From Mesorhizobium sp. M2A.F.Ca.ET.046.03.2.1 (lineage in GTDB: Bacteria; Pseudomonadota; Alphaproteobacteria; Rhizobiales; Rhizobiaceae): a stretch of DNA of 64,000 nucleotides. The notes under the pieces were generated by a model. That model did no database searches, had not been told where the DNA came from, and saw nothing but the letters and a program-made list of their open reading frames with translations. Within the stretch, counting starts at the first letter, position 1; each line of letters opens with the position of its first letter. The stretch is from positions 6,932,001-6,996,000 of the forward strand of contig NZ_CP034449.1 of the NCBI RefSeq assembly GCF_003952425.1, written 5' to 3'. Positions 1 through 64,000 of the stretch are shown here, in pieces. The translations under genes were made by a program, and so were the position numbers.

Positions 1-1025
1 TTCAAGGCGTTGTTGATGGCCGGCGCCACTTGGTCGAGGCCGGTGAGCGCGCCAATGTTCCTCCCGAGATTCTGGGCCGCTTCGTTGACGCTATTCAGGA
101 AACGCTCGATTTCCCCGAGAGCGGGTGCAGCCGCCGCCACGTCGTCGCCGAACTGACGGATTGCAACCCCAAGCTCATCAAGGAACTTGCCGAACATCTC
201 GGTAGCATGAGCATTCGTATCGAACTTGCCGGCTACATCGACCAGCACGTTTTGCAGCCGCACGAAACGGCCCGAGATAGTCGTTTCCGCACCAGCAACC
301 TTTTGCTGAAGTGTGGCGGCACCAGCGGCGAAGCCGTCGAAGAACGCCTTGCTGGAGAGCTTTCCGTCGACGACAAGCTGTTTCAGGGCAGCAACGGAAC
401 CGCCGGCCTCTTTGATGCCCGCCGCTGCCGCTTGGGCGATCGTCGGCGCACCTTCAAGCACGGAGTTGAATTCCTCCGCGTGAACCGTGCCGCTGCCAAG
501 CGCTTGACCTAGCTGAAGCAGCGCGCCGGATGCCTGGCCGGCATCTGTGCCGGCGACGCGGAGGGCGAGCGCCACGTTGTCGGTGAACTGGAGCAGTTGG
601 CCGGATGAAACTCCAAGCTCACGCTGTTGCTGGGCGGCCCTGCCATAGAGCTGCACCAGCGCCTCAAGCGGCACGGCGTTCTTCTGGGCGGACGCGAACA
701 GCGCATCGTAGACCTTGGTCAGGTCTTCGCCGGACAGCCCGGCGACCTTCAGCGCGTTCTGAATCTTCGTGGCGGTGTCGATGAGCCTTTGCGCGCCCTG
801 AAGGCTGACGCCCGCCAGGAAACCCGTGCCGATACCCTTCAGGCCGGCATTGATCCGGGTCGATACGGCAGCGAATGACGTTTCCATGCGTTCGCCGGCC
901 TTCTTGGCGCGCTGTTCCATCGACCGAAATCGCTGGTCGGTCTGCTGCTGCGCACGTTCGAAGTTGCGCATGTAGCGCTCGAACTTCGCCTCGAACGTGA
1001 TTAAAAGCTGCTGGCCGTCATCCAT
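1..1025 (-). CDS. Phage tail tape measure protein (N-terminal part, cut by window edge)
   Basis: The reading frame is open from an ATG at 1025 to the left edge, about 341 codons. The start of the protein is rich in charged and Gln residues and probably forms a coiled coil. It is followed by a tape-measure N-terminal domain: a run of Ala/Gly/Leu helices with LSGEDLTKVYDALF near residue 95 and a GSGTVHAEEFNSVLEGAPTI segment near residue 180, typical of siphophage tape measure proteins. Tape measure proteins set tail length and are ejected into the host envelope. It starts 10 bp after the large terminase stop and is read in the same direction. In most siphophages the gene before it is a tail chaperone, which is not the case here. 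The C-terminal part is outside the window. Confidence 0.88.
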   Translation of the reverse strand, partial: MDDGQQLLITFEAKFERYMRNFERAQQQTDQRFRSMEQRAKKAGERMETSFAAVSTRINAGLKGIGTGFLAGVSLQGAQRLIDTATKIQNALKVAGLSGEDLTKVYDALFASAQKNAVPLEALVQLYGRAAQQQRELGVSSGQLLQFTDNVALALRVAGTDAGQASGALLQLGQALGSGTVHAEEFNSVLEGAPTIAQAAAAGIKEAGGSVAALKQLVVDGKLSSKAFFDGFAAGAATLQQKVAGAETTISGRFVRLQNVLVDVAGKFDTNAHATEMFGKFLDELGVAIRQFGDDVAAAAPALGEIERFLNSVNEAAQNLGRNIGALTGLDQVAPAINNAL

Positions 1026-1035
1026 CTGAAAATTC

Positions 1036-2658
1036 CTATGCTGCCTCGGCCATGAGCTGGTCTAGTTCGTCGGGGTCCATGTCGAGGAAGGACTTGCGGT
1101 TGTTGTTCGCGACGGCACGCGCCACGGCCATGACGGCAGCAACAGCGCCGTCAATGCGATCGGTCTTCTTGCCCTTGTGCATACGGACAAGGCCGGTGTC
1201 GTTGCGGGAAGCGACGACGCTATCAAAGTGATGGCGAAGAACCGGGTGCCCGTTGTGGCGAAGCGCCCGGCCATTCACCACGCGCTCGAGCACGCCAATA
1301 GCCGGTCCCATGGTCAGCGGCCCCTGGCGCATTTCGACGGCCGGCAAGCCGTCATCGTAAAGCCGCTGCATGGTCATGCGCGCCAGGTGCGGGTCGAATG
1401 CGATTTCCTGCACGTTGTCATTGGCGGCACAAATCTCGCGAATGTGCTTCTCGACTTCCTCCGGTTCGATCACCGGACCATCGATCACGGTAATCAGGCC
1501 GTCGTCGCGCCATTGCTCATAGGGCACGCCGTCACGTTCGGCCCTGCCTTTCAGGTCATCCCCAGGCACGAAGAACCACGGGTGGACATAGATCGCGCCA
1601 TCATCGCCACGCCACGCCGCTACAACGGCGGTGAGGTCGCCGTTGACGGACATGTCCACGCCGATGAAGCACGGCAGCGCCGCGAGGTCGGCGAGGTCGA
1701 GCGGGATCTTGCCGGCGTCGTAGGTTGCCATGTCGAAAAGGGGGTCGCGCGAATGCGCCTGCCAGATATTGAGATTGAACTGCTTGAACGCGTAGCGGTC
1801 TGCGGGCCGGTGCTCCGCTTCCCTCGCCGCCGTGCGCAGCGCGTCGAGGTTCGGAAAGCTATACTTCAGGCCAGGGTTGACGCGGTGCCATAGGTCTTCG
1901 TCCTGCCACTCATTGTCGTTGGCCGCTTCGAAGATGATCGGCAGATATGCGGGGTTCACGATCTCGCCACGCGCCACGCGCCGGGCATAGTCATACTGCT
2001 CGAAACCGATGTTCTCGGAACCCCGCCCGGCCGTGGTGGCGATCACCATGAGGGTGCCGCTGGTCTTCACCATGCCCGATTTGAGCGCTTCCCAAAGGTC
2101 GCGGCCCTTCCACACATGGATTTCGTCCACCAGCACAAAGGCCGGCGTCTTGCCGTGCTGCGCAGCGCCGTCGCTGGAAATGGCCTGAAGCTCAACGCCG
2201 AACTTCGGATAGACGATTTTCTTTGCGCTGTTGTGCGCGTCATAGATGCGGGTCGCGGCGACCAGGCGCTTGTCCATCCGCACAATGTTCGCGGCTTCCT
2301 TGAACCCAAGGCCGGCCTGCTCACGGTCGGACGCTGCAAAGATCACCTGGCCGGCCGGAACCTTCTCTGGGCCAATGGTGTGCAAGAGGGCGAGCGCAGC
2401 AGCGAGGGAGGTCTTCCTCCCGCCTCTCGGAATCATCCAGAAGACGGTTTCGACCACGCGCCGGCCGTTCGCGTGGCGCGGGCCGTAAATGCGACGGATG
2501 ATACGTTCCTGCCAGTCATAAAGCTGGAAACCAGAGTTCGCCGCGGTGCTATTTGGATGCTTCAAGCGGCGAATGAATTCAACCGCACGCTCGCCATAGC
2601 CGAACGGGTCTTCAATCGTGGAACCGTCGAAAATCCATGCGGGATAGGTGCTCGCCAT
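1036..2658 (-). CDS. Phage terminase large subunit
   Basis: This 540-residue protein is the motor and nuclease that packages DNA into the prohead. A Walker-A-like loop (IPRGGRKTSLAAAL, about residue 78) and a Walker B segment (FVLVDEIHVWKG, about residue 175) lie in the ATPase half. The C-terminal half has acidic nuclease motifs (FIGVDMSVNGDLTAVV; later KTDRIDGAVAAVMA), as in the TerL_ATPase/TerL_nuclease family. The ATG at 2658 overlaps the small terminase stop as TGATG, which supports this start over the upstream GTG. The terminase pair lies between the head-tail adaptor and the tape measure gene rather than upstream of the portal, which is an unusual place. Confidence 0.93.
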   Translation of the reverse strand: MASTYPAWIFDGSTIEDPFGYGERAVEFIRRLKHPNSTAANSGFQLYDWQERIIRRIYGPRHANGRRVVETVFWMIPRGGRKTSLAAALALLHTIGPEKVPAGQVIFAASDREQAGLGFKEAANIVRMDKRLVAATRIYDAHNSAKKIVYPKFGVELQAISSDGAAQHGKTPAFVLVDEIHVWKGRDLWEALKSGMVKTSGTLMVIATTAGRGSENIGFEQYDYARRVARGEIVNPAYLPIIFEAANDNEWQDEDLWHRVNPGLKYSFPNLDALRTAAREAEHRPADRYAFKQFNLNIWQAHSRDPLFDMATYDAGKIPLDLADLAALPCFIGVDMSVNGDLTAVVAAWRGDDGAIYVHPWFFVPGDDLKGRAERDGVPYEQWRDDGLITVIDGPVIEPEEVEKHIREICAANDNVQEIAFDPHLARMTMQRLYDDGLPAVEMRQGPLTMGPAIGVLERVVNGRALRHNGHPVLRHHFDSVVASRNDTGLVRMHKGKKTDRIDGAVAAVMAVARAVANNNRKSFLDMDPDELDQLMAEAA

Positions 2659-3044
2659 CACGTCACCGCGAGCGGGTTGTCGTCGTCATCGTCGTCGGCG
2701 CCAGCCGCGCCGACGCGAGAGCGCGAGACGGGCGACAGGCCATATTCGGCGGCAAGCTGCCGGGCCGTCTGCATGGCGCGGTTCTGCATTCCGAAAAGGG
2801 TCTTGTCCAAGCCGCCAGCGGCAAACAGTCGCTCGATCTCGCGAACCCGCCCGGTCGCCACGCAATAGTTCTCGACGCCGGTCAGGTCGGCCTTGGTGAT
2901 GATCCGATCCGCGATCAAGCGCGGCATGATACGCTTCCATTCCGCGCGAGCGTCGGCCGTCATCCACTTCGGCGCGGTCGGTGCCTTGGTGAGCGGTTCA
3001 CGATCAGGGGAAAGGACAGGCTTCACGCCGCGAAGATGCGTCAT
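2658..3044 (-). CDS. Phage terminase small subunit (P27 family)
   Basis: This 128-residue protein resembles P27-type small terminases, which recognise packaging DNA and present it to the large subunit. Visible features are an N-terminal Pro-rich stretch, WMTADARAEWKRIMPRL, and the helical segment LTGVENYCVATGRVREIERL. It ends in a poly-Asp tail (six D). Its start overlaps the head-tail adaptor stop as ATGA and its stop overlaps the large terminase start, so it is translationally coupled on both sides. The identification rests on family-like sequence plus position next to the large subunit. Confidence 0.85.
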   Translation of the reverse strand: MTHLRGVKPVLSPDREPLTKAPTAPKWMTADARAEWKRIMPRLIADRIITKADLTGVENYCVATGRVREIERLFAAGGLDKTLFGMQNRAMQTARQLAAEYGLSPVSRSRVGAAGADDDDDDNPLAVT

Positions 3045-3355
3045 GCCGTATCCACCGCCCGGAGCTCAAGGCCGCGACGGCGGCCGATTTCGGTGACTTC
3101 CTTCAGGTCATAGACCTGCCCGGCGTAGCTCACGCGGTCGGCCGTGGTGATGCCGGCGAGGTAGCGGACGCGGAAGACGATGGTGCCGCTTTCGGCCTCG
3201 CCGAAGCCGGTGAGGAATTCGGAAGCGGATTGCGTCACGATCTCCGCGCGCACCGTGGCAACGTTCAGCCAGGCGGCGACAACCGCGCCAGTCGGCGACA
3301 CGGTTTCGGTCTTCCGCTCAATGGAAACGGTTCGGTCAAGCTTGCCGGCGCGCAT
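3041..3355 (-). CDS. Phage head-tail adaptor protein
   Basis: This 104-residue protein has the usual opening of the SPP1 gp16/HK97 gp7-like adaptor family (MRAGKLDRTVSIERK), a middle ATVRAEIVTQSASEF segment, and a C-terminal VRYLAGITTADRVSYAGQVY beta-rich part. These proteins close the head connector and receive the tail. The ATG at 3355 is used because it forms a TGATG overlap with the stop of the upstream DUF3168 gene. An ATG four codons earlier is less likely. Confidence 0.85.
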   Translation of the reverse strand: MRAGKLDRTVSIERKTETVSPTGAVVAAWLNVATVRAEIVTQSASEFLTGFGEAESGTIVFRVRYLAGITTADRVSYAGQVYDLKEVTEIGRRRGLELRAVDTA

Positions 3356-3774
3356 CACACAATCCACCGGATGAGCGCTTCAACCGACATGACGGCGTGC
3401 CCATAGGCCGGGTCGGGATCACGCGGGTAGACAGCGCGCGTCACCTCGAAGTGGTCGACGTAGCCGCCGTCAATCTGAAGCTTCCACTTGCTGTCCAGCG
3501 CCTCACAGACGGCAAAGGCAATTGCCTTGGCGGCATCCTCGCCCGAGTCGAGAGTCCAAATATGGATGTCTAGATTGACCCAGGCGGCGCGCTGGGCGGA
3601 GTAGTCGTGGCCGTGCAACGCCGTGGTGCCGTTCGCCATGATGATGCACGGCGTCTTGTCCGGTCGCGTCGAGCCGGAACGGATGTTGTCGGCGGGCACA
3701 AGCGCGGTGACGGCCGGGCGATCAAGCAATCGCGAACGGATAGCGGTCTGAAGGGCAAGGGTCGGCTCGATCAT
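3355..3774 (-). CDS. DUF3168 phage tail terminator/completion protein
   Basis: This 139-residue protein is of the DUF3168 family (gpU/gp17-like tail terminators). It begins MIEPTLALQTAIRSRLLDRP and has VPADNIRSGSTRPDKTPCII and a late AYGHAVMSVEALIRWIV strand, all typical of the family. Tail terminators cap the tail tube at the head end. The start at 3774 is chosen because it overlaps the stop of the gp10-like gene as ATGA. The expected next gene, the major tail protein, is absent. Confidence 0.82.
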   Translation of the reverse strand: MIEPTLALQTAIRSRLLDRPAVTALVPADNIRSGSTRPDKTPCIIMANGTTALHGHDYSAQRAAWVNLDIHIWTLDSGEDAAKAIAFAVCEALDSKWKLQIDGGYVDHFEVTRAVYPRDPDPAYGHAVMSVEALIRWIV

Positions 3775-4187
3775 CGCCTGTTCCATTCCTTCTTGGCCGC
3801 GCGGGTGAAGGCGCTTGCGGTGCCACGCTTGATTTGGTCGCGAAGCAGCCGATAGCCGGTGAAAAAGAATGGCTGGGCTTCCGTCTTGGACGTGCCATGC
3901 TCAACAAGGTGCGGATACCGCACGTCCTCATTGCCCGCCGTGACGATCACCTGACCCTCACCGGCGACACGGGAGCCGCCCGGCTGGGAAAAGGGCGGCG
4001 TGCTCTGGCCGGGCAGCGTCACGGTGATGCTCTCGGCGAGCGCGCCGGTATCCTTTGGCGCAAGCCTCCGCTGAATATCGGCAACGTCGTTTGCGCCCTT
4101 AATAAGCCGCTTCATGGCGGCTTCCTTTGCCGCCAGCTTCACGCGCTCCATAGCCGCAAGCGTTTCCTTTAGGCCGTTAGACGCCAT
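3771..4187 (-). CDS. HK97 gp10-like phage protein
   Basis: This 138-residue protein matches the HK97-gp10 family of head-tail joining or tail-completion proteins. Conserved features are RRLAPKDTGALAESITVTLP in the first half, VTAGNEDVRYPHLVEHGTSK in the middle, and AQPFFFTGYRLLRDQIKRG near the end. It overlaps the gp6-type connector gene by 11 bases and the DUF3168 gene by four, so the connector block is a tightly coupled translation unit. Confidence 0.9.
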   Translation of the reverse strand: MASNGLKETLAAMERVKLAAKEAAMKRLIKGANDVADIQRRLAPKDTGALAESITVTLPGQSTPPFSQPGGSRVAGEGQVIVTAGNEDVRYPHLVEHGTSKTEAQPFFFTGYRLLRDQIKRGTASAFTRAAKKEWNRR

Positions 4188-4497
4188 CAGTAGCGGCCTC
4201 CCCGAACCAGCTTTCGCGGTAGGCGTCGGCGATGCTGGTCACGCCGTAGGGCGCAAGCTGCATGGTCATGGTGACGCTGAAGGCGACGGCCTCGCGCTGC
4301 TCATAGTGGAACGCCACCAGCTTCAGCACCGCGAGCTTCAGGTCGTCGGGCAGTGGATCGAGGTCGGCGAGCGGCCTGCCGATGTAGTTGCTAAGCCACT
4401 GTTCGGCCGCGCCGATGTAGAGCGTGATAAGCTCATCGTCGGCCGTGCCATCAACATTCATGTGTGCCTTGGCGAGCGCCAGGGTGACGATGCTCAT
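4177..4497 (-). CDS. Phage gp6-type head-tail connector
   Basis: This 106-residue protein is of the HK97 gp6/phage DNA-packaging connector family. It is a small all-helical protein beginning LALAKAHMNVDGTADDELIT, with YIGAAEQWLSNYIGRPL and LKLAVLKLVAFHYEQREAV. It would form the ring below the portal. The start overlaps the stop of the repeat protein upstream as ATGA. Confidence 0.9.
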   Translation of the reverse strand: MSIVTLALAKAHMNVDGTADDELITLYIGAAEQWLSNYIGRPLADLDPLPDDLKLAVLKLVAFHYEQREAVAFSVTMTMQLAPYGVTSIADAYRESWFGEAATDGV

Positions 4498-5354
4498 TCG
4501 TTTTCGGCCTTCTCAGAAAAAGTTATTTCGGGAATCTCTTGCGGGAAGCTCCCCCCGCCGGTCCCCGACGCTATGGCGAAGTCGGCAACCACCCCCCGGT
4601 CATGGCCGGGCGTCTTGCGCCGCCTCGGGCCGCCCATTGCGACAGCCTGGGCAACCGTGCGGCCGTTGCCGTCCTTCAGGCGCTTCAGGAATGCGTCATA
4701 GCTAATGCCGAGATGGTCAGCCCATTCGCCATACGTCTTGCTCACGCCATCGACGGTGTGGAGCAGGCTTGCGCGCTTGCCGCTCTTGCTATGTGCAAGC
4801 GCATGCTCAAGCGTCATGCCTCGCTTCATTCGCTGGGCGAGCGAGTGGTAGCTGATGTCATACGCATTGCACCATTCAGACAGCGTCTTGCTGATTCCGT
4901 TTATGGTATGCAGCTTCGGCTTGCGGCCGGGCCGGTCGTTGAAGACGCTACGCTTCTTCCGCCTGAAGTTCGGATTAGTTGCTTCGGCGATGGAGTAACC
5001 AAAGCGGAGACGGTCCCGGATGTTAGATTCTTTGACGCCGCTAAGCTTTGACCACTCTCGAACCGTGAGGGACTTCCCGTCGTGTTCGTAGCGCGTGGCC
5101 TGCCGTGGTGCCGCTGCCTCCGGCTTGGCGATCTCGAATTTGTGGCCGATCGCTTCCGCGTTGTCCGATCGGCGAAAGGCGTTGGCCGCACGTTCGGCCA
5201 CGTTGTCAGGATCAAGCCCGGCAAGGCTGCAAACATCGACAAAATCAGCATTGGCGGGCTGAAACCAGGCGCGTGCCCGTTTGTCCTTTAGGCCATCTTC
5301 TGTGGCCTGAAGGATGACGGCAACCCAAAGCTCGCGTTCGGAAGCGTGCTTCAT
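4494..5354 (-). CDS. Prophage protein with three helix-turn-helix-like repeats
   Basis: This 286-residue protein is not a family I can name. The N-terminal 75 residues contain a WFxxxNADFxxVCxLAGLDP segment. Three related units of about 38-41 residues follow at roughly 90-127, 149-188 and 199-239. They share the pattern G(K/I/V)S.T..EW.....(V/I)...(S/N).(L/I)..R...G....A, which looks like a helix-turn-helix resembling the repeats attached to homing nucleases. A basic linker (RRKKRSVFNDRPGRKPK) lies between repeats 1 and 2. The ATG at 5354 overlaps the HNH gene stop as ATGA, and an upstream extension of the frame runs inside HNH. Position next to HNH suggests DNA recognition; that is inference. 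Confidence 0.75.
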   Translation of the reverse strand: MKHASERELWVAVILQATEDGLKDKRARAWFQPANADFVDVCSLAGLDPDNVAERAANAFRRSDNAEAIGHKFEIAKPEAAAPRQATRYEHDGKSLTVREWSKLSGVKESNIRDRLRFGYSIAEATNPNFRRKKRSVFNDRPGRKPKLHTINGISKTLSEWCNAYDISYHSLAQRMKRGMTLEHALAHSKSGKRASLLHTVDGVSKTYGEWADHLGISYDAFLKRLKDGNGRTVAQAVAMGGPRRRKTPGHDRGVVADFAIASGTGGGSFPQEIPEITFSEKAENE

Positions 5355-5701
5355 GGGTGCTGCCTCCGCCGTTCTCTGATGTAGTCGCGTGCATTGCAGC
5401 GCCGGCAACCGGGCCGCCAGTTCGCGCGCACCATGCGAAGGTCGGGGTGTCGGCGGATGCTGACCACGTGCCGGACAAGGGTAGCCGGTGAGCCGCACTC
5501 GCAATGGTCATTGCCAGGCAGAGCGAGGAAGGCGCGGGCCGCTTGCTCCCATGCGCGATCATAGCCGCGCCGGCTTGCATTCTCGCGGCGTGCATCATGG
5601 CGAGCGTTGCGCTCACGGTCGCGCACAACCTGGCAAGCACAACGCTCGCCATGGGCGACGATAAGGCCACAAGAGCAAATGCGAGGTGGACGAATTGGCA
5701 T
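5351..5701 (-). CDS. HNH endonuclease
   Basis: This 116-residue protein has cysteine pairs for zinc (CSCG at the start, CAC, CECG, and CRRC near the end). It carries an HNH-like core VRHVVSIRRHPDLRMVRANW followed by GCRRCNARDY, the usual HNH layout with the N in the middle strand. Phage HNH proteins of this size commonly assist the terminase in DNA cutting and sit beside terminase genes. Here it is separated from terminase by six genes. Its stop overlaps the next gene as ATGA. Confidence 0.85.
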   Translation of the reverse strand: MPIRPPRICSCGLIVAHGERCACQVVRDRERNARHDARRENASRRGYDRAWEQAARAFLALPGNDHCECGSPATLVRHVVSIRRHPDLRMVRANWRPGCRRCNARDYIRERRRQHP

Positions 5702-5706
5702 GTGTC

Positions 5707-6288
5707 CTACCCAGCCAAGCCACGCAGCTTCGCCAGACCTTCTTTCACCTTCTCAGGCGCGATCTCTTCGAGCGGGTCGCTTTCGGCTTTCTCATCATCC
5801 TTGACGCCGTTGACGGCCTTCAGGCGGGCGACGAGACCGCGCTGGGCAATCGAGATTTCGGTAGGGATTGCGGCCCATGTGTCGGCCGGCGACCAGCCAA
5901 GCCAGCCGGTGCCGATCTCAAACAGCCGTTCAAGGTGAGGGCCAATCCAGTCGGAAGTATCGGGCGTGCTGTCGACACGTTCGCTGACTTCCAACGCGGC
6001 CTTGCGATCGACGCCTAGCAGGGCGAAAGCGAAGTCAGAGAGAGGCTCGACCAGCGCCACCAGATCGCGAACGCTAAGGCCGTTGACCACCTTCGCACCG
6101 GTTTCAGGGTCGGTGCCTTCAAGGATGATGTCGGCGATGATGCCAAGGTGGCCCTCGCCGACAGCTTCAGCCAGCTTGCGAAGGTCGTGCTTCGCATGCA
6201 GGCGGACAGCGGCCCGCAAAGACGGCCGCAAGCGCACGGCATGAGCGGAGCCGTGCGGAATTGCGATGATGTCGTTTGCGAGCCGCAT
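5707..6288 (-). CDS. Putative phage tail assembly chaperone-like protein
   Basis: This 193-residue protein opens with beta strands (IIAIPHGSAHAVRLRPSLRA) followed by a helical segment, as in some tail assembly chaperones. Near residue 150 it has FEIGTGWLGWSPADTWAAIP, resembling the W-x-P-x-x-x-W element of the short chaperone partner that follows a -1 frameshift in other phages. Here both parts are in one frame. It lies six bases after the capsid gene. The assignment is by family-like pattern only. A general minor structural protein is the alternative. Confidence 0.55.
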   Translation of the reverse strand: MRLANDIIAIPHGSAHAVRLRPSLRAAVRLHAKHDLRKLAEAVGEGHLGIIADIILEGTDPETGAKVVNGLSVRDLVALVEPLSDFAFALLGVDRKAALEVSERVDSTPDTSDWIGPHLERLFEIGTGWLGWSPADTWAAIPTEISIAQRGLVARLKAVNGVKDDEKAESDPLEEIAPEKVKEGLAKLRGLAG

Positions 6289-6293
6289 AGGGG

Positions 6294-7481
6294 TTACGCC
6301 GCCACCTTCAGCTTCAGAAAGCGGTCGGCATTCGTGACGTCGCCGCCGACACGCTTGCGGGCGTGGAAGCGCACGGTGCCCTTCGTTGCCTGCGAATACG
6401 GGTCGCGCAGAACGGACAGGCCGATACGGTCGATGATCCGATAGCCGGACAGATCGCCGAACATGATCGGATAGGCGTTCGCCGCCACGTCGGGCATATC
6501 GACCATCTCGACAATCGGACGGCCAAGCAGCGTGACGGGTGCGCCGGCCGTGATCGGGTCGAGCATGATGAAGCGGCCGGTGCCGTCCTTCAGGGTGCGC
6601 AGCGCGCCCAGGGTCGTGCGGTTCATCAGCCAGACGCCATTCTGGGCGACGACAGACGGCACCTTGTGGAACATGCCGATGATGGTTGCGGCCGGGTCGG
6701 TGCCGAGCGTCGCAGCGTTGCCGGTCTTCACTTCGGCGATGCCAGCGGCGACGAGCAGGCCCTTCGGCTTGCCGGTGCCATTGCCGGACACGAAAGCGGT
6801 GGCCTCGGTCTTGCCGAACGCCTCGCCCAGGTCGGCGGCAAGCTCGCCTTCCAGATTGTAGGCGTTGTCTTCCAGAAGCTGGTTCGACACGTCCACATAG
6901 GTGGCGAGTTCATAGGGCGTGAACGTCGCCTGTTCGAACGTCATGTCCGACTGCGAGCGGTCGTCCGTTTCGCCGACCCAGGTCGCGGCGGTGCCGGTGA
7001 GCTTCCGGGGAAGCTTGATCTCCGGCGCTGCAATGGTCGTCACCTTCGCGTAGGCGCGAACCGGCGAGAATTCGACGATGCCCTTCAGGATTTCCGCGCC
7101 GAAGGCTTCCGGCGCCAGGTAGCCCGCGCTTGCGTCGGTGGCGACGGTGAGCGTTGCCGCTGCCTTCTGGTCCATGCGCTCGATGCCCTTGCGGGCGAAC
7201 TCAATGAACGCTTTGCGCTCAGCGGCTGCAGCATCGTTGTCGTTGTCGGCGGCGGGGACATTGGAGTTGGCAGCGACCGGACGGTTCATCTTCGCTTCAA
7301 GCTTGTCGAAACGTTCGGTGAGCTTGACACTGTCGCCCGTCTTGGTCTCGACGGCCTTCAGGCGGGTTTCGACTGCCTCACGGAAGTCGTTGAGCGCCTT
7401 CGTGACAACGGCCTGGCCGTCGTCATCGTCGCCTTTGATTTCGAGCGCGTCGAGCGCTCGCATGCTAGTGCGGTTCATCAT
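6294..7481 (-). CDS. HK97-family major capsid protein
   Basis: This 395-residue protein has the full HK97 layout. An N-terminal scaffold-like delta region of about 110 residues is helical and rich in Glu and Lys (VVTKALNDFREAVETRLKAV), and would be removed by the protease. It is followed by AGYLAPEAFGAEILKGIVEF, VSNQLLEDNAYNLEGELAAD with FVSGNGTGKPKGLL, and a C-terminal domain with FGDLSGYRIIDRIGLSVLRD. The start touches the protease stop, and the order protease-capsid is the standard one. Confidence 0.95.
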   Translation of the reverse strand: MMNRTSMRALDALEIKGDDDDGQAVVTKALNDFREAVETRLKAVETKTGDSVKLTERFDKLEAKMNRPVAANSNVPAADNDNDAAAAERKAFIEFARKGIERMDQKAAATLTVATDASAGYLAPEAFGAEILKGIVEFSPVRAYAKVTTIAAPEIKLPRKLTGTAATWVGETDDRSQSDMTFEQATFTPYELATYVDVSNQLLEDNAYNLEGELAADLGEAFGKTEATAFVSGNGTGKPKGLLVAAGIAEVKTGNAATLGTDPAATIIGMFHKVPSVVAQNGVWLMNRTTLGALRTLKDGTGRFIMLDPITAGAPVTLLGRPIVEMVDMPDVAANAYPIMFGDLSGYRIIDRIGLSVLRDPYSQATKGTVRFHARKRVGGDVTNADRFLKLKVAA

Positions 7482-7987
7482 TATACCTCTTGGAAGAAAT
7501 GCGCCGTGGCGCGGTTGATGGCGTCGGCAATCGCGAGCGCCTGGACTGCCGACTTCGCACTGGTGACGCGCGCGCCGGGATGCATGGGGAGAGTCACAAG
7601 GCTCGCCTCAAGCAATTGGAGTTGAGAGATCGTGCGGCCACCGCCCTTGCGAGCCATGGCCTTGCGGGTAATAAAGCCGATCGAAATCCCGCGCACCGCG
7701 CCGGACTGCACAAGCGCGCGAACCTCGCGGGCGCGCTCGACGTGCTCGACAAGCAGCTTGCCCTTCAGGCGAAGGCCGTCCGGTGCCTCAACGGCTTCGG
7801 TCCAGACGCCAATAGGGTCGTTCTGGTCGTGGCCGAAAAGCATCGTGAGGGGCAGATTGACGTTGGCGAAAGCGCCTTTCTCAATCACGTCGCCGACGCG
7901 ATCGGGTGAGCCGAACGGCCACGCAAGCCCTTCAATCTCGCCGGCATTGCCGGCGACGAATTTGGTTTCGAGGAAGAGCTTATCCAT
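7481..7987 (-). CDS. HK97-family prohead protease
   Basis: This 168-residue protein is a U35-type phage maturation protease. It shows LPLTMLFGHDQNDPIGVW with the catalytic-type His, and GAVRGISIGFITRKA with the Ser motif preceded by a conserved Gly. The C terminus is Ala-rich. It cuts the capsid delta domain during prohead maturation. The ATG at 7987 overlaps the upstream chaperone-like gene by eight bases. The longer upstream frame is not supported. Confidence 0.92.
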   Translation of the reverse strand: MDKLFLETKFVAGNAGEIEGLAWPFGSPDRVGDVIEKGAFANVNLPLTMLFGHDQNDPIGVWTEAVEAPDGLRLKGKLLVEHVERAREVRALVQSGAVRGISIGFITRKAMARKGGGRTISQLQLLEASLVTLPMHPGARVTSAKSAVQALAIADAINRATAHFFQEV

Positions 7988-8321
7988 TGGCGGTGTTGTC
8001 CTGGGCTTTGTCGCTGGCCTGGGCGGGCGCGCCGGACCAGACGGCTTGCAAAACAGCCGTGGCGATCGGGAAGGATTCAATGAGTGGGCGCTTGGCCGCG
8101 TAAGTGTCGGCGAGCGCAGCGGCTTCCTTGGGCGTCGAGCCGCCGCCGATGAGCGATAGCCGGATGATCTCGACAAGCTCAGCATGGCGGAAGTGACCAT
8201 CAGGGACGCGCATGCAGAGCGCGCCGATGCCGGCACCGGTCTTGCGCTCAAGCTCAAGGATCAACTCGGGCGTGAGTGCGAAAGCATGGTTGCCGTCGCC
8301 GAAGAAAGCGGTATGCGTCAT
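7980..8321 (-). CDS. GTA-gp10-like tail assembly chaperone (Phage_TAC_11 type)
   Basis: This 113-residue protein closely follows the pattern of the gene-transfer-agent family proteins: FGDGNHAFALTPELILELER, then KTGAGIGALCMRV, AELVEIIRLSLIGGG, and a final AAKRPLIESFPIATAVLQAV. In the Rhodobacter GTA and related phages this gene is found just before the tape measure gene. Here it sits between portal and protease, overlapping the portal stop as ATGA. The family call is good; the placement is odd. Confidence 0.8.
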   Translation of the reverse strand: MTHTAFFGDGNHAFALTPELILELERKTGAGIGALCMRVPDGHFRHAELVEIIRLSLIGGGSTPKEAAALADTYAAKRPLIESFPIATAVLQAVWSGAPAQASDKAQDNTANG

Positions 8322-9559
8322 GCCGCCACCTGGCCGGCGGGGCGGTTGTCGTTTTGAGCGGCCGGCTTGCCGGACGTGGTGTAGGGATTGGCGAGCTCGT
8401 CACCGCCTTTGATGGCCGGCAGGTTCATGGCGGCGCGGACTTCGTTCGGCGTCATGGCGCGCATAGCGACCAGCTTGCCGAAGATTTCCGCCCTACCCGC
8501 CGCGTCGGCGCGCTGAAGGTCGTCAATGACGAATTCGAAATAGAGGTCGTCTTGCTCGTCTTCGGTGAGAAGGACGGTCGCATAGGCGTCCTGCCAACGG
8601 TCGAGCCAGGGCCGAAGGCAAAGCTGAAGGAAGCTCGCCGCCATCTGTTCGGCGTTACTCCATGTCGCGCGCTCAAGCTGGTAGAGCATGTGAGGTGGCA
8701 CGCCGAAGATGCGGGCAATCTCGTTGATTTGCTCAAGCCGGTTCTCGATAAACTGCGCATCGGTGCTAGGCATCGTCTGCGCTGCATAGGTCCATCCGGC
8801 GTCGAGAATGAGCGGGTCGCCGCTGGAATTGGACTGCCACGTGCGCCACGACTTCAGGATGTTAGAAATGGTCTTCGCACCGGACTCACCGCCGGCCGGC
8901 TTTTCGTTGGACACGACGCCGGACGGTCGAGCACCACCCGCGAAGAACTTCGACGCATGGCGTTCAAGCACCATGGCAACGCCGATAGCATCCTTGCCAA
9001 GCGTGATCGGCGAGACGCCGCCGAAGGCAGGGACGTAGAGAACATCACGGTAGGACAGGCGCACCTGTCTGCCCTTGGTCGGCTGGACCAGGTAATAGGG
9101 TTCGCCGTCATCCGCGAAATGCTGCTGGACGGTGCCGGGTGTGAGGCGGTGAAGTTCGGCCGGGCGGTCACTGCCGACGCGCACAACCTGAGCATAGCCC
9201 GCACCGTGCATGAGCGCGTCCATTGTAAGGACGCTGCGAAGATGCCCGGCGCTAGTCCAAGGGTTCGCACGGCTATGCACAAGTCGATTGCCGGCGTGAT
9301 CCTTGGCGGCTTCCTTGCTATCCCCTTCCTCACGGTAGAGTTTGCAAGGCAGCGAGCCGATTGTTTCGGAAATCAGTCGGAGGGCGTGAAGGACGGCCGG
9401 CACATGCAATGCGGTGCTCGCGGTGACGGTCACGCCAGACGCTGACGGCACGATGCCGAAGACAGATTCCATGCCGTAGGAATCAGAAAGCGGGACCGAC
9501 TTCTTTTCGATCCCGCTTCCAAAAATAGTCTTCAGAAACTCGACTGGACGAGAACGCAC
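8318..9559 (-). CDS. HK97-family phage portal protein
   Basis: This 413-residue portal forms the dodecameric ring through which DNA enters the head. Visible family features are ALHVPAVLHALRLISETIGS, SYRDVLYVPAFGGVSPITLG, HASKFFAGGARPSGVVS, FIENRLEQINEIARIFGVPP with HMLYQLERATWSNAEQMAAS, and a C-terminal segment MTPNEVRAAMNLPAIKGGDE. It is the first structural gene in the transcription direction and lies about 105 bp after an unknown protein gene, across a lower-GC spacer that could carry its promoter. Confidence 0.94.
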   Translation of the reverse strand: MRSRPVEFLKTIFGSGIEKKSVPLSDSYGMESVFGIVPSASGVTVTASTALHVPAVLHALRLISETIGSLPCKLYREEGDSKEAAKDHAGNRLVHSRANPWTSAGHLRSVLTMDALMHGAGYAQVVRVGSDRPAELHRLTPGTVQQHFADDGEPYYLVQPTKGRQVRLSYRDVLYVPAFGGVSPITLGKDAIGVAMVLERHASKFFAGGARPSGVVSNEKPAGGESGAKTISNILKSWRTWQSNSSGDPLILDAGWTYAAQTMPSTDAQFIENRLEQINEIARIFGVPPHMLYQLERATWSNAEQMAASFLQLCLRPWLDRWQDAYATVLLTEDEQDDLYFEFVIDDLQRADAAGRAEIFGKLVAMRAMTPNEVRAAMNLPAIKGGDELANPYTTSGKPAAQNDNRPAGQVAA

Positions 9560-9664
9560 AACAACTCCGAAACCTTATTCGGAATTATTGTCCCACGCTC
9601 ATCGATAGGAACAAAGTCCTTTATTTAACTTCGATAGGAATATTTTCATTGATTTTTTGGCCTC

Positions 9665-10288
9665 TTATGGTCTAAGGGGTTGCACTCGGGCGGACACCTT
9701 TGCCGCGAAATCGGGCGGCGGGTTCCCATTACCGAGCCATGAATCCCATTGGCCCGTAGTCGGATTGAAAATACTGACCTTGCTGTTCGGGTTGTCATTT
9801 CCGATCGCGTTGAGAACAGCGATATATTCTTCCAAGCTCACATACCAAAGGCCCTTGTCCCGGGACCTATCGGAATTGAAGATGAACCCCGTCACACGGC
9901 TCGGATGTTCACGCCGCGATCGTTTCCGGGCATATTCGACCGTCTCGCCAAAAACGAAGCTGTGAATGATTGTGTTCGCCATGTCCTTGATCGAAATTCT
10001 TACATCGACAGCAGCGCTGAAATCGTAGTGATCTTCGATGTCGTATTTGGTGTGCTGGTTTATTCCCTTTTTCTTGCAGGGGTAAAAATCCGCAGGCACG
10101 CTGGACGACGCCAAGCTCGATGAAATCTTTTCCGATTCAATCAGCCGACGAATCTTGAACGCACCGACGAAAACGGTCTCTTCGATTGCAAATGACCGCT
10201 TTGCACTGCGCCGCTTACCGGCCCAATCTCTTAGAGCTGTTGCGTCGCGCAACAGCCCGTCTTTCCACGGAAAGCTATCCAGTATCAT
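9665..10288 (-). CDS. Hypothetical prophage protein
   Basis: A 207-residue protein of no family I recognise. It has no membrane segment or signal peptide, and is rich in Ser and charged residues with Lys/Arg clusters (AGKRRSAKRSF; ARKRSRREHPSRV). Its base composition is less GC-rich than the flanking phage genes, and the AT-rich spacers on both sides (9560-9664 and 10289-10316) add to that. It lies between integrase and portal, the position where cargo genes are often found in prophages. A cargo or defence role is a guess. Confidence 0.6.
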   Translation of the reverse strand: MILDSFPWKDGLLRDATALRDWAGKRRSAKRSFAIEETVFVGAFKIRRLIESEKISSSLASSSVPADFYPCKKKGINQHTKYDIEDHYDFSAAVDVRISIKDMANTIIHSFVFGETVEYARKRSRREHPSRVTGFIFNSDRSRDKGLWYVSLEEYIAVLNAIGNDNPNSKVSIFNPTTGQWDSWLGNGNPPPDFAAKVSARVQPLRP

Positions 10289-10316
10289 GTCGCGAATCTC
10301 TATTATTGCGCGAGCA

Positions 10317-12032
10317 TTATAGACTAAAAAGGTGTTCTAGCCGCAAGTTGGGATAGCCGATCGAATTCACCAGATCGACGCGCTGTTGCAGCATGCCTTG
10401 AGGCATGACGCCGTAACGGCCAGTCATGGTGCCGGCGACGTGGCCCAGGATGAAACCGAACTGCTCATCTAGATATCCGGCCCGGCGCAAGGCGTCGGCA
10501 ACGCCATGCCTGAAGCTATAGAGCGACAGGCCGCGCCCGGCCTTCATGCCGAGCCGGGTGAGGTAGCGGCCGAACTCACGTGAGAATTCGGCGATCATCT
10601 GCCCACGTGAATTCCGCCTAGCTTCAGGGAACAGCCGCGCCTGCCCTGCCACCTCCATACCGTCGCGATACTTGATGAAGCCGAGCCGGATAAGCTCGTC
10701 ATGAACCGGCACCACGCGCATGCTGCCTTCGGTCTTCACGCTCTTCTCGCCATCGCCTTCCGTAGTGATATGCATGATCCAGTGGCCGTGTTCCTTCCGA
10801 ACATCGGTGACCGCAAGTTGGGCAATCTCTGCCGGGCGGGCGCCAGAAAACAGCATCACCAGCGGCAACCAATAGCGATGGTCGCGGATCATGACGTTGC
10901 CGGGCTTGGCGACGTTGCGCCACTCATCGGCGCTCTGGCACCCGGTAAATAGGGGCGACTTGAACAGCGCGTTCATCTGCTCGACGCCGAAGGGGACAGT
11001 CGTCTTGTCCTTCGATTTCTTCAAGAACATGCCGTCGGTCGGGTTGCTGTCGATGTAACCGTGATTGTCCAGCCAGGTGCAGAAGGCGCTCAAGCCGGCG
11101 AGATAGCGGTTAACGGTGCTTGTGCTGATTACAGGCTTTCCGACCTTCTCATTACGCCGAACGATGTCGGCAATCTTCATGCCGGCAAACTCTTTGCTTT
11201 CGGTCGCCTTCACCGGGAACTTCAGCAACAAGGCCTTCCACTCGCGGACGGCTTTCTTGTCGATGCGTCGAGCCGGAAAGGTGCTGCCGACGTAATCGAC
11301 AAAGGTGCCAAGGTCGCGCCGGGCCTGGGCGATCGTATCGACAGCAATGCCCTTCGGATTCTCGACCGCATATTGCTCGAATAGCTCCATGATCCCCTCG
11401 CCCGGCGCTGCCTGCTCACGTGACGCGCCAGTGGCGGGCTTGACGATTGGGTCTTTCGGGGTGCCGGCGTAGTCGCCGCCATCGCGCTCGATGGTGCGCT
11501 GTAGCACCTCAATTTCGCTGCGCATCATCCGCCTTGCAAGGTCGGCACGATCGGACGAGGCAGGATCAATAAGCAGCTTGTGGCGCTCGATATAGTCGTC
11601 AACCTCATCGTCAATGAGCGCCGTCTCGCCAACCACCAGATGCTCCCGCAATTCGTCGAGCTTGACCCGGCGGGCCTTTGCTTCGAATTGGCGAAGGTTG
11701 GTCGCTGAAGGCCGGTCTTGGTCGTCCGGATGCCGCACGCGCGCTTCATGTTGGCGCGCTTGCTCATCGCGTTGCAACGAGTCGGTGTAATGCTGCCACA
11801 CGGCGTCGGCCTTGTCGTCGGCGGTGAGTTCGCGCCGGGCGCGCACGTCTTCGAACTCCGTCCGCCAGCCTTCAATCACCGGCCACAGGCGAGCCTTTGC
11901 GGTCGCCTCATCCTTCGTCCGAAGTGACTTTTTCCGCGTCGTCGTCCGGTAGACCGGCACTAAATCGACGGGAATATCGATGCGAGCGTAATAGGTCGCG
12001 CCACGTCGTTCGAGGTATGTCAGCCTTGCCAT
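10317..12032 (-). CDS. Phage tyrosine integrase
   Basis: This is a 571-residue site-specific recombinase. The N-terminal segment MARLTYLERRGATYYARIDI followed by a K/R-rich strand matches the DUF6538-type arm-binding domain. A core-binding SAM-like domain follows near residues 215-315. The catalytic half shows SGARPAEIAQLAV (first Arg), YSFRHGVADALRRAG (box II with Tyr in place of the usual first His), FILGHVAGTMTGRYG (His and the Tyr nucleophile region). The start at 12032 is chosen because the conserved N terminus begins there; ATGs at 12038 and 12068 are alternatives. It is co-directional with the structural genes. Confidence 0.92.
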   Translation of the reverse strand: MARLTYLERRGATYYARIDIPVDLVPVYRTTTRKKSLRTKDEATAKARLWPVIEGWRTEFEDVRARRELTADDKADAVWQHYTDSLQRDEQARQHEARVRHPDDQDRPSATNLRQFEAKARRVKLDELREHLVVGETALIDDEVDDYIERHKLLIDPASSDRADLARRMMRSEIEVLQRTIERDGGDYAGTPKDPIVKPATGASREQAAPGEGIMELFEQYAVENPKGIAVDTIAQARRDLGTFVDYVGSTFPARRIDKKAVREWKALLLKFPVKATESKEFAGMKIADIVRRNEKVGKPVISTSTVNRYLAGLSAFCTWLDNHGYIDSNPTDGMFLKKSKDKTTVPFGVEQMNALFKSPLFTGCQSADEWRNVAKPGNVMIRDHRYWLPLVMLFSGARPAEIAQLAVTDVRKEHGHWIMHITTEGDGEKSVKTEGSMRVVPVHDELIRLGFIKYRDGMEVAGQARLFPEARRNSRGQMIAEFSREFGRYLTRLGMKAGRGLSLYSFRHGVADALRRAGYLDEQFGFILGHVAGTMTGRYGVMPQGMLQQRVDLVNSIGYPNLRLEHLFSL

Positions 12033-12374
12033 TTCCATGCCTTCCGTAGCACGATTCCGGAACATCAAACCGGAACAGTTCTAGACGAGAAAGCGCTTGA
12101 ATCGCAATAGCTTCTTTGATTTCAGGTGGTTAGAAAAAGTTGGATTACCGTCCAGGTTCCCCAGCCAAAGTTTTCTCCGCGCATTCCCACATTTGAACCG
12201 TAAATTCATCGCAACGGGTATCGATGTCGGCTGAGCTCCGGTTGATTTTCCGGTTATATTAGCAATCAACTATATATTAATAGCTACGGCGCAGCCTGCT
12301 CGAATCGGGAATGTCCCCGATCGACGATCCGGCACTCAGTGTGCCGAGACGCTCGACCGATGCGGAGCAAACGC
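12033..12374. other. AT-rich spacer upstream of integrase; probable prophage end
   Basis: This gene-free stretch of about 340 bp is poorer in GC than the genes on either side. Just before the integrase start there is a direct repeat, CCGGAACA at 12057-12064 and again at 12070-12077, and further right an AT-rich run (ACTATATATTAATAG near 12268-12282) that could be promoter DNA. The integrase promoter and one attachment site are expected here, but the other prophage end is outside the window, so no att core can be defined. No tRNA gene was found. Confidence 0.45.
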
Positions 12375-12608
12375 ATGAGTGTCGAAACAGCATTGGCGCA
12401 ACTGTTGCGCATGATCCACCGCCGTGCCCTGAATTTGGCGACGATGCCGGACGATGAGAGAGATCCCTACTACGACAGCATCCGACGATCATGTTGCGGA
12501 GCCGCCGAGCATATCGGGCAATCTCCCGACAATGCAGCCATCACGGCAAACAGTATGGTTGAATTTACCCGGGCGATGGTCGGTATCATCGAGGCGGGCC
12601 GCGGGTAA
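12375..12608 (+). CDS. Small hypothetical protein
   Basis: A 77-residue helical protein beginning MSVETALAQLLRMIHRRALN and containing DDERDPYYDSIRRSC. No family is recognised. The downstream start at 12375 is preferred over 12339 because the first twelve residues look non-coding and the body from MSVETA is compositionally protein-like. It is the first apparent host-side gene next to the prophage. No clear partner is seen. Confidence 0.5.
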   Translation: MSVETALAQLLRMIHRRALNLATMPDDERDPYYDSIRRSCCGAAEHIGQSPDNAAITANSMVEFTRAMVGIIEAGRG

Positions 12609-12739
12609 ACCGCAGACGTCGACACGCTCGTGACGAGCTTGGAAGGCGCCGAGAAGCGTGGTTACGGCGTATTGCCCGAAGCTCGCAAGGTGATGATTGC
12701 CACCCGGGCACTTCGACGATCAAAGCTTCCTGGCGACGG

Positions 12740-12916
12740 TTATCTCGGATCGTCCCAGATGTTCGGCGACAGATGCCTGGTTATCGGCATCACAGGGAAA
12801 CCAACATCCATACGCGCGCCGGGCAGCAGCCCGTTCAGCATCCCCGCCGTCCTGTGGCCGTCCTGGGCGTATTTCAAGGCCATACCCATGCGATTCAACG
12901 TCTTCAATATCGACAT
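12740..12916 (-). CDS. Small DUF1127-like protein (58 residues)
   Basis: A short open frame starts MSILKTLNRMGMALKYAQDG and continues with a segment ending ARMDVGFP. This resembles small rhizobial proteins of the DUF1127 type, which start MxIL, carry a Tyr/Arg-rich helix and end in a D-(I/V)-G-(W/F/I) motif. An AGGG stretch precedes the ATG. DUF1127 proteins have been linked to RNA turnover and to phosphate and carbon metabolism in Agrobacterium. The overlapping plus-strand frame at 12630-13034 looks non-coding. A gene this short could be spurious. Confidence 0.45.
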   Translation of the reverse strand: MSILKTLNRMGMALKYAQDGHRTAGMLNGLLPGARMDVGFPVMPITRHLSPNIWDDPR

Positions 12917-13215
12917 AGACCTATCCCTGTTTCGCCAAGGCTATGGCGGAGACAATCCTCGTCGCCTTCATGATGGCGGTCTAAATGATCGATCAATGTT
13001 TCCGTCGCATTGCACGGAAACGCCCGGCGCGTAACATTTGCATGCAAACGAGTTTATCGTTGCCTGCAGAGTGCCGGCCGGCTTGGGCCGCTGCAGGGAT
13101 GGACAGTTTCCATTTCGATACGAAATACGCGCTCAAGCGCCATTAAACCGAAACGCAATCGCAGGAAAACCGTCATCGACCGGCTCGTCCGGAGTTTAAA
13201 CAAAGGAAAATCGAG
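12917..13215. other. Intergenic, no gene seen
   Basis: Between the DUF1127-like frame and the small secreted protein there is no convincing frame on either strand. It should carry the two divergent promoters. Only the ribosome binding site AAAGGAAAA at 13202-13210 before the next gene is clear. Confidence 0.5.
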
Positions 13216-13395
13216 ATGACCAAGATCCTTCGCAATGCAGTTTTCGCAGTTGTTGCTGTTACCGGCCTGGCAACTTCGGCCTATGCCCAGCAGACGACCA
13301 TCAATTCGTGCAGCAATCATGACGATTACTATGGCATGTGCCTTGGCGCCGCCAACAACGGCGGCCACCACGACAGCCGCGGCGACCGCCGCTAA
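13216..13395 (+). CDS. Small secreted protein (59 residues)
   Basis: The frame begins MTKILRNAVFAVVAVTGLAT and reads SAYAQ next, a good Sec signal peptide with an Ala-x-Ala cleavage site near residue 24. The mature part is only about 35 residues, is hydrophilic, has two Cys (NSC, GMC), and ends in a Gly/His/Arg-rich tail. A strong ribosome binding site lies 6-14 bases before the ATG and a terminator follows, so it forms its own transcription unit. No family is recognised. The two Cys suggest a disulfide in the periplasm. Confidence 0.8.
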   Translation: MTKILRNAVFAVVAVTGLATSAYAQQTTINSCSNHDDYYGMCLGAANNGGHHDSRGDRR

Positions 13396-13411
13396 TCGGC
13401 AAGTCGCGCTC

Positions 13412-13450
13412 GAAAAAGGCCTCGCGGGCATCTCGCCGGCGAGGCCTTTT
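13412..13450 (+). terminator. Rho-independent terminator
   Basis: The inverted repeat GGCCTCGC / GCGAGGCC is flanked by AAAAA before and TTTT after, so it can end transcription from both the small secreted protein gene on the left and the aldehyde dehydrogenase gene on the right. Confidence 0.85.
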
Positions 13451-13516
13451 GCGTTTCGAGGTGGGTGGCGGCTGCCGGTCGCCCTGGACACTCTTCCGGT
13501 TGTGAACCCGGGCTCC

Positions 13517-14949
13517 CTACTCCGCCGCCTCATACCCCGCGATGCCCTTGATCTCGAGGAAATCCTCCAGGCCGTATTCGGCATATTCGCGGCCGTTGCC
13601 GGACTGCTTGTAGCCGCCAAAGGGCAGGCCGGCGTCCCAGGTCGGGTAGTTGATGTAGACGTTGCCGGAGCGCATGCGGGCAGCCACGTCGCGCGCCTTC
13701 TCGATGTCCTTGGCCTGGATGTAGGAGGCCAGGCCATAGACCGTATCGTTGGCCTGCTCGACCGCCTGCTCGACCGTGTCGTAAGGCATGATCGACAGCA
13801 CTGGGCCGAAGATCTCCTCCCTGGCGATGCGCATGTCATGAGTGACGTTGGCGAAGACGGTCGGGCGGACGTAGTAGCCGCGGTTGAGCTCGGCCGGGCG
13901 GCCGGGGCCGCCGGCGACCAGCGTGGCGCCCTCGTCGATGCCGCTCTGGATCAGGTCCTGGATCTTGTCGAACTGGATCTGGCTGACCACCGGGCCGAGC
14001 TTCGAGGTGGGCGCGTCGGCCGGGCCACGGTGAATTTCTCCGCCGCCTTCTTGGCGTAACCGGCCGCCTCATCGTGACGGTCGCGCGGCACGAACATGCG
14101 GGTCGGCGCGTTGCAGGACTGGCCGCTGTTGCCAAAGCAGCCGGCGACGCCCTTGGTGACGGCTCGCTCCAGATCGACGTCCGGGAACAGGATGTTGGCC
14201 GACTTGCCGCCCAGTTCCTGGTGCACGCGCTTGACGGTATCGGCCGCCGCCTTGGCGACGAGGATGCCCGCGCGGGTCGAACCAGTGAAGGACATCATGT
14301 CGACATCCGGGTGGCCGGCCAGCGCCTGGCCGACGGTCGGGCCATCGCCGTTGACGAGATTGAACACACCCTTTGGCACGCCGGCCTCGTCGATGATCTC
14401 GGCGAAGATGATGGCGTCGAGCGGCGCGACCTCCGACGGCTTCAGCACCATGGTGCAGCCGGCGGCAAGCGCGGGGCCCACCTTGCAGGTGATCTGGTTC
14501 AGCGGCCAGTTCCACGGCGTGATCAGGCCGACGACGCCGATCGGCTCCTTGACGATGAGCGACGAACCTTTGACGTGGCGGAACTGGAAGGTCTTCAGCA
14601 CCTCGGCCATCTTTTCCAGATGCGCCTGGCCGACGCCGACCTGGCTGTCCAGCGCCATCTGGCGCGGCGCGCCCATCTCGCGCGAAACGGCGAGCGCGAG
14701 GTCCTTGCTGCGCTTCTTGTAGATTTCGATGACGCGGTTGAGGATGTCGAGCCGCTCCTCGACCGAGGTGAAGCCGAAGCTGCCGAAGGCGCGCTTGGCG
14801 GCGGCCACCGCCTTGTCGACATCGGCCTTGGAGCCCAGCGATATCTGCGCGAAAGCGTCCTCGTTCGAGGGATCGATGACATCGAGCGTGTTCGGCACGA
14901 CCGGATCGACCCAGGCGCCGTCGATATAGAATTGCAGATTGTGGGACAT
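13517..14949 (-). pseudogene. Aldehyde dehydrogenase family gene interrupted by a frameshift
   Basis: The gene reads as an aldehyde dehydrogenase in two overlapping frames. From 14949 the frame holds the cofactor part (TPWNWPLNQITCKVGPALAA, FTGSTRAGILVAKAAA), the general-base Glu (QELGGKSANILF) and the nucleophile Cys (FGNSGQSCNAPTRM). Near 14021-14026 the frame is lost and the family sequence (PTSKLGPVVSQIQFDKIQDL) resumes in another frame to the stop at 13517, including EEIFGPVLSIMPY and PFGGYKQSGNGRE. Restoring one base in a GGGCC run would give a normal length of about 477 residues. Either the gene is inactive or one base is missing in the assembly. The aldehyde substrate cannot be told. 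Confidence 0.88.
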
Positions 14950-15107
14950 GTTTTCCTCCTCGGCCAGCCGCGGGTGCTCGATTGCAGTGGGTCGTCGTAT
15001 ACCGCCAGAGATAACGATGCCGCAAGCGCCCTGTCAAACGCAAGCGCGGGCGGTTGAGCCAGCCGTCCGTCGAGCCTGACGTGCCGGCTGACGCCCACCG
15101 GGACCGA

Positions 15108-15491
15108 TTACAGCAGCGTATGTCCAGCGTCACCCAGCAGCCGGGCCGCCGCGGCTTGATCGGCGGCCTTCACCAGCAGGTGGTCGCCATCGAAGGTGGA
15201 CACCACGAAGATGCCCAGCCCGTTCTCCGACAGCGGCCGAATGACAGACAGCACGATGCCGGTTTCACCGAAGGCAAAGGGGCCTTCGAATTTGAAGGCG
15301 ACCCAGTCGCTGTCGTGCCTGACCGAAGCCGGTACGCGCTCCTGCAGGCAGGTTATCGAAAGCTCATCCTCGGTTCTGGTGATGCTGACGAAACCCGGCC
15401 CGTCCGCCCAATCGGGAATGCCATGTCCAGCTTCCAGCCTCGAAATCGCGTATAGGCCTGGCAGTTGCTTCAGCCTGATCCTGGCAGCCAT
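15108..15491 (-). CDS. ACT-domain protein (CASTOR/ACT_7-like)
   Basis: This protein of about 127 residues resembles the small amino-acid-sensing ACT proteins found across bacteria. It starts with RIRLKQLPGLYAISRLEAGH, and a second unit has KFEGPFAFGETGIVLSVIRP and LGIFVVSTFDGDHLLVKA, where the ligand pocket of such proteins lies. Role unknown; binding of an amino acid is expected from the family. Its start region overlaps the tail of the GNAT gene frame by more than 120 bases. ATGs at 15515 and 15491 are both possible. Confidence 0.8.
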   Translation of the reverse strand: MAARIRLKQLPGLYAISRLEAGHGIPDWADGPGFVSITRTEDELSITCLQERVPASVRHDSDWVAFKFEGPFAFGETGIVLSVIRPLSENGLGIFVVSTFDGDHLLVKAADQAAAARLLGDAGHTLL

Positions 15492-15978
15492 GGCCCCGCT
15501 CCGATTGCCGGTCATCCCCGATCCTCTTGCTCATATAAACGGTCGAGCCGTTCATGAACGGCTCTTCCCGGTCGACCGAATAGCCCTGCCTCTTATAGAG
15601 CGACACATTCGCCTCGAACGCGCCGTTGGTCAGCAGGCGAAGCTGATGGCGCCCGGCCTTGCGCGCCTTGCCCTCTGCCCGCTCCAGTAGCAGCCGGCCG
15701 ATCCCTTTGCCCTGCGCCTCCGGCGCGACGCAGAGATTCTCGATCCAGAGATGATCGTCGGCGAGGACGGATCCAAGCATCCCGACAATGCGATCCTGCG
15801 CAACGGCGAGGTCGAATGGATGCTCGGCGACAGCCTTGTCGTAATCGGCGCGCATCGGCAGCGGCTCGCGGCCGATTACCGGCACCCATTTGGCATAGGC
15901 GGCGCGCACGATGTCGCGGATGGCGGCGGCGTCCGCCGCTTCGGCCGTCCGAAATCGGATGGGAAAATCGATGGTCAT
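15364..15978 (-). CDS. GNAT family N-acetyltransferase
   Basis: This 204-residue frame holds a GNAT fold: RTAEAADAAAIRDIVRAAY at the start, the acetyl-CoA binding motif VAPEAQGKGIGRLLLERAE near residue 88, and LYKRQGYSVDREEPFMNG near residue 130, where family members usually end within 15 residues. Here about 50 more residues are read from DNA that codes the ACT protein in another frame, so the last quarter is probably not under selection, or a stop or frame was changed. An arginine-rich leader frame and terminator precede the gene. Substrate unknown; a polyamine or amino acid would fit the leader. Confidence 0.83.
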   Translation of the reverse strand: MTIDFPIRFRTAEAADAAAIRDIVRAAYAKWVPVIGREPLPMRADYDKAVAEHPFDLAVAQDRIVGMLGSVLADDHLWIENLCVAPEAQGKGIGRLLLERAEGKARKAGRHQLRLLTNGAFEANVSLYKRQGYSVDREEPFMNGSTVYMSKRIGDDRQSERGHGCQDQAEATARPIRDFEAGSWTWHSRLGGRAGFRQHHQNRG

Positions 15979-15996
15979 TGCGAGGCTCCAGATATG

Positions 15997-16027
15997 AAAA
16001 CCCCGCCGGCTGAAGTCGCGGGCGGGG
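15997..16027 (-). terminator. Terminator hairpin in the leader of the GNAT gene (possible attenuator)
   Basis: On the minus strand CCCCGCC and GGCGGGG pair across a 13-base loop and are followed at once by TTTT, then by the GNAT ribosome binding region (GGAGCC) and its ATG 19 bases later. A terminator directly before a start codon makes sense only as a conditional one. Confidence 0.65.
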
Positions 16028-16062
16028 CAGGAAACGAACGAACCTTATCTATCGTATCGGGC

Positions 16063-16143
16063 TTATCGTCGCGCAATCGGCCTGCCGCTCCGCACTCGGC
16101 GAAAGCGGCGTCGCTTGGTATTGGCGGGCGCGCGGGAGAACAT
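16063..16143 (-). CDS. Arginine-rich leader ORF (26 residues), candidate attenuation peptide
   Basis: The frame encodes [20 protein letters not shown] and ends RPIARR; 10 of 26 residues are Arg and one is Lys. Its stop lies 35 bases before the terminator hairpin at 15997-16027. This is the layout of an attenuation or arrest-peptide leader, and Arg-rich leaders are known before polyamine genes (SpeFL in gamma-proteobacteria; an alpha-proteobacterial speF leader RNA is also described). No good ribosome binding site is seen, and short Arg-rich frames arise by chance in GC-rich DNA. Confidence 0.4.
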
Positions 16144-16315
16144 CGCGGCAAGCTGGAGGAGGAACCGGCAAGCGTCAAGGCTCGGCCGGTGCCGGTTATT
16201 GGGCCAACCCGCTCGCCAATCGTTCGCAAAAATCGATCGTTATAACTCGAATAATTCGTTTGAAAGATTAGTCCGGGAATGGCATTCCGGCACCGAGCGC
16301 GCCTGGAGAATTCGA

Positions 16316-17371
16316 TTGTCTTTCCTGCCCGCCACCGCGAACAATCTTCCAGATCACCTGAACCCGGCCACCGTCGGGCGCAGGCACTCTGCCCTGACCG
16401 CGATCTCGGTCGGCAACATGCCGGGACTGGTGCTGGTGGCGATGATCACCAGCGTCGCCTATTCGGCGCGCGGCTTCTCCGGCCTGTTCAGCCCGATGAT
16501 CCTCGCTGTCGTCGTCGGCATGATCTTTTCCAACATGCTCGGCGTGCCCGCACACGCCAAGGCCGGCATTGCGTTTTCACAAAAGCGCCTGTTGCGCTTC
16601 GCCATCGTGCTGCTCGGCTTCCAGCTCACGCTCGGCCAGGTGGCGGGCATCGGCCTCGGCGGCGTCGGCATCGTCGCGGCCACGCTCTGCGCCACCTTCC
16701 TGTTCACCGTCACGCTTGGACGGCTGATCGGCGTCGACCGGAAGCTCGCGCAACTCATCGCCGCCGGCACCTCGATCTGCGGCGCCTCGGCGATCGTCGC
16801 CACCAACATCGTCACCGACGCGCGCGATGAGGACGTCACCTATGCGGTCGCCGCCATCACGCTGTTCGGCACCATCGCCATGCTCGGCTTCCCGCTGCTG
16901 GCGCCGGTCTTCGGCCTCGACCAGCACGCTTTCGGCCTGTGGGCGGGCGCCTCGATCCACGAGGTGGCGCAGGTGATCGGCGCCGGCTTCCAGAACGGCA
17001 CTCTCGCCGGCGAGACCGCGACCGTCGCCAAGCTCACTCGCGTCGCCATGCTGGCGCCGATGGTGATCGCGCTCGGCCTGATGGCGCGCCGCGGCAGCTC
17101 CGACGCTTCCGGCGCCAAGCCGCCGATGCCCTGGTTCGTCGCGGCCTTCGTCGCGGTGGTGGCGCTGAACAGCCTGGTCGCGATCCCGGCGCAGATCCAT
17201 TCGGCGACTGCCTTGGCCACGCAGATCATGCTGACCATGGGCCTCGCCGCCATGGGCCTGCAGGCCGATATTTCGGAGCTGCGTTCGCGCGGCCTGCGGC
17301 CGCTGATGCTGGCCTTCTCGGCCTTCCTCGTCATTGCGGGCTTCAGCCTGGTGCTGGTGAGGTTCGTCTGA
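16316..17371 (+). CDS. YeiH/UPF0324-type putative sulfate exporter
   Basis: This membrane protein of 351 residues has about ten hydrophobic segments, among them [40 protein letters not shown] and [20 protein letters not shown]. The family signature [19 protein letters not shown] lies in the middle and [20 protein letters not shown] follows. The family (PSE, YeiH) is annotated as putative sulfate exporter with little experimental support. The start is taken as TTG at 16316 because GGAGA lies six bases before it. The longer frame upstream has no protein-like features, and an ATG at 16424 would remove only a short cytoplasmic piece. Confidence 0.88.
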
Positions 17372-17372
17372 C

Positions 17373-18062
17373 CTACTGGGAATCCCGGCGGAGCGTTCCG
17401 ATACCGGCCAGGATGAGGTCCACGCCGGCGAGGAATTGCTCGCGGTCGTCGTGCTCGTGAAACCGCGCGGCAGTGCGAAGCAGGAACGGATAGCCGGCGG
17501 GGTCCGACCTCGTCCATCGCTCGACGACGGTCGACAGGAATGCTTCCCGATCGGTGCCAGGCGGCAAAGGACGGGCGTTGGCGGCGTTCTGCGCGTTTTG
17601 GCCAGCGGCGCCAAGGATGTAGTGGACCAGCGCGGACGCCGCGTCGAACAGCGCTCGGTCCGGAACACCGAGCGCGTCGAGATGACTGCCGATGCTTTCG
17701 AATATCCGCCCCACTGCCGGCTGCCACGGCGCCCGCGAAAGCTGGGCGCCCGCCCAGGGATGCGCGTCGATCGCATCGAACAGCCCCAGCGCAACTGCCC
17801 GAATCGCCTCCCGTGGTTCCGCTTCTTGAACCGCCTCGCTCATGACACGGTCGATGACCTCCTCGGTCGCCGCGGCGAGCAGTTCGTCCTTGTCCTTGAC
17901 GTGCCAGTAGATCGCCCCGCTTCCCGTCGCCAGGCGTGCCGCGAGCGCACGGAAAGTCAGCCCGCTCTCGCCGCCTGAATCCAGGATCTCGATCGCGGCC
18001 CCGATGATCCGCTCCTTCGAAAGCGCATCGGTGCGCCGCTCAACCCGTCCACTCCTTGCCAT
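17373..18062 (-). CDS. TetR family transcriptional repressor
   Basis: This 229-residue protein has an N-terminal TetR helix-turn-helix (KERIIGAAIEILDSGGESGL, then FRALAARLATGSGAIYWHVK) and a divergent ligand-binding helical domain with FLSTVVERWTRSDPAGYPFL. It is divergent from a TetX-like monooxygenase across an 84 bp gap with two near-identical 15 bp palindromes, so it almost certainly represses that gene and itself until an inducer binds. The start at 18062 follows family length. Confidence 0.9.
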   Translation of the reverse strand: MARSGRVERRTDALSKERIIGAAIEILDSGGESGLTFRALAARLATGSGAIYWHVKDKDELLAAATEEVIDRVMSEAVQEAEPREAIRAVALGLFDAIDAHPWAGAQLSRAPWQPAVGRIFESIGSHLDALGVPDRALFDAASALVHYILGAAGQNAQNAANARPLPPGTDREAFLSTVVERWTRSDPAGYPFLLRTAARFHEHDDREQFLAGVDLILAGIGTLRRDSQ

Positions 18063-18080
18063 GCCGCATCTTGACATGAA

Positions 18081-18121
18081 TGGAACGACGTTCCAAATAC
18101 TATTTATGGAACATCGTTCCA
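18081..18121. promoter_or_regulatory. Twin TetR operators
   Basis: TGGAACGACGTTCCA at 18081-18095 and TGGAACATCGTTCCA at 18107-18121 are palindromes with TGGAAC arms and centres 26 bp apart. They lie between the divergent TetR and monooxygenase genes, 19 bp from the first and 25 bp from the second start codon. Spacing and sequence indicate a pair of repressor sites covering both promoters. Confidence 0.85.
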
Positions 18122-18146
18122 ATCTCTCGTCGAAAAGGATCAGACG

Positions 18147-19277
18147 ATGACTGAGGTAACAATCGTGGGCGCGGGTCTTGGCGGCCTCACCCTGGCGCGC
18201 GTGCTTCATATCCACGGCATAGCTGTAACGGTCTATGAAGCGGAGGCTTCGGCATCGGCGTGCACGCAAGGCGGGCAGATCGACATCCACGAGTATAATG
18301 GACAGATCGCGCTCGAAGCCGCTGGCCTCACCGAAGCCTTCCACGCCATCATCCACCAAGGCGGCGCGGCTAGCCGCGTGCTCGACCGGCACGGCACGGT
18401 GCTGCTTGAGGAAGCGGACGATGGCGGCCGACCCGAAGTGCTGCGCGGCGATCTGCGGCGCATTCTGATAGACTCGCTGCCCGCCGACAGCATCCGCTGG
18501 GGAAAGAAGCTTGCCGGCGTCGCCGCTCTGGGTGGCGGCCGGCACGAACTGACCTTCACCGACGGATCGGCTGTCGAAACCGGGCTTCTCGTGGGGGCTG
18601 ACGGCGCATGGTCGAAGGTGCGGCCGCTACTGTCGGACGCAACGCCACGTTATGTCGGCGCAACGTTCATCGAGACGTATCTATATGATGTTGACGATCG
18701 ACACCCCGCCGCCGCCGAAGTGGTCGGCTTGGGCACAATGTTTGCGGCTGCCCCGGGAAATGCGATCGCCGCGCATCGAGAAGCGGGAGGCGTCCTCCAC
18801 ACCTATGTTCAATTGAGCCGGCCCGCGGGATGGTTCGCACGCATCGACTTCACCGATGCCGACGCCGCCAGAACCCGGATCGCCGCCGAGTTTGAAGGCT
18901 GGGCGCCAGCGCTCACCACGCTGATCACCGACGGCGAAACCGCGCCGGTTCCGCGCATGATCTACACGCTGCCCGATGAACACCGCTGGGGTCGCGTCGC
19001 AGGCGTGACACTGCTCGGCGATGCCGCGCACCTCATGCCACCGTCCGGCGAGGGCGCCAACCTGGCAATGTTCGACGGCGCCGAGCTCGGCAAGGCGATT
19101 GCCGCGAACCCGTACGACATCGAGAAGGCACTTGCCGACTATGAGAATCCGATGTTTGCCCGCGCCGCCGCCGAAGCCCCGGACGCGCGCCAGGTGCTGG
19201 AGCTTTGCCTCGGCGAACGCGCGCCGTTCTCACTGGTGGACTTCTTCAACGACGTCGCGCAGGAAAAGCACGCGTGA
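18147..19277 (+). CDS. TetX-like FAD-dependent monooxygenase
   Basis: This is a 376-residue class A flavoprotein hydroxylase. The N terminus has the FAD dinucleotide-binding loop GAGLGGLTLARVL, then QGGQIDIHEYNGQIALEAAG, LRGDLRRILIDSL with the conserved Arg-Asp, LVGADGAWSKVRPLL, and the second FAD motif LLGDAAHLMPPSGEGANLAM. Length, spacing and the SGQ-type first motif are those of the TetX group (tetracycline-hydroxylating enzymes are about 380 residues). Many soil members act on other aromatics, so tetracycline is only one possible substrate. Regulation by the divergent TetR is indicated by the twin operators. Confidence 0.88.
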   Translation: MTEVTIVGAGLGGLTLARVLHIHGIAVTVYEAEASASACTQGGQIDIHEYNGQIALEAAGLTEAFHAIIHQGGAASRVLDRHGTVLLEEADDGGRPEVLRGDLRRILIDSLPADSIRWGKKLAGVAALGGGRHELTFTDGSAVETGLLVGADGAWSKVRPLLSDATPRYVGATFIETYLYDVDDRHPAAAEVVGLGTMFAAAPGNAIAAHREAGGVLHTYVQLSRPAGWFARIDFTDADAARTRIAAEFEGWAPALTTLITDGETAPVPRMIYTLPDEHRWGRVAGVTLLGDAAHLMPPSGEGANLAMFDGAELGKAIAANPYDIEKALADYENPMFARAAAEAPDARQVLELCLGERAPFSLVDFFNDVAQEKHA

Positions 19278-19322
19278 TCCTGACGGCCCTTCGAACGCTC
19301 CAATCGCAGCGAGCCTGTGCCC

Positions 19323-19820
19323 TCAGTCCTCGAACTCGCACGCCGCTACATAGATAGCGGCCAGTTTCTCGATACCGGCCTGGTCCTCCTTGTCGAAGCG
19401 ACCCGGCAGCGGGCTGTCGAGGTCGAGCACGCCGAACGCGCCATCGGCGTCGCGCAACAGCACCACCAGCTCGGAGCGCGAATCGGCATCGCACGCGATG
19501 TGGCCGGGGAATTCGTTGACGTCCTTGACCAGCATCGACATGTCGAGCTCAATGGCCTTGCCGCAGACGCCCTTGCCGACGGCAATGCGCACGCAGGCCG
19601 GCTTGCCCTGGAAAGGCCCGAGCACCAGCTCGTCATCGGAGGCGAGGAAATAGAAGCCGGCCCAGTTGAGGTCGGGCACCATCTGGTAGATCAGCGCCGC
19701 CGTGTTGGCGGCATTGGCGACGGAATCGCCCTCGCCTTCCAGCAACGCTTTCAATTGCGCGGCCAACTCCTTATAGAAGGCCGGCTTGTCCTTGGCGTCG
19801 ATGGCGGTTGCCGCGAACAT
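19323..19820 (-). CDS. msrC: Free methionine-(R)-sulfoxide reductase (GAF domain)
   Basis: This 165-residue cytoplasmic enzyme reduces free L-methionine-(R)-sulfoxide. It is a single GAF domain with the family landmarks MVPDLNWAGFYFL, GPFQGKPACVRI, GKGVCGKAI and GHIACDADSRSELVVLL, which contain the three Cys used for catalysis and recycling. The start at 19820 (MFAATAIDAKDKPAFY) fits the family; the frame extends seven codons further upstream. It converges on the TetX-like gene. Confidence 0.92.
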   Translation of the reverse strand: MFAATAIDAKDKPAFYKELAAQLKALLEGEGDSVANAANTAALIYQMVPDLNWAGFYFLASDDELVLGPFQGKPACVRIAVGKGVCGKAIELDMSMLVKDVNEFPGHIACDADSRSELVVLLRDADGAFGVLDLDSPLPGRFDKEDQAGIEKLAAIYVAACEFED

Positions 19821-19871
19821 CGTATTGTCTCTCCGTTGCAAGCCGAGGCTCGGCCTACAGATTGCTGTGCA

Positions 19872-20411
19872 TCAAGATAAGTCCTGAACGGTTTTGACCG
19901 GCAGGAACAACCGCAATTCGTTGGACGGCAATGCGGTGAAACCATGATCGAGATAGAGCTTCTTTCTGCGCGCCACCTTGGCTGGGTCGCCGCAATCCAG
20001 CACGTCCAGCATGACAACGGCAATTCCGATCTGCTCAGCAACCCTCGCTATGCGCACCAGTGCGTCGAGCAGAAGGTCGCCGCCATATCCATTGCCTGCG
20101 AATCGCAGGTCAACACCCATCATGGACAGATAGGCCGCAGGGATGCTCCCATGTCCCGGCCGGGTTCTCGCGTATTTGTGCGGCAGCTCGCTATAATCCA
20201 CCGAGTGCGAATTGATGGCGTAAAAGCCGATCAGGTCTCCGGCCGGACTGACCATCACGAAGACCCGAAGATTGTCGGCTTTGGATAGCTTGTTGGCGGT
20301 CCTTTTGAAGAAATTGTCGACCTGATCTACGCCACAGGAAAAAGCCGTTCGATCGTGCTTTTCAGGATCGAACGGCTCTATGACGTTGGCGACTTCGGGC
20401 TGCCGCGTCAC
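19872..20411 (-). CDS. TacT-type GNAT toxin
   Basis: This 179-residue GNAT protein has the layout of TA-system acetyltransferases, which block translation by acetylating aminoacyl-tRNA. It starts EPFDPEKHDRTAFSCGVDQV, followed by FFKRTANKLSKADNLRVFVM, the strand FYAINSHSVDYSEL, the acetyl-CoA loop LRFAGNGYGGDLLLDALVRI and a late LYLDHGFTALPSNELRLFLP. Its start overlaps the stop of a DUF1778-like gene as ATGA, the standard gene order of such modules (antitoxin first). Confidence 0.88.
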   Translation of the reverse strand: MTRQPEVANVIEPFDPEKHDRTAFSCGVDQVDNFFKRTANKLSKADNLRVFVMVSPAGDLIGFYAINSHSVDYSELPHKYARTRPGHGSIPAAYLSMMGVDLRFAGNGYGGDLLLDALVRIARVAEQIGIAVVMLDVLDCGDPAKVARRKKLYLDHGFTALPSNELRLFLPVKTVQDLS

Positions 20412-20716
20412 TTGGAAATGACGGTTTTGACATAGCGCGCAAACGACGCCCGCAGCCGATCCGTCGGCTGCGGCGGATTTTCGAGGGCCGCAAAGAAGGC
20501 AGCATGGTCGACAGGCCGCAGAGCGGTGCGCTCATGAGCCTCAATCGTTTCCATGGCGGCCTTGTATGCGGCATTCATTGTGAAAACCGAGTCGTCGACA
20601 CCGGCAAGAGCTGCGGCTTGCTGAATGGCTTTCTTGATGCGCGGCTTTGTGCGGAAGTTCATCCGCTCGCTGCTGCGCTCCTCGATCTCTCGAATTTCAT
20701 CATGGAAAGTTTCCAT
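20408..20716 (-). CDS. DUF1778/TacA-type antitoxin
   Basis: This 102-residue protein has a ribbon-helix-helix-like N-terminal part (RMNFRTKPRIKKAIQQAAAL, then VDDSVFTMNAAYKAA) and a C-terminal tail with ALENPPQPTDRLRASFARY, the part that neutralises the toxin in this family. The ATG at 20716 is preceded by AAGGAGC. The open frame runs on upstream but through non-coding DNA. It should repress its own operon together with the toxin; two palindromes upstream are candidate sites. Confidence 0.88.
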   Translation of the reverse strand: METFHDEIREIEERSSERMNFRTKPRIKKAIQQAAALAGVDDSVFTMNAAYKAAMETIEAHERTALRPVDHAAFFAALENPPQPTDRLRASFARYVKTVISK

Positions 20717-20757
20717 GTCCTTGCTCCTTCGCCTTATGTACGTCGCATCGGCGTACA
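20701..20757. promoter_or_regulatory. Palindromes at the toxin-antitoxin promoter
   Basis: CATGGAAAGTTTCCATG (20701-20717) is a near-perfect 17 bp palindrome over the antitoxin start codon, and TGTACG-N9-CGTACA (20737-20757) lies just upstream. Ribbon-helix-helix antitoxins bind short palindromes near their own promoter, so either or both may be autoregulatory sites. The first one could also be coincidental because it lies in coding DNA. Confidence 0.55.
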
Positions 20758-20895
20758 GGTCAAGAAAATTGCATAAGAGCAAGCTGCGGCGGTTGCCGCA
20801 AACTTCCTGGTCGTTTCTCCGTTGCAAGGGCGCGCACGTGCCCGATACAGTCCGGCCTCTCTGCCACCAAAACCGCCGCCGGGAAACAGCCTGTC

Positions 20896-21324
20896 GTGAC
20901 CTCCAGCCATTCCGGAACAGTGACGACCAGGACAATCCGCATCGCCGCCGCGGTGATCCGCGACGAAGGCGGCAGGCTGCTGCTGGTGCGCAAGCGCGGC
21001 ACAAAAGCCTTCATGCAGGCCGGCGGCAAGATCGAGCCGGGTGAGTTGCCGGCCGCAGCCCTGGCGCGCGAATTGCGCGAGGAACTGGGCATCGTCGTCG
21101 ATCCGGGCGCTGCCTCGCATCTCGGTTTGTTTTCGGCGCCTGCCGCGAACGAGCCAGATGCCCGTGTCGAGGCCGAGCTGTTCGAGCTTTCCATCACAGA
21201 CGAGCCGATCCCCGCGGCGGAGATCGACGAGATGATCTGGCTTAACCCGGCGCTGGCGAGCGGCATGGAACTGGCGCCGCTGACCGCCGATATCGTCCTG
21301 CCGCGCTACGGCCGCCAACCATGA
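20896..21324 (+). CDS. Nudix hydrolase
   Basis: This protein of about 142 residues carries the Nudix box GKIEPGELPAAALARELREE followed by LGI, with the metal-binding REL-x-EE segment, after an IRIAAAVIRDEGGRLLLVRK strand. These enzymes split nucleoside diphosphates linked to another group; the substrate is unknown. No ATG precedes the conserved part, so GTG at 20896 or 20920 must be the start. Its stop overlaps the GlxA-type regulator start, so the two genes are co-transcribed. Confidence 0.85.
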   Translation: MTSSHSGTVTTRTIRIAAAVIRDEGGRLLLVRKRGTKAFMQAGGKIEPGELPAAALARELREELGIVVDPGAASHLGLFSAPAANEPDARVEAELFELSITDEPIPAAEIDEMIWLNPALASGMELAPLTADIVLPRYGRQP

Positions 21325-22298
21325 ATTCACGCAACGTGGAAAAACAGGCGGTGGGCGGAGCGCCTCTTACCTTCGCGGTGCTGGTCTTTCCCGGCTTTCC
21401 GATGATGGCGTTTTCGTCCGTTATCGAGCCGCTGCGCGCCGTCAACATTCTTGCCAAGCGCGAGTGCTACCACTGGGTGATCGTCGGCGCCGATCCGGGC
21501 ACGGTCGAAGCCTCCAACGGCGTCGTCATCCAGCCCGGCTTTTCCGCGGCGGACGCGCCGAAGGTCGACCGCATCGTCGTCTGCTCCGGCGGCGATGCCG
21601 ACCATGTCGTGGCCGATGAAGCGATGAGCTGGATCCGCAAGAGCCTGCGCAGCGGCGCTTATATCGGCGCTGTCGCGGACGCCGCCTTCTTCCTCGCTCG
21701 CGCCGGGCTGCTCGACGGCCATGCCTGCACCTTGCACTGGACCAGCCAGCCCGCCTTCACCGAAGCGTTTCCGGATATCGAGCTTCGGCGCGATCTCTTC
21801 GTCATCGACCGCAAGCGTTTCACCTCGGCCGGCGGCGTCGGCAGCCTCGACATGATGCTGGAGATCATCACGCGCGACTGTGGCGCCGAGCTCGCGGCGG
21901 GTGTCGCTGAATGGTTCGTGCACAGTCCACTGCGCTCCAGCGTCGACCGCAAGCTGATGCCGCTCAGGCTGCGCACCGGGGTGCAGAACGAGCTGGTTCT
22001 ATCGGCCATCGCCATCATGGAGGACGCGGTGGAGGAGCGGCTCGGCATGGCGGAACTTGCGGAGCGGCTCGGTGTGTCGCCCGACAAGCTCGAGCGCAAT
22101 TTCCGCGCCGAGCTGGATATCTCGCCTAACGGCTATTACCGGCGGCTCAGGCTGAAGCGGGCGGCCGACCTTTTGGCGCATTCGACACTGATGGTGCGCG
22201 ATGTGGCGCTGGCCTGCGGCTTTGCTTCGATGTCGAGTTTTGCGAGGGCTTTTCGCGAGGAGCATGGGCACGCGCCGAAGGCGATGCGGAGGCATTAG
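21321..22298 (+). CDS. GlxA/AraC family transcriptional regulator
   Basis: This 325-residue regulator has a DJ-1/PfpI-like amidotransferase domain (FAVLVFPGFPMMAFSSVIEP; VCSGGDADHV; FFLARAGLLDGHACTLHW) and two C-terminal AraC helix-turn-helices (ERLGVSPDKLERNFRAEL; VRDVALACGFASMSSFARAF). The LLDG..CTLHW segment is shared with regulators of glycine betaine, carnitine and arginine use (GbdR, CdhR type). Lying just upstream of an M24 enzyme cluster, it probably controls that cluster; the ligand may be a methylated amine or sulfonium compound, by inference. Confidence 0.87.
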   Translation: MNSRNVEKQAVGGAPLTFAVLVFPGFPMMAFSSVIEPLRAVNILAKRECYHWVIVGADPGTVEASNGVVIQPGFSAADAPKVDRIVVCSGGDADHVVADEAMSWIRKSLRSGAYIGAVADAAFFLARAGLLDGHACTLHWTSQPAFTEAFPDIELRRDLFVIDRKRFTSAGGVGSLDMMLEIITRDCGAELAAGVAEWFVHSPLRSSVDRKLMPLRLRTGVQNELVLSAIAIMEDAVEERLGMAELAERLGVSPDKLERNFRAELDISPNGYYRRLRLKRAADLLAHSTLMVRDVALACGFASMSSFARAFREEHGHAPKAMRRH

Positions 22299-22354
22299 GG
22301 TGCAGTGCGCGCTGGCGCGATGAGACGCTGGCGGGACAGCGCCACCTCTGGCCT

Positions 22355-22500
22355 GCCGGCCATCTCCCCACTTGGGAGGAGATTGGCAGCCTCGGCGCCG
22401 CGCCCTTGTTGCAACTTCGGCAATTGGCGAAGCCCTGCGCGACATCTGATCTCTCCGCTCGTGGGGGAGATGTCCGGCAGGACAGAGGGGGGCGCGAAGG
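22355..22500. repeat. Rhizobial-type intergenic palindromic repeat
   Basis: The stretch has CATCTCCCCAC..GGGAGGAGATTGG early and CTCGTGGGGGAGATG followed by TCCGGCAGGACAGAGGGGG at the end. Sequences of this type are scattered between genes in Mesorhizobium and relatives. It is related in style, though not identical, to the three other elements listed in this window. Confidence 0.7.
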
Positions 22501-22582
22501 ATCGCTACACTGCCCATTGCCCTGCGGCATCCGGCACAACAATCGCGGAATGCCGCACAAGCTCAAAACCCTGGCCGGCTAT

Positions 22583-22602
22583 GGTCTCCGCAACAGGAGA
22601 CC
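22583..22602 (+). promoter_or_regulatory. Hairpin that contains the M24 gene ribosome binding site
   Basis: GGTCTCC (22583-22589) and GGAGACC (22596-22602) form a 7 bp stem with a six-base loop. The second arm includes the AGGAGA ribosome binding site of the ATG at 22608. Such a hairpin would lower translation unless opened. Confidence 0.5.
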
Positions 22603-22607
22603 TTCTG

Positions 22608-23906
22608 ATGAGCATCGTCGTATTCGATCCCGACAGCACCGAGGATGTGGACTTCAAGGAGCGCATGCGCCACCCCGCAGCGGCCGATCCAGCGGGCGGC
22701 ATGTGGTTGTCGGACACCGAACCGTCCTTCATCGACGCCGACGCACTGCGTAAGGGACGGCTTACCAAGCTGCGCGCATGGATGCGCGAGGCGGGTTATG
22801 GCGGCGTCGTTTTGTTCGATCCTTACAACCAGCGCTACGCCACCGGTTCGCGCAACATGTTCGGCTATTTCCTGCGCAATTCGACCCGCTACTTCTTCAT
22901 TCCGACCGAAGGGCCGATTGTCCTCTTCGAATATCCGCAGAGCTACCATGTCTCGATGGTGCTCGACACGATCGGCGAGGCGCGGCCGTCCAAGCTGGTC
23001 TGGTCATCGGTCTCCGGCCGCGACGACGAAACCGCCGGCCCCTTCGCCGACGAGATAACCGAGCTTCTGAAAAAGCATGGCGGCGGCTCGATAAAGCTGG
23101 GGCTCGACCGCTGCAGCCACCTGCAGGCGCTGGCGCTGGAAAAGCGCGGCTGCGAGGTGAAGGACTGCCAGGGCGAGATCCTCGCGGTGCGCGCGGTGAA
23201 GACGCCAGAGGAAGTGAAGTGCCTGCAAGCATCGATGGCCGGCGCCGAAGCCGCGGTTGCTGCGGTGCGCGAGGCGATCAAGCCCGGCGTTTCCGAAAAC
23301 GAGCTCTTCGCCATCATGTATCACGAGGTGATCCGTCAGGGCGGCGAGTTCATCGAGACCCGGCTGCTGACCTCCGGGCAGCGCACCAATCCGTGGTTCA
23401 ACGAAGCGAGCGGCCGCAAGATCAGGCCGGGCGAACTGGTCGCGCTCGATACCGACACGATCGGCTGCTACGGCTACTACTCCGACTTCTCGCGTACCTT
23501 TCGCTGCGGCCCGGGCAAGCCGACGCCCTACCAGAAGTCGCTCTACCGCATGGCGCACGACCAGGTGCAGCACAATATCGGCATCGTGAAGCCCGGCATG
23601 GCTTTTCGCGAGATTGCCGAGAAGGCGTGGAAAATCCCCGACCGTTTCGTCGACCAGCGCTACACATCGGTCATGCACGGCGTCGGCATGCATGGCGAGA
23701 CGCCTTTCATCGCCCACTCGATGGACTACGAGACCTATGGCCGCGACGGCATCATCGTGCCGGGCATGGTGGTGAGCGTGGAAAGTTATATCGGCGAGAA
23801 AGGCGGCCGCGAGGGCGTCAAGCTCGAGGACGAGATTCTCATCACCGAGACCGGGACCGAGCTGCTCTCGCGGTTTCCTTATGAAGACGAATTTCTTGAC
23901 AAGTAG
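22608..23906 (+). CDS. M24 metallohydrolase-fold enzyme, DddP/creatinase-like
   Basis: This 432-residue protein has a creatinase N-terminal domain (YGGVVLFDPYNQRYATGSRN near residue 65) and a pita-bread C-terminal domain. The metal ligands expected for the fold are present: LDTDTIGCYGYYSDFSRTF (three Asp, spaced as in the DMSP lyase DddP), MHGVGMHGE (His), VVSVESYIG (Glu) and GVKLEDEILIT (Glu). The segment GGEFIETRLLTSGQRTNPWF is nearly that of DddP, suggesting a lyase-type rather than peptidase-type member. Creatinase or another C-N hydrolase is the alternative. Neighbours are a betaine-type regulator and hydrolases. Confidence 0.8.
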   Translation: MSIVVFDPDSTEDVDFKERMRHPAAADPAGGMWLSDTEPSFIDADALRKGRLTKLRAWMREAGYGGVVLFDPYNQRYATGSRNMFGYFLRNSTRYFFIPTEGPIVLFEYPQSYHVSMVLDTIGEARPSKLVWSSVSGRDDETAGPFADEITELLKKHGGGSIKLGLDRCSHLQALALEKRGCEVKDCQGEILAVRAVKTPEEVKCLQASMAGAEAAVAAVREAIKPGVSENELFAIMYHEVIRQGGEFIETRLLTSGQRTNPWFNEASGRKIRPGELVALDTDTIGCYGYYSDFSRTFRCGPGKPTPYQKSLYRMAHDQVQHNIGIVKPGMAFREIAEKAWKIPDRFVDQRYTSVMHGVGMHGETPFIAHSMDYETYGRDGIIVPGMVVSVESYIGEKGGREGVKLEDEILITETGTELLSRFPYEDEFLDK

Positions 23907-23931
23907 CGCCCACATACCGACAGCACATTGC

Positions 23932-24609
23932 ATGAAAACGCCCATTTCCATCCGGCGCGGCACGGTGGCCGCGGTGTTCATCGATCTCCAGGAGGAGCAT
24001 CGCAAGGACGAGCGCTATCTGGTCGAGGGGTTTGCCGACATCCTCGCCAATGTGCAGCGCCTGCAGGAGGCGGCGCGGCGCAATTTCGTGCCGCTTTACC
24101 ACTGGGCCTATATCGTCGACCTCGCGGCGGCGCGGCCGTTCCACCCTGTGGACCAAAGCGGCAAGTCGGCCTTTTCCGACAAGGACGATCCGCTGACCGC
24201 GATCTGCCATGAAGTGGCCCCGCGGAACGGCGAGGCCATGCTGGTCAAGCAGGAGGCAAGCGCCTTCGGCAGGAACGATTTCGGCGACAAGCTCAAGGCG
24301 GCGGGCATCGAATGGCTGGTGATTGCCGGCGTCTGGACCGAGGCCTGCATCGACGCCACGGTGAAGGATGCGGTAGCGCGCGGCTTTCGCGTGCTTTTGG
24401 CCAAGGATGCCTGCGGCAGCGCCAGTGCCGCCATGCACCAGACCGGCATCCTCAACCTCGCCAACCGGCTCTATGGCGGCGCCGTCACCAACACGCTCGA
24501 CGCCTGCCGGCTGATGGCCGGCGACACGGTGAATGTGTGGCAGGTCGAGGGTTCGGTGCCGCTGCGCTTCACCTTCGAGAACGCGGCGCAGCTCTACGCC
24601 GAGCTTTGA
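23932..24609 (+). CDS. Isochorismatase-family cysteine hydrolase
   Basis: This 225-residue protein has the Asp-Lys-Cys triad of the family: AAVFIDLQEEH (Asp), MLVKQEASAFGRNDF (Lys) and IAGVWTEACIDATVKDAV (Cys). Members hydrolyse amides, including N-carbamoylsarcosine, nicotinamide and ureido compounds. It follows the M24 gene by 25 bp, using the ATG at 23932; an ATG at 23881 would overlap the M24 gene. Together with the M24 enzyme it could form part of a creatinine- or betaine-like breakdown route, but the substrate is not known. Confidence 0.84.
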   Translation: MKTPISIRRGTVAAVFIDLQEEHRKDERYLVEGFADILANVQRLQEAARRNFVPLYHWAYIVDLAAARPFHPVDQSGKSAFSDKDDPLTAICHEVAPRNGEAMLVKQEASAFGRNDFGDKLKAAGIEWLVIAGVWTEACIDATVKDAVARGFRVLLAKDACGSASAAMHQTGILNLANRLYGGAVTNTLDACRLMAGDTVNVWQVEGSVPLRFTFENAAQLYAEL

Positions 24610-24614
24610 CGGCA

Positions 24615-25586
24615 GTGGGCGGCGACCCAACCGATTCGGCGAGCCGCGGCAAATATGCCGATCGGCTCGACCCGGAGCTTTGGGAATACATCGACAAGGT
24701 CAACAGTTGGTACCCGCCGGAGATCGTTGCGGCATTCATACCCGAGCAGCGCGCCGTCTATGGTCGGATGTGCGTGGCGTTTCACCAAGGTCGTCCGGAG
24801 GGCGTGACGGCCAGCGACGGCCTCGTGGCGACGGGCTCGCATCCGATCCCGGTCCGCCGCTATCGCATGGCGGGCAAGCTGGAAGCGGCGATCGTCGTCT
24901 ATTATCACGGCGGCGGTTTTGTCCTCGGCGATCTCGACAGCCATGACGACATCTGTGCCGAAATCTGCGCCGGCACAGGATTCGAGGTGGTCTCGGCCGA
25001 CTACCGGCTGGCGCCGGAACATCTGCATCCGGCTTCCTTCAACGACGCGCTGGCGGTGTTCGAATGGGTCGCCGCTACCAGCGCGCTGCCGATCGTGCTT
25101 TGCGGCGAAAGCGCCGGCGGCAATCTCGCCGCCGCGGTGGCGCAGGCGGCGCGGCGGCATGTGCGGCGCGCCGTCGGCCAAGTGCTGATCTATCCTGGCC
25201 TTGGCGGCGATGAGACCGGGCGCTCCTATGTCGAGCACGCCGAGGCGCCCCTGCTGACGCTCGCCGACATTGAGTTCTACCGCCGCGTCCGGTCCGCGCC
25301 CGCGCAGTCACCCGACGACCCAACGTTCTCGCCGCTCAGGGATCGTGACTTTTCCAGACTGCCGCCGACAGTGATCGTCACTGCCGAGTGCGATCCGCTG
25401 TCGTCGGACGGAGAGGCCTATCGCGACCGGAGTGTTGCCGCTGGCGGACAAGCGTGGTGGCGCGAGGAGAAGCGGCTGGTGCACAGTTTTCTGCGCGCGC
25501 GTTCGACCGTGCCCAGCGCGGCGGAGGCGTTTGGGCGGATTGTTGCGGATATCGGCGCGCTCGGACGGGGCGAGTGGCCGTATTGA
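24615..25586 (+). CDS. Alpha/beta hydrolase, hormone-sensitive lipase type
   Basis: This 323-residue esterase carries the oxyanion HGGGFVLGD motif near residue 97, the nucleophile GESAGGNLAAAVA near residue 162, the acid in TAECDPLSSDGEAYR and the His in RLVHSFLRA. Length and order are those of the bacterial HSL family. It is read directly after the cysteine hydrolase; GTG at 24615 is used, but a TTG at 24606 overlapping the upstream stop (TTGA) is also possible. Confidence 0.85.
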   Translation: MGGDPTDSASRGKYADRLDPELWEYIDKVNSWYPPEIVAAFIPEQRAVYGRMCVAFHQGRPEGVTASDGLVATGSHPIPVRRYRMAGKLEAAIVVYYHGGGFVLGDLDSHDDICAEICAGTGFEVVSADYRLAPEHLHPASFNDALAVFEWVAATSALPIVLCGESAGGNLAAAVAQAARRHVRRAVGQVLIYPGLGGDETGRSYVEHAEAPLLTLADIEFYRRVRSAPAQSPDDPTFSPLRDRDFSRLPPTVIVTAECDPLSSDGEAYRDRSVAAGGQAWWREEKRLVHSFLRARSTVPSAAEAFGRIVADIGALGRGEWPY

Positions 25587-25948
25587 ACGGCGCTCCCCCT
25601 CACCAGCCTCCGCTTCGCTCGGCTGACCTCTCCCCAAGGGGAGAGGAGCCTGTCAGCGCCGGCGCGAACCTCTTCTCCCCTCGGGGAGAAGGTGGCCGCG
25701 AAGCGGCCGGATGAGGGGGCGGCGCCGCCTGAGTCAACTTCAGCCTGCGGAACAGCGCACAAGAACTGCGGAAAACCAAACATTTCGCCGCGGAAAGCGG
25801 ACCTATCATTCCCTCGCAGGCAACGGCGCCCCGGCGGTCGCATCCGCCCCCGCGCCTGGCGATCCCGGGGCGACCGTTGGCTCGTGCAAGTCGTTGCCCC
25901 GACAGACCGCCACGCGGGCAACGTGCGCCAACAACAGAGGGAACGACG
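25587..25948. other. Intergenic region with repeat DNA and ABC transporter leader
   Basis: About 360 bp without a gene. The first third is a palindromic repeat (25592-25722). The rest precedes the substrate-binding protein gene, with its ribosome binding site AGAGGGAACG at 25936-25945 and presumably its promoter. No other feature is seen. Confidence 0.6.
25592..25722. repeat. Palindromic intergenic repeat
   Basis: The element carries two tight hairpins: CTCTCCCC-AA-GGGGAGAG and CTTCTCCCCTCGGGGAGAAG. It ends in GGTGGCCGCGAAGCGGCC followed by GGATGAGGG. The same building blocks are found at 38541-38683 and 57834-57977. Elements of this type end transcription or cap mRNAs in many Rhizobiales; here one sits between the hydrolase and transporter genes. 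Confidence 0.75.
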
Positions 25949-27589
25949 ATGAAATTCATGCTGACCGACAGGAAACTGCACCCGCGCGCGGAGCCCACCG
26001 CCGACGATTTCAAGAAGGGCGCGATCAGCCGGCGCGAATATCTGGCGCTGATGGCTGGCTTCGGCGTCAGCGCCGCCGGCGCGATGGCGCTGGGCGGGAT
26101 CGCCCCCTCGCCTGCCCGCGCCGCCGAGCCGAAAAAGGGCGGCGTGCTGCGCGTCGCGATGAACGTCAAGGGGTTCAAGGATCCGCGCACCTTCGACGGC
26201 GTCGAGATGTCGAATGTCGCGCGCCAGTGCAACGAATATCTGGTGCGCTGGAACACCGACTTTTCCTTCGAGCCCTGGCTCTTGGAAAGCTGGGAGACCA
26301 GCGATGATGCCAAGACGATCACTCTTCACGTGCGAAAGGGCATCACCTGGTCGAATGGCGACGCGTTCAACGCCGACGATGTGATCCACAATCTCAACCG
26401 CTGGTGCGATGCGTCGGTCGCCGGCAATTCGGTCGCCGCGCGCATGGGCGCGCTGGTCAATGCCGACACCAAGAAGCCGGTCGATGGCGGCATCCAGAAG
26501 ATCGACGACTACACCGTCAAGCTCAACCTGCCCAAGCCCGACATTTCGCTGATCGCCGGCATGGCCGACTATCCGGCGCTGATCATGCACCGCTCCTATG
26601 AGGGCGAGGCCGACCCGAAGAAGGCGCTGGCGATCACCACCGGCCCCTGCGAGCTGGTGAGCTGGGATGCCGAGACCGGCGCGGAAGTAAAGCGCAAGGA
26701 CAAACCCTGGTGGAAGGGCGAGTTCCATCTCGACGGCATCAAATGGGTCGATTACGGCTCCGACCCCAACGCCATGCTGTCGGCCTTCGAATCCGGCGAG
26801 ATCGACACCGACCACGAAACCGCATCGGACGCCGTCTCGCAAACCGACAAGATGGGCCTGCAGAATTCCGAGATCGCCACCGGCTCGACCATCGTCGCGC
26901 GCTTCAATGTCTCCAACGCGCCCTATGACGACGTCAAGCTGCGCCGCGCCGCCCAGCTTGCCGTGGACAATGCGGCCGTGCTGAAGCTCGGCCTCGACGG
27001 GCGCGGCAAGCCCGCCGACAACCACCATGTCGGCCCCATGCATCCGGAATTCGCCGATATCGGCCCGGCCAAACGCGACGTCGACCAGGCGAAGAAGCTG
27101 ATGTCGGAATGGGGCAAGGCCGACCACGAATATGAGCTGATCTCGGTCGACATCGAATGGCAAAAGAGCACCGCGGATGCGATCGCGGCGCAAATCCGCG
27201 AGGCGGGCTTCAAGATCAAGCGCACAGTGCTGCCGGCCGCGACCTTCTGGAACGACTGGAGCAAGTTCCCCTATTCCTGCACCGAATGGCTCGGCCGCCC
27301 GCTCGGCGTCCAGGTGCTAGCCTTGGCCTATAAATCGGGCGCGGCCTGGAACGAAAGCGCTTATTCGAACAAGGAGTTCGACGAGCTTCTCGACAAGGCG
27401 CTTGCGACGCCGGACGCCACGGCACGCAAAGAGATCATGGCCAAGATCGAGACCAATTTGCGCGACAGCGGCATCATCATCCAGCCCTACTGGCGCTCGG
27501 TCTACCGCACCTATCGCAAGCACGTGCAAGGCTGCGAACAGCACCAGGCGCTCGAGCAGCATTTCGAAAAGGTGTGGCTGGAGAGCTGA
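25949..27589 (+). CDS. ABC transporter substrate-binding protein, family 5 (peptide/opine type)
   Basis: This 546-residue protein is a periplasmic solute receptor with a Tat-type signal ([20 protein letters not shown]). The mature part starts [20 protein letters not shown] and has the usual family-5 lobes ([59 protein letters not shown]). It would bind a peptide, opine or similar compound. No permease or ATPase gene follows, so it must use a transporter encoded elsewhere or its operon has been cut. It is downstream of the M24 cluster in the same direction. Confidence 0.9.
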
Positions 27590-27726
27590 ACCTCCGGGGC
27601 CGAAACAGCCGGCGTGGCTCGGTTGGGTCGCGCCGGTCGTTTGTCATTTGCCAATCAGCCGCCTTTCGGCACAGATTGCGCGCTCGGTCGGCTTTCACCG
27701 GCGCGAAATACGAGAAGCAGCAAGGC

Positions 27727-27960
27727 ATGGATCACTTCGACCTCGGCACCTATCGCCGCCCCATTTCCACCTCCTCGGACGAGACGCAGCGCTGGTTCGA
27801 TATCGGGCTGAACTGGTGCTACGGCTTCAACCACGAGGAAGGCATCAAATGCTTCGAGAAGGCGCTGGAGCGCGATCCCGGCTGCGCCTTCGTGCATTGG
27901 GGCATCGCCTATGCCGCCGGGCCTTTCTACAATCTGACCTGGAAGGAGCCGGACGAGCGT
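27727..27960 (+). pseudogene. Truncated tetratricopeptide repeat protein gene (5' end only)
   Basis: From the ATG at 27727 the frame reads MDHFDLGTYRRPISTSSDET and GLNWCYGFNHEEGIKCFEKA with ALERDPGCAFVHWGIAYAAG, then PFYNLTWKEPDERA. This is the start of a large TPR protein (about 500-600 residues in relatives). After about residue 78 the similarity stops and the DNA runs into the opposite-strand membrane protein gene. It is a remnant left by a deletion whose right junction lies near 27960. Confidence 0.75.
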
Positions 27961-28018
27961 GCAGGCGGACTGTTGCTGTTGTCACTAGGCGGCTGTCGCT
28001 CCTCGACGGTGCCGGCCG

Positions 28019-28801
28019 CTACGAGAAAATCTCCGCCAGTTCGTCGATGCTTGCGCCTTCCTTCGCCTGACGCAGCTCGACGTAGCTCACCGCGGTGGCG
28101 ATCGAGAGCACCATCGACACCACGGTCTGCACCAGCGCGGCGCCGATCTCGGCGATGAGGCCGCCGAACAGCACGAGAACGAGCAAAATTCCCCACTGGA
28201 TGATCATCGCGATGATGATGAGAATGAGGAACAGGCCGAACAGCGACCAGCGGCTGCCCTTGGTCAGGGCGCGGCTGCGCGACATCGAGCCGAACACGCC
28301 CCGCCGTTCCTGGATCAGGACGGGCACCGACATCGACCAGCCAAGCCACAGAATGATGCCGGGCACGATCAGCAGCATCAGGCCAATGCCCGCGCCGAGA
28401 GCGACAAGAATGCCGATCGCCAGCGTCGGCAGCAGAAAGCGGATCGCAATCTGGATGCAGTCGCCGAAGGACGGCCGCTTGCCGTTGAGGTCCTCGATGG
28501 TCGCCCGCACCAGCGCCGATTGCAGCAGAAGCGTGCACACAAATGAAATCAGACCGGCGATGATGGTGATGTAGGAATTGCGAAATGCCGCGCTCGGATC
28601 AGGCATGGCACCAGGATCCCTTTGCAGAATCGCGTCGATCTGAGGCTGGGTCACCATCCGGATCACCAATGTCGGCAGGCCGGCGAACAGCGCCGCCAGC
28701 CCCACGCAAAGCCCGATGTTTCGGCCAATGACGCCGAATGTGTTGCTGAAGACCCTGCCGATCTCGAACCTGCCGGGTTGTCCCAAAGTTGCAGTGGTCA
28801 T
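28019..28801 (-). CDS. Membrane protein of the GDPD membrane-domain/YciC-like group
   Basis: A 260-residue protein with about five membrane segments, including IGLCVGLAALFAGLPTLVIR, YITIIAGLISFVCTLLLQSA, LMLLIVPGIILWLGWSMSVP and SLFGLFLILIIIAMIIQWGI. A middle piece QERRGVFGSMSRSRALTKGS is typical of the glycerophosphodiester phosphodiesterase membrane-domain family. Function is not known. GGGGGAAA lies before the ATG at 28801; the longer frame is not needed. It is divergent from the DUF4129-MoxR cluster, and members of the family often stand beside such clusters. Confidence 0.8.
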   Translation of the reverse strand: MTTATLGQPGRFEIGRVFSNTFGVIGRNIGLCVGLAALFAGLPTLVIRMVTQPQIDAILQRDPGAMPDPSAAFRNSYITIIAGLISFVCTLLLQSALVRATIEDLNGKRPSFGDCIQIAIRFLLPTLAIGILVALGAGIGLMLLIVPGIILWLGWSMSVPVLIQERRGVFGSMSRSRALTKGSRWSLFGLFLILIIIAMIIQWGILLVLVLFGGLIAEIGAALVQTVVSMVLSIATAVSYVELRQAKEGASIDELAEIFS

Positions 28802-28950
28802 GATAATTTCCCCCGAGTCATCGCCGCATCCAATCGGTGACTTCAAAGTAAATTTGCCAAGATTGCGGGGCTGCGTCCAGTGCACTTGCAATTGTCATGG
28901 CGTATTGCCAGTGTCGGCCCTGAACCGCGGGTTGCAGGGGAAACGGGCGG

Positions 28951-29577
28951 GTGACAGCCGCAGGGACGGAAGATGCGGAACGGCTGGCACAGTTGCACAT
29001 GCAGCTGCTGGCGGACGATTCGATCCAGTTCGGGCTGCCGACCTATGTGCGGCCCGAGCCGCCGCAGTGGCTGAAGCCGCTGCTGGATGGCCTGGCCAAG
29101 CTCGGCCCCTACATGATCTATCTGTTCTGGGGCGCGGTGATCCTCGGCGTCGCGATCATCGCTTTTCTGCTCGTCCTTGAAGCCAAAGGCGTCGCCTGGC
29201 GCCTGTCCTGGCGGCGCAAGCGCCAGGAGACCGAGGAGAAGGAGGAATGGCGTCCGGACGCTGAAGTCGCCCAGGTCCTGCTCTCCGAGGCCGATGCGCT
29301 CGCCGCCCGCGGCGAGTTTGACGAGGCGGTGCATCTTCTGCTGCGCCGCAGCGTCGCCGACATCGCGACCCACATACCGGACTTCCTGCGACCGTCGCTC
29401 ACCGCGCGCGACATCGCGGCCGCCAGCTCGATCCCCAGCCGGCCCCGCGCCGCCTTCAGCGAGATCGCCCGCATCGTCGAAGCCGCGCTGTTTGCCCGGC
29501 GGCCCGTCGGCGCCGAAGGGTGGCAGCAGGCGCGCGGCGCCTATGAGCGCTTCGCCTTCCGGGACGCCTGGGCATGA
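28951..29577 (+). CDS. DUF4129 domain protein
   Basis: A 208-residue protein with one membrane segment (MIYLFWGAVILGVAIIAFLL) near residue 52 and a cytosolic C-terminal DUF4129 domain (ADALAARGEFDEAVHLLLRR, LRPSLTARDIAAASSIPSR, EIARIVEAALFARRPV). The GTG at 28951 starts the gene. It overlaps the DUF4350 gene by four bases and is the first gene of a six-gene unit with MoxR and DUF58. Confidence 0.87.
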   Translation: MTAAGTEDAERLAQLHMQLLADDSIQFGLPTYVRPEPPQWLKPLLDGLAKLGPYMIYLFWGAVILGVAIIAFLLVLEAKGVAWRLSWRRKRQETEEKEEWRPDAEVAQVLLSEADALAARGEFDEAVHLLLRRSVADIATHIPDFLRPSLTARDIAAASSIPSRPRAAFSEIARIVEAALFARRPVGAEGWQQARGAYERFAFRDAWA

Positions 29578-30782
29578 GCGTGGCAACGACGGAAGCAGCG
29601 CAGGAGCCGTTCAGCCGCAAGACGTTGTTCTGGGGCATTTTCGCCAGTCTTCTGGCCGCTGCAGGCTTCTTCCTCCTGTCCACCTATGCGCCCGATTTCC
29701 GCCAGCCTGAAGGCGGCGCCACGCCGTTTTCGAAAGGCGGCACCGGTTATGCCGGGCTTGTCGAATGGCTGAAGCTCACCACTAGACAGGCGCCGCCGAT
29801 GGAGCGCGGCGAGAAGGAGTCGCCGCTGGCTTCCACCTTCCTGCTCGTCGTCACCATCGCGCCGGGCAGCGACCCGGCCGCGTTCGATCACCTCATCAAG
29901 CTGCGCTCAGGCAAGGACACGCTGTTCGTGTTGCCGAAATGGCAGACCATGCCATTGCTGGGCCGTGACGGTTGGGAAACGAAAATCGAACGGCTGCCGA
30001 ACTCGGTCGTCAACGACTGGCTCGGCCGCATCGCCAAGGCGAAGCTCGGCGAAGGCAAGCCGAAGGTCGACACGATCGATGTCCAAGGCCGCAAGATCGC
30101 CGTGCCGGACGAACTGCAATGGGTGGCGGACGATCACCCGCTGATCGCGGCCGGTGACGGCAAAGCCATCCTCACCGAGCTCGACAACGAACCCTTCTAC
30201 ATCCTCACCGATCCCGATTTCATCAACAATGCCGGGCTGAAGGACGAGCAGACGGCGGCCGCAGCGCTCGACATGATCGCCATGCTGGAGCCCGCCAAGG
30301 GCGCGGTCATGTTCGACCTGACGCTGCACGGCATCGGCCAGAAATACGATCTCGCCAAGCTCCTGGTCGAACCGCCCTTCCTGGCTTTGACGCTTTCGGT
30401 GCTGGTGGCGGCGGCCCTTGCCTTCCTGCACGGGCTCGGCCGCTTCGGGCCGCCAAGGGCGGAAAGCCGCGCCATCGCCTTCGGCAAGCGGGCGCTGGTC
30501 GACACCACGGCGACGCTGCTCAGGCGCGCCGGTCGGTTGCAGGGCTTGGGCGACCGATACGCGGCGCTGGTGCGGCAGCGCGCCGGCGCCCTGCTCGGCG
30601 CGCCGCATGGGCTGCAGGGCGAGGCGCTCGACCGCTGGCTCGATTCCCGCGACAAAAGCGAGGCGCACGGCTTCACCCGGCGCTTCCAGGCCGCGAACGA
30701 ATCCAACAATCTGGCAGCAATGCATGAAGCAGCCGAACAGCTGCATGACTGGACGGCAAGGAGGCTCGGTGAACGTCGATGA
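29574..30782 (+). CDS. DUF4350 domain protein
   Basis: This 402-residue protein has an N-terminal membrane segment (LFWGIFASLLAAAGFFLLST), a GATase-like DUF4350 region (GGTGYAGLVEWLKLT; VTIAPGSDPAAFDHLIKLRS), and a second membrane segment (FLALTLSVLVAAALAFLHGL) followed by a cytosolic tail. Such proteins accompany MoxR and DUF58 genes in many Gram-negative bacteria. Role unknown; a part in assembling an envelope complex is likely. Confidence 0.85.
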   Translation: MSVATTEAAQEPFSRKTLFWGIFASLLAAAGFFLLSTYAPDFRQPEGGATPFSKGGTGYAGLVEWLKLTTRQAPPMERGEKESPLASTFLLVVTIAPGSDPAAFDHLIKLRSGKDTLFVLPKWQTMPLLGRDGWETKIERLPNSVVNDWLGRIAKAKLGEGKPKVDTIDVQGRKIAVPDELQWVADDHPLIAAGDGKAILTELDNEPFYILTDPDFINNAGLKDEQTAAAALDMIAMLEPAKGAVMFDLTLHGIGQKYDLAKLLVEPPFLALTLSVLVAAALAFLHGLGRFGPPRAESRAIAFGKRALVDTTATLLRRAGRLQGLGDRYAALVRQRAGALLGAPHGLQGEALDRWLDSRDKSEAHGFTRRFQAANESNNLAAMHEAAEQLHDWTARRLGERR

Positions 30783-31725
30783 AGTGGAGGCCCTGGCGAA
30801 CGCGATCAGGGAAGAAGTGGCGAAAGCGATCACCGGCCAGCATGACACGGTCGACCTGATGCTGACGGCGCTGTTTGCCGGCGGCCATATCCTGCTCGAA
30901 GGCCCGCCGGGCACCGCCAAGACGATGACGGCGCGCTGCTTCGCGCAGGCGCTGGGCGTCGCCTATGGCCGCATCCAGTTCACGCCCGACCTGATGCCCG
31001 GCGACATCGTCGGCGCCAACATCTACAATTTCCAGACCGGGCAGTTCACGCTGACGCGCGGCCCGATCTTCTGTGACCTTTTGCTCGCCGACGAAATCAA
31101 CCGCACGCCGCCGAAGACGCAGGCCGCCCTGCTCGAAGCCATGCAGGAACACGCCGTCACCTTCGACGGCACGACGCATTCGCTCGGGCAGAATTTCATG
31201 GTGGTGGCAACGCAGAACCCGATCGAGCATCAGGGTGTCTATCCGCTGCCCGAGGCTCAGCTCGACCGCTTCCTGTTCAAGCATCGGGTGAGCTATCCGG
31301 ACCTTGCGGAAGAGCGCGCCATCATCGTCAACCACGGCGGTGGATCGGCCTCGCACGACATAGGGCAATACGGCATCAGGGCGCAGACCGACCGCAAGAC
31401 GCTCGAAGCCGCACTTGCCACCGTCGGCGACGTCACGCTGGTCGGCGATGTCGTCGGCTATATCGCGGCACTTGTGCGCGGCACGCGCGAAAGCCCTGAC
31501 CTGGAGGTGGGCGCCAGCCCTCGCGCGGGCGCCATGCTGGCGAGAGCCGCGCGCGCCAGGGCGGCGCTCGACGGCCGCAACTACGTTATCCCGGACGACG
31601 TCAAGGCTCTGGCCGTGCCGGCGCTGCGCCACCGCGTCGTGCTGTCGCCGGCCGCTCAGATCGACGGGCGGCTGGTCGAGCAGATCGTCTCCGACCTCGT
31701 CGACCATACGGAAGCGCCGCGTTGA
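30769..31725 (+). CDS. MoxR family AAA+ ATPase
   Basis: This 318-residue AAA+ protein has Walker A LLEGPPGTAKTMTARCFA, Walker B LLLADEINRTPPKTQAALLE, sensor 1 VVATQNPIEHQGVYPLPEAQ and a sensor 2-like GASPRAGAMLARAARA. MoxR ATPases act as chaperones for metalloenzymes or envelope complexes, usually with a vWA/DUF58 partner, which is the next gene. GTG at 30769 is supported by AAGGAGG just before it. It overlaps both neighbours. Confidence 0.95.
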   Translation: MNVDEVEALANAIREEVAKAITGQHDTVDLMLTALFAGGHILLEGPPGTAKTMTARCFAQALGVAYGRIQFTPDLMPGDIVGANIYNFQTGQFTLTRGPIFCDLLLADEINRTPPKTQAALLEAMQEHAVTFDGTTHSLGQNFMVVATQNPIEHQGVYPLPEAQLDRFLFKHRVSYPDLAEERAIIVNHGGGSASHDIGQYGIRAQTDRKTLEAALATVGDVTLVGDVVGYIAALVRGTRESPDLEVGASPRAGAMLARAARARAALDGRNYVIPDDVKALAVPALRHRVVLSPAAQIDGRLVEQIVSDLVDHTEAPR

Positions 31726-33026
31726 TCTATCCGAGCGGTCGATCGGTCTGGGCAGCGGCGGCGGGGGCGATCCCCGCCTTCCTGATCGCGCTCGCGCTGC
31801 CTTCTGTCTGGTATCTTGGCCTGTTGTGGATCTGCGTTCTGCTTGCCTTCCTGGCGGTGGATGCGGCCGCGGGCAGAGGCCGCGCCTCGCTCGATGCGGT
31901 GCTGACGGCGCCGCCCCAGGTGGGCGTCGGCGGTCGCTTCACGTTGCACATCGCGGCCGGTGTCGGGGCAAAGTTGCGGCGCCTGCAGGCGCGCATCGGG
32001 CATGATCAGCGGGTTCAGCCGGTCGCCGGCACAGGCGGCGCGCTGCCGGCCAATGGCGGCACGCTCGATCTCGAATTCGAGGCTATCCGCCGCGGCATCG
32101 CCAGTTTCGACCGGCTGTGGCTGCGCTGGCAGGGCCCGTTTGGGTTGGTTTGGAACCAGGTCATGTTGCCGGTCGAGCGCAAGGTCGCGGTGCTGCCCAA
32201 TGTCAACAGCGCGCGCGACGAGGCAATCACGCTCTTGCAGCGTTCGGCCCTTGCCGACGGCCACGCCCAGAAGCGCGCTGGACAGGGCCGCGAATTCGAG
32301 GCGCTGAAAGACTACCAGCCCGGCATGGGCCGGCGCATGATCGACTGGAAGCGCAGCGCCCGCCACGGCAAGCTTCTTGCGCGCGAGTTCCGGATCGAGG
32401 AGAACAACAACATCGTTCTGGCCATCGACAGCGGCCGGCTGATGTGCGAGCCGGTCGACGGCGTGCCGAAGGTCGACCGGGCGGTGACGGCGGCCCTCCT
32501 GTCGGCCTTCATCGCGCTCAAGGGCGGCGATCTCGTCAGCCTGTTCTCCTTCGACGCTAGGCCGCGCGTCTCCAGCGGCGCGGTGCGCGGCTCGCCGAGC
32601 TTCACCATGATCCAGAAGCGCGCCGCCGAGATCGACTATTCAACCGAAGAGACCAATTTCACCCTGGCGCTGACCACGCTGTCAGCCAAACTTGACCGGC
32701 GCTATCTGGTCATCGTCTTCACCGATTTCGTCGACCCGATCAGCGCCGAATTGATGCTGCGCACCGTCGGCCGGCTGACCGAGCGGCATCTGGTGCTGTT
32801 CATGCTGATGAGGGATCTGGAACTCGAAACGCTGGCCGACATGGCGCCGGCGGCGCCCGAGGATGTCGCCCGCTCCGTCACCGCCGGAGACCTCCTGCGG
32901 CAGCGGCAGGTGGTGATCGGCAGGCTCAGGCTGCTTGGCGCGCATGTCATCGAGGCCGACCATCAGCGGCTCGGCCCGGCGCTGGTCGAGCGCTATATCC
33001 AGCTCAAGGAGGAGAACCTTCTATGA
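31722..33026 (+). CDS. DUF58 domain protein (vWA-like)
   Basis: This 434-residue protein has two N-terminal membrane segments (AIPAFLIALALPSVWYLGLL) and a DUF58 core: FEALKDYQPGMGRRMIDWKR and AREFRIEENNNIVLAIDSGR, a vWA-type metal site (D.S/G). The TTG start overlaps the MoxR stop as TTGA. It is the expected partner of the MoxR ATPase. Confidence 0.92.
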   Translation: MIYPSGRSVWAAAAGAIPAFLIALALPSVWYLGLLWICVLLAFLAVDAAAGRGRASLDAVLTAPPQVGVGGRFTLHIAAGVGAKLRRLQARIGHDQRVQPVAGTGGALPANGGTLDLEFEAIRRGIASFDRLWLRWQGPFGLVWNQVMLPVERKVAVLPNVNSARDEAITLLQRSALADGHAQKRAGQGREFEALKDYQPGMGRRMIDWKRSARHGKLLAREFRIEENNNIVLAIDSGRLMCEPVDGVPKVDRAVTAALLSAFIALKGGDLVSLFSFDARPRVSSGAVRGSPSFTMIQKRAAEIDYSTEETNFTLALTTLSAKLDRRYLVIVFTDFVDPISAELMLRTVGRLTERHLVLFMLMRDLELETLADMAPAAPEDVARSVTAGDLLRQRQVVIGRLRLLGAHVIEADHQRLGPALVERYIQLKEENLL

Positions 33027-34039
33027 CGCTGTCGGCCGGCACCGATGCAGTGCGCCAGTCGCTGGCAAGCTTCCGCCAGGAGCGCGAGGCCGACTGGAAA
33101 GCCTTCGAGGCGCTGCTGGCGCGCGTCGAGAAGCGCGCGCCACGCGCGCTGTCGGAAGACGAGCTGCTCTCGCTGCCGCTCCTCTACCGCTCGGCGCTGT
33201 CGTCGCTTTCGGTGGCGCGCGCGACCTCGCTCGACAGCGCGCTGATCGCCTATCTCGAGGCGCTCTGCCTGCGCGGCTACTTCTATCTCTACGGTGCGCG
33301 GCGCTCCTTGAGGACGCGCATCGGCGACTTCTTCCTGCACGACTGGCCGGCGGCGATCCGCGATCTGTGGCGCGAGGTGTGGACATCGGGCGCCCTCACC
33401 GTGATCGGCGCGATCGCGGGCTATTGGCTGGTCGCCTCCGACAAGCGCTGGTACGACGCCATCATCACGCCGAGCTTGGCGGGCGGGCGCAACCCGGATT
33501 CTTCCGCCGAGGTGCTGCGCAGCGTGCTTTACGGCGGCGGCGATCACTTCCTCTCAGGCTTTGCCGCCTATCTCTTCACCCACAACACACAGGTCTCGAT
33601 CCTGGCCTTCGCGCTGGGTTTCGCCTTCGCGGTGCCGAGCGTGCTGATCATCCTGATGAATGGCTGCATGCTCGGCGCCATTTTCCAGATCTATGCCGCC
33701 AAGGGCCTGGGCTTCGAGCTCGGCGGCTGGCTTTCGATCCATGGCACGACGGAACTGTTCGCCATCGCCATCGCGGGCGCGGCCGGGATGCGCATCGGCA
33801 CCAGCATCGCCTTTCCCGGCGAGCTCACCCGTATGGCCGCCGCGGCGCGAGCCGGACGCGTGGCGGCGACCGCCATGATCGGCGTCACGGTGATGCTGCT
33901 TTTCGCCGGATTGCTGGAAGGCATCGGAAGGCAGACGATCACCAGCGACATCGTCCGCTATTCGATCGGCGGCGGCATGCTCGCCTTATGGATCTGTTAT
34001 TTCTACCTGTTCCGGATGGTGCGGCATGGCGACCGCTAG
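33023..34039 (+). CDS. SpoIIM family integral membrane protein
   Basis: This 338-residue protein has about five membrane segments in the C-terminal two thirds (ALTVIGAIAGYWLVASDKRW, FALGFAFAVPSVLIILMNGC, TAMIGVTVMLLFAGLLEGIG). The stage II sporulation protein M signature AAYLFTHNTQVSILAFALGF is clear. Non-sporulating bacteria carry this gene in MoxR clusters. Its start overlaps the DUF58 stop (ATGA) and its end overlaps the RDD gene by 14 bp. Confidence 0.9.
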   Translation: MTLSAGTDAVRQSLASFRQEREADWKAFEALLARVEKRAPRALSEDELLSLPLLYRSALSSLSVARATSLDSALIAYLEALCLRGYFYLYGARRSLRTRIGDFFLHDWPAAIRDLWREVWTSGALTVIGAIAGYWLVASDKRWYDAIITPSLAGGRNPDSSAEVLRSVLYGGGDHFLSGFAAYLFTHNTQVSILAFALGFAFAVPSVLIILMNGCMLGAIFQIYAAKGLGFELGGWLSIHGTTELFAIAIAGAAGMRIGTSIAFPGELTRMAAAARAGRVAATAMIGVTVMLLFAGLLEGIGRQTITSDIVRYSIGGGMLALWICYFYLFRMVRHGDR

Positions 34040-34904
34040 GACAGCGAAGGTCAAGAACCCGGCGGCATTGATCCGCCCGCTTGTCACGCCGGAGGGCGTC
34101 GACCTGCGCGTGAAACTGGCGGATGCCGGCACCCGGGCTTCCGGTTTCCTGCTCGACGTGGTGATCATCGTCGTGGCGGCGGTCGTGGTCAGCCTCGTCG
34201 CGCTGTTTGGCCTTGGCGGGCTTGGCGTGCAGGATGCCGAGCCGCTGTTCATCGTCTGGATCATCTTCATCTTCTTCCTGCGCAACGTCTATTTCATCGC
34301 TTTCGAGGCAGGTCGGCGGGCAGCCACACCGGGCAAGCGCATGGTGGGCGTCAGGGTCGCCTCGCGCAGCGGCGCGGGCCTCACGCTGGACCAGCTCATC
34401 GCACGCAACCTGATGCGCGAGATCGAGGTGTTCCTGCCGCTTTCGATCCTCGCCGCGCGCGCCAGCGCCGATGTCGCCGACACGCTATCGACCATCTTCG
34501 GCCTGGTGTGGGCGTTGCTGTTCTCGCTGTTCCCGCTGTTCAACCGCGACCGGCTGAGGATCGGCGACCTGCTCGCCGGCACCTGGGTGGTCGAGGCGCC
34601 GAAAGTGGCGCTGGTCGAGGACCTGTCGCTGCGCAAGGACCCGGTTGCCGCCCGCTTCCAGTTCAGCCCCGCGCAACTCGACGCCTATGGCATCGCCGAG
34701 CTGCAGAAGCTGGAAGAAGTGCTGCGCCGCGACGATCATTCGGCGCTCAAGGCGGTGGCGGAGACCATAGCCCGCAAGATCGGCGCCAGGGTCGAGCCGA
34801 TCGATTCAAAGGCCTTCCTCACCGCCTATTACGGCGAGCTCCGCGCGTATCTGGAACGCAAGCTGCTGCTTGGGAACCGCAAGGCGGATAAGTATGCGCG
34901 GTAG
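34026..34904 (+). CDS. RDD family membrane protein
   Basis: A 292-residue protein with the RDD-type Arg/Asp membrane region (LADAGTRASGFLLDVVIIVV, FLRNVYFIAFEAGRRAATPG, KRMVGVRVASRSGAGLTLDQ) and a C-terminal soluble half of unknown role (YGIAELQKLEEVLRRDDHSA). Last gene of the MoxR cluster, where RDD proteins are regular companions. Confidence 0.9.
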   Translation: MATARTAKVKNPAALIRPLVTPEGVDLRVKLADAGTRASGFLLDVVIIVVAAVVVSLVALFGLGGLGVQDAEPLFIVWIIFIFFLRNVYFIAFEAGRRAATPGKRMVGVRVASRSGAGLTLDQLIARNLMREIEVFLPLSILAARASADVADTLSTIFGLVWALLFSLFPLFNRDRLRIGDLLAGTWVVEAPKVALVEDLSLRKDPVAARFQFSPAQLDAYGIAELQKLEEVLRRDDHSALKAVAETIARKIGARVEPIDSKAFLTAYYGELRAYLERKLLLGNRKADKYAR

Positions 34905-34930
34905 GCCGCAGACTTGGACAGAGCCAGCAC

Positions 34931-35365
34931 ATGAAGCATTGCTTCCTGAACATAGTGGGCGAAAGAGTTTTCGTAATTCCTATGGTCACCACGCGCGATG
35001 GCTGGGAGATGTTTGCCGGTCCCGTCATCCTCGTTGGCGAGCTACCTTCGATCTCGGACAAAGACATAGGGGCATCGACACTGAGCGCGATCCGCGCTCA
35101 TGTCAGTGGTGTGCCCGACGAGATTGTAGATAAAGTTCTCCTCAACAGATCGGCCTCGCGTTTTGGGTTCAGGTCATACAATTCCTTCCTTTGGAAATCC
35201 CGGCAGATGTCGGTCGACCAACAGGGAGAGGATAAATTCAAACTTATCCCCTATGCCAAGGTAAACAGAGAAAGTGCCGTGCCGCTGGACACGATCTTTT
35301 ATTCAACAGGTACGCCCGGCGATCTGGGACGCGCTGTTCGAGATTGCATTGAACTGTGTCGCTAA
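34931..35365 (+). CDS. Hypothetical protein, CdiI-like immunity fold candidate
   Basis: A 144-residue protein of lower GC content than its neighbours. Its middle (DIGASTLSAIRAHVSGVPDE, then RFGFRSYNSFLWKSRQMSVD) has the spacing seen in some contact-dependent inhibition immunity proteins, with an (L/I)GA..L.A(L/I) helix and an S..(S/A)F pair. This is a weak pattern match. No CdiA or other toxin gene is next to it. It may be an orphan immunity gene. Confidence 0.5.
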   Translation: MKHCFLNIVGERVFVIPMVTTRDGWEMFAGPVILVGELPSISDKDIGASTLSAIRAHVSGVPDEIVDKVLLNRSASRFGFRSYNSFLWKSRQMSVDQQGEDKFKLIPYAKVNRESAVPLDTIFYSTGTPGDLGRAVRDCIELCR

Positions 35366-35381
35366 TGATCCCCTATGTCGC

Positions 35382-35753
35382 ATGCGCGAGGGCAACGACG
35401 TGAAGGTTAGGGTCAGCAAAGCAGAAGAAGCCAGAATTGACCGCGTCATTCAGGCGGCAGTCTCCGGATCGTGGGAAGAATTTGCAGAACTCACAGATGA
35501 ACCGTTTCCAAACGACGCATCGATGAGGGAGCAATTCGAAGATTCAGCTCCCCGACTTCAGCGGGCCGGAGGAACTTGGGAAATGACCTCCGGCATTGGT
35601 ATCGTGCCTGAGGATGGGACGCGCGTGATCACGGTCATGATCAAAGCACTGCCCACCGTGGATATCGTCCTGACGCTGCACAGCACGAGCGAGAAGGATG
35701 ACAGCGCCATCAGCATCTGGACGTTTTTTCAGCAGTTGAATTGGGACGATTAG
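35382..35753 (+). CDS. Hypothetical protein
   Basis: A 123-residue acidic protein starting MREGNDVKVRVSKAEEARID with no recognised domain. It follows the CdiI-like gene by 16 bp and shares its lower GC. The two look like one acquired unit inserted between the MoxR cluster and the sugar isomerase. An internal GTG at 35400 could also be the start. Confidence 0.55.
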   Translation: MREGNDVKVRVSKAEEARIDRVIQAAVSGSWEEFAELTDEPFPNDASMREQFEDSAPRLQRAGGTWEMTSGIGIVPEDGTRVITVMIKALPTVDIVLTLHSTSEKDDSAISIWTFFQQLNWDD

Positions 35754-36448
35754 GCCTTCGCTCTACCCACCCACTTCTCATAGTCCGACACCAGAAGGTG
35801 CAGCGGCGCGACGTCCTCGTCGATGTTGGAGAAGCGGCCGATCGGGTCGCGGAAAACGTTGTCGGTGAGGTCGTCATTGACGGTCGAGACCTCGCCGATC
35901 AGCACGTCCTTGCCCTCGGCCCAGAAGGCGTGCCAGACACCGGGCAGCAGCGTGACGCTCTGGCCGGGATCGAGCTTCAGGAGCCCGCCGGCCGGCAATC
36001 TGGTGATGGTGCCGTCGACCGGCACTGACACTTCGGCCTTCGGGTCGATGCCGCCGTCGCGGTCGTGCATGAATAGCTCCAGCACCAGCTTGCCGCCGCC
36101 GCGGTTGATGATGTCCTCGGCCTTGATGTTGTGGCGGTGCATCGGCGAGAGCTGGTCCTTGCGCGAGATCATGATCTTTTCGGCATAGAGCATCCCCATG
36201 CCGAGCTTCATGTCCTCGTAGCGGCCGTTGCGCACGGTGAACAGGAACAGGCCAAGCTCGTCGAACTTCTCCTGGCCGTAGTCGGTGATGTCCCAGCCGA
36301 GGCGTGAGGTGAAGATGGCGGAAGAATCGGCCTTGTGCGCCTTCATCTCTTCCGGCGACCAATAGGCGAAGGGCGGCATGATATAGCCGAAGGAGCGGAT
36401 GAAGGCGTCGGCTTCGCGGATGATGTCGTTGATCTTGGAGCGCTTCAT
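35750..36448 (-). CDS. D-lyxose/D-mannose ketol-isomerase
   Basis: This 232-residue cupin-type sugar isomerase matches the family of D-lyxose isomerases: INDIIREADAFIRSFGYIMP, PFAYWSPEEMKAHK, AEKIMISRKDQLSPMHRHNI (first His pair of the metal site), GGGKLVLELFMHD and LLPGVWHAFWAEG (last metal His). It converts D-lyxose to D-xylulose or D-mannose to D-fructose. The ATG at 36448 has GGAGGACA upstream; the extra N-terminal residues in the longer frame are not family-like. Confidence 0.88.
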   Translation of the reverse strand: MKRSKINDIIREADAFIRSFGYIMPPFAYWSPEEMKAHKADSSAIFTSRLGWDITDYGQEKFDELGLFLFTVRNGRYEDMKLGMGMLYAEKIMISRKDQLSPMHRHNIKAEDIINRGGGKLVLELFMHDRDGGIDPKAEVSVPVDGTITRLPAGGLLKLDPGQSVTLLPGVWHAFWAEGKDVLIGEVSTVNDDLTDNVFRDPIGRFSNIDEDVAPLHLLVSDYEKWVGRAKA

Positions 36449-36596
36449 GGTGGTTGTCCTCCGGCCGATGCCTTGCTGAAATCTGCCCATCCGAATAGCC
36501 CAATGCCGGTCGGCTGTCGACGCAAACCCGCTGTTCTGGCCCCGTGACATCCAGCCGGATCGGGACCATAAACCCAGCCGGACTTTTCGATTTTGC

Positions 36597-36641
36597 GCAT
36601 GTCTTTATCCCGAAACCGGATCCCGCTCTCGGGAGACATGC
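36597..36641. repeat. Short rhizobial palindrome upstream of the PLP enzyme gene
   Basis: GCATGTC (36597-36603) and GACATGC (36635-36641) are inverted repeats around CCCGAAACCGG and CTCGGG. This is the pattern of a small palindromic unit that occurs many times in Mesorhizobium genomes. It lies six bases before the PLP enzyme start and its right arm follows that gene's GGGAGA ribosome binding site. Confidence 0.45.
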
Positions 36642-36646
36642 TTTGA

Positions 36647-37717
36647 ATGGTGACTTTCATGCCAAGCATAGACGACCTCGACACGCCGGCGATCCTGATC
36701 GATGCGGCCCGCGCCGAAGCCAACATCAAAAAGGCGCAGGCGCATGCCGACGCCCATGGATTGAAGCTGCGGCCGCACATCAAGACGCACAAGCTACCCT
36801 ACTGGGCGAAGAAGCAGGTGGCGGCCGGCGCCGTCGGCATCACCTGCCAGAAGATCGGCGAGGCCGAAGTGATGGCCGATGCGGGGCTCGAGGATATTTT
36901 CCTGCCCTACAACATCCTTGGCCGCGCCAAGCTGGAACGGCTGAAGGCGCTGCATGGCCACGTCACGCTCTCGGTGACGGCGGACAGCCATGAGACGCTG
37001 GAAGGGCTAGCCGCCACCTTCACCGATGCCGGCCATCCGCTGCAGGTGCTGGTCGAGTGCGACACCGGCATGGGCCGCTGCGGCGTGCAGACCCCGGCCG
37101 ATGCGGTGGCGCTGGCCAAGGTCATCGACCAGGTCAAGGGCCTCGCCTTCGGTGGGCTGATGACCTATCCGGCGGCCGGCCGCGCGGCGCAAGCCGAGGC
37201 CTGGCTGAAAAGCGCGCACGACGCGCTTGCCGCGGCGGGGCTCGAATGCGTGCGCGTCTCCAGCGGCGGCACGCCGGATATGTGGCGCTCCGGCGAGAAC
37301 AGCATCGTCACCGAATACCGGCCCGGCACCTACATCTACCTCGACCGCTACCAGGTCGCCAAAGGCGTCGGCACGCTGGACGACTGCGCGCTGACGGTGC
37401 TTGCCACCGTCGTCAGCCACCCGACGCCGACCCGCGCTATCCTCGACTCAGGCAGCAAGGCGCTGTCTTCCGATACGCTCGGCCTGCTGGAGTTCGGCGA
37501 GCTGCTCGGCATGCCGGGCGCCCGCGTAACGGGTTTGAGCGAAGAGCACGGCACCGTCACGCTTGCCCATGGCGCCGCCTTGGGCATCGGTGAGCGGGTG
37601 CGCGTCGTGCCCGATCATTGCTGCGTGGTGACGAATTTGTTCGACCAGGTGCATCTGATCGACGGCGACAAGGTGCTGGAAACGCTGCCGGTGGCGGCGC
37701 GAGGGAAGATGGGCTGA
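36647..37717 (+). CDS. DSD1/D-threonine aldolase-type PLP enzyme
   Basis: This 356-residue fold-III PLP enzyme starts near SIDDLDTPAILIDAARAEAN and has the PLP lysine in RPHIKTHKLPYWAKKQ. The DTG segment LVECDTGMGRCGVQ, the C-terminal metal site PDHCCVVTNLFDQVH, and RVSSGGTPDM match D-threonine aldolase and D-serine dehydratase (DSD1) members. It would act on D-amino or hydroxy-D-amino acids; the exact substrate is open. It is divergent from the lyxose isomerase and convergent with ccmC. Confidence 0.87.
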   Translation: MVTFMPSIDDLDTPAILIDAARAEANIKKAQAHADAHGLKLRPHIKTHKLPYWAKKQVAAGAVGITCQKIGEAEVMADAGLEDIFLPYNILGRAKLERLKALHGHVTLSVTADSHETLEGLAATFTDAGHPLQVLVECDTGMGRCGVQTPADAVALAKVIDQVKGLAFGGLMTYPAAGRAAQAEAWLKSAHDALAAAGLECVRVSSGGTPDMWRSGENSIVTEYRPGTYIYLDRYQVAKGVGTLDDCALTVLATVVSHPTPTRAILDSGSKALSSDTLGLLEFGELLGMPGARVTGLSEEHGTVTLAHGAALGIGERVRVVPDHCCVVTNLFDQVHLIDGDKVLETLPVAARGKMG

Positions 37718-37720
37718 GCC

Positions 37721-38479
37721 CTACTGCCGCTCGGCCTGCCGTGCCGCCACTCTCCGCATCGCGGTCACGCGCCGCCTGAAGATCTCCGTGCGCATAGCCA
37801 TCAGATGCAGGGCGAAGAACAGCACGGTGAAACCCAGCGCCATCACGGCGAGCGGCCATAGCATCGATGGGTCGACGGTCGGGCCGCCGAGGCGGAAGAC
37901 CGACGCCGGCTGGTGCAGCGTGTTCCACCAGTCGACCGAAAATTTGATGATCGGGATATTGATGAAGCCGACCAGCGTGATGATGGCCGCCGCCCAGGCG
38001 GCGCGGCCGGCGTCATCCAGCGCGCGGGTCAGCGCGATGATGCCGAGATACATCAGGAAAAGCACAAAGACCGAGGTCAGCCGCGCATCCCATACCCACC
38101 AGGTGCCCCACATCGGCTTGCCCCAGATGGAGCCGGTGATCAGCGCGAGTGCTGTAAAGGTGGCGCCGATCGGGGCCGCCGATTTCAGCGCGACGTCGGC
38201 CAGCGGATGGCGCCAGACCAGCGTGCCCAGCGCCGAGATCGCCATGATCGTGTAGCACATCATTGCGAGCCAGGCGAAAGGCACGTGGATATACATGATG
38301 CGTACCGTGATGCCCTGCTGGAAATCCTCCGGCGCGGTGAAGCTCATATAGAGGCCCACGCCAAGCAGGATCACCGCGACCGCCGCCAGCCACGGAATGA
38401 TCTTGTCGGCCAGCCCGACAAAGCGCGTCGGGTTGGCGAGATCGATCCAGCCGGAAAAGCGTGAAGTGGCGTCGCTCAT
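37721..38479 (-). CDS. ccmC: Heme exporter protein CcmC
   Basis: This 252-residue membrane protein of the cytochrome c maturation system has the heme-handling tryptophan motif WGTWWVWDARLTS and six membrane segments, with two conserved His (YIHVPFAWLAMM; WRHPLADVALK). CcmC passes heme to CcmE in the periplasm. No ccmA, ccmB, ccmD or ccmE is next to it, unlike the usual arrangement. The stop lies 3 bp from the PLP enzyme stop. Confidence 0.93.
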   Translation of the reverse strand: MSDATSRFSGWIDLANPTRFVGLADKIIPWLAAVAVILLGVGLYMSFTAPEDFQQGITVRIMYIHVPFAWLAMMCYTIMAISALGTLVWRHPLADVALKSAAPIGATFTALALITGSIWGKPMWGTWWVWDARLTSVFVLFLMYLGIIALTRALDDAGRAAWAAAIITLVGFINIPIIKFSVDWWNTLHQPASVFRLGGPTVDPSMLWPLAVMALGFTVLFFALHLMAMRTEIFRRRVTAMRRVAARQAERQ

Positions 38480-38540
38480 GGCGACCTAAATAGACCCGCA
38501 GTGGGTTTGGGGCAATTGGGAGAGTGTCGCAGGCTTTCCC

Positions 38541-38683
38541 TTCTCCCCTTGTGGGAGAAGGTGGATCGGCGCGGAGCGCCGAGACGGATGAGGGGTGTTC
38601 CAGCGGAGTGAGACGCTGGCTTTCCCTAGAGCACTCTCATCCGTCGCCTTCGGCGACACCTTCCCCCACAAGGGGGAAGGGGG
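38541..38683. repeat. Palindromic intergenic repeat (copy A)
   Basis: The left part TTCTCCCCTTGTGGGAGAA is a hairpin. It continues GGTGGATCGGCGC and CGCCGAGACGGATGAGGG, then a second half in the opposite orientation ending CACCTTCCCCCACAAGGGG. About 90 bases of the left part match the element at 57834 with about five changes. It lies between ccmC and ndvA and may provide the ndvA 3' end. Confidence 0.8.
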
Positions 38684-38693
38684 AGCTCTAGGA

Positions 38694-40463
38694 TTACGCC
38701 GCTTCCGTCACCGGCCGGCTCAGGCGGCGGACCTCTTCGTCGTTGAGCAGGCCGCCGGCGCGCAGCAGGGCGGCGAAGCGGCCGTTGCGCAGCGACAGCT
38801 CGGTGAAGCCGCCCATCTCGACCACCTTGCCCTTGTCCATGAAGACGACGAGGTCGGCGTCGCGGACCGTGGTCAGGCGGTGGGCGATGATGAAGGTCGT
38901 GCGGTTGCGGCGCAGCTCGTCGATCGCTTCCTTGACGCGATCCTCGGTCTCGACGTCGAGCGCGCTGGTCGCCTCGTCGAGCACCAGGATCGGCGCATCC
39001 TTCAGCACGGCGCGGGCGATGGCGATACGCTGGCGCTCGCCGCCCGAAAGCTGGCCGCCGCGCTCGCCGACGACGGTGTCGTAGCCGCTGCTCTTGGCCA
39101 GGATGAAGTCCTGCGCGGCGGCCGCATTGGCCGCGGCGTGCACTTCGTCATTGCTCGCATCGGCGCGGCCGACGCGGATATTGTCCTCGATCGAGCGGTT
39201 GAGCAGGCCGGCGTCCTGGAAGACGGTGGCGATCGAGTGGCGCAGCGACTTCCGGGTCACGGTCCTGGTGTCGATGCCGTCGATCAGGATACGACCGCTG
39301 GACGGCGTGAAGACCCGCTGCAGCAGATTGATCAGCGTCGTCTTGCCGGCGCCGGTCGGGCCGACAATGGCGACCGTCTGGCCAGCCTGGACCTCGAACG
39401 AGACGTCCTCGATGCCGTGGCCCGAATTGGCGAACTCGAAGCTGACGTCCTCGAAGCGCACATGGCCGGTGACGTTGGTGAGTTCGCGCAGGCCATCCGG
39501 CTCAGTGGTCTCGGCAGCCGAGTCCTCAAGGCGGTAGAAATCCTCGAGCTTGGCGCGGGCCTCGGAAATCTGGGTGGTGAAAGCCGACATCTGGTCAAGA
39601 CGGGCGATCAGCATCCCGGCAAAGCCGGCGAAGGCGACGACATCGCCGACGCGGAGCTGGCCACGGGTGACGAGATAGGCACCGATCGACAGCACGATCA
39701 TCATCGAGATGGTCGACGACAGGCGGTTCAGCGCATTGGCGATCGCCCACCAGTCGAGCACAGGGTTCTGCGCGTCGAGCAGGTCCTTGACGTAACGCTT
39801 CAGCGTCGCGGTCTCGTGGCCGATGCGGTTGTAGCTCTGCAGCACGGCGACATTGCTGACGCTGTCGGAGACATGGGCAAAGACGGTGTGGTAGTGGCGC
39901 TCGACGGCGGTCTGCCCCGCCTTGGTGCGGCGCATGACGATACGGCCGATGCCGATATAGAGAATGCCGAGGCCGAGTAGCACGACGGACATGCGGATAT
40001 CCATGGCAAGCGCGGTCGGCACCAACAGCACCAGCGCGATGGCCGTCGACAAATGCACGCGCATGAATTCGAGCCACAGGCTGAACAGGGTCTCGACGGC
40101 GCGCAGCAGCGTGTGCAGCGAGTTGGACGTGCCGCGCTGGTGATGCCAGGCAAGCGGCATGGTGATCACGCGCTCGAAGGACTGGCACAGCACTTCCGAG
40201 CGGCGGGCATGGGCGAACCGGTCGGCGCCGCGGGCCACCAGCACGAAGGCAATGACGTTGAAAGCACCAAGCGCGGCCCATACGGCGAGCGTCGAAAACA
40301 CAGGGCCTTTCTCGGAGATGGCTCCGATCACCCTGCCCAGCAGGATTGGCTCGAGGATCGCGATCGCCGCGAGCGCGATGTTGGCGCCGCAAATCAGCGC
40401 GACGCGCTTCTTGTCGGCCGCCAGATAACCCAGCGCTCTAAAGTAGATCTGCAGAAGTGACAC
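38694..40463 (-). CDS. ndvA: Cyclic beta-1,2-glucan ABC exporter NdvA
   Basis: This 589-residue ABC transporter half moves cyclic beta-1,2-glucan to the periplasm. An N-terminal membrane domain of six segments (VSLLQIYFRALGYLAADKKR at the start) carries the ndvA-typical segment MPLAWHHQRGTSNSLHTLLR. The ATPase has Walker A IVGPTGAGKTTLINLLQRV, signature GGQLSGGERQRIAIARA and Walker B ILVLDEATSALDVET. The GTG at 40463 starts a protein of known NdvA length; the upstream frame is not family-like. It is downstream of ndvB on the same strand, but separated from it by a terminator. Confidence 0.95.
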   Translation of the reverse strand: MSLLQIYFRALGYLAADKKRVALICGANIALAAIAILEPILLGRVIGAISEKGPVFSTLAVWAALGAFNVIAFVLVARGADRFAHARRSEVLCQSFERVITMPLAWHHQRGTSNSLHTLLRAVETLFSLWLEFMRVHLSTAIALVLLVPTALAMDIRMSVVLLGLGILYIGIGRIVMRRTKAGQTAVERHYHTVFAHVSDSVSNVAVLQSYNRIGHETATLKRYVKDLLDAQNPVLDWWAIANALNRLSSTISMMIVLSIGAYLVTRGQLRVGDVVAFAGFAGMLIARLDQMSAFTTQISEARAKLEDFYRLEDSAAETTEPDGLRELTNVTGHVRFEDVSFEFANSGHGIEDVSFEVQAGQTVAIVGPTGAGKTTLINLLQRVFTPSSGRILIDGIDTRTVTRKSLRHSIATVFQDAGLLNRSIEDNIRVGRADASNDEVHAAANAAAAQDFILAKSSGYDTVVGERGGQLSGGERQRIAIARAVLKDAPILVLDEATSALDVETEDRVKEAIDELRRNRTTFIIAHRLTTVRDADLVVFMDKGKVVEMGGFTELSLRNGRFAALLRAGGLLNDEEVRRLSRPVTEAA

Positions 40464-40837
40464 TTCAGCTACTCCGCCAAACTCTTGTTTGTGCTCAATG
40501 CTCGAATTGTGCACCGCACCATTTTGTGACACGTAACGGTAAACGTGTCGCGAAACAATGCGTCGTCTATCCCTTCCGTTCCGATTTAGCGAACAAAAGA
40601 TGACGACGGTACGAAATCTGACGTGATCACTAACGGTTTGAGATAAAAGGTGAAATGTCAGCCTTGCGGCAAAATAGTGGCACTTGCTCTCCGCTGCCAC
40701 ATTTTTAATCACAGCCTGCTTGCTTAGCCTGCCCTAAAGGAAGGCCCGCGATCGCGCGCGGGAGGGACGCCAAGTAAAAAACGGCGATCGGCCGCGCACC
40801 CCGAGGGATGCGCGGCCGACAAGCCAAGTCTTTGATT
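40464..40837. other. ndvB-ndvA intergenic region
   Basis: About 370 bp without a gene. Next to ndvB there is a terminator (40776-40819). Toward ndvA lies an AT-richer leader of some 300 bp that must hold the ndvA promoter, so the two genes are probably not a single operon. No binding site is recognised. Confidence 0.6.
40776..40819 (-). terminator. Terminator of ndvB
   Basis: On the minus strand an 11 bp stem (CGGCCGCGCA with TGCGCGGCCG plus one A-T pair at its base; loop of 10) is followed eight bases later by TTTTTT. It lies 18 bp after the ndvB stop. Confidence 0.85.
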
Positions 40838-43800
40838 TTATGCAGGTATCCTGACGACGACCTCGGTCTTGTCGCCGGCTTTCGGCTCGAAAGATGCAGA
40901 TTTTTTCTTCGAACCATCGACTTCTAGCGAGATCGACTTGGTCTTTTTGTCGCGGATGACCCGAACCTTGATCTCGCCGCCGAACATCTTGAGCGTCGCG
41001 GCGTAGCCGTCCCAGTGTCCGGGCAGCTTCGGCCTAAACGTGATCTCCTTGCCGCGCCGCTCGATGCCGAGGATGCCTTCCACCGCCGCGCGGTAAAGCC
41101 AGCCGGCCGAGCCCGTGTACCAGGTCCAGCCGCCGCGGCCGCCCTTGCCTTCGCCGGCATAGATGTCGGCGGCCACGACATAGGGCTCGACGCGGTAATG
41201 CTCGGCCGCCGCCTCGTCCGAGGCGTGGTTGACCGGGTTCAGCATCGAGAAGCAGCGATAGGCCTCGTCGGTGCGGCCCATTTCGGCCAGCGCGATCACG
41301 AACCAGGTGGCGGCGTGGGTGTACTGGCCGCCATTCTCACGCACGCCCGGCGGGTAGCTCTTGATGTAGCCGGGGTCCTTCTCGCTTTTCGAGAAGGCCG
41401 GCGTGAACAGCTTGACGATCTTGAGCTCGTCATCGACCAGCATGTTGGTCGCCTGCTCCATGGCCGTCGTCGAGCGGGCCGGGTCGCCCTCGCCCGACAG
41501 CACGCTCCAGGACTGGGCGATGGAGTCGATCTTGCACTCGTCCGAATTGTGCGAGCCGAGCGGCGCGCCGTTGTCGAAACTGCCGCGCCGGTACCACTGG
41601 CCGTCCCAGGCGGTGCTTTCCAGGGCCCGCTTCAGCACGTCGGCGTGCTTCAGCCAGGCCTGCGCCCGCTTGGTGTCGCCCTGCCCCTTGGCGACAGGGG
41701 CAAAGTCGGTGAGCGTCTTCAGCAGGAACCAGCCCAGCCACACGCTCTCGCCCTTGCCGCCCTCGCCGACACGGTTCATGCCGTCATTCCAGTCGCCGCC
41801 GAGGATGAGCGGCAGGCCGGCGGGGCTGCTGCGCTTGATCGCAAGATCGAGCGCCCGGGCGCAATGGTCGTATAGCGAAGCGGTGTTCTTGGTGATCTCG
41901 GGCGTGAAGAAGGCGTCATGCTCGCCTTCGCCGAGTTGCTGCCCGTCGATGAAGGGCAACTGTTCCTTGAGGATCGCGGCGTCGCCGGTCACCTCGATGT
42001 AGCGCGCCGTCGCATGCGCCAGCCAGACGACGTCGTCCGAGATCATGGTGCGCACGCCGGCATCGGTGCGCGGCAGCCACCAGTGCTGCACGTCGCCTTC
42101 CGGGAACTGCCGGCGCGCCGCATTGAGGATCTGGTCGCGCGCCAGCTTCGGATCGTGCGCCAGAAGCGCCAGCGTATCCTGCAATTGGTCGCGGAAGCCG
42201 AAGGCGCCGCTCGCCTGGTAGAAGGCCGAGCGCGCGCGGATGCGGCAGGCCAGGCTCTGGTAGGGCAGCCAGTGGTTGACCATGGCGTTCATCGCCTCGT
42301 CCGGCGTCTCGACCTGGATGGTGTCGAGGAAGCCGCGCCAGGCCTTTTCATTGTCGGCCAGGCGCTGGTCGAAATCCTTGCCGCGATGGGTCTGCACCAG
42401 CGCGCTTGCCTCGGCGGGCGTGGCCGCGTCGCCGAGCAGCCAGGACAGCGTGACGTCGCCGCCGGCGGGGATGTCGATATCGCTGGCGACGACCGCGCAA
42501 GGGTCATCGCCCGCCTCGATGCGCCCGGAGAGCGCAAGCCCGCCCAGCACGGCCTGAGGGTACTCCGTCGTGCCGTGCCTGCCGATGAATTCGGAGCGGT
42601 CGGCGGTCACCGAATGGATCGGATGACTTGCTCCCAGGAAGGCGACGCGCTCGCCGAAGTCGAGGCCGTAGGGGTTCTGCGCCAGCATGGCCCCTGTTGC
42701 CGTGTCCCGCGCGGGCACGATGGTCGCCGCCGTGCGCGAGCGATGGCCGCCCAGCACCCATTCGGCATACGCATAGACGCGCAGCCGCGCCGGCACCGAT
42801 CCGGAATTCTGGATTCGCAACCGGCTGATCTTCACCGGATCGACGGGATCCACCACCTGTGTCAGGTCCATCGACAACGGGCCGCGCTTGGAGCGGAAGG
42901 TCGAAAAGCCCTGGCCGTGCCAGGTCTCATAGGTCATCGACGGATCGCGGACCGTCGCCGCCATCGGCGAGAACGCCTTGCCGCTGGCATGGTCGAAGAC
43001 ATAGAAGCCCTCGCCCGGCCGGTTCGACACCGGATCGTTCGACCATGGCGTCAGTTGGTAGTCGCGGCTGTTGCGGCTCCAGGTGAAGCCTGCGCCTTCG
43101 GCCGAGACGTGGAAGCCGAAGGAGGCGTTGGAGATGACGTTGATCCAGGGCTGCGGCGTCACACGCCGTCCGGTCAGCCGCGTGACATAGTGGCGGCCGT
43201 CGCCGTCGAAGCCGCCATAGCCGTTCCAGAGGCTGAGGCCTCGGCCGTCGGCGGCGATGTCGGCTCCAGCCTGGCTTGCCGGCACCGGCAAAGGCAGCGG
43301 CGGGCTGGGTTCGCGCGGCGAGCCGCCCTCGGCCTGCAGCAAGGCATCGCGGGCCTGCAGCGCCGCGGTCTCGGCGCGTTCGAGCTGATCGAAGATCGTG
43401 CCGTTGCGGGTGTGAAGAACCACCCGCGCGACCGACAGCAAGGTCTTGTAGGTCGGCTCGTCCATCAGGTCGCGGCGCACCGCGAAGATGTGCTGGCGCG
43501 GCCCAAGCTCGCGGCCGCGCAGGCGGCTGTTCTCGCACAGCGTCTCCACCGCGCGCTGCAGGTCCTGCACATAGGACGAGGCCTGCTCATTGACGACGAC
43601 GAAGTCGATCATCATGCCGCGCGCCCGCATATATTCCTGGAAGCGCAGCGCCTGGGCGACGATCTCGAGGTCGGCGACGTCGCCGATGCGCACCAGGAAG
43701 ATCGGGAAATCGCCGGAGATGCTGGTCGGCCACAGGCTCGACTGGCGGCCGAGGCCCGAGGCGATGGATTCCGCCGGCAGGCGCAGGAACGGATCGGGAT

Positions 43801-46800
43801 AGATCAGGTAGCGGGCGAGCTTCTGCACATTGGCGGCGTCGGTGAGGCTGAGGCCCAGATGGCGCGTCTGCACCTGGCTGCGCGTCCAGGCAAGCATCGC
43901 CTGGCGTGCGAAGCTCTCCTGATGGTCGAGCCGGGCGATCGCCTCGTCGAGCTCGGCGCGATTGGCGCCGACGGCGGTCCAGAAGGTCAGCGAGATCTTC
44001 TTGTTTGCCGGCACGCGGACCTGGCGGCGCAGCGCCGCCACGGGGTCGAGCGTGAAGCCCTGGCTGCCGGAAAGCCTGACGCCGGGATCGAAAGCCACGG
44101 CATCGGCGATGGTGCGGCCGCGGCCGATGAAGGCGCGCCGGTCGGTTTCGGCCTCAGCATCGCGCGACGGGCCCGAGGGATCGGTGACGAAATGCACCAT
44201 GGTGAGGTCAGGGTCGTTCTTGTCGCGCTTGCGCCTGGTGGCGAAGATCGCGCCGTTGTTCGGCGCGACCTCAGTCTCGACGAACATCTTGGAGAAGGCC
44301 GGATGCGCGTTGTCCGAGGCCTCGTTGCCCAGCACCAGCTCGGCGAAGGATGTCACCTCGATATGCCGGTCGGTGGCACCGTCATTGTAGAGGGTGATGC
44401 GGCGGCCTTCGCCATTGCCCTCGGAAATGACGATGCACTCGACCTCGGAACGCAGCGAGCCGACGGACTTGGTGAAGCTCGCCTTGTCGTCGCCGAACAG
44501 CGTCTGGACGCGTTCGCCCTCGGCGCGCTTCGGCTCGGCGGTGGCGGACCACCAGTCGCCCGTCGCGGTGTCGCGCAGGAAGATATAGGAGCCAAGGCGA
44601 TCCTCGCTCGGATCCGGCTGCCAGCGGGTGACGGCAAGCTCGCCGAAGCGGCTGTAGCCGGAGCCGGTCGCGGTGACCATGACCGAATAGCGGCCGTTGG
44701 ACATGACGTTGGTCGCCCGCAGCGCCTTGATGGGATCGAGGATGACGCGGCTGTCCGGGCTCTCCGTCTCGGTCTCGTCCTTGGATCTCTCGTCGGCTTC
44801 CGTCCTGACGGTCGCGGTCGGAATGTCGCGCGGCGCCTTCTCCTGCAGGAGAAGCTCGGCCGACTCGATCACCGGATCGCTGTGGAAACGCTCGCGCAGC
44901 CGGCCCTCGAAAATGGCGTCGGCGACAGCGGCGATCGACATGCCGGAATGGTGCGCCATGTAGTTCTGCACCACGGCGTGGTCGGTGCCTTCAGGCACGC
45001 GCTGCGGCGTGAAATCGACCGCGTCGTAGAAACCGTGGCGGCCAAGCGCGCCGATCGAGCGCAACCGCTGCAGGTTCTGCACCGCCTCGCGCGGGCTGAA
45101 CTGCGCCGCGAGAATCGTCGCATAGGGCGCGATCACGGTGTTCTGGCCAAGGCCCCGCTTCAGGCCCAGGCCGGGCACGCCGAAATTGGTGTACTGATAG
45201 GTGAGCTCGCGGTCGCGGGCGTTATAGGCCGCTTCCGAAATGCCCCAGGGCACGTTCTTGGAACGCGCATACTGGATCTGGCGCTTGATGATGAGCTTGC
45301 TGGTCTGGTTGAGGATCGAGCCCTGCGGCTCCTTCATCACCAGAGGCGGCATCAGATACTCGAACATCGAGCCCGACCAGGACATCAGCGCGCCCTGAAA
45401 GCCGATCTCGACGATCGGGCGTCCGAGACGGAACCAATGCTCGGTCGGCAGGTCGCCCTTGGCGATGGCGAACAGGCTCGTCAACCGCGCTTCGGAGGCG
45501 AGAAGGTCGTAGCAGCTTTCGTCGAGCTGGCGGTCCTCGACGCGGTAGCCGATCGAGAGCAGCTTGCGCTCCTGGCGCATCAGGAAGGAGAAATCCATCT
45601 CGAAGGCGTAGCGGCGGCAGCGCTCGCGCAGAGCGAGCAACTTGGCGCGCAGAGCGGCGACGGCGCTCTCGTCATTGTGCGAATCGTGCACATGCGCCTC
45701 GCAGGTCGCTTCCAGCCTGGCCGCCCAGTCGGCGATGACATCGCTCTTGGGCGAGGCCGCCTCGGTGTGGATCGCGGTGGCGAGCTTGCGGATCTCGCCG
45801 GCGAGCACGGCAAGGTTGATGGTGCGGATCGAGGCCATCTCCGGCTGCGCCTTGATGGTCGCAACCGCGCGGCGCATGCCATCGAGACGGTCGGCCAGGC
45901 GCTGGCGCAGCGGCCGCAGTTGACGGCGGTCGTCCGGCAGCTCTTCCAGGCTTTCGTCGAGGATGGTGACGGTGTCGATGATGCCTTCGAAATCGCCCTG
46001 CAGATGCACGGACGGCGCTTCGGCCCATTCGGCGCAGGAGGCGGCAACCGCGACCAGATGTCCGGCGAGATTGCCGCTGTCGACCGCCGAGATGTAAAGC
46101 GGATAGAGCGGCTTCAGCGTCGTCGTGTCATACCAGTTGTAGAGATGGCCGCGGTCGCGCGGCATGTTCTCGATGGTCGTCATCGTGGCGTCGATGCGGG
46201 TGATGGCATCCGACAGGCTGATCCAGCCGAAATCGCGCGCCGACACCACCGAGAGCAGATAGACGCCGATATTGGTCGGCGAGGTGCGCGGCGCCACCAC
46301 CGGCGCCGGGCTTTCCTGGAAATTGTCCGGCGGCAAATGATGCTGCTCGGTCGTCACGAAGGTCTCGAAATAGTGCCAGGTGCGGCGCGCGAAGGTGCGC
46401 AGCACCTGGATGTCGGCGCTCGAGATGCGCAGCCTGTCCTCGGTCTCGGCCGAGCGGCTGATCCAGCAGGCGACGGCGGGCGAAGCGATCCAGAAGATGG
46501 CGAAGAAGAAGGCGACGAAGGCGCCTGTGGAATCGGCCAGCACCGGAATAGCCAGGCCGACGACTCCGATGATCACCGCGCCATACATCATGCCGTAATA
46601 GGCGCCGAGATCGTTGCCGCCCTTGGCGGCCTGCGAGGCGGTGCGCCATTCGAGCAGGTTCTGCCGGCTGACGAAGAGGCGGTAGATGGTGCGAATGATG
46701 GCGTCGCCCATCATCCAGGCGAGATGCGCCATCAAGAGCACCTTCAGCGCCACCAGCGCCGTGCCGAAGACGGTGTCGCGCGCAAGCGCCGAGAAATGGC

Positions 46801-49417
46801 CGCGCGGCGTCTGGTCGCCGCTCTTGGGCAGGATGCCGTTCACGATGTCGAAGGTAGGCGCCATGAACAGGCTGAGGATCATAAGCGCCTGCCACTGCGC
46901 CGCCTGGGTGAAGGGCAGCAGCGTCCAGCCGGCCACGCAGGCCATGACCCAGAAGATCGGGGTGACCGAGCGGCGCAGATTGTCGACCATCTTCCAGCGC
47001 GACAGCGCCGGCACGCCGGAGCGCGGGTCGAAAATGTAGCCGAGCAGCTGCCAGTCGCCGCGCGCCCAGCGGTGATGGCGCGAGGCGTCGACGGAGTAGC
47101 GGGTGGGATAGTCCTCGACCAGCTCGACGTCGGTGACCAAAGCGGCGCGCGAGAGCGCGCCTTCGAGCAGGTCGTGGCTGAGGATGGTGTTTTCGTCGAT
47201 GCGGTTCTTCAGCGCCGCCTCGAAGGCGTCGACATGATAGAGGCCCTTGCCGGTGAAGGAACCGTCGCCGAAGACGTCCTGGTAGACGTCGGAGACGGCG
47301 AAGACATAGGGGTCGAGGCCGCGATTGGCCGAGAAGACGCGCTGGAAGAAGGAGGCATCGTCGCCGCTGGTCAGCGATGCCGTGATGCGCGGCTGCAGGA
47401 TCGTGTAGCCCGCGGTGACGACGCGCTTGACCGGATCGAAATGCGGGCGGTTCAGCGGATGGGCGAGCTTGCCGACCAGGCTCGAAACCGCGTCCCGCGT
47501 GGTGCGCGTGTCGGCGTCGAGCGTCATCACATAGACGACCTTTTCCGGCAGCGGCACGTCGAGCGGCAGGAAGGTAGTGTCGCTGTCGCCACGCAGGAGA
47601 AGGTTCAGCTCATGCAGCTTGCCGCGCTTGCGCTCCCAGCCCATCCAGCAGCCCTGCGCCTGGTTGTAGAGCCGGCGGCGATGCAAGAGGTAGAAGCGCG
47701 GCGAGCCTTCCGACGGATAGCGGGCGTTGAGCCTAGCGATCTCGTCGCGGGCATATTGCAGGATCTCGATGTCGGCGGCGTCGATCTCGGTCTTGGAATC
47801 CGGCCAGTCGGACAACAGGGCGAAATGGATCTCTTCGGCCGTGTTGGCGAGGTGGTGCACCTCGATGTTGCGGATGTTTTCCTCGACGTCGTCGCGCGAG
47901 CCGATCAGCGAGGGCACCACGACCAGCGTGCGCGCCTCGGCCGGGATGCCGTGCTTGTTGTAGTCATAGCCGACAAGCCGGGTGGGTTTGAGGAACAGCG
48001 CCACGACGGTGTTGAAGAAGGCCAGCGCGCCTTCGCTTGCCGGCACCGCGAACAGCGCCAGCATCAGCGTGATCGATTCCACCGACAGGCCGAGATTGGC
48101 GAGCGCCCTGCCCGACAGCACCAACAGCAGCGCCGTCAGAAGGAAAACCGGGCCGACGATGCCCATCCAGCCAGCGCTGGCAAAGGCACGCTTGAAGGTC
48201 ACATAGAAAGGCGGTCGGTAGCCGATCGCCTTTTCCAGCTCCTGACGGCGCGGCCCGACCAGGAAGAAGCCGACATCGGTGTGCACGTCCGGATCCGCTG
48301 TCTCCGGCACGCCGGATGCATCGGTGACGCCGGGCGTGTGGCCGGCAAGCTCGATCGCCTTTTCGGCCACCCGATATTCGGACAGCTCGGAGCGCCGCGC
48401 CAGTTGCTCGATCGCGGTGCGGTACTGGTCGCGCGAGAAGAAATCGAGGTCGGCGAAATCGGTCTTCTCACGCAACAGCGTGTCGATGCGGCTGACGCCT
48501 TCGAACCAGACCGTCCAGTCGACGTCGTTGATGAGGCGCAGGCCGCGGATGATGTTGCCGGTGGTGACATTGCCGCTGGAAAGCGTCTGATGCTCGGAGA
48601 TGATGATCTCCTCGGCGTCGGAGCCGGTCTTTTCCAGCTCTCCCTCCAGCCATTCCAGCGCCCGGCCGGCGTTCTGCGACCCGTCGCGCAGGCGGTAGAG
48701 CAACTGGGTGGCAAAAGTGGTGTCCTGCGCATGCGCGCTGTAGTTGGACAGGATCCTGGTGCGGTCGGCATTGTCGTCGGTCGCGAGAACCCGGTCGGCA
48801 ACCTCGTTGGCGATGTGTCGCATCTGCCTGGTGCGGTCGACGCGCACGGCGATGCGACGCAGGTTCTCGATCAGCACAAAGCGCAGCAACGAGGGCAGCG
48901 CCCAGAGCTCTCCGATTTTCATCGGCTCGACCGACTGGAAGCCCTCGACAATGGCCTTGAACATGTTGGCCGAGACCGAGCTGTCGGAATGCTCGACATA
49001 GCTCCAGGCAACGACGAAAGCGCGCGGCAGCACCGTCCTGTCGCCGAGCGTGAGCGTCGGCAGCTGCCGATAGAAGCGGCGCGGCAGGTCACGCTTCACC
49101 TGGAAGATGGTCTCCTCGACCAAATAGTTGTTGTCGAGCAGCCATTGCGCGGCCGGCGTGATGGTCTCGCCCTTGGCCTGGGCGGCATTGGTCGAACGGT
49201 AGACTTCGAGGATCTTCTTGGCGCTGTCGCGGATGCGGGCCTGGAACTCGAACGGGGCGAGGCCGAACAGGTCCTTGACCTCGCCCTTGGCTAAAGCGAC
49301 GCCCAAGGCGCGCAGCCTGTCCTCAGGGAGGAAATTGGAGCGTATCGGCGCTTCCGTCACCAACGGGAAGCCGGCGCTTGTCTGTTCGATCTTGTTGGGA
49401 TTGGTCTGAATGTTCAT
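40838..49417 (-). CDS. ndvB: Cyclic beta-1,2-glucan synthase NdvB/ChvB
   Basis: This giant 2859-residue inner membrane enzyme makes periplasmic cyclic glucan, needed for osmotic adaptation and for invasion of plants. The N-terminal half is a GT84 glycosyltransferase with VYVMTLDADTRTTRDAVSSL (DxD, about residue 633), RHHRWARGDWQLLGYIF (about 777, QxxRW-type) and several membrane spans. The middle is a glycoamylase-like region (FGVPGLGLKRGLGQNTVIAP). The C-terminal GH94 glycan phosphorylase domain includes LGGDWNDGMNRVGEGGKGES (about 2540). It starts with MNIQTNPNKIEQTSAGFPLV. The length matches ChvB/NdvB. It is intact. Confidence 0.97.
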   Translation of the reverse strand: MNIQTNPNKIEQTSAGFPLVTEAPIRSNFLPEDRLRALGVALAKGEVKDLFGLAPFEFQARIRDSAKKILEVYRSTNAAQAKGETITPAAQWLLDNNYLVEETIFQVKRDLPRRFYRQLPTLTLGDRTVLPRAFVVAWSYVEHSDSSVSANMFKAIVEGFQSVEPMKIGELWALPSLLRFVLIENLRRIAVRVDRTRQMRHIANEVADRVLATDDNADRTRILSNYSAHAQDTTFATQLLYRLRDGSQNAGRALEWLEGELEKTGSDAEEIIISEHQTLSSGNVTTGNIIRGLRLINDVDWTVWFEGVSRIDTLLREKTDFADLDFFSRDQYRTAIEQLARRSELSEYRVAEKAIELAGHTPGVTDASGVPETADPDVHTDVGFFLVGPRRQELEKAIGYRPPFYVTFKRAFASAGWMGIVGPVFLLTALLLVLSGRALANLGLSVESITLMLALFAVPASEGALAFFNTVVALFLKPTRLVGYDYNKHGIPAEARTLVVVPSLIGSRDDVEENIRNIEVHHLANTAEEIHFALLSDWPDSKTEIDAADIEILQYARDEIARLNARYPSEGSPRFYLLHRRRLYNQAQGCWMGWERKRGKLHELNLLLRGDSDTTFLPLDVPLPEKVVYVMTLDADTRTTRDAVSSLVGKLAHPLNRPHFDPVKRVVTAGYTILQPRITASLTSGDDASFFQRVFSANRGLDPYVFAVSDVYQDVFGDGSFTGKGLYHVDAFEAALKNRIDENTILSHDLLEGALSRAALVTDVELVEDYPTRYSVDASRHHRWARGDWQLLGYIFDPRSGVPALSRWKMVDNLRRSVTPIFWVMACVAGWTLLPFTQAAQWQALMILSLFMAPTFDIVNGILPKSGDQTPRGHFSALARDTVFGTALVALKVLLMAHLAWMMGDAIIRTIYRLFVSRQNLLEWRTASQAAKGGNDLGAYYGMMYGAVIIGVVGLAIPVLADSTGAFVAFFFAIFWIASPAVACWISRSAETEDRLRISSADIQVLRTFARRTWHYFETFVTTEQHHLPPDNFQESPAPVVAPRTSPTNIGVYLLSVVSARDFGWISLSDAITRIDATMTTIENMPRDRGHLYNWYDTTTLKPLYPLYISAVDSGNLAGHLVAVAASCAEWAEAPSVHLQGDFEGIIDTVTILDESLEELPDDRRQLRPLRQRLADRLDGMRRAVATIKAQPEMASIRTINLAVLAGEIRKLATAIHTEAASPKSDVIADWAARLEATCEAHVHDSHNDESAVAALRAKLLALRERCRRYAFEMDFSFLMRQERKLLSIGYRVEDRQLDESCYDLLASEARLTSLFAIAKGDLPTEHWFRLGRPIVEIGFQGALMSWSGSMFEYLMPPLVMKEPQGSILNQTSKLIIKRQIQYARSKNVPWGISEAAYNARDRELTYQYTNFGVPGLGLKRGLGQNTVIAPYATILAAQFSPREAVQNLQRLRSIGALGRHGFYDAVDFTPQRVPEGTDHAVVQNYMAHHSGMSIAAVADAIFEGRLRERFHSDPVIESAELLLQEKAPRDIPTATVRTEADERSKDETETESPDSRVILDPIKALRATNVMSNGRYSVMVTATGSGYSRFGELAVTRWQPDPSEDRLGSYIFLRDTATGDWWSATAEPKRAEGERVQTLFGDDKASFTKSVGSLRSEVECIVISEGNGEGRRITLYNDGATDRHIEVTSFAELVLGNEASDNAHPAFSKMFVETEVAPNNGAIFATRRKRDKNDPDLTMVHFVTDPSGPSRDAEAETDRRAFIGRGRTIADAVAFDPGVRLSGSQGFTLDPVAALRRQVRVPANKKISLTFWTAVGANRAELDEAIARLDHQESFARQAMLAWTRSQVQTRHLGLSLTDAANVQKLARYLIYPDPFLRLPAESIASGLGRQSSLWPTSISGDFPIFLVRIGDVADLEIVAQALRFQEYMRARGMMIDFVVVNEQASSYVQDLQRAVETLCENSRLRGRELGPRQHIFAVRRDLMDEPTYKTLLSVARVVLHTRNGTIFDQLERAETAALQARDALLQAEGGSPREPSPPLPLPVPASQAGADIAADGRGLSLWNGYGGFDGDGRHYVTRLTGRRVTPQPWINVISNASFGFHVSAEGAGFTWSRNSRDYQLTPWSNDPVSNRPGEGFYVFDHASGKAFSPMAATVRDPSMTYETWHGQGFSTFRSKRGPLSMDLTQVVDPVDPVKISRLRIQNSGSVPARLRVYAYAEWVLGGHRSRTAATIVPARDTATGAMLAQNPYGLDFGERVAFLGASHPIHSVTADRSEFIGRHGTTEYPQAVLGGLALSGRIEAGDDPCAVVASDIDIPAGGDVTLSWLLGDAATPAEASALVQTHRGKDFDQRLADNEKAWRGFLDTIQVETPDEAMNAMVNHWLPYQSLACRIRARSAFYQASGAFGFRDQLQDTLALLAHDPKLARDQILNAARRQFPEGDVQHWWLPRTDAGVRTMISDDVVWLAHATARYIEVTGDAAILKEQLPFIDGQQLGEGEHDAFFTPEITKNTASLYDHCARALDLAIKRSSPAGLPLILGGDWNDGMNRVGEGGKGESVWLGWFLLKTLTDFAPVAKGQGDTKRAQAWLKHADVLKRALESTAWDGQWYRRGSFDNGAPLGSHNSDECKIDSIAQSWSVLSGEGDPARSTTAMEQATNMLVDDELKIVKLFTPAFSKSEKDPGYIKSYPPGVRENGGQYTHAATWFVIALAEMGRTDEAYRCFSMLNPVNHASDEAAAEHYRVEPYVVAADIYAGEGKGGRGGWTWYTGSAGWLYRAAVEGILGIERRGKEITFRPKLPGHWDGYAATLKMFGGEIKVRVIRDKKTKSISLEVDGSKKKSASFEPKAGDKTEVVVRIPA

Positions 49418-49687
49418 TGAAAATTCCGTAAGCGGGGGCGCAATGCGGCGTCACCGCCACGGCAATGGCCCTAAAACCGGTTCAATTGCAATTGGTTGCA
49501 TGACTGATCGGCCGAAAGTTTGTTCTGCGCACCACAACAGGGGCGTGCCCTTTCGACAGCTCGTGGGCTAACGCCCCTCGCTCTTCGCCCCCGGTTGGAT
49601 CAGGGCAAGGAATCAGGCTTTTTCGTGATACATGCAAGGGGCCGGGCGATAATTCGCCCGCGCCGCGATCATGTTTGGCAACAGCCG

Positions 49688-50275
49688 TTAATGGTTGGCG
49701 GCAAGGCGATCGAGCGCGATCACGAAAAGCAGCCCCTGCCCCTGAGGCTGGAGCCGCAATTCCGGGCTGTGGCGATCGAGGATCAGCGTATCGAGCGGTC
49801 CGAGGCTCGGCGCATCGTCTGTGAGAAGCCTGAAGCCTGCGTTGGCTGCCAGAACCAGCGTCTTGTCGGCGCGCGGCGAGATGCGAATCTCGCCGGAGAG
49901 CGGCATGCGCTCGACGCCATGGGCCATGCGGCCACGGCGGGTCATGACGTTGAGATCGGTGATCGGGCCACTGATCAGCGCGGCGCTGGTCGGCACATCG
50001 CCCGCAAAGGCGAGCGGCGCCGAGTCAGCGGTAAGCCGCGCCGGCGCCCGGCCGGCAATGTCGAGGACAATCCCCTCGCCTTCCAGCACCGACAGCGTGC
50101 GGTCGATGCCGGCGAAGCTGGAGAACGGCCCGCTGGTTTCGACGCGGGCCATGGAGACGCGCCAGTCGAAATCGTCGAGCCCGGCGCCGTCGGGCGAAAC
50201 CGCGATCTCGGTGGTCGTGCCGCCGCCATTCTTCCACGGCATGACGCGGTAATCGGCGGCACGAAGGATACGCAT
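49688..50275 (-). CDS. hutD: HutD/Ves family protein
   Basis: This 195-residue cupin-like protein has the family signature YRVMPWKNGGGTTTEIAVSP near the start, DFDWRVSMARVETSGPFSSF and SVLEGEGIVLD, and PITDLNVMTRRGRMAHGVER. HutD is found in hut operons and is thought to limit pathway activity by binding formylglutamate or urocanate. The ATG at 50275 follows the hutU stop by 4 bp, so it is the last gene of the hutIHGUD unit. Confidence 0.9.
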   Translation of the reverse strand: MRILRAADYRVMPWKNGGGTTTEIAVSPDGAGLDDFDWRVSMARVETSGPFSSFAGIDRTLSVLEGEGIVLDIAGRAPARLTADSAPLAFAGDVPTSAALISGPITDLNVMTRRGRMAHGVERMPLSGEIRISPRADKTLVLAANAGFRLLTDDAPSLGPLDTLILDRHSPELRLQPQGQGLLFVIALDRLAANH

Positions 50276-50279
50276 CGGC

Positions 50280-51950
50280 TCAGCCCAATATGCCCGGCAG
50301 GTTGAGCTGGTGCTCCTTGGCGCACTCAATGGCGATGTCGTAGCCGGCATCGGCATGGCGCATGACGCCGGTCGCCGGGTCGTTCCACAAAACGCGCTCC
50401 AGGCGCTTGGCGGCTTCTGCCGTACCGTCGGCCACGATCACCATGCCGGCATGCTGCGAGAAGCCCATGCCGACGCCGCCGCCGTGATGGAGCGACACCC
50501 AGGTGGCGCCGGAGGCGGTGTTGAGCAGCGCATTGAGCAGCGGCCAGTCGGAAATGGCGTCGGAGCCGTCCTTCATCGCTTCGGTCTCGCGATTCGGCGA
50601 GGCGACCGAACCGGAATCGAGATGATCACGGCCGATGACGACGGGAGCCTTCAGCTCGCCCTTGGCGACCATCTCGTTGAAGGCGAGGCCGAGCCGATGG
50701 CGGTCGCCGAGGCCGACCCAGCAGATGCGCGCCGGCAGGCCCTGAAACGAGATGCGCTCGCGCGCCATGTCGAGCCAGTTATGCAGATGCGTGTTGCCGG
50801 GAGTGAGCTCGCGCACCTTGGCATCGGTCTTGTAGATGTCCTCCGGATCGCCCGAGAGCGCTGCCCAGCGGAATGGACCGATGCCGCGGCAGAACAGCGG
50901 GCGGATATAGGCCGGCACGAAGCCCGGGAAGGCGAAGGCGTTCTCAAAACCTTCATCCTTGGCGACCTGGCGGATGTTGTTGCCGTAGTCGAGCGTCGGC
51001 ACGCCGGCGTTCCAGAACGCCACCATCGCCTCGACATGCTCGCGCATCGATGCGCGAGCAGCCTTTTCGACGGCTTTCGGATCAGAGGTGCGCTTCTCGC
51101 GCCATTCGGCCATGGTCCAGCCCTTGGGCAGATAGCCGTTGATCGGGTCATGCGCCGAGGTCTGGTCGGTGAGGATGTCGGGGCGGATGCCGCGCCTAAA
51201 CATTTCGGGCACGATCTCGGCGGCGTTGCCGAGCAGGCCGACGGACTTCGCCTCGCCGGCCTTGGTCCAGCGATCGATCATTTCCATCGCTTCATCCAGC
51301 GTCTCGGCCTTCTCGTCGAGATAGCGGGTGCGCAGGCGAAAATCGATCGAGTCAGGGTTGCACTCGATGGCGAGGCAGGAGGCACCGGCCATGACGGCGG
51401 CCAGAGGCTGGGCGCCGCCCATGCCGCCGAGGCCGCCGGTCAGGATCCACTTGCCCTTGAGGTCGCCGTTGTAATGCTGGCGGCCGGCCTCGACGAAGGT
51501 CTCGTAGGTGCCCTGCACGATGCCCTGCGTGCCGATATAGATCCAGGAGCCGGCCGTCATCTGGCCGTACATCATTAGGCCCTTCCTATCTAGCTCGTTG
51601 AACTTCTCCCAGTTCGCCCAGTGCGGCACGATGTTGGAGTTGGCAATGAGCACGCGCGGGGCATTGGAATGGGTCTTGAAGACGCCGACCGGCTTGCCGG
51701 ACTGAACCAGCAGCGTCTCGTCCTCGCCCAGCATCTTCAGCGAAGCGACAATGCGGTCGAAATCGTTCCAGGTGCGCGCCGCCCGGCCGATGCCGCCATA
51801 GACGACCAGCTCGTTGGGGTTCTCGGCGACCTCCGGGTCGAGATTGTTCATCAGCATGCGCAGCGGCGCCTCGGTCGTCCAATAGCGGGCGTTGAGCTTG
51901 TCGCCGCGGGGCGCACGCACTTCGCGAATGTTGTGGCGCGGATCGTTCAT
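50280..51950 (-). CDS. hutU: Urocanate hydratase HutU
   Basis: This 556-residue enzyme converts urocanate to imidazolone propionate using bound NAD. The N terminus [20 protein letters not shown], the glycine-rich NAD site [20 protein letters not shown], and [20 protein letters not shown] (with the catalytic-region Cys) are those of the family, and the length is standard. The ATG at 51950 is one codon after another ATG. It lies 28 bp after hutG. Confidence 0.96.
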
Positions 51951-51978
51951 CATTGTCCCTTTCGAGTAAGGCGGCGCG

Positions 51979-52794
51979 TCAGCGCCCAGCCCATTCAATG
52001 GCGGTTTCGAGAATGGTTTTCAGCGTGGCGCGGATCGGCGCGGCATAGCTTGGGTCGTAAGGCACCGGCCAGTTTTCCGGCGAACCCTTTTCGGCCGGCT
52101 CGCGCATATAGCCGCGGTTGGAGAGCTCCATCTGAAGCGCGTGGACGCCGTTCTCGGGCCGGCCGAAGCTTCTGGTGATCCAGCCGCCCTTGAAACGGCC
52201 GTTCACCACCCAGCTCTCGCCGGTCGCGGCAAGGATCTCGCTGACCTTTTGCTGCAGCGACGGATCGGTGCTCCTGCCGTCATTGGTGCCGAGGTTGAAG
52301 ACCGGCAGCGTGCCTTCGAACAGGCGCGGCAGCACCGAGCGGATCGAATGGCAGTCATAGAGCACGATGTTCTCATGCATGCCGCGCAGCCGGTCGATCT
52401 CGGCCTGCAGGGCGGCATGATACGGCACGAAATAGGTCTCGCGGCGCTGGTCGATCTCGGACGGCGTCGGTTCGTCGCCCATATTGTAGAGCGGATCGCC
52501 GTCGAACGTGTCCGTCGGGCAGAGCGTCGTCGTCGGCTGTCCGGGATAGAGCGAAACGCCGGAAGGATCACGGTTGACGTCGATGACCGTGCGCGAGATG
52601 GCGGTGTGCACGACGGTCGCGCCAAGGTCGGCGGCAAAATCATAGAGCTTGTCGATCCACCAGTCGCAGTCGCGCCGGCCGAGCCAGGTTGAGACCAGGC
52701 GGGAGTCCAGGCCTGCAAGATCGATGCCTGTGTGCGGGATCGAGACCAGCAGAGGCGCAGTGCCTTGGGTGACGGTAAGCCAGGGAGGGGTCAT
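51979..52794 (-). CDS. hutG: N-formylglutamate deformylase HutG
   Basis: This 271-residue hydrolase ends the histidine pathway by removing formate from N-formylglutamate. Features are [20 protein letters not shown] (metal His), [39 protein letters not shown] and [19 protein letters not shown]. Together with HutF it gives the two-step route through formylglutamate. It lies between hutH and hutU. Confidence 0.94.
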
Positions 52795-52846
52795 GCGAGA
52801 CCTCCGTGCGTTGGCGCTCTACGGCGCCGTGTCGTCGTTAGCATTC

Positions 52847-54382
52847 TCACGACGCAATCCCCGGCAGCTTCACAGCACCGGCCGCCTTCACCGCGGCGCC
52901 GCTGCGCACCATGGCGATTGCCTTTTCCATGTCGGGATGGAAATGCCGGTCATTGTCGAGATACGGCACCTCGGCGCGGACCAGCCTGCGCACCGCTTCC
53001 AGTGCCTCGCTCGAAGCAAGCGGCGCTTGGAAATCGCAGCCTTGCGCCGCGGCCAGCAATTCGATGCCGATGACGGCGGTCGCATTCTCGATCATGCCGA
53101 GCAGCCGGCGCGCGCCGTGCGCGGCCATCGAGACATGGTCTTCCTGGTTGGCCGAGGTTGGGATCGAATCGACGCTCGCCGGATAGGCCTTCTGCTTGTT
53201 TTCCGAAACAAGCGCTGCCGCCGTCACCTGCGGAATCATGAAACCGGAATTGAGCCCCGGCTTGGGCGTGAGAAAGGCCGGCATGCCCGACAGCGCCGGA
53301 TCGACCAGCATGGCGATGCGCCGCTCCGACAGCGAGCCGATCTCGCAGACCGCCAGCGCGATCATGTCGGCGGCGAAGGCCACCGGCTCGGCATGGAAAT
53401 TGCCGCCGGAGAGCGCGGTGTCGTCCTCGGCGAAGATCAGCGGGTTGTCGGTGACGCCATTGGCCTCGGTCTCGAGCGTGTCGGCGGCCTTGCGCAGCAC
53501 ATCGAGCGCGGCGCCCATCACCTGCGGCTGACAGCGCAGGCAGTACGGATCCTGCACGCGCTCGTCGTCGACGCGATGCGATTCACGGATGGCACTGCCG
53601 GCCATCAGATTGCGCAAGGCATCCGCCGTTTCGATCTGACCGCGATGTTTTCTCAACAGATGAATGCGCGGATCGAAGGGGGCGTCGGAGCCCTTGGCTG
53701 CGTCCGTCGATAGCGCGCCGGCAACCAGCGCCGACTGGTAGAGCACCTCGGCCTCGAACAGGCCGGCCAGCGCAAAAGCGGTCGAGAACTGCGTGCCGTT
53801 GAGCAGCGCCAGGCCTTCCTTGGCGCCGAGCGTCACCGGCTCCAGCCCATGCGAGACGAAGGCGACCTTGGCCGGGAAGCGCCCATGCGGGGTAAAGCAT
53901 TCGCCGACGCCGATCATGACGGCGGTCATGTGCGAGAGCGGCGCGAGGTCGCCGGAAGCGCCGACCGAGCCCTTCGCCGGCACGACCGGAATGACGTCGT
54001 TGGCGAGCATCCCTTGAAGCAGGTCGATGGTCTCGGCGCGCACGCCGGAGGCACCCTGGGCAAGGCTGGCGAGCTTCAGCGCCATCATCAGCCGCACCAC
54101 GGCGACCGGCATCGGCTCGCCGACGCCGGCGGCATGCGAGAGCACGATGTTGCGCTGGAGCGTTTCGAGATCGCTTTCTGGAATGCGGACGCTGGCAAGC
54201 TTGCCGAAGCCGGTGTTGATGCCATAGACCGGCTCGCCTTTGGCGAGGATGCGAGCCACCGCCTCGGCGCTGGCCTTGATCCTTGGCCGGCAGGCGTCGT
54301 CCAGCTTCGGCACGGCGCCGCGATAGATGGCGCGCCAGTCGGCAAGCGTCGCGCTGCCGGGCGTCAGGGTCAGTTCGGTCAT
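52847..54382 (-). CDS. hutH: Histidine ammonia-lyase HutH
   Basis: This 511-residue enzyme deaminates histidine to urocanate. The Ala-Ser-Gly that forms the MIO cofactor lies in [19 protein letters not shown], about residue 144. The first half has [20 protein letters not shown], and [20 protein letters not shown] is near residue 415. Its start overlaps the hutI stop as ATGA. Confidence 0.97.
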
Positions 54383-55611
54383 TGTCCTCTCCAGATGCGG
54401 GCATGGAGCGGATTGAAGCCCATGCGATAGACGAGTTCGGCCGGGCGCTCGATGTCCCAGATGGCGAGGTCGGCCGATTTGCCGGCTTCCAGCGTGCCGG
54501 TCTTGTCGAGGAGCCCCAGCGCACGCGCGGCCTCACGGGTGACGCCGGCGAGGCATTCGTCGACGGTCATGCCGAAGAGCGTCGCGGCCATGTTCATGGT
54601 GAGCAGCAGCGAGGTGAGCGGCGAGGTGCCGGGATTGCTATCGGTGGCGACAGCCATCTTCACGCCGTGGCCGCGGAAGAGATCGACCGGCGGCTTCTTG
54701 GTTTCGCGGATGAAGTAGTAGGCGCCGGGCAGGATCGTGGCCACGGTGCCGGCCCTGGCCATCGCGGCGGCGCCCTGTTCGTCCGTGTATTCAAGATGGT
54801 CGGCCGACAGCGCGCCATAGCGCGCGGCAAGGGCCGCGCCATGCAGGTTGGAAAGCTGGTCGGCGTGCAGCTTCACCGGCAGGCCGAGGGCCTTGGCCTT
54901 GTCGAAGACACGGGCCATCTGCTCCGGCGAGAAGGCGATGCCTTCGCAAAAACCATCGACGGCGTCGGCGAGCTTTTCGGCGGCGACCTGCGGCAGTATG
55001 GTGTCGGCGACGAGATCGATGAACGCGTCCTTGTCGCCCTTGGCTTCCGGCGGCAGCGCATGGGCCGCGAGACAAGTGGTGCGGATCGTGACCGGGCGCT
55101 CGTCTGCCAGACGGCGGGCGGCGCGCAGCGACTTCTTCTCGTTGTCGGCATCGAGGCCGTAGCCGGACTTGATCTCGACGGTGGTGACGCCTTCGGCCAT
55201 CAGCGCATCGAGGCGCGGCAGAGTCTGGGCGACGAGTTCGTTCTCGCTGGCGGCGCGTAGCGACTTGACCGAGGAAACGATGCCGCCGCCAGCGCGAGCC
55301 ACTTCTTCATAGGTGGCGCCGGCCAGCCGCATCTCGAATTCATTGGCGCGGTTGCCGGCATAGACGAGGTGCGTGTGGCAATCGATCAGGCCAGGCGTGA
55401 TCCAACGCCCCACGCAATCAACGGTCTCGGCGCCCTGCCCGGCCGCAGCCGGCATATCGGCCTCGGGACCGGCATAAACAATGAGGCCGTCGCGCGCGAC
55501 GACCGCGCCTTTCTCGACGATACCGAGACCGGCCGCGCCATCGGCCATGGTCACCAGGCGCGCATTGCGCCAGACCCGATGGCCGCTCTTCCCGCTTGCT
55601 CCACCCATCAT
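54379..55611 (-). CDS. hutI: Imidazolonepropionase HutI
   Basis: This 410-residue amidohydrolase opens the imidazolone ring. The metal HxH is in [20 protein letters not shown] near residue 79; later come [43 protein letters not shown] and [19 protein letters not shown]. First gene of the minus-strand hut unit, divergent from hutF with a HutC-type site in the promoter. Confidence 0.95.
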
Positions 55612-55636
55612 CTTTTCCGTTTGCTTGGATGGCGAT

Positions 55637-55650
55637 TATGTATATACATA
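55637..55650. promoter_or_regulatory. HutC operator
   Basis: TATGTATATACATA is a perfect 14 bp palindrome containing TGTATATACA, the core that HutC-type repressors bind in Pseudomonas and other proteobacteria. It lies between the divergent hutI and hutF starts (26 bp from the first, 55 bp from the second). Urocanate is the usual inducer. Confidence 0.88.
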
Positions 55651-55704
55651 TTGAACGCAACGCAAGCGATAATGTCGCCTGGGCATTCAGATTCGGAGAG
55701 GAAC

Positions 55705-57060
55705 GTGACGGCAATCTTTGCGGAACGGGCGCTGCTGCCCGGCGGTTGGCAGGGCAATGTCAGGATCGCTTTCGAGGGCGGCCGCATCTCCACGGTCGAG
55801 ATCGGCGCTGTCGCGCGAGCGGGCGAGGAGCGCCATGCCATCGTCCTGCCTGGCATGCCCAACCTGCACAGCCACGCCTTCCAGCGCGGCATGGCGGGGC
55901 TGGCTGAGCTGCGCGGCCCTTCGGCCGACAGTTTCTGGAGCTGGCGCGAGGTCATGTATCGCTTCGCGCTGTCGATGACGCCGGACCAGGTCGAGGCGGT
56001 GGCGGCGCAGCTCTATGTCGAAATGCTGGAGGCCGGCTTTTCCCGCGTCGGCGAGTTCCACTACCTGCATCACGACCGCGACGGACAGCCCTACGCCAAC
56101 GTCGCCGAGATGGCGGAGCGGATCGCGGCGGCAGCCGGAAAGAGCGGCATCGGTCTGACACTCCTACCGGTCTTCTATGCTCATTCCGCCTTCGGCGGCG
56201 CCGCTCCTAATGAAGGCCAGCGGCGATTCATCAATGATGTCGAACGTTTCGGACGTCTGCTTGAGAAAGCCCGCGAGGCTGTTCGTCCGCTTGAGCAGGC
56301 CGTTGTCGGCGTCGCGCCGCACAGTTTGCGGGCCGCAACTCCGGACGAGCTCAATTCAGTCGCGGCCATGTCACCGAACAGTCCGATCCACATCCATGTC
56401 GCCGAGCAGGTGAAGGAGGTCGAGGACTGCGTCGCCTGGTCGGGCAAGCGTCCGGTCGAGTTCCTCCTCGCCAACGCTAAAGTGGACGCGCGCTGGTGCC
56501 TGATCCATGCCACGCATATGACCGAGGCCGAAACCATCGCCATGGCCCGGACTGGGTCGATCGCCGGGCTCTGCCCGATCACCGAGGCCAATCTGGGCGA
56601 CGGCACTTTCGCGGCGCCGCTTTTCGTTGAGCATGGCGGCCGTTTCGGTGTCGGCTCCGATTCCAACGTGCTGATCGGGCTGCCGGACGAGCTGATGCAG
56701 CTCGAATATTCGCAGCGCCTCGCCCATCGCGCCCGCAATGTGCTGGCGCGTCCCGGCGGTTCCAACGGGCGCGCCCTGTTCGATGCGGCGCTTGACGGCG
56801 GCAGCCAGGCGCTGGGCGCCGGCCCGTCGCAGATTGCCGCCGGCGGCGCTGCCGATCTCGTCTCGCTCGATGCCGGCCACCCTTCGCTGGCCGGCAAAAC
56901 GGGCGATGCGATCCTCGACGCCTGGATCTTCGCCAATGGCAGCAAGGTCGATTGCGTCTGGGTGCATGGCAGAAAGCAGGTCAGCGGCGGCAGGCATGTC
57001 AAGCGCGACGCCGTTGCCAAGCGGTTCCGCGAAGTCATGACCGCATTGTCGCAAGGCTGA
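55705..57060 (+). CDS. hutF: Formimidoylglutamate deiminase HutF
   Basis: This 451-residue amidohydrolase converts formiminoglutamate to formylglutamate and ammonia. HSH metal motif in PNLHSHAFQRGMAGLAELRG, then SRVGEFHYLHHD, PIHIHVAEQVKEVEDC, CLIHATHMTEAETIAMAR and FGVGSDSNVLIG. GTG at 55705 has GGAGAGGAAC just before it and gives the family length. HutF with HutG defines the five-enzyme histidine route. Confidence 0.94.
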   Translation: MTAIFAERALLPGGWQGNVRIAFEGGRISTVEIGAVARAGEERHAIVLPGMPNLHSHAFQRGMAGLAELRGPSADSFWSWREVMYRFALSMTPDQVEAVAAQLYVEMLEAGFSRVGEFHYLHHDRDGQPYANVAEMAERIAAAAGKSGIGLTLLPVFYAHSAFGGAAPNEGQRRFINDVERFGRLLEKAREAVRPLEQAVVGVAPHSLRAATPDELNSVAAMSPNSPIHIHVAEQVKEVEDCVAWSGKRPVEFLLANAKVDARWCLIHATHMTEAETIAMARTGSIAGLCPITEANLGDGTFAAPLFVEHGGRFGVGSDSNVLIGLPDELMQLEYSQRLAHRARNVLARPGGSNGRALFDAALDGGSQALGAGPSQIAAGGAADLVSLDAGHPSLAGKTGDAILDAWIFANGSKVDCVWVHGRKQVSGGRHVKRDAVAKRFREVMTALSQG

Positions 57061-57073
57061 ACAGGACCGTCCG

Positions 57074-57820
57074 ATGAGCCTGGTCGAGACAGACGATGTC
57101 GATGGCGGCGAGATCCTATCGCTGCATCAGCGCATCCTCTCCGACATCCGTGAAAAGATCCTCTCGGGCGCCTGGGCGCCCGGGCATCGCATCCCCTTCG
57201 AGCACGAGCTGACGGCTCAATATAATTGCTCGCGCATGACGGTGAACAAGGCGCTGTCGCAGCTTGCCAAGGCCGGGCTGATCGAGCGCCGGCGCCGGTC
57301 CGGGAGTTTCGTGCGCCAGCCGCAGTCGCAAGCGGCGGTGCTGGAACTGCACGACATCAGGATCGAGGTCGAGGCGCTCGGCCTGCCCTATCGCTACGAG
57401 CGACTGGAACGCGTCAAGCGGCGCAGCAGTGCCGATGACCGCGCGCTGCTCGGGCTTGCCGCGCCAGGGCCGGTGCTGGCGCTGGAAGGCCTGCATTTTG
57501 CCGGCGAACGGCCGTTCGCGCTGGAGCAGCGGCTGATCAATCTTTCGGCCGTACCCGAGGCCAGCGAGGAGGAATTCCTCGACATCGCGCCGGGCCCCTG
57601 GCTGATCGGCCGCGTGCCGTGGAGCGAGGCCGAGCACCGCATTCGCGCCATGGCCGCTGATGAGAATATCGCCGACGCGCTCGACATCGACGCGAGCGCG
57701 CCCTGCCTGGTGGTCGAGCGCCGCACCTGGAGCGCTGAGCACCCGGTGACCCATGTACGCTTCATCTATCCGGCGGAGAGCCATACGCTGGTGGCGAGGT
57801 TCACGCCGTCGCAGGGATAG
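57074..57820 (+). CDS. hutC: Histidine utilisation repressor HutC (GntR family)
   Basis: This 248-residue regulator has a GntR winged helix (LHQRILSDIREKILSGAWAP; FEHELTAQYNCSRMTVNKAL, then SQLAKAGLIERRRRSGSFVR) and a UTRA ligand domain (LALEGLHFAGERPFALEQRL; APCLVVERRTWSAEHPVTHV). It follows hutF by 13 bp. It should bind the palindrome at 55637-55650 and be released by urocanate. Confidence 0.94.
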   Translation: MSLVETDDVDGGEILSLHQRILSDIREKILSGAWAPGHRIPFEHELTAQYNCSRMTVNKALSQLAKAGLIERRRRSGSFVRQPQSQAAVLELHDIRIEVEALGLPYRYERLERVKRRSSADDRALLGLAAPGPVLALEGLHFAGERPFALEQRLINLSAVPEASEEEFLDIAPGPWLIGRVPWSEAEHRIRAMAADENIADALDIDASAPCLVVERRTWSAEHPVTHVRFIYPAESHTLVARFTPSQG

Positions 57821-57833
57821 CGCCTGCGCTCCC

Positions 57834-57977
57834 TTCTCCCCTTGCGGGAGAAGGTGGATCGGCGCGCAGCGCCGAGACGGATGAGGGGTGTTCCAGCGGA
57901 GCGAGACGTTGGCTTTCCCTGGAGTACCCCTCATCCGGCCGCTTCGCGGCCACCTTCTGCCACAAGGGGAGAAGGGG
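57834..57977. repeat. Palindromic intergenic repeat (copy B)
   Basis: About 90 bases match the element at 38541 with about five single-base changes: TTCTCCCCTTGCGGGAGAA, GGTGGATCGGCGC, then GATGAGGGGTGTTCCAGCGG. The right part is different and resembles the element at 25592 (GGCCGCTTCGCGGCCACCTTC in inverted sense). It lies between hutC and the convergent RidA gene and can serve both as a terminator. Confidence 0.8.
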
Positions 57978-57986
57978 AAGTCGGCG

Positions 57987-58331
57987 CTACAGCGCCGCCG
58001 TCACAATGATCTCGACCAGATATTCCGGAGTAGCCAACTTGGCTTCGCCGGTGGCGCGGGCCGGGGTGTGACCCTGCGGCACCCACTTGTCCCATTCCGA
58101 ATTCATCTCGGCGAAGGTGCCCATGTCGGCCAGCCAGATGATCGCCTGGACGATCTTGGTCTTGTCGGTGCCGGCCTTGGCCAGCAATTCGTCGATGGTC
58201 TTCAGGATATCGCGCGTCTGCGAGGCGACGTTGCCGCCGGGCTGGCCAACCTGACCGGCCAGGTAGACGGTATTGCCGTGAATGACGATCTGGCTCATGC
58301 GCGGGCCGACATCGATGCGACGAATGCTCAT
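57987..58331 (-). CDS. RidA/YjgF family enamine deaminase
   Basis: This 114-residue member of the RidA family clears reactive 2-aminoacrylate-type enamines or related imines. The conserved TPARATGEAKLATPEYLVEI has the Arg and Glu region used in catalysis, and VYLAGQVGQPGGNVASQTRD is the usual middle. AAGGAAC precedes the ATG at 58331; the frame continues upstream without family features. Several subgroups exist, so the precise substrate is uncertain. Confidence 0.92.
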   Translation of the reverse strand: MSIRRIDVGPRMSQIVIHGNTVYLAGQVGQPGGNVASQTRDILKTIDELLAKAGTDKTKIVQAIIWLADMGTFAEMNSEWDKWVPQGHTPARATGEAKLATPEYLVEIIVTAAL

Positions 58332-58496
58332 TGGAGGTTCCTTCGTTCCTTGGAGTCGCGCTTGTTTAGAGTCCGGACCGCCCTGGGGCAAGGCCGGTGC
58401 CCGCGAAACCAATTGAGCCAATTGTCCGCTCTCCCCCATCCGCCTACACGGCGAGTTGACCGGCCGTGTCACAATTCCGCCGGACCGCGATGTTGA

Positions 58497-58514
58497 CTAA
58501 TGTAATAACATCAC
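58497..58514. promoter_or_regulatory. Zur box of the azt operon
   Basis: CTAATGTAATAACATCAC differs at two positions from GTAATGTAATAACATTAC, which I recall as the alpha-proteobacterial zinc uptake regulator consensus. It lies 39 bp before the aztA start, so zinc repression of the operon is expected. Confidence 0.75.
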
Positions 58515-58552
58515 ATATCGACAAACTACCCGATTTTGCGGACCGACACCTG

Positions 58553-59392
58553 ATGACCAACGCCTGCCTGACCTTCCGCGACCTGACGCTCGGCTATGGC
58601 AGCCATCCGGCGATCCATCACCTGAACGGCGTCGTCCGCAAAGGCTCGTTGACCGCGGTGGTCGGCGCCAATGGCTCGGGCAAGTCGACGCTGATGAAGG
58701 GCATCGTGGGCGTGCTGAAGCCGATGGAAGGCGCCGTGGTCCGCATGCCGGGCGTCCGCACCGCCTACCTGCCGCAGCAGTCGGAGCTCGACCGCTCCTT
58801 TCCGGCGCGCGTCGTCGATCTGGTCTCGCTCGGCCTGTGGCCGAAGCGCGGCATGCTCGGCCGCTATACGAAAGAGGATCGCGAGTCGGTCAGCAAGGCG
58901 CTGATGGCGGTCGGGCTCGGCGGCTTCGAGAAACGGCCGATCGATACGCTGTCGGGCGGCCAGTTGCAGCGCACGCTGTTTGCCCGTGTGCTTTTGCAGG
59001 ACGCCGACCTCATCCTGCTCGACGAGCCCTTCAACGCGGTCGACGCCAAGACCGTCGGCGACCTCATCCAATTAATAAAGCGCTGGCATGGCGAGGAGCG
59101 GACGATCATGGTCGTGGTGCATGACCTCGATCTGGTGCGGCAGAATTTCCCGGAAACGCTGCTGCTTGCCCGCCAGCCGGTCGCCTGGGGCGACACAAAG
59201 GAAACGCTGCGGCCGGAAAACCTGCTCAAGGCACGGCGCTTCCACGAGGCCTGGGAAGAGAATGCGCCCTGGTGCGAGCCAGATGCTCACGACCATGGCG
59301 ATGATCTCGCACAAGACCGCCACCATCACCACGATCACGCTCATGGACCCGATCACCGCCACGACCACGGCTCCGGACCGAGGGCGGCGTGA
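58553..59392 (+). CDS. aztA: Zinc ABC transporter ATPase AztA
   Basis: This 279-residue protein is a znuC-like ATPase: Walker A VVGANGSGKSTLMKGIVGV, PQQSELDRSFPARVVDLV, signature LSGGQLQRTLFARVLLQDAD and Walker B LILLDEPFNAVDA. The ATG at 58553 is used because an earlier in-frame ATG (58466) would put the Zur box inside the gene. After residue 240 it has a His/Asp-rich tail (DRHHHHDHAHGPDHRHDHGS), likely binding zinc in the cytosol. The genes aztB and aztC follow with no gap. Confidence 0.92.
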   Translation: MTNACLTFRDLTLGYGSHPAIHHLNGVVRKGSLTAVVGANGSGKSTLMKGIVGVLKPMEGAVVRMPGVRTAYLPQQSELDRSFPARVVDLVSLGLWPKRGMLGRYTKEDRESVSKALMAVGLGGFEKRPIDTLSGGQLQRTLFARVLLQDADLILLDEPFNAVDAKTVGDLIQLIKRWHGEERTIMVVVHDLDLVRQNFPETLLLARQPVAWGDTKETLRPENLLKARRFHEAWEENAPWCEPDAHDHGDDLAQDRHHHHDHAHGPDHRHDHGSGPRAA

Positions 59393-60267
59393 TGGAATCT
59401 TTCTACGGCCTGTTCATCGCGCCCTTCGCCGATTTCGCCTTCATGCAGCGGGCGCTGTTCGGCTCGCTGATCCTGTCGCTCGGCGCCTGCCCGGTCGGCG
59501 TCTTCCTGATGCTGCGGCGCATGAGCCTTTCGGGCGACGCCATGGCGCATGCCATCCTGCCGGGTGCCGCCGCCGGCTTCCTGCTCTATGGGCTCGAGAT
59601 CCTGCCGATGACGGTCGGTGGGCTGATCGCCGGCATCATCGTGGCGCTCGGCGCGGGCGCCGTGTCGCGCTTCACCATCCAGCGCGAGGACGCGTCGATG
59701 GCGGCCTTCTATCTGATCTCGCTTGCGGTCGGCGTGCTGATGGTGTCGATCCGCGGCTCCAGCGTCGACCTCATGCATGTGCTGTTCGGCACGGTGCTGG
59801 CGCTCAACAATGAGGCGCTGATCCTGATCGGCGCCATCGTGGCGGTGACGCTCGCCTGCCTCGCCATTTTCTGGCGCGCCCTGGTCGCCGAATGCCTCGA
59901 TCCGCTGTTCCTGCGCTCGGTGAGCCGCATGGGCAGCCCGGTGCATTTCATCTTCCTAGGCCTTGTCGTGCTCAATCTCGTCGGCGGCTTCCAGGCCCTG
60001 GGCACGCTGCTCTCGGTCGGGCTGATGATGCTGCCTGCCGCCGCCGCCCGCTTCTGGACGGTGCGCGTGGAACCGATGTGCGTGCTGGCCGTGCTGATCG
60101 GCTTTGCCTCCTGCATCGCCGGTCTGCTTCTGTCCTACCACGCCTCGCTGCCTTCCGGCCCAGCGATCATCCTTTCGGCCGGCGTCGTCTATTTCTGCTC
60201 GATCCTGTTCGGCACGCGCGGCGTCCTGCGCGCCCGCATCGTGCACCACCGCCACCGCACCGCCTGA
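59392..60267 (+). CDS. aztB: Zinc ABC transporter permease AztB
   Basis: This 291-residue protein has about eight membrane segments, including FMQRALFGSLILSLGACPVG, LRRMSLSGDAMAHAILPGAA (the ZnuB family loop), FILGLVVLNLVGGF-type and LLSYHASLPSGPAIILSAGV. The ATG at 59392 overlaps the aztA stop by one base (TGATG); a GTG one codon earlier is possible. It should form the channel of the zinc importer. Confidence 0.93.
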   Translation: MESFYGLFIAPFADFAFMQRALFGSLILSLGACPVGVFLMLRRMSLSGDAMAHAILPGAAAGFLLYGLEILPMTVGGLIAGIIVALGAGAVSRFTIQREDASMAAFYLISLAVGVLMVSIRGSSVDLMHVLFGTVLALNNEALILIGAIVAVTLACLAIFWRALVAECLDPLFLRSVSRMGSPVHFIFLGLVVLNLVGGFQALGTLLSVGLMMLPAAAARFWTVRVEPMCVLAVLIGFASCIAGLLLSYHASLPSGPAIILSAGVVYFCSILFGTRGVLRARIVHHRHRTA

Positions 60268-60296
60268 CCAATCCCCAAGCAAGGAGAACTGTCCCA

Positions 60297-61238
60297 ATGC
60301 TGAAATCCTTCCGTGCTGCGCTGGCTTTGAGTGTTATAACATTAAGCGCCTTCGCGACCTCTTCCGCCTTCGCGGCGCCGCTCAAAGTGGTGGCGAGTTT
60401 TACCGTGATTGCCGATTTCGCGAAGAATGTCGGCGGCGACCGGGTCAACATCACCACGATTGTCGGGCCGGACGGCGACGCGCATGTCTATGAGCCGAGC
60501 CCGGCCGACGCGGTGGCGATGGCAGGCGCCGACGTCGTGCTGGTCAACGGCCTGCATTTCGAAGGTTTCCTGCAGCGCCTGGTCGATGCGAGCGCCACCA
60601 AGGCCGCGATCGTGACGCTGACCAAGGGGGTCACGCCGATCGACTTCAAGCCGGAATTCGCCGACGCGGATGCCGCCGAAGGCGCCGATACCGGCGGCGG
60701 CAAGACCGTCACCGATCCGCACGCGTTCCAGTCGATCGTCAATGCCAAGATCTATGTGAAGAACATCGCCGATGCCTTTTGCGCCGCCGATGCCGCAGGC
60801 TGCACCGCCTATCAAAGCAACGCGGCCGCCTACACCCAAAAACTCGATGCGCTGGAAGACGAAGTGAAGGCGGCAATCCAGTCGATCCCGGAAGCGAAGC
60901 GCGTGGTCATCACCTCGCATGACGCCTTCGGCTATTTCGAGCATGAATACGGCCTAACCTTCCTGGCGCCGCAGGGCATCTCGACCGATTCCGAGCCTTC
61001 CGCGGCCGACGTCGCCAAGCTCGTCGAACAGGTGAAGCAGGACAAGGCTGCGGCGATCTTCGTGGAAAACATCACCAATCCGCGGCTGATCGAGCAGATC
61101 GCCGGCGAGACCGGCATCAAGGTCGGCGGCACGCTCTATTCGGACGCGCTGTCGGGGGCGGACGGCCCGGCCTCGACCTATATCGACATGATGCACAACA
61201 ACATCACTCAGATCAAAGGCGCGATCCTCGGCAGTTGA
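60297..61238 (+). CDS. aztC: Zinc-binding periplasmic protein AztC
   Basis: This 313-residue cluster A-I zinc receptor has a Sec signal peptide (MLKSFRAALALSVITLSAF then SAFAAPLK). The zinc ligands expected for AztC are all visible: DGDAHVYEPSP (His), TVTDPHAFQSIV (His), VVITSHDAFGYFEHEYG (His) and GGTLYSDALSG (Asp). A Cys pair (DAFCAADAAGCTAY) may form a disulfide. AAGGAGA lies before the ATG. An aztD chaperone gene, usual beside aztC, is not found downstream. Confidence 0.94.
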   Translation: MLKSFRAALALSVITLSAFATSSAFAAPLKVVASFTVIADFAKNVGGDRVNITTIVGPDGDAHVYEPSPADAVAMAGADVVLVNGLHFEGFLQRLVDASATKAAIVTLTKGVTPIDFKPEFADADAAEGADTGGGKTVTDPHAFQSIVNAKIYVKNIADAFCAADAAGCTAYQSNAAAYTQKLDALEDEVKAAIQSIPEAKRVVITSHDAFGYFEHEYGLTFLAPQGISTDSEPSAADVAKLVEQVKQDKAAAIFVENITNPRLIEQIAGETGIKVGGTLYSDALSGADGPASTYIDMMHNNITQIKGAILGS

Positions 61239-61274
61239 GCCGGGCTAGTCGGCGAAACGGCAAACGCCGCCTTT

Positions 61275-61296
61275 CCAGCCGGACATTTCCGGCTGG
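61275..61296. terminator. Hairpin after aztC
   Basis: CCAGCCGG and CCGGCTGG form an 8 bp stem with a six-base loop, 37 bp after the aztC stop. There is no clear run of T behind it, so it may end or protect the azt mRNA rather than act as a simple terminator. Confidence 0.5.
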
Positions 61297-61361
61297 ATTC
61301 CCATGCGAAAATGTCTATCTGCTGAATGAACATCTCCTGATCGAAGCGGATTGGCCTTTCC

Positions 61362-61784
61362 ATGACCGACTTCACGCCTTTCCAGTCTCTGCTTGGCGGA
61401 GCCCTGATCGGGCTGTCGGCCGTGCTGCTGATGGAATTGCATGGCCGCATTGCGGGAATGACCGGGATACTGGCCGGCGTTATCCCGCCAGTGTCCGCCG
61501 ACTGGAAGTGGCGCGCTGCCTTTCTCGCCGGCGCGATCGGCGCGCCGTTGCTGATCCAGCTCGCCGGCAAGGACATCGAGTTCAATGTGCCGGTACCGAC
61601 GCTGGCCCTTGTCGTCGGCGGCTTTCTCGTCGGTGTCGGCGTGCATTTCGGTGGCGGTTGTCCGAGCGGGCACGGCATTTGCGGCATCGCGCGACTGTCA
61701 CCGCGCTCGTTCGTCGCCGTTGCGACCTTCATGGCCACCGCCTTCGTCACCGTTTTTGTCACCCGTCATGTGATTGGAGGCTGA
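61362..61784 (+). CDS. YeeE/YedE family transporter, first half (PmpA-like)
   Basis: This 140-residue membrane protein has four segments and the family motif GVHFGGGCPSGHGICG, which contains the cysteines used to pass sulfur. YeeE/YedE proteins import thiosulfate or persulfide sulfur. It is read just before a second half-protein and a DUF442 gene, the set that makes up the sulfide-response bigR operon in other Rhizobiales. Confidence 0.88.
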   Translation: MTDFTPFQSLLGGALIGLSAVLLMELHGRIAGMTGILAGVIPPVSADWKWRAAFLAGAIGAPLLIQLAGKDIEFNVPVPTLALVVGGFLVGVGVHFGGGCPSGHGICGIARLSPRSFVAVATFMATAFVTVFVTRHVIGG

Positions 61785-61787
61785 ACC

Positions 61788-62225
61788 ATGAGCAAGCTCG
61801 CCTCGGCCTTCCTGATCGGCGGACTTTTCGGTTTGGGCATCGCTGTGTCCGGCATGATCAATCCGGCGAAGGTGCTGAATTTCTTCGACATCGCCGGAAC
61901 CTGGGACCCTAGCCTGATCTTCGTGATGGGCGGCGGGCTGGCCATTGCCTTTGCCGGTTACCGCTTCATTTTCGCCCGACGCAAGAGGCCGGTATTCGAA
62001 ACGGCTTTCGCCTTGCCGGGCAGGAAGGACATCGACAGCCAACTCGTCGGGGGCGCCGCGCTGTTCGGCATCGGCTGGGGCATTGCGGGCTTTTGCCCAG
62101 GCGGCGCCATCCCGGCGCTCGGCCTTGGCCGCGCGGAGACGCTGATCTTCGTCGGCGCGATGGTGGCGGGCATCGCGGTGGGGCGCTTGGCCAGGACCCG
62201 GCTTGCCCGCCTGGCGACCACATAG
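61788..62225 (+). CDS. YeeE/YedE family transporter, second half (DUF6691/PmpB-like)
   Basis: A 145-residue membrane protein beginning MSKLASAFLIGGLFGLGIAV and with the second Cys motif WGIAGFCPGGAIPALGLG. It follows the first half by 3 bp. The two together make a full-length YeeE/YedE transporter. Confidence 0.88.
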   Translation: MSKLASAFLIGGLFGLGIAVSGMINPAKVLNFFDIAGTWDPSLIFVMGGGLAIAFAGYRFIFARRKRPVFETAFALPGRKDIDSQLVGGAALFGIGWGIAGFCPGGAIPALGLGRAETLIFVGAMVAGIAVGRLARTRLARLATT

Positions 62226-62316
62226 GAAATCTCCACCGCAGTGGTTGCCCGCCGGTCCGGGGAGTGACAGAACTGCGCCCAAGCCAACAGGCGCCTAGGA
62301 TTGCGAGGACGACATC

Positions 62317-62655
62317 ATGGAATACCGCCAGATCAGCGACGACTATTCGGTCTCCGGCCAGATCCAGCCGCAGGACATCGCCGCCATCAAGGACGCCGGC
62401 TTCAAGAGCGTGATCTGCAACCGGCCGGATGACGAGCAGCCTGGCCAGCCCACTGCCGACAGCGTCAAGGCCGCGGCCGAGGCGGCGGGGCTGGCGTTCC
62501 GCTACATTCCGGTCATCAGCGGCCAGATCACCATGAACAATGTCGAGGACCAGGCCGCCGCGCTCGACGAGCTCGAAGGGCCGGTCTTCGCCTATTGCCG
62601 CTCGGGCGCGCGCTGCACCAATCTTTACGGCCTGATCCAGCAGCAGCGGGGTTAA
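62317..62655 (+). CDS. DUF442/TIGR01244 family protein (phosphatase or sulfurtransferase-like)
   Basis: This 112-residue protein has the start YSVSGQIQPQDIAAIKDAGF and the active-site loop YCRSGARCTNLYGLI, a CX5R-type motif as in dual-specificity phosphatases and rhodanese-like proteins. In the Blh protein of bigR operons this domain is fused to a metallo-beta-lactamase persulfide dioxygenase; here it is alone. It lies 91 bp after the transporter pair. Confidence 0.87.
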   Translation: MEYRQISDDYSVSGQIQPQDIAAIKDAGFKSVICNRPDDEQPGQPTADSVKAAAEAAGLAFRYIPVISGQITMNNVEDQAAALDELEGPVFAYCRSGARCTNLYGLIQQQRG

Positions 62656-63119
62656 ATCGGCAGCGCGCCGGTTTCCTTGAGCGTCTCCAGCACGATCGCC
62701 GTCTTCACGTGCTGCACGGATTCATGCGGCAGCAGAACGCCGTTGACGAACTCCGACAGTGATTTGAGATCGGGCGTCACCACCTTCAGGATGTAATCCA
62801 TCTCGCCGGTCAGCGCGTGCGCCTCCTGCACCTCGGGCAGTCGCGCCACCAGTTCGCCGAAGCGGCGGGCATTGTCGCGGTTGTGGGTGGCCAGGGTCAC
62901 CGAGATGACGTTGACCAGCGAAAAGCCGAGACGATCGCGGTTGAGCACGGCGCGGTAGCCCTTGATGTAGCCATCGTCCTCCAGCCGCTGGCGGCGGCGC
63001 GAGCATTGCGAGGGCGACAGGTTCACGCGCTCCGAAAGATCGTTGTTGGTGTATCGCGCGTCGTCCTGCAGAAGCGCCATTATCTTGCGGTCAAACTGAT
63101 CAAGGCGCGCATCATCCAT
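62652..63119 (-). CDS. Lrp/AsnC family transcriptional regulator (likely HpdR)
   Basis: This 155-residue regulator has an AsnC helix-turn-helix (LDQFDRKIMALLQDDARYTN; DLSERVNLSPSQCSRRRQRL) and a RAM ligand domain (VQEAHALTGEMDYILKVVTP). GGAGGAATACGT precedes the ATG at 63119. It is divergent from hpd, the arrangement of HpdR, the tyrosine-pathway activator. Its 3' end overlaps the DUF442 stop by four bases. Confidence 0.88.
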   Translation of the reverse strand: MDDARLDQFDRKIMALLQDDARYTNNDLSERVNLSPSQCSRRRQRLEDDGYIKGYRAVLNRDRLGFSLVNVISVTLATHNRDNARRFGELVARLPEVQEAHALTGEMDYILKVVTPDLKSLSEFVNGVLLPHESVQHVKTAIVLETLKETGALPI

Positions 63120-63145
63120 ACGTATTCCTCCACTCATGCACAATT

Positions 63146-63162
63146 TGCGCACATGATGCGCA
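63146..63162. promoter_or_regulatory. Candidate HpdR operator
   Basis: Two TGCGCA hexamers at 63146-63151 and 63157-63162, five bases apart, lie in the divergent promoter (TTTGCGCA-N5-TGCGCATTA). Lrp-type proteins bind such inverted or repeated short sites. No other repeated element is seen here. Confidence 0.6.
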
Positions 63163-63257
63163 TTATGGGCGACTGAATGCAAGCACCGTGCAGCGGCTTC
63201 GCGCTATCCTGATGAAAGATGGCCAAGCCCGGCCGCAACAGCTTTCGGAGGACTGCC

Positions 63258-64000
63258 ATGGGCCCCTTCCCGCACGACGCGCCACCCGCGAAAATCAGCA
63301 AGCAAAACCCGGCCGGCACCGACGGCTTCGAGTTTGTCGAATTCGCGCACCCCGAGCCCGCCAAGCTTGCCGAGCTGTTCACCCGCATGGGCTATACCGC
63401 AGTGGCCAAGCACCGGACCAAGGACATCACCGTCTGGCGCCAGGGCGACATCAACTATGTCGTCAATGCCGAGCCGGGCTCGCATGCGATGAAGTTCGTC
63501 GAGAAGCATGGCCCTTGCGCCGCCTCGATGGCCTGGCGCGTGGTCGATGCCAAACACGCCTTCGAGCACGCTGTCTCGAAGGGCGCGACGCCCTATGAAG
63601 GTACCAACAAGGCGCTCGACGTGCCGGCCATTGTCGGCATCGGCGGCTCGCTGCTCTACTTCATCGAAGCCTATGGCGAGAAGGGCTCGGCCTATGACGC
63701 GGAGTTCGAGTGGCTGGGCGAGCGCGACCCGAAGCCGGAAGGCGTCGGCTTCTATTATCTCGACCACCTCACCCACAATGTCTATCGCGGCAACATGGAC
63801 AAGTGGTGGGATTTCTACCGCGACCTGTTCGGCTTCAAGCAGATCCATTTCTTCGACATCGACGGCAAGATCACCGGCCTGGTGAGCCGCGCCATTACCT
63901 CGCCCTGCGGCAAGATCCGCATTCCGCTGAACGAATCCAAGGACGAGACCAGCCAGATCGCCGAGTACCTCAAGAAGTACAATGGCGAAGGCATCCAGCA
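63258..64000 (+). CDS. hpd: 4-hydroxyphenylpyruvate dioxygenase (N-terminal part, cut by window edge)
   Basis: The frame is open from the ATG at 63258 (CGGAGGACTGCC before it) to the right edge, 247 codons of about 370. It starts MGPFPHDAPPAKISKQNPAG and has FEFVEFAHPEPAKLAELFTR, VGIGGSLLYFIEAYG and YYLDHLTHNVYRGNMDKWWD, which contains the first iron-binding His. HPD makes homogentisate from 4-hydroxyphenylpyruvate in tyrosine breakdown. The other two iron ligands lie beyond the window. It is divergent from an Lrp-type gene. Confidence 0.95.
   Translation, partial: MGPFPHDAPPAKISKQNPAGTDGFEFVEFAHPEPAKLAELFTRMGYTAVAKHRTKDITVWRQGDINYVVNAEPGSHAMKFVEKHGPCAASMAWRVVDAKHAFEHAVSKGATPYEGTNKALDVPAIVGIGGSLLYFIEAYGEKGSAYDAEFEWLGERDPKPEGVGFYYLDHLTHNVYRGNMDKWWDFYRDLFGFKQIHFFDIDGKITGLVSRAITSPCGKIRIPLNESKDETSQIAEYLKKYNGEGIQ

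Follow-up and report, generated by a model that had tools for sequence, protein, structure and literature searches.

The window, 64,000 nucleotides of the Mesorhizobium sp. M2A.F.Ca.ET.046.03.2.1 chromosomal contig NZ_CP034449.1, carries at its left end the larger part of an element of 17.94 kb (genome 6926228-6944167), which is integrated in tRNA-Gln(CUG) and flanked by 17-bp repeats. The structural genes all lie on the minus strand and run from right to left, from portal to tape measure, as listed here from the right attachment site leftward (window coordinates unless genome is stated).

12151..12167, plus strand: attR, a 17-bp repeat that matches the final 17 bases of tRNA-Gln(CUG) exactly
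10317..12068, minus strand: tyrosine integrase carrying DUF6538, 583 aa when read from the first TTG (PF00589, PF20172; phrog_1)
9665..10288, minus strand: accessory protein, 207 aa, no family match
8318..9559, minus strand: portal protein (PF04860, 4e-86)
7980..8321, minus strand: TAC_11/GTA-gp10 family tail assembly chaperone, encoded between the portal and protease genes (PF11836, 7e-25; phrog_8985)
7481..7987, minus strand: prohead protease S78, 168 aa from ATG (PF04586)
6294..7481, minus strand: major capsid protein, HK97 family (PF05065, 3e-82)
5707..6288, minus strand: second tail assembly chaperone, TAC_6-like (phrog_7493; PF09550 weak)
5351..5701, minus strand: HNH endonuclease, packaging type by position (phrog_144; no Pfam match)
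4494..5354, minus strand: repeat protein with HTH-like repeats (phrog_3377; no Pfam match)
4177..4497, minus strand: gp6-like head-tail connector, Ad1 (PF05135)
3771..4187, minus strand: HK97 gp10-like tail completion/neck protein (PF04883)
3355..3786, minus strand: tail terminator, gp17/DUF3168 type (PF11367; phrog_176)
3041..3367, minus strand: head completion protein/adaptor, Hc1 (PF05521; phrog_25)
2658..3044, minus strand: small terminase TerS, Terminase_4, also named P27 (PF05119)
1036..2661, minus strand: large terminase TerL (PF20441, PF03354)
1..1025, minus strand: first 341 of the 764 aa of the tape measure protein (PF20155, 1e-49)
genome 6929684-6930634, outside the window: HUH Rep-like gene, left of the tape measure
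genome 6929233-6929775, outside the window: small conserved protein, left of the tape measure
further left, outside the window: HNH and DpnI-like cargo, followed by attL
genome 6926211-6926227, outside the window: attL, the second 17-bp copy

The genes and the order proposed in a preliminary description of this DNA are confirmed by the Pfam and phrog profile matches, and the seven start-stop overlaps reported there are all present, as TGATG at 2658 and 3355 and as ATGA at 3041, 3771, 4494, 5351 and 8318. The order had been regarded as a genuine coupled unit, which our analysis bears out: misassembly is ruled out because the genome is one 7.37-Mb contig and the same order recurs in other genomes.

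Several of the products deserve comment. The tape measure gene leaves the window leftward and reaches genome position 6930731. Its C-terminal stretch matches phage tape measures, and the protein is 38-41% identical to the tape measure of Mesorhizobium phage vB_MseS-P1, whose TAC11 is 33% identical to the TAC_11 chaperone of the element. The protease is fused to the capsid protein in many relatives, judging by ORF length. PF09550 weakly matches 58 of 61 members of the TAC_6-like family at E<=1 (best 4e-7), the member in the window reaching an E of only 0.02, below the cut-off; its AlphaFold model (pLDDT 86) is all-alpha except for one beta hairpin, and a Foldseek search of the model against the PDB returned no match at E<=0.001. 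The repeat protein, which aligns best with positions 95-187 of the 196 in phrog_3377, contains by eye about three HTH-like repeats and a DNA-binding region of the homing-endonuclease type, with no evident HNH motif. CapR, in the PLE satellites, is a homing-endonuclease-derived repressor of helper genes, and by analogy one may speculate that the repeat protein beside the HNH gene acts likewise. The Rep-like protein has the HUH motif, the downstream catalytic Tyr and the HUH fold of HUH endonuclease Reps. The 207-aa accessory protein occurs in few relatives, being labelled only at L025 and L105, which represent one and the same element, and at the window's own locus.

The recurrence of the order in independent genomes had been named beforehand as its support, and it was found. 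The portal-capsid-terminase order is kept in all 80 loci that have the three genes (57 capsid clusters), so this locus is not the sole exception to the classic order; the full 13-gene order occurs in 27 of them, spanning 20 capsid clusters. This count leaves out the comparators L136-L138, the loci L151 and L156, which duplicate L106 and L105, and also L154 and L157, as well as the 4-kb loci L006-L024. A tape measure is present in 59 of the 80 complete loci, invariably behind the terminase (59/59), the TerL-then-tape-measure order extending over 43 capsid clusters, and 54 of the 80 have a chaperone between portal and capsid. The classic order is seen in both full comparison phages, vB_MseS-P1 and Rhizobium phage RHph_TM3_3_14B. 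The order is unusual yet neither an artefact nor unique, being common to many alphaproteobacteria. In a TerL tree of 54 rows, with each cluster and type represented once and short sequences omitted, the window groups with rows of its own type in a set of 16 (SH-aLRT 100). The type labels require several changes across this tree, in which the pairing of an E. coli capsid island with a phage depends on long branches; we claim no origin from it.

The boundaries of the element are equally well defined. The 17-bp repeat has only two copies in the genome, and the tRNA-Gln site is observed unbroken in three of 119 genomes of the genus. The insert found at the same tRNA-Gln in one genome (G034) has none of the labelled element genes. 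Attachment repeats were mapped in five elements, whose tRNA targets differ, and carriage within the genus is sporadic. The element is rare at high similarity, as a portal search of 249 genomes of the order gave only two at E<=1e-100, its own genome included. These features bear on two alternatives. A prophage in decay, from which tail and lysis genes have been lost, would agree with the small size and with those missing genes, but we find it very improbable, given the open reading frames here, the mapped repeats, the sporadic presence, and the conservation of the full order across 20 capsid clusters and of TerL-then-tape-measure across 43. A domesticated gene-transfer-agent-like particle is suggested by the similarity of the chaperones and tape measure to those of GTA-like phages; it is extremely improbable, since the integrase, tRNA attachment sites, Rep-like gene, differing targets and patchy carriage are those of a mobile element.

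What the element lacks is as telling as what it has. No major tail (tube) protein was found in it with the phrog and Pfam profiles, including phrog_1407, which is one of several tube families (controls positive), and no distal tail, hub, fibre or lysis gene was found at E<=0.01 among its scanned ORFs; the Rep-like protein gave the sole endolysin match, at a chance-level E of 0.035. The same library recovered most of these tail and lysis genes in vB_MseS-P1. The locus had been described as a prophage with a rearranged siphophage order. The order is indeed real, coupled and conserved, but its attribution to a complete siphoprophage is not supported: with 17.94 kb, defined ends and neither tube, tip, fibre nor lysis gene detected, the element looks like a satellite. 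An autonomous minimal siphophage, with a tube and tip too divergent for the profiles, might still be proposed, the TAC_11 or TAC_6-like gene for example being the tube: PF11836 and phrog_8985 are both titled 'tail tube protein', and nothing else is missing from the set of head, neck, terminator and tape-measure genes. Some relatives also carry extra tail genes. Among the families listed (25 of 48) in a scan of 55 ORFs, selected from 111 cluster representatives with one or two manual additions, there is a clear major tail protein in Aureimonas, and phrog_32 and phrog_14 genes in others. We nevertheless judge this alternative unlikely, as the structural block leaves no gene-sized gap, the TAC_6-like protein is predicted to be mainly helical, vB_MseS-P1 has its TAC_11 next to a separate tube gene, and neither a tip or fibre gene nor a lysis gene above a chance-level match was detected with a library that finds most of them in that phage.

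Based on its gene content, we consider the locus to be probably an intact mobile capsid-forming phage satellite, whose particles would have chimeric tails combining its own tape measure and chaperones with the tube and tip of a helper. The portal-chaperone-protease-capsid-chaperone-HNH-connectors-terminases-tape measure arrangement is then best read as the standing order of a lineage and not as a rearranged prophage. We infer that the element, inserted in tRNA-Gln by its own integrase, excises once a helper siphophage is active and replicates by its own HUH-type initiator. Its own HNH, TerS and TerL would cut its DNA and package it into a small head, which the element would also make itself and seal with neck proteins that it encodes; the tape measure, two chaperones and terminator may direct the assembly of a chimeric tail from the helper's tube and tip proteins, and the particle would be released through helper lysis. 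The helpers on which it presumably depends may be GTA-like siphophages such as vB_MseS-P1.

Within the host genome, a neighbouring prophage was considered as an obvious helper and rejected as such, as by eye it has contractile-tail-like genes against the siphophage/GTA-like tape measure of the element. Neither a search with the vB_MseS-P1 megatron, run without a positive control, nor the phrog_1407 profile found a helper in this genome; phrog_1407 matched in the two control phages and once in the genome that bears the locus L126, outside the element there. The high-identity matches of the tape measure (80-90%) name no helper either, because they apparently reflect a short motif at the C-terminus that is frequent among the tape measures of phages.

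The tail genes could also serve sabotage, the tape measure and chaperones competing for tube and tip proteins and so blocking helper tail assembly with no tail made by the element. Tape measures are attacked by satellites and prophages, as by Rta (PMC12987554) and Tab (PMC10884400). Such a role is quite improbable for a 764-aa tape measure with a phage-like C-terminal stretch, accompanied by terminator and neck proteins, and deletion of tmp in PLEs lowers satellite transduction (PMC12987554).

Whether the chimeric-tailed satellite proposed here typifies a whole alphaproteobacterial clade is, in our estimation, evenly balanced. Its members would normally supply head, neck, terminator, tape measure and mostly chaperones, and take tube and tip from the helper, with tail genes standing singly in slots of the head operon, where they come and go; satellites could in this way tune their fit to helper tails and the tail length. 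Members with a tape measure occur in Mesorhizobium, Bradyrhizobium, Aureimonas, Roseovarius, Yoonia, Gemmobacter, Bartonella and others. The novelty lies in a widespread alphaproteobacterial lineage, mostly with tape measure plus chaperone. Intact satellites may also account for many of the 'incomplete prophages' of 15-18 kb, and of the short viral contigs, in rhizobia and roseobacters. The lineage has tractable hosts, many of which are harmless bacteria of soil and sea, for testing why a satellite brings its own ruler.

Among known systems, cf-PICIs are defined by their own capsid, protease, portal, head-tail connectors, TerS, TerL and HNH (quoted in PMC10690885), all of which the element encodes. 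It also has an integrase, a 17-bp tRNA-Gln repeat and a comparable size, cf-PICIs being of about 14 kb (PMC10803314). An alpA homologue is a listed cf-PICI signature gene and Pri-Rep the replication initiator (PMC10448857); the element has neither, as the two genes found by PF05930 in the genome both lie outside 6926228-6944167, and its scanned ORFs include no primase-type family, the HUH Rep-like gene being there instead. Nor would its whole tail come from a helper, as in cf-PICIs, given its own tape measure, two chaperones and terminator. The cf-PICI host list names no alphaproteobacteria (PMC10803314).

A similar arrangement is found in an E. coli EDL933 island (NZ_CP008957 1680329-1694760), which we take to be EcCIEDL933. 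It has the PerC gene stated for that island (PMC11773190). Both are integrative, of 14-18 kb, with their own head genes, HNH, TerS and TerL, head first and terminases last. The island, for which helper tails are presumed, reads capsid-protease-portal-closure-connector-HNH-TerS-TerL, plus a DUF927 gene and an HTH regulator, whereas the element begins with the portal, lacks AlpA, and carries gp10, a terminator and a tape measure together with two tail chaperones and the HUH Rep-like gene. The earlier suggestion of an undescribed arrangement was therefore too strong, the more so as tape-measure genes are mapped in some islands nonetheless called cf-PICIs (Extended Data Fig. 10 legend, PMC12987554). 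Of the exact order with two chaperones and tape measure, no description was found in the literature searched, the founding cf-PICI paper lying outside that search.

Putative E. coli satellites of 2023 have capsid genes and a tape measure and miss most tail genes; unlike the element, they are without terminases, protease and head-tail adaptors and have a RepA_N-type initiator (PMC10448857). The Streptomyces satellites MulchRoom and MiniFlayer have their own capsid and packaging genes and lack key replication genes; their authors report no significant cf-PICI homology, and 'tape measure' is absent from the text (PMC10690885). Profiles built for the element recognise the portal, protease, capsid, gp6, gp10, terminator and TerL of the GTA-like siphophage vB_MseS-P1, but this is a complete 40.8-kb phage that keeps the classic order and has genes for tube, distal tail, hub, megatron, fibres and lysis.

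The PLE satellites of Vibrio cholerae phage ICP1 have their own TMP and TAC, and chimeric tails with helper proteins were shown in 2026 in a paper that calls for more work on the benefits of altered tail assembly (PMC12987554). The element likewise carries tmp and tac genes. PLEs use the capsid of their helper in a remodelled form (PMC10945586) and have contractile tails, whereas the element has its own capsid, portal, protease and terminase and a siphophage-like tape measure; the two are unrelated. The occurrence of a tape measure (59/80) and of a portal-capsid chaperone (54/80) in a separate, own-capsid lineage suggests that satellites commonly control how tails are assembled and how long they become.

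The arrangement of the structural genes at this locus is real and conserved. Our profile searches matched all of the genes named in the preliminary description, in the order proposed there, and all seven of its start-stop overlaps are present in the sequence; the window covers positions 6932001-6996000 of a genome that is a single contig of 7.37 Mb. The tape measure gene starts at window position 1025 and extends beyond the window, with a full length of 764 aa. The accompanying view of a rearranged siphoprophage is only partly supported: on the preferred reading, the element is a capsid-forming satellite, still intact, whose tails are chimeric.

To compare the order, loci were collected with the capsid as the search criterion (from viral contigs the best 80 of 105, from named genomes all 29), and a further few from the genus were added by similarity of the large terminase (TerL). 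Among the 112 capsid loci, own locus included, 80 had the portal, capsid and TerL labelled, and the 32 incomplete loci were left out. The portal-capsid-TerL order is present in all 80 loci (57 capsid clusters at 95% identity), a sample biased to relatives of the window capsid, which therefore shows conservation within a lineage and not frequency among all phages. The tape measure, found in 59 loci (43 clusters), follows TerL in every one. A tail assembly chaperone (TAC) lies between portal and capsid in 54 of the 80, 16 of which have a second TAC after TerL. The exact 13-gene order, in which the protease is not counted because of its frequent fusion to the capsid, is present in 27 of the 80 loci (20 clusters, own included). 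In a common variant (16 loci, several from Bradyrhizobium), the neck/tail completion protein gp10 lies behind TerL with the second TAC; other variants are devoid of both TAC and tape measure, and the connectors are permuted in a few. Of 146 genomes of the genus, 6 (own included) have a TerL relative at E<=1e-80. The related loci L048, L055, L073 and L115, without tape measure or TAC, carry genes of 370-490 aa with no identity assigned upstream of the portal, and may be cf-PICI-type satellites of alphaproteobacteria. In the Mesorhizobium ORS3324 element (L025/L105), the stretch from the repeat protein to TerL holds no labelled gene for a connector or the small terminase (TerS); these may be either deleted or divergent.

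The TAC_11 protein (113 aa) is 33% identical to TAC11 of the complete siphophage vB_MseS-P1; in that phage, TAC11 adjoins a separate tube gene. The 193-aa protein after the capsid, predicted to be mainly helical (pLDDT 86), belongs to a family in which 58 of 61 members match TAC_6 at E<=1 (best 4e-7); the match of the window member itself, at E 0.02, falls short of the cut-off. The tape measure shares ~38-43% identity with its counterparts in phages of Rhizobium, Sinorhizobium, Mesorhizobium and Labrenzia, while among the matches listed no phage capsid or TerL is more than ~34% identical. Tape measures in the 59 loci span 607-931 aa, save one of 1336 aa and one truncated by the end of its contig.

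Profile searches covered every structural gene, and the genes are packed from the integrase to Rep with no free gene-sized gap. For the other 27 ORFs (40 aa or longer) and the 207-aa protein, PHROGs at E<=0.01 returned only HNH and unnamed families, and Pfam gave DUF7946, HNH and DpnI. A weak endolysin match of the Rep-like protein (E 0.035) was put down to chance. In a control with vB_MseS-P1, this library put a name to seven of the phage's nine tail and lysis proteins (tube, TAC, distal tail, hub, megatron, fibre and one lysozyme); the peptidase matched an unknown family only, and a second lysozyme had no match. The tube family phrog_1407, present in both control phages, was absent from the own genome and 15 satellite records. 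The Aureimonas loci L126 and L103 encode a phrog_158 major tail protein between capsid and TAC, and phrog_1407 alone therefore misses some tubes. A phrog_32 tail assembly protein was found in L107 and L033, and a phrog_14 minor tail protein in L086. Two AlpA copies exist in the genome, none inside the element.

A small conserved protein (genome 6929233-6929775) after the Rep-like gene has relatives in 18 loci, own included, with a 'GEIGNxWP'-like motif, and is apparently fused to the Rep-like protein in P0007-P0009. By eye, the repeat protein (window 4494-5354), which adjoins HNH, is similar to a homing endonuclease in its DNA-binding half but has no evident nuclease motif; possible roles are binding of the packaging site or repression of helper genes.

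A 17-bp repeat, with only two copies in the whole genome, lies at window 12151-12167, 83 bp beyond the integrase gene, and at genome 6926211-6926227, where it is the 3'-terminal part of a tRNA-Gln(CTG) gene; these positions set the element length at 17,940 bp. A query of the tRNA-Gln joined to the right flank found an unbroken match in 3 of 119 genus genomes searched, own included (98, 90 and 84% identity). ARAGORN found 13 tRNAs in 11 of 29 relatives scanned, and each tRNA was checked for a downstream repeat; repeats of 15-54 bp followed four of them.

Relatives with a repeat downstream of the tRNA (locus, host, tRNA, length)
L105, Mesorhizobium ORS3324, tRNA-Gln, 15.1 kb
L116, Yoonia ponticola, tRNA-Gln(UUG), 17.2 kb
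L124, Bartonella sp. M0177, tRNA-Thr, 17.6 kb
L129, Gemmobacter nectariphilus, tRNA-Ser, 17.9 kb

Eight of the 13 tRNAs had no downstream repeat, and a 12-bp repeat in L126, spanning just 3.7 kb, is probably chance. Gene content and mobility of the element are well supported; the helper, the particle and the make-up of the tail are predicted.

A second insertion of ~62 kb occupies the same tRNA-Gln gene left of the window (genome 6864287-6926193), flanked by a 40-bp repeat of the tRNA-Gln 5' part; its genes resemble a contractile-tail prophage by eye, and the tRNA-Gln thus lies between prophage and satellite. In another genus genome, a different insert of ~15.5 kb separates the same tRNA-Gln from the right flank (L154, G034:C4:192800-209400); no labelled capsid-satellite gene lies in this insert.

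The classic order is found in both complete phages compared. The E. coli EDL933 island reads int-HTH-...-DUF927-...-capsid-protease-portal-closure-connector-HNH-TerS(P27)-TerL, and terminases in last place are therefore common to our element and this capsid-forming satellite. The Vibrio satellites PLEs have been shown to combine their own tape measure and TAC with helper proteins into chimeric tails, and some cf-PICIs with tmp genes have been mapped (PMC12987554); E. coli satellites carrying capsid and tape-measure genes have also been reported (PMC10448857). Given these precedents, the kind of element described here is already known. It differs from the cf-PICIs as defined in the cited papers by the lack of AlpA and Pri-Rep and the presence of a HUH Rep-like gene, as well as by a conserved order that includes two chaperones, a terminator and a tape measure.
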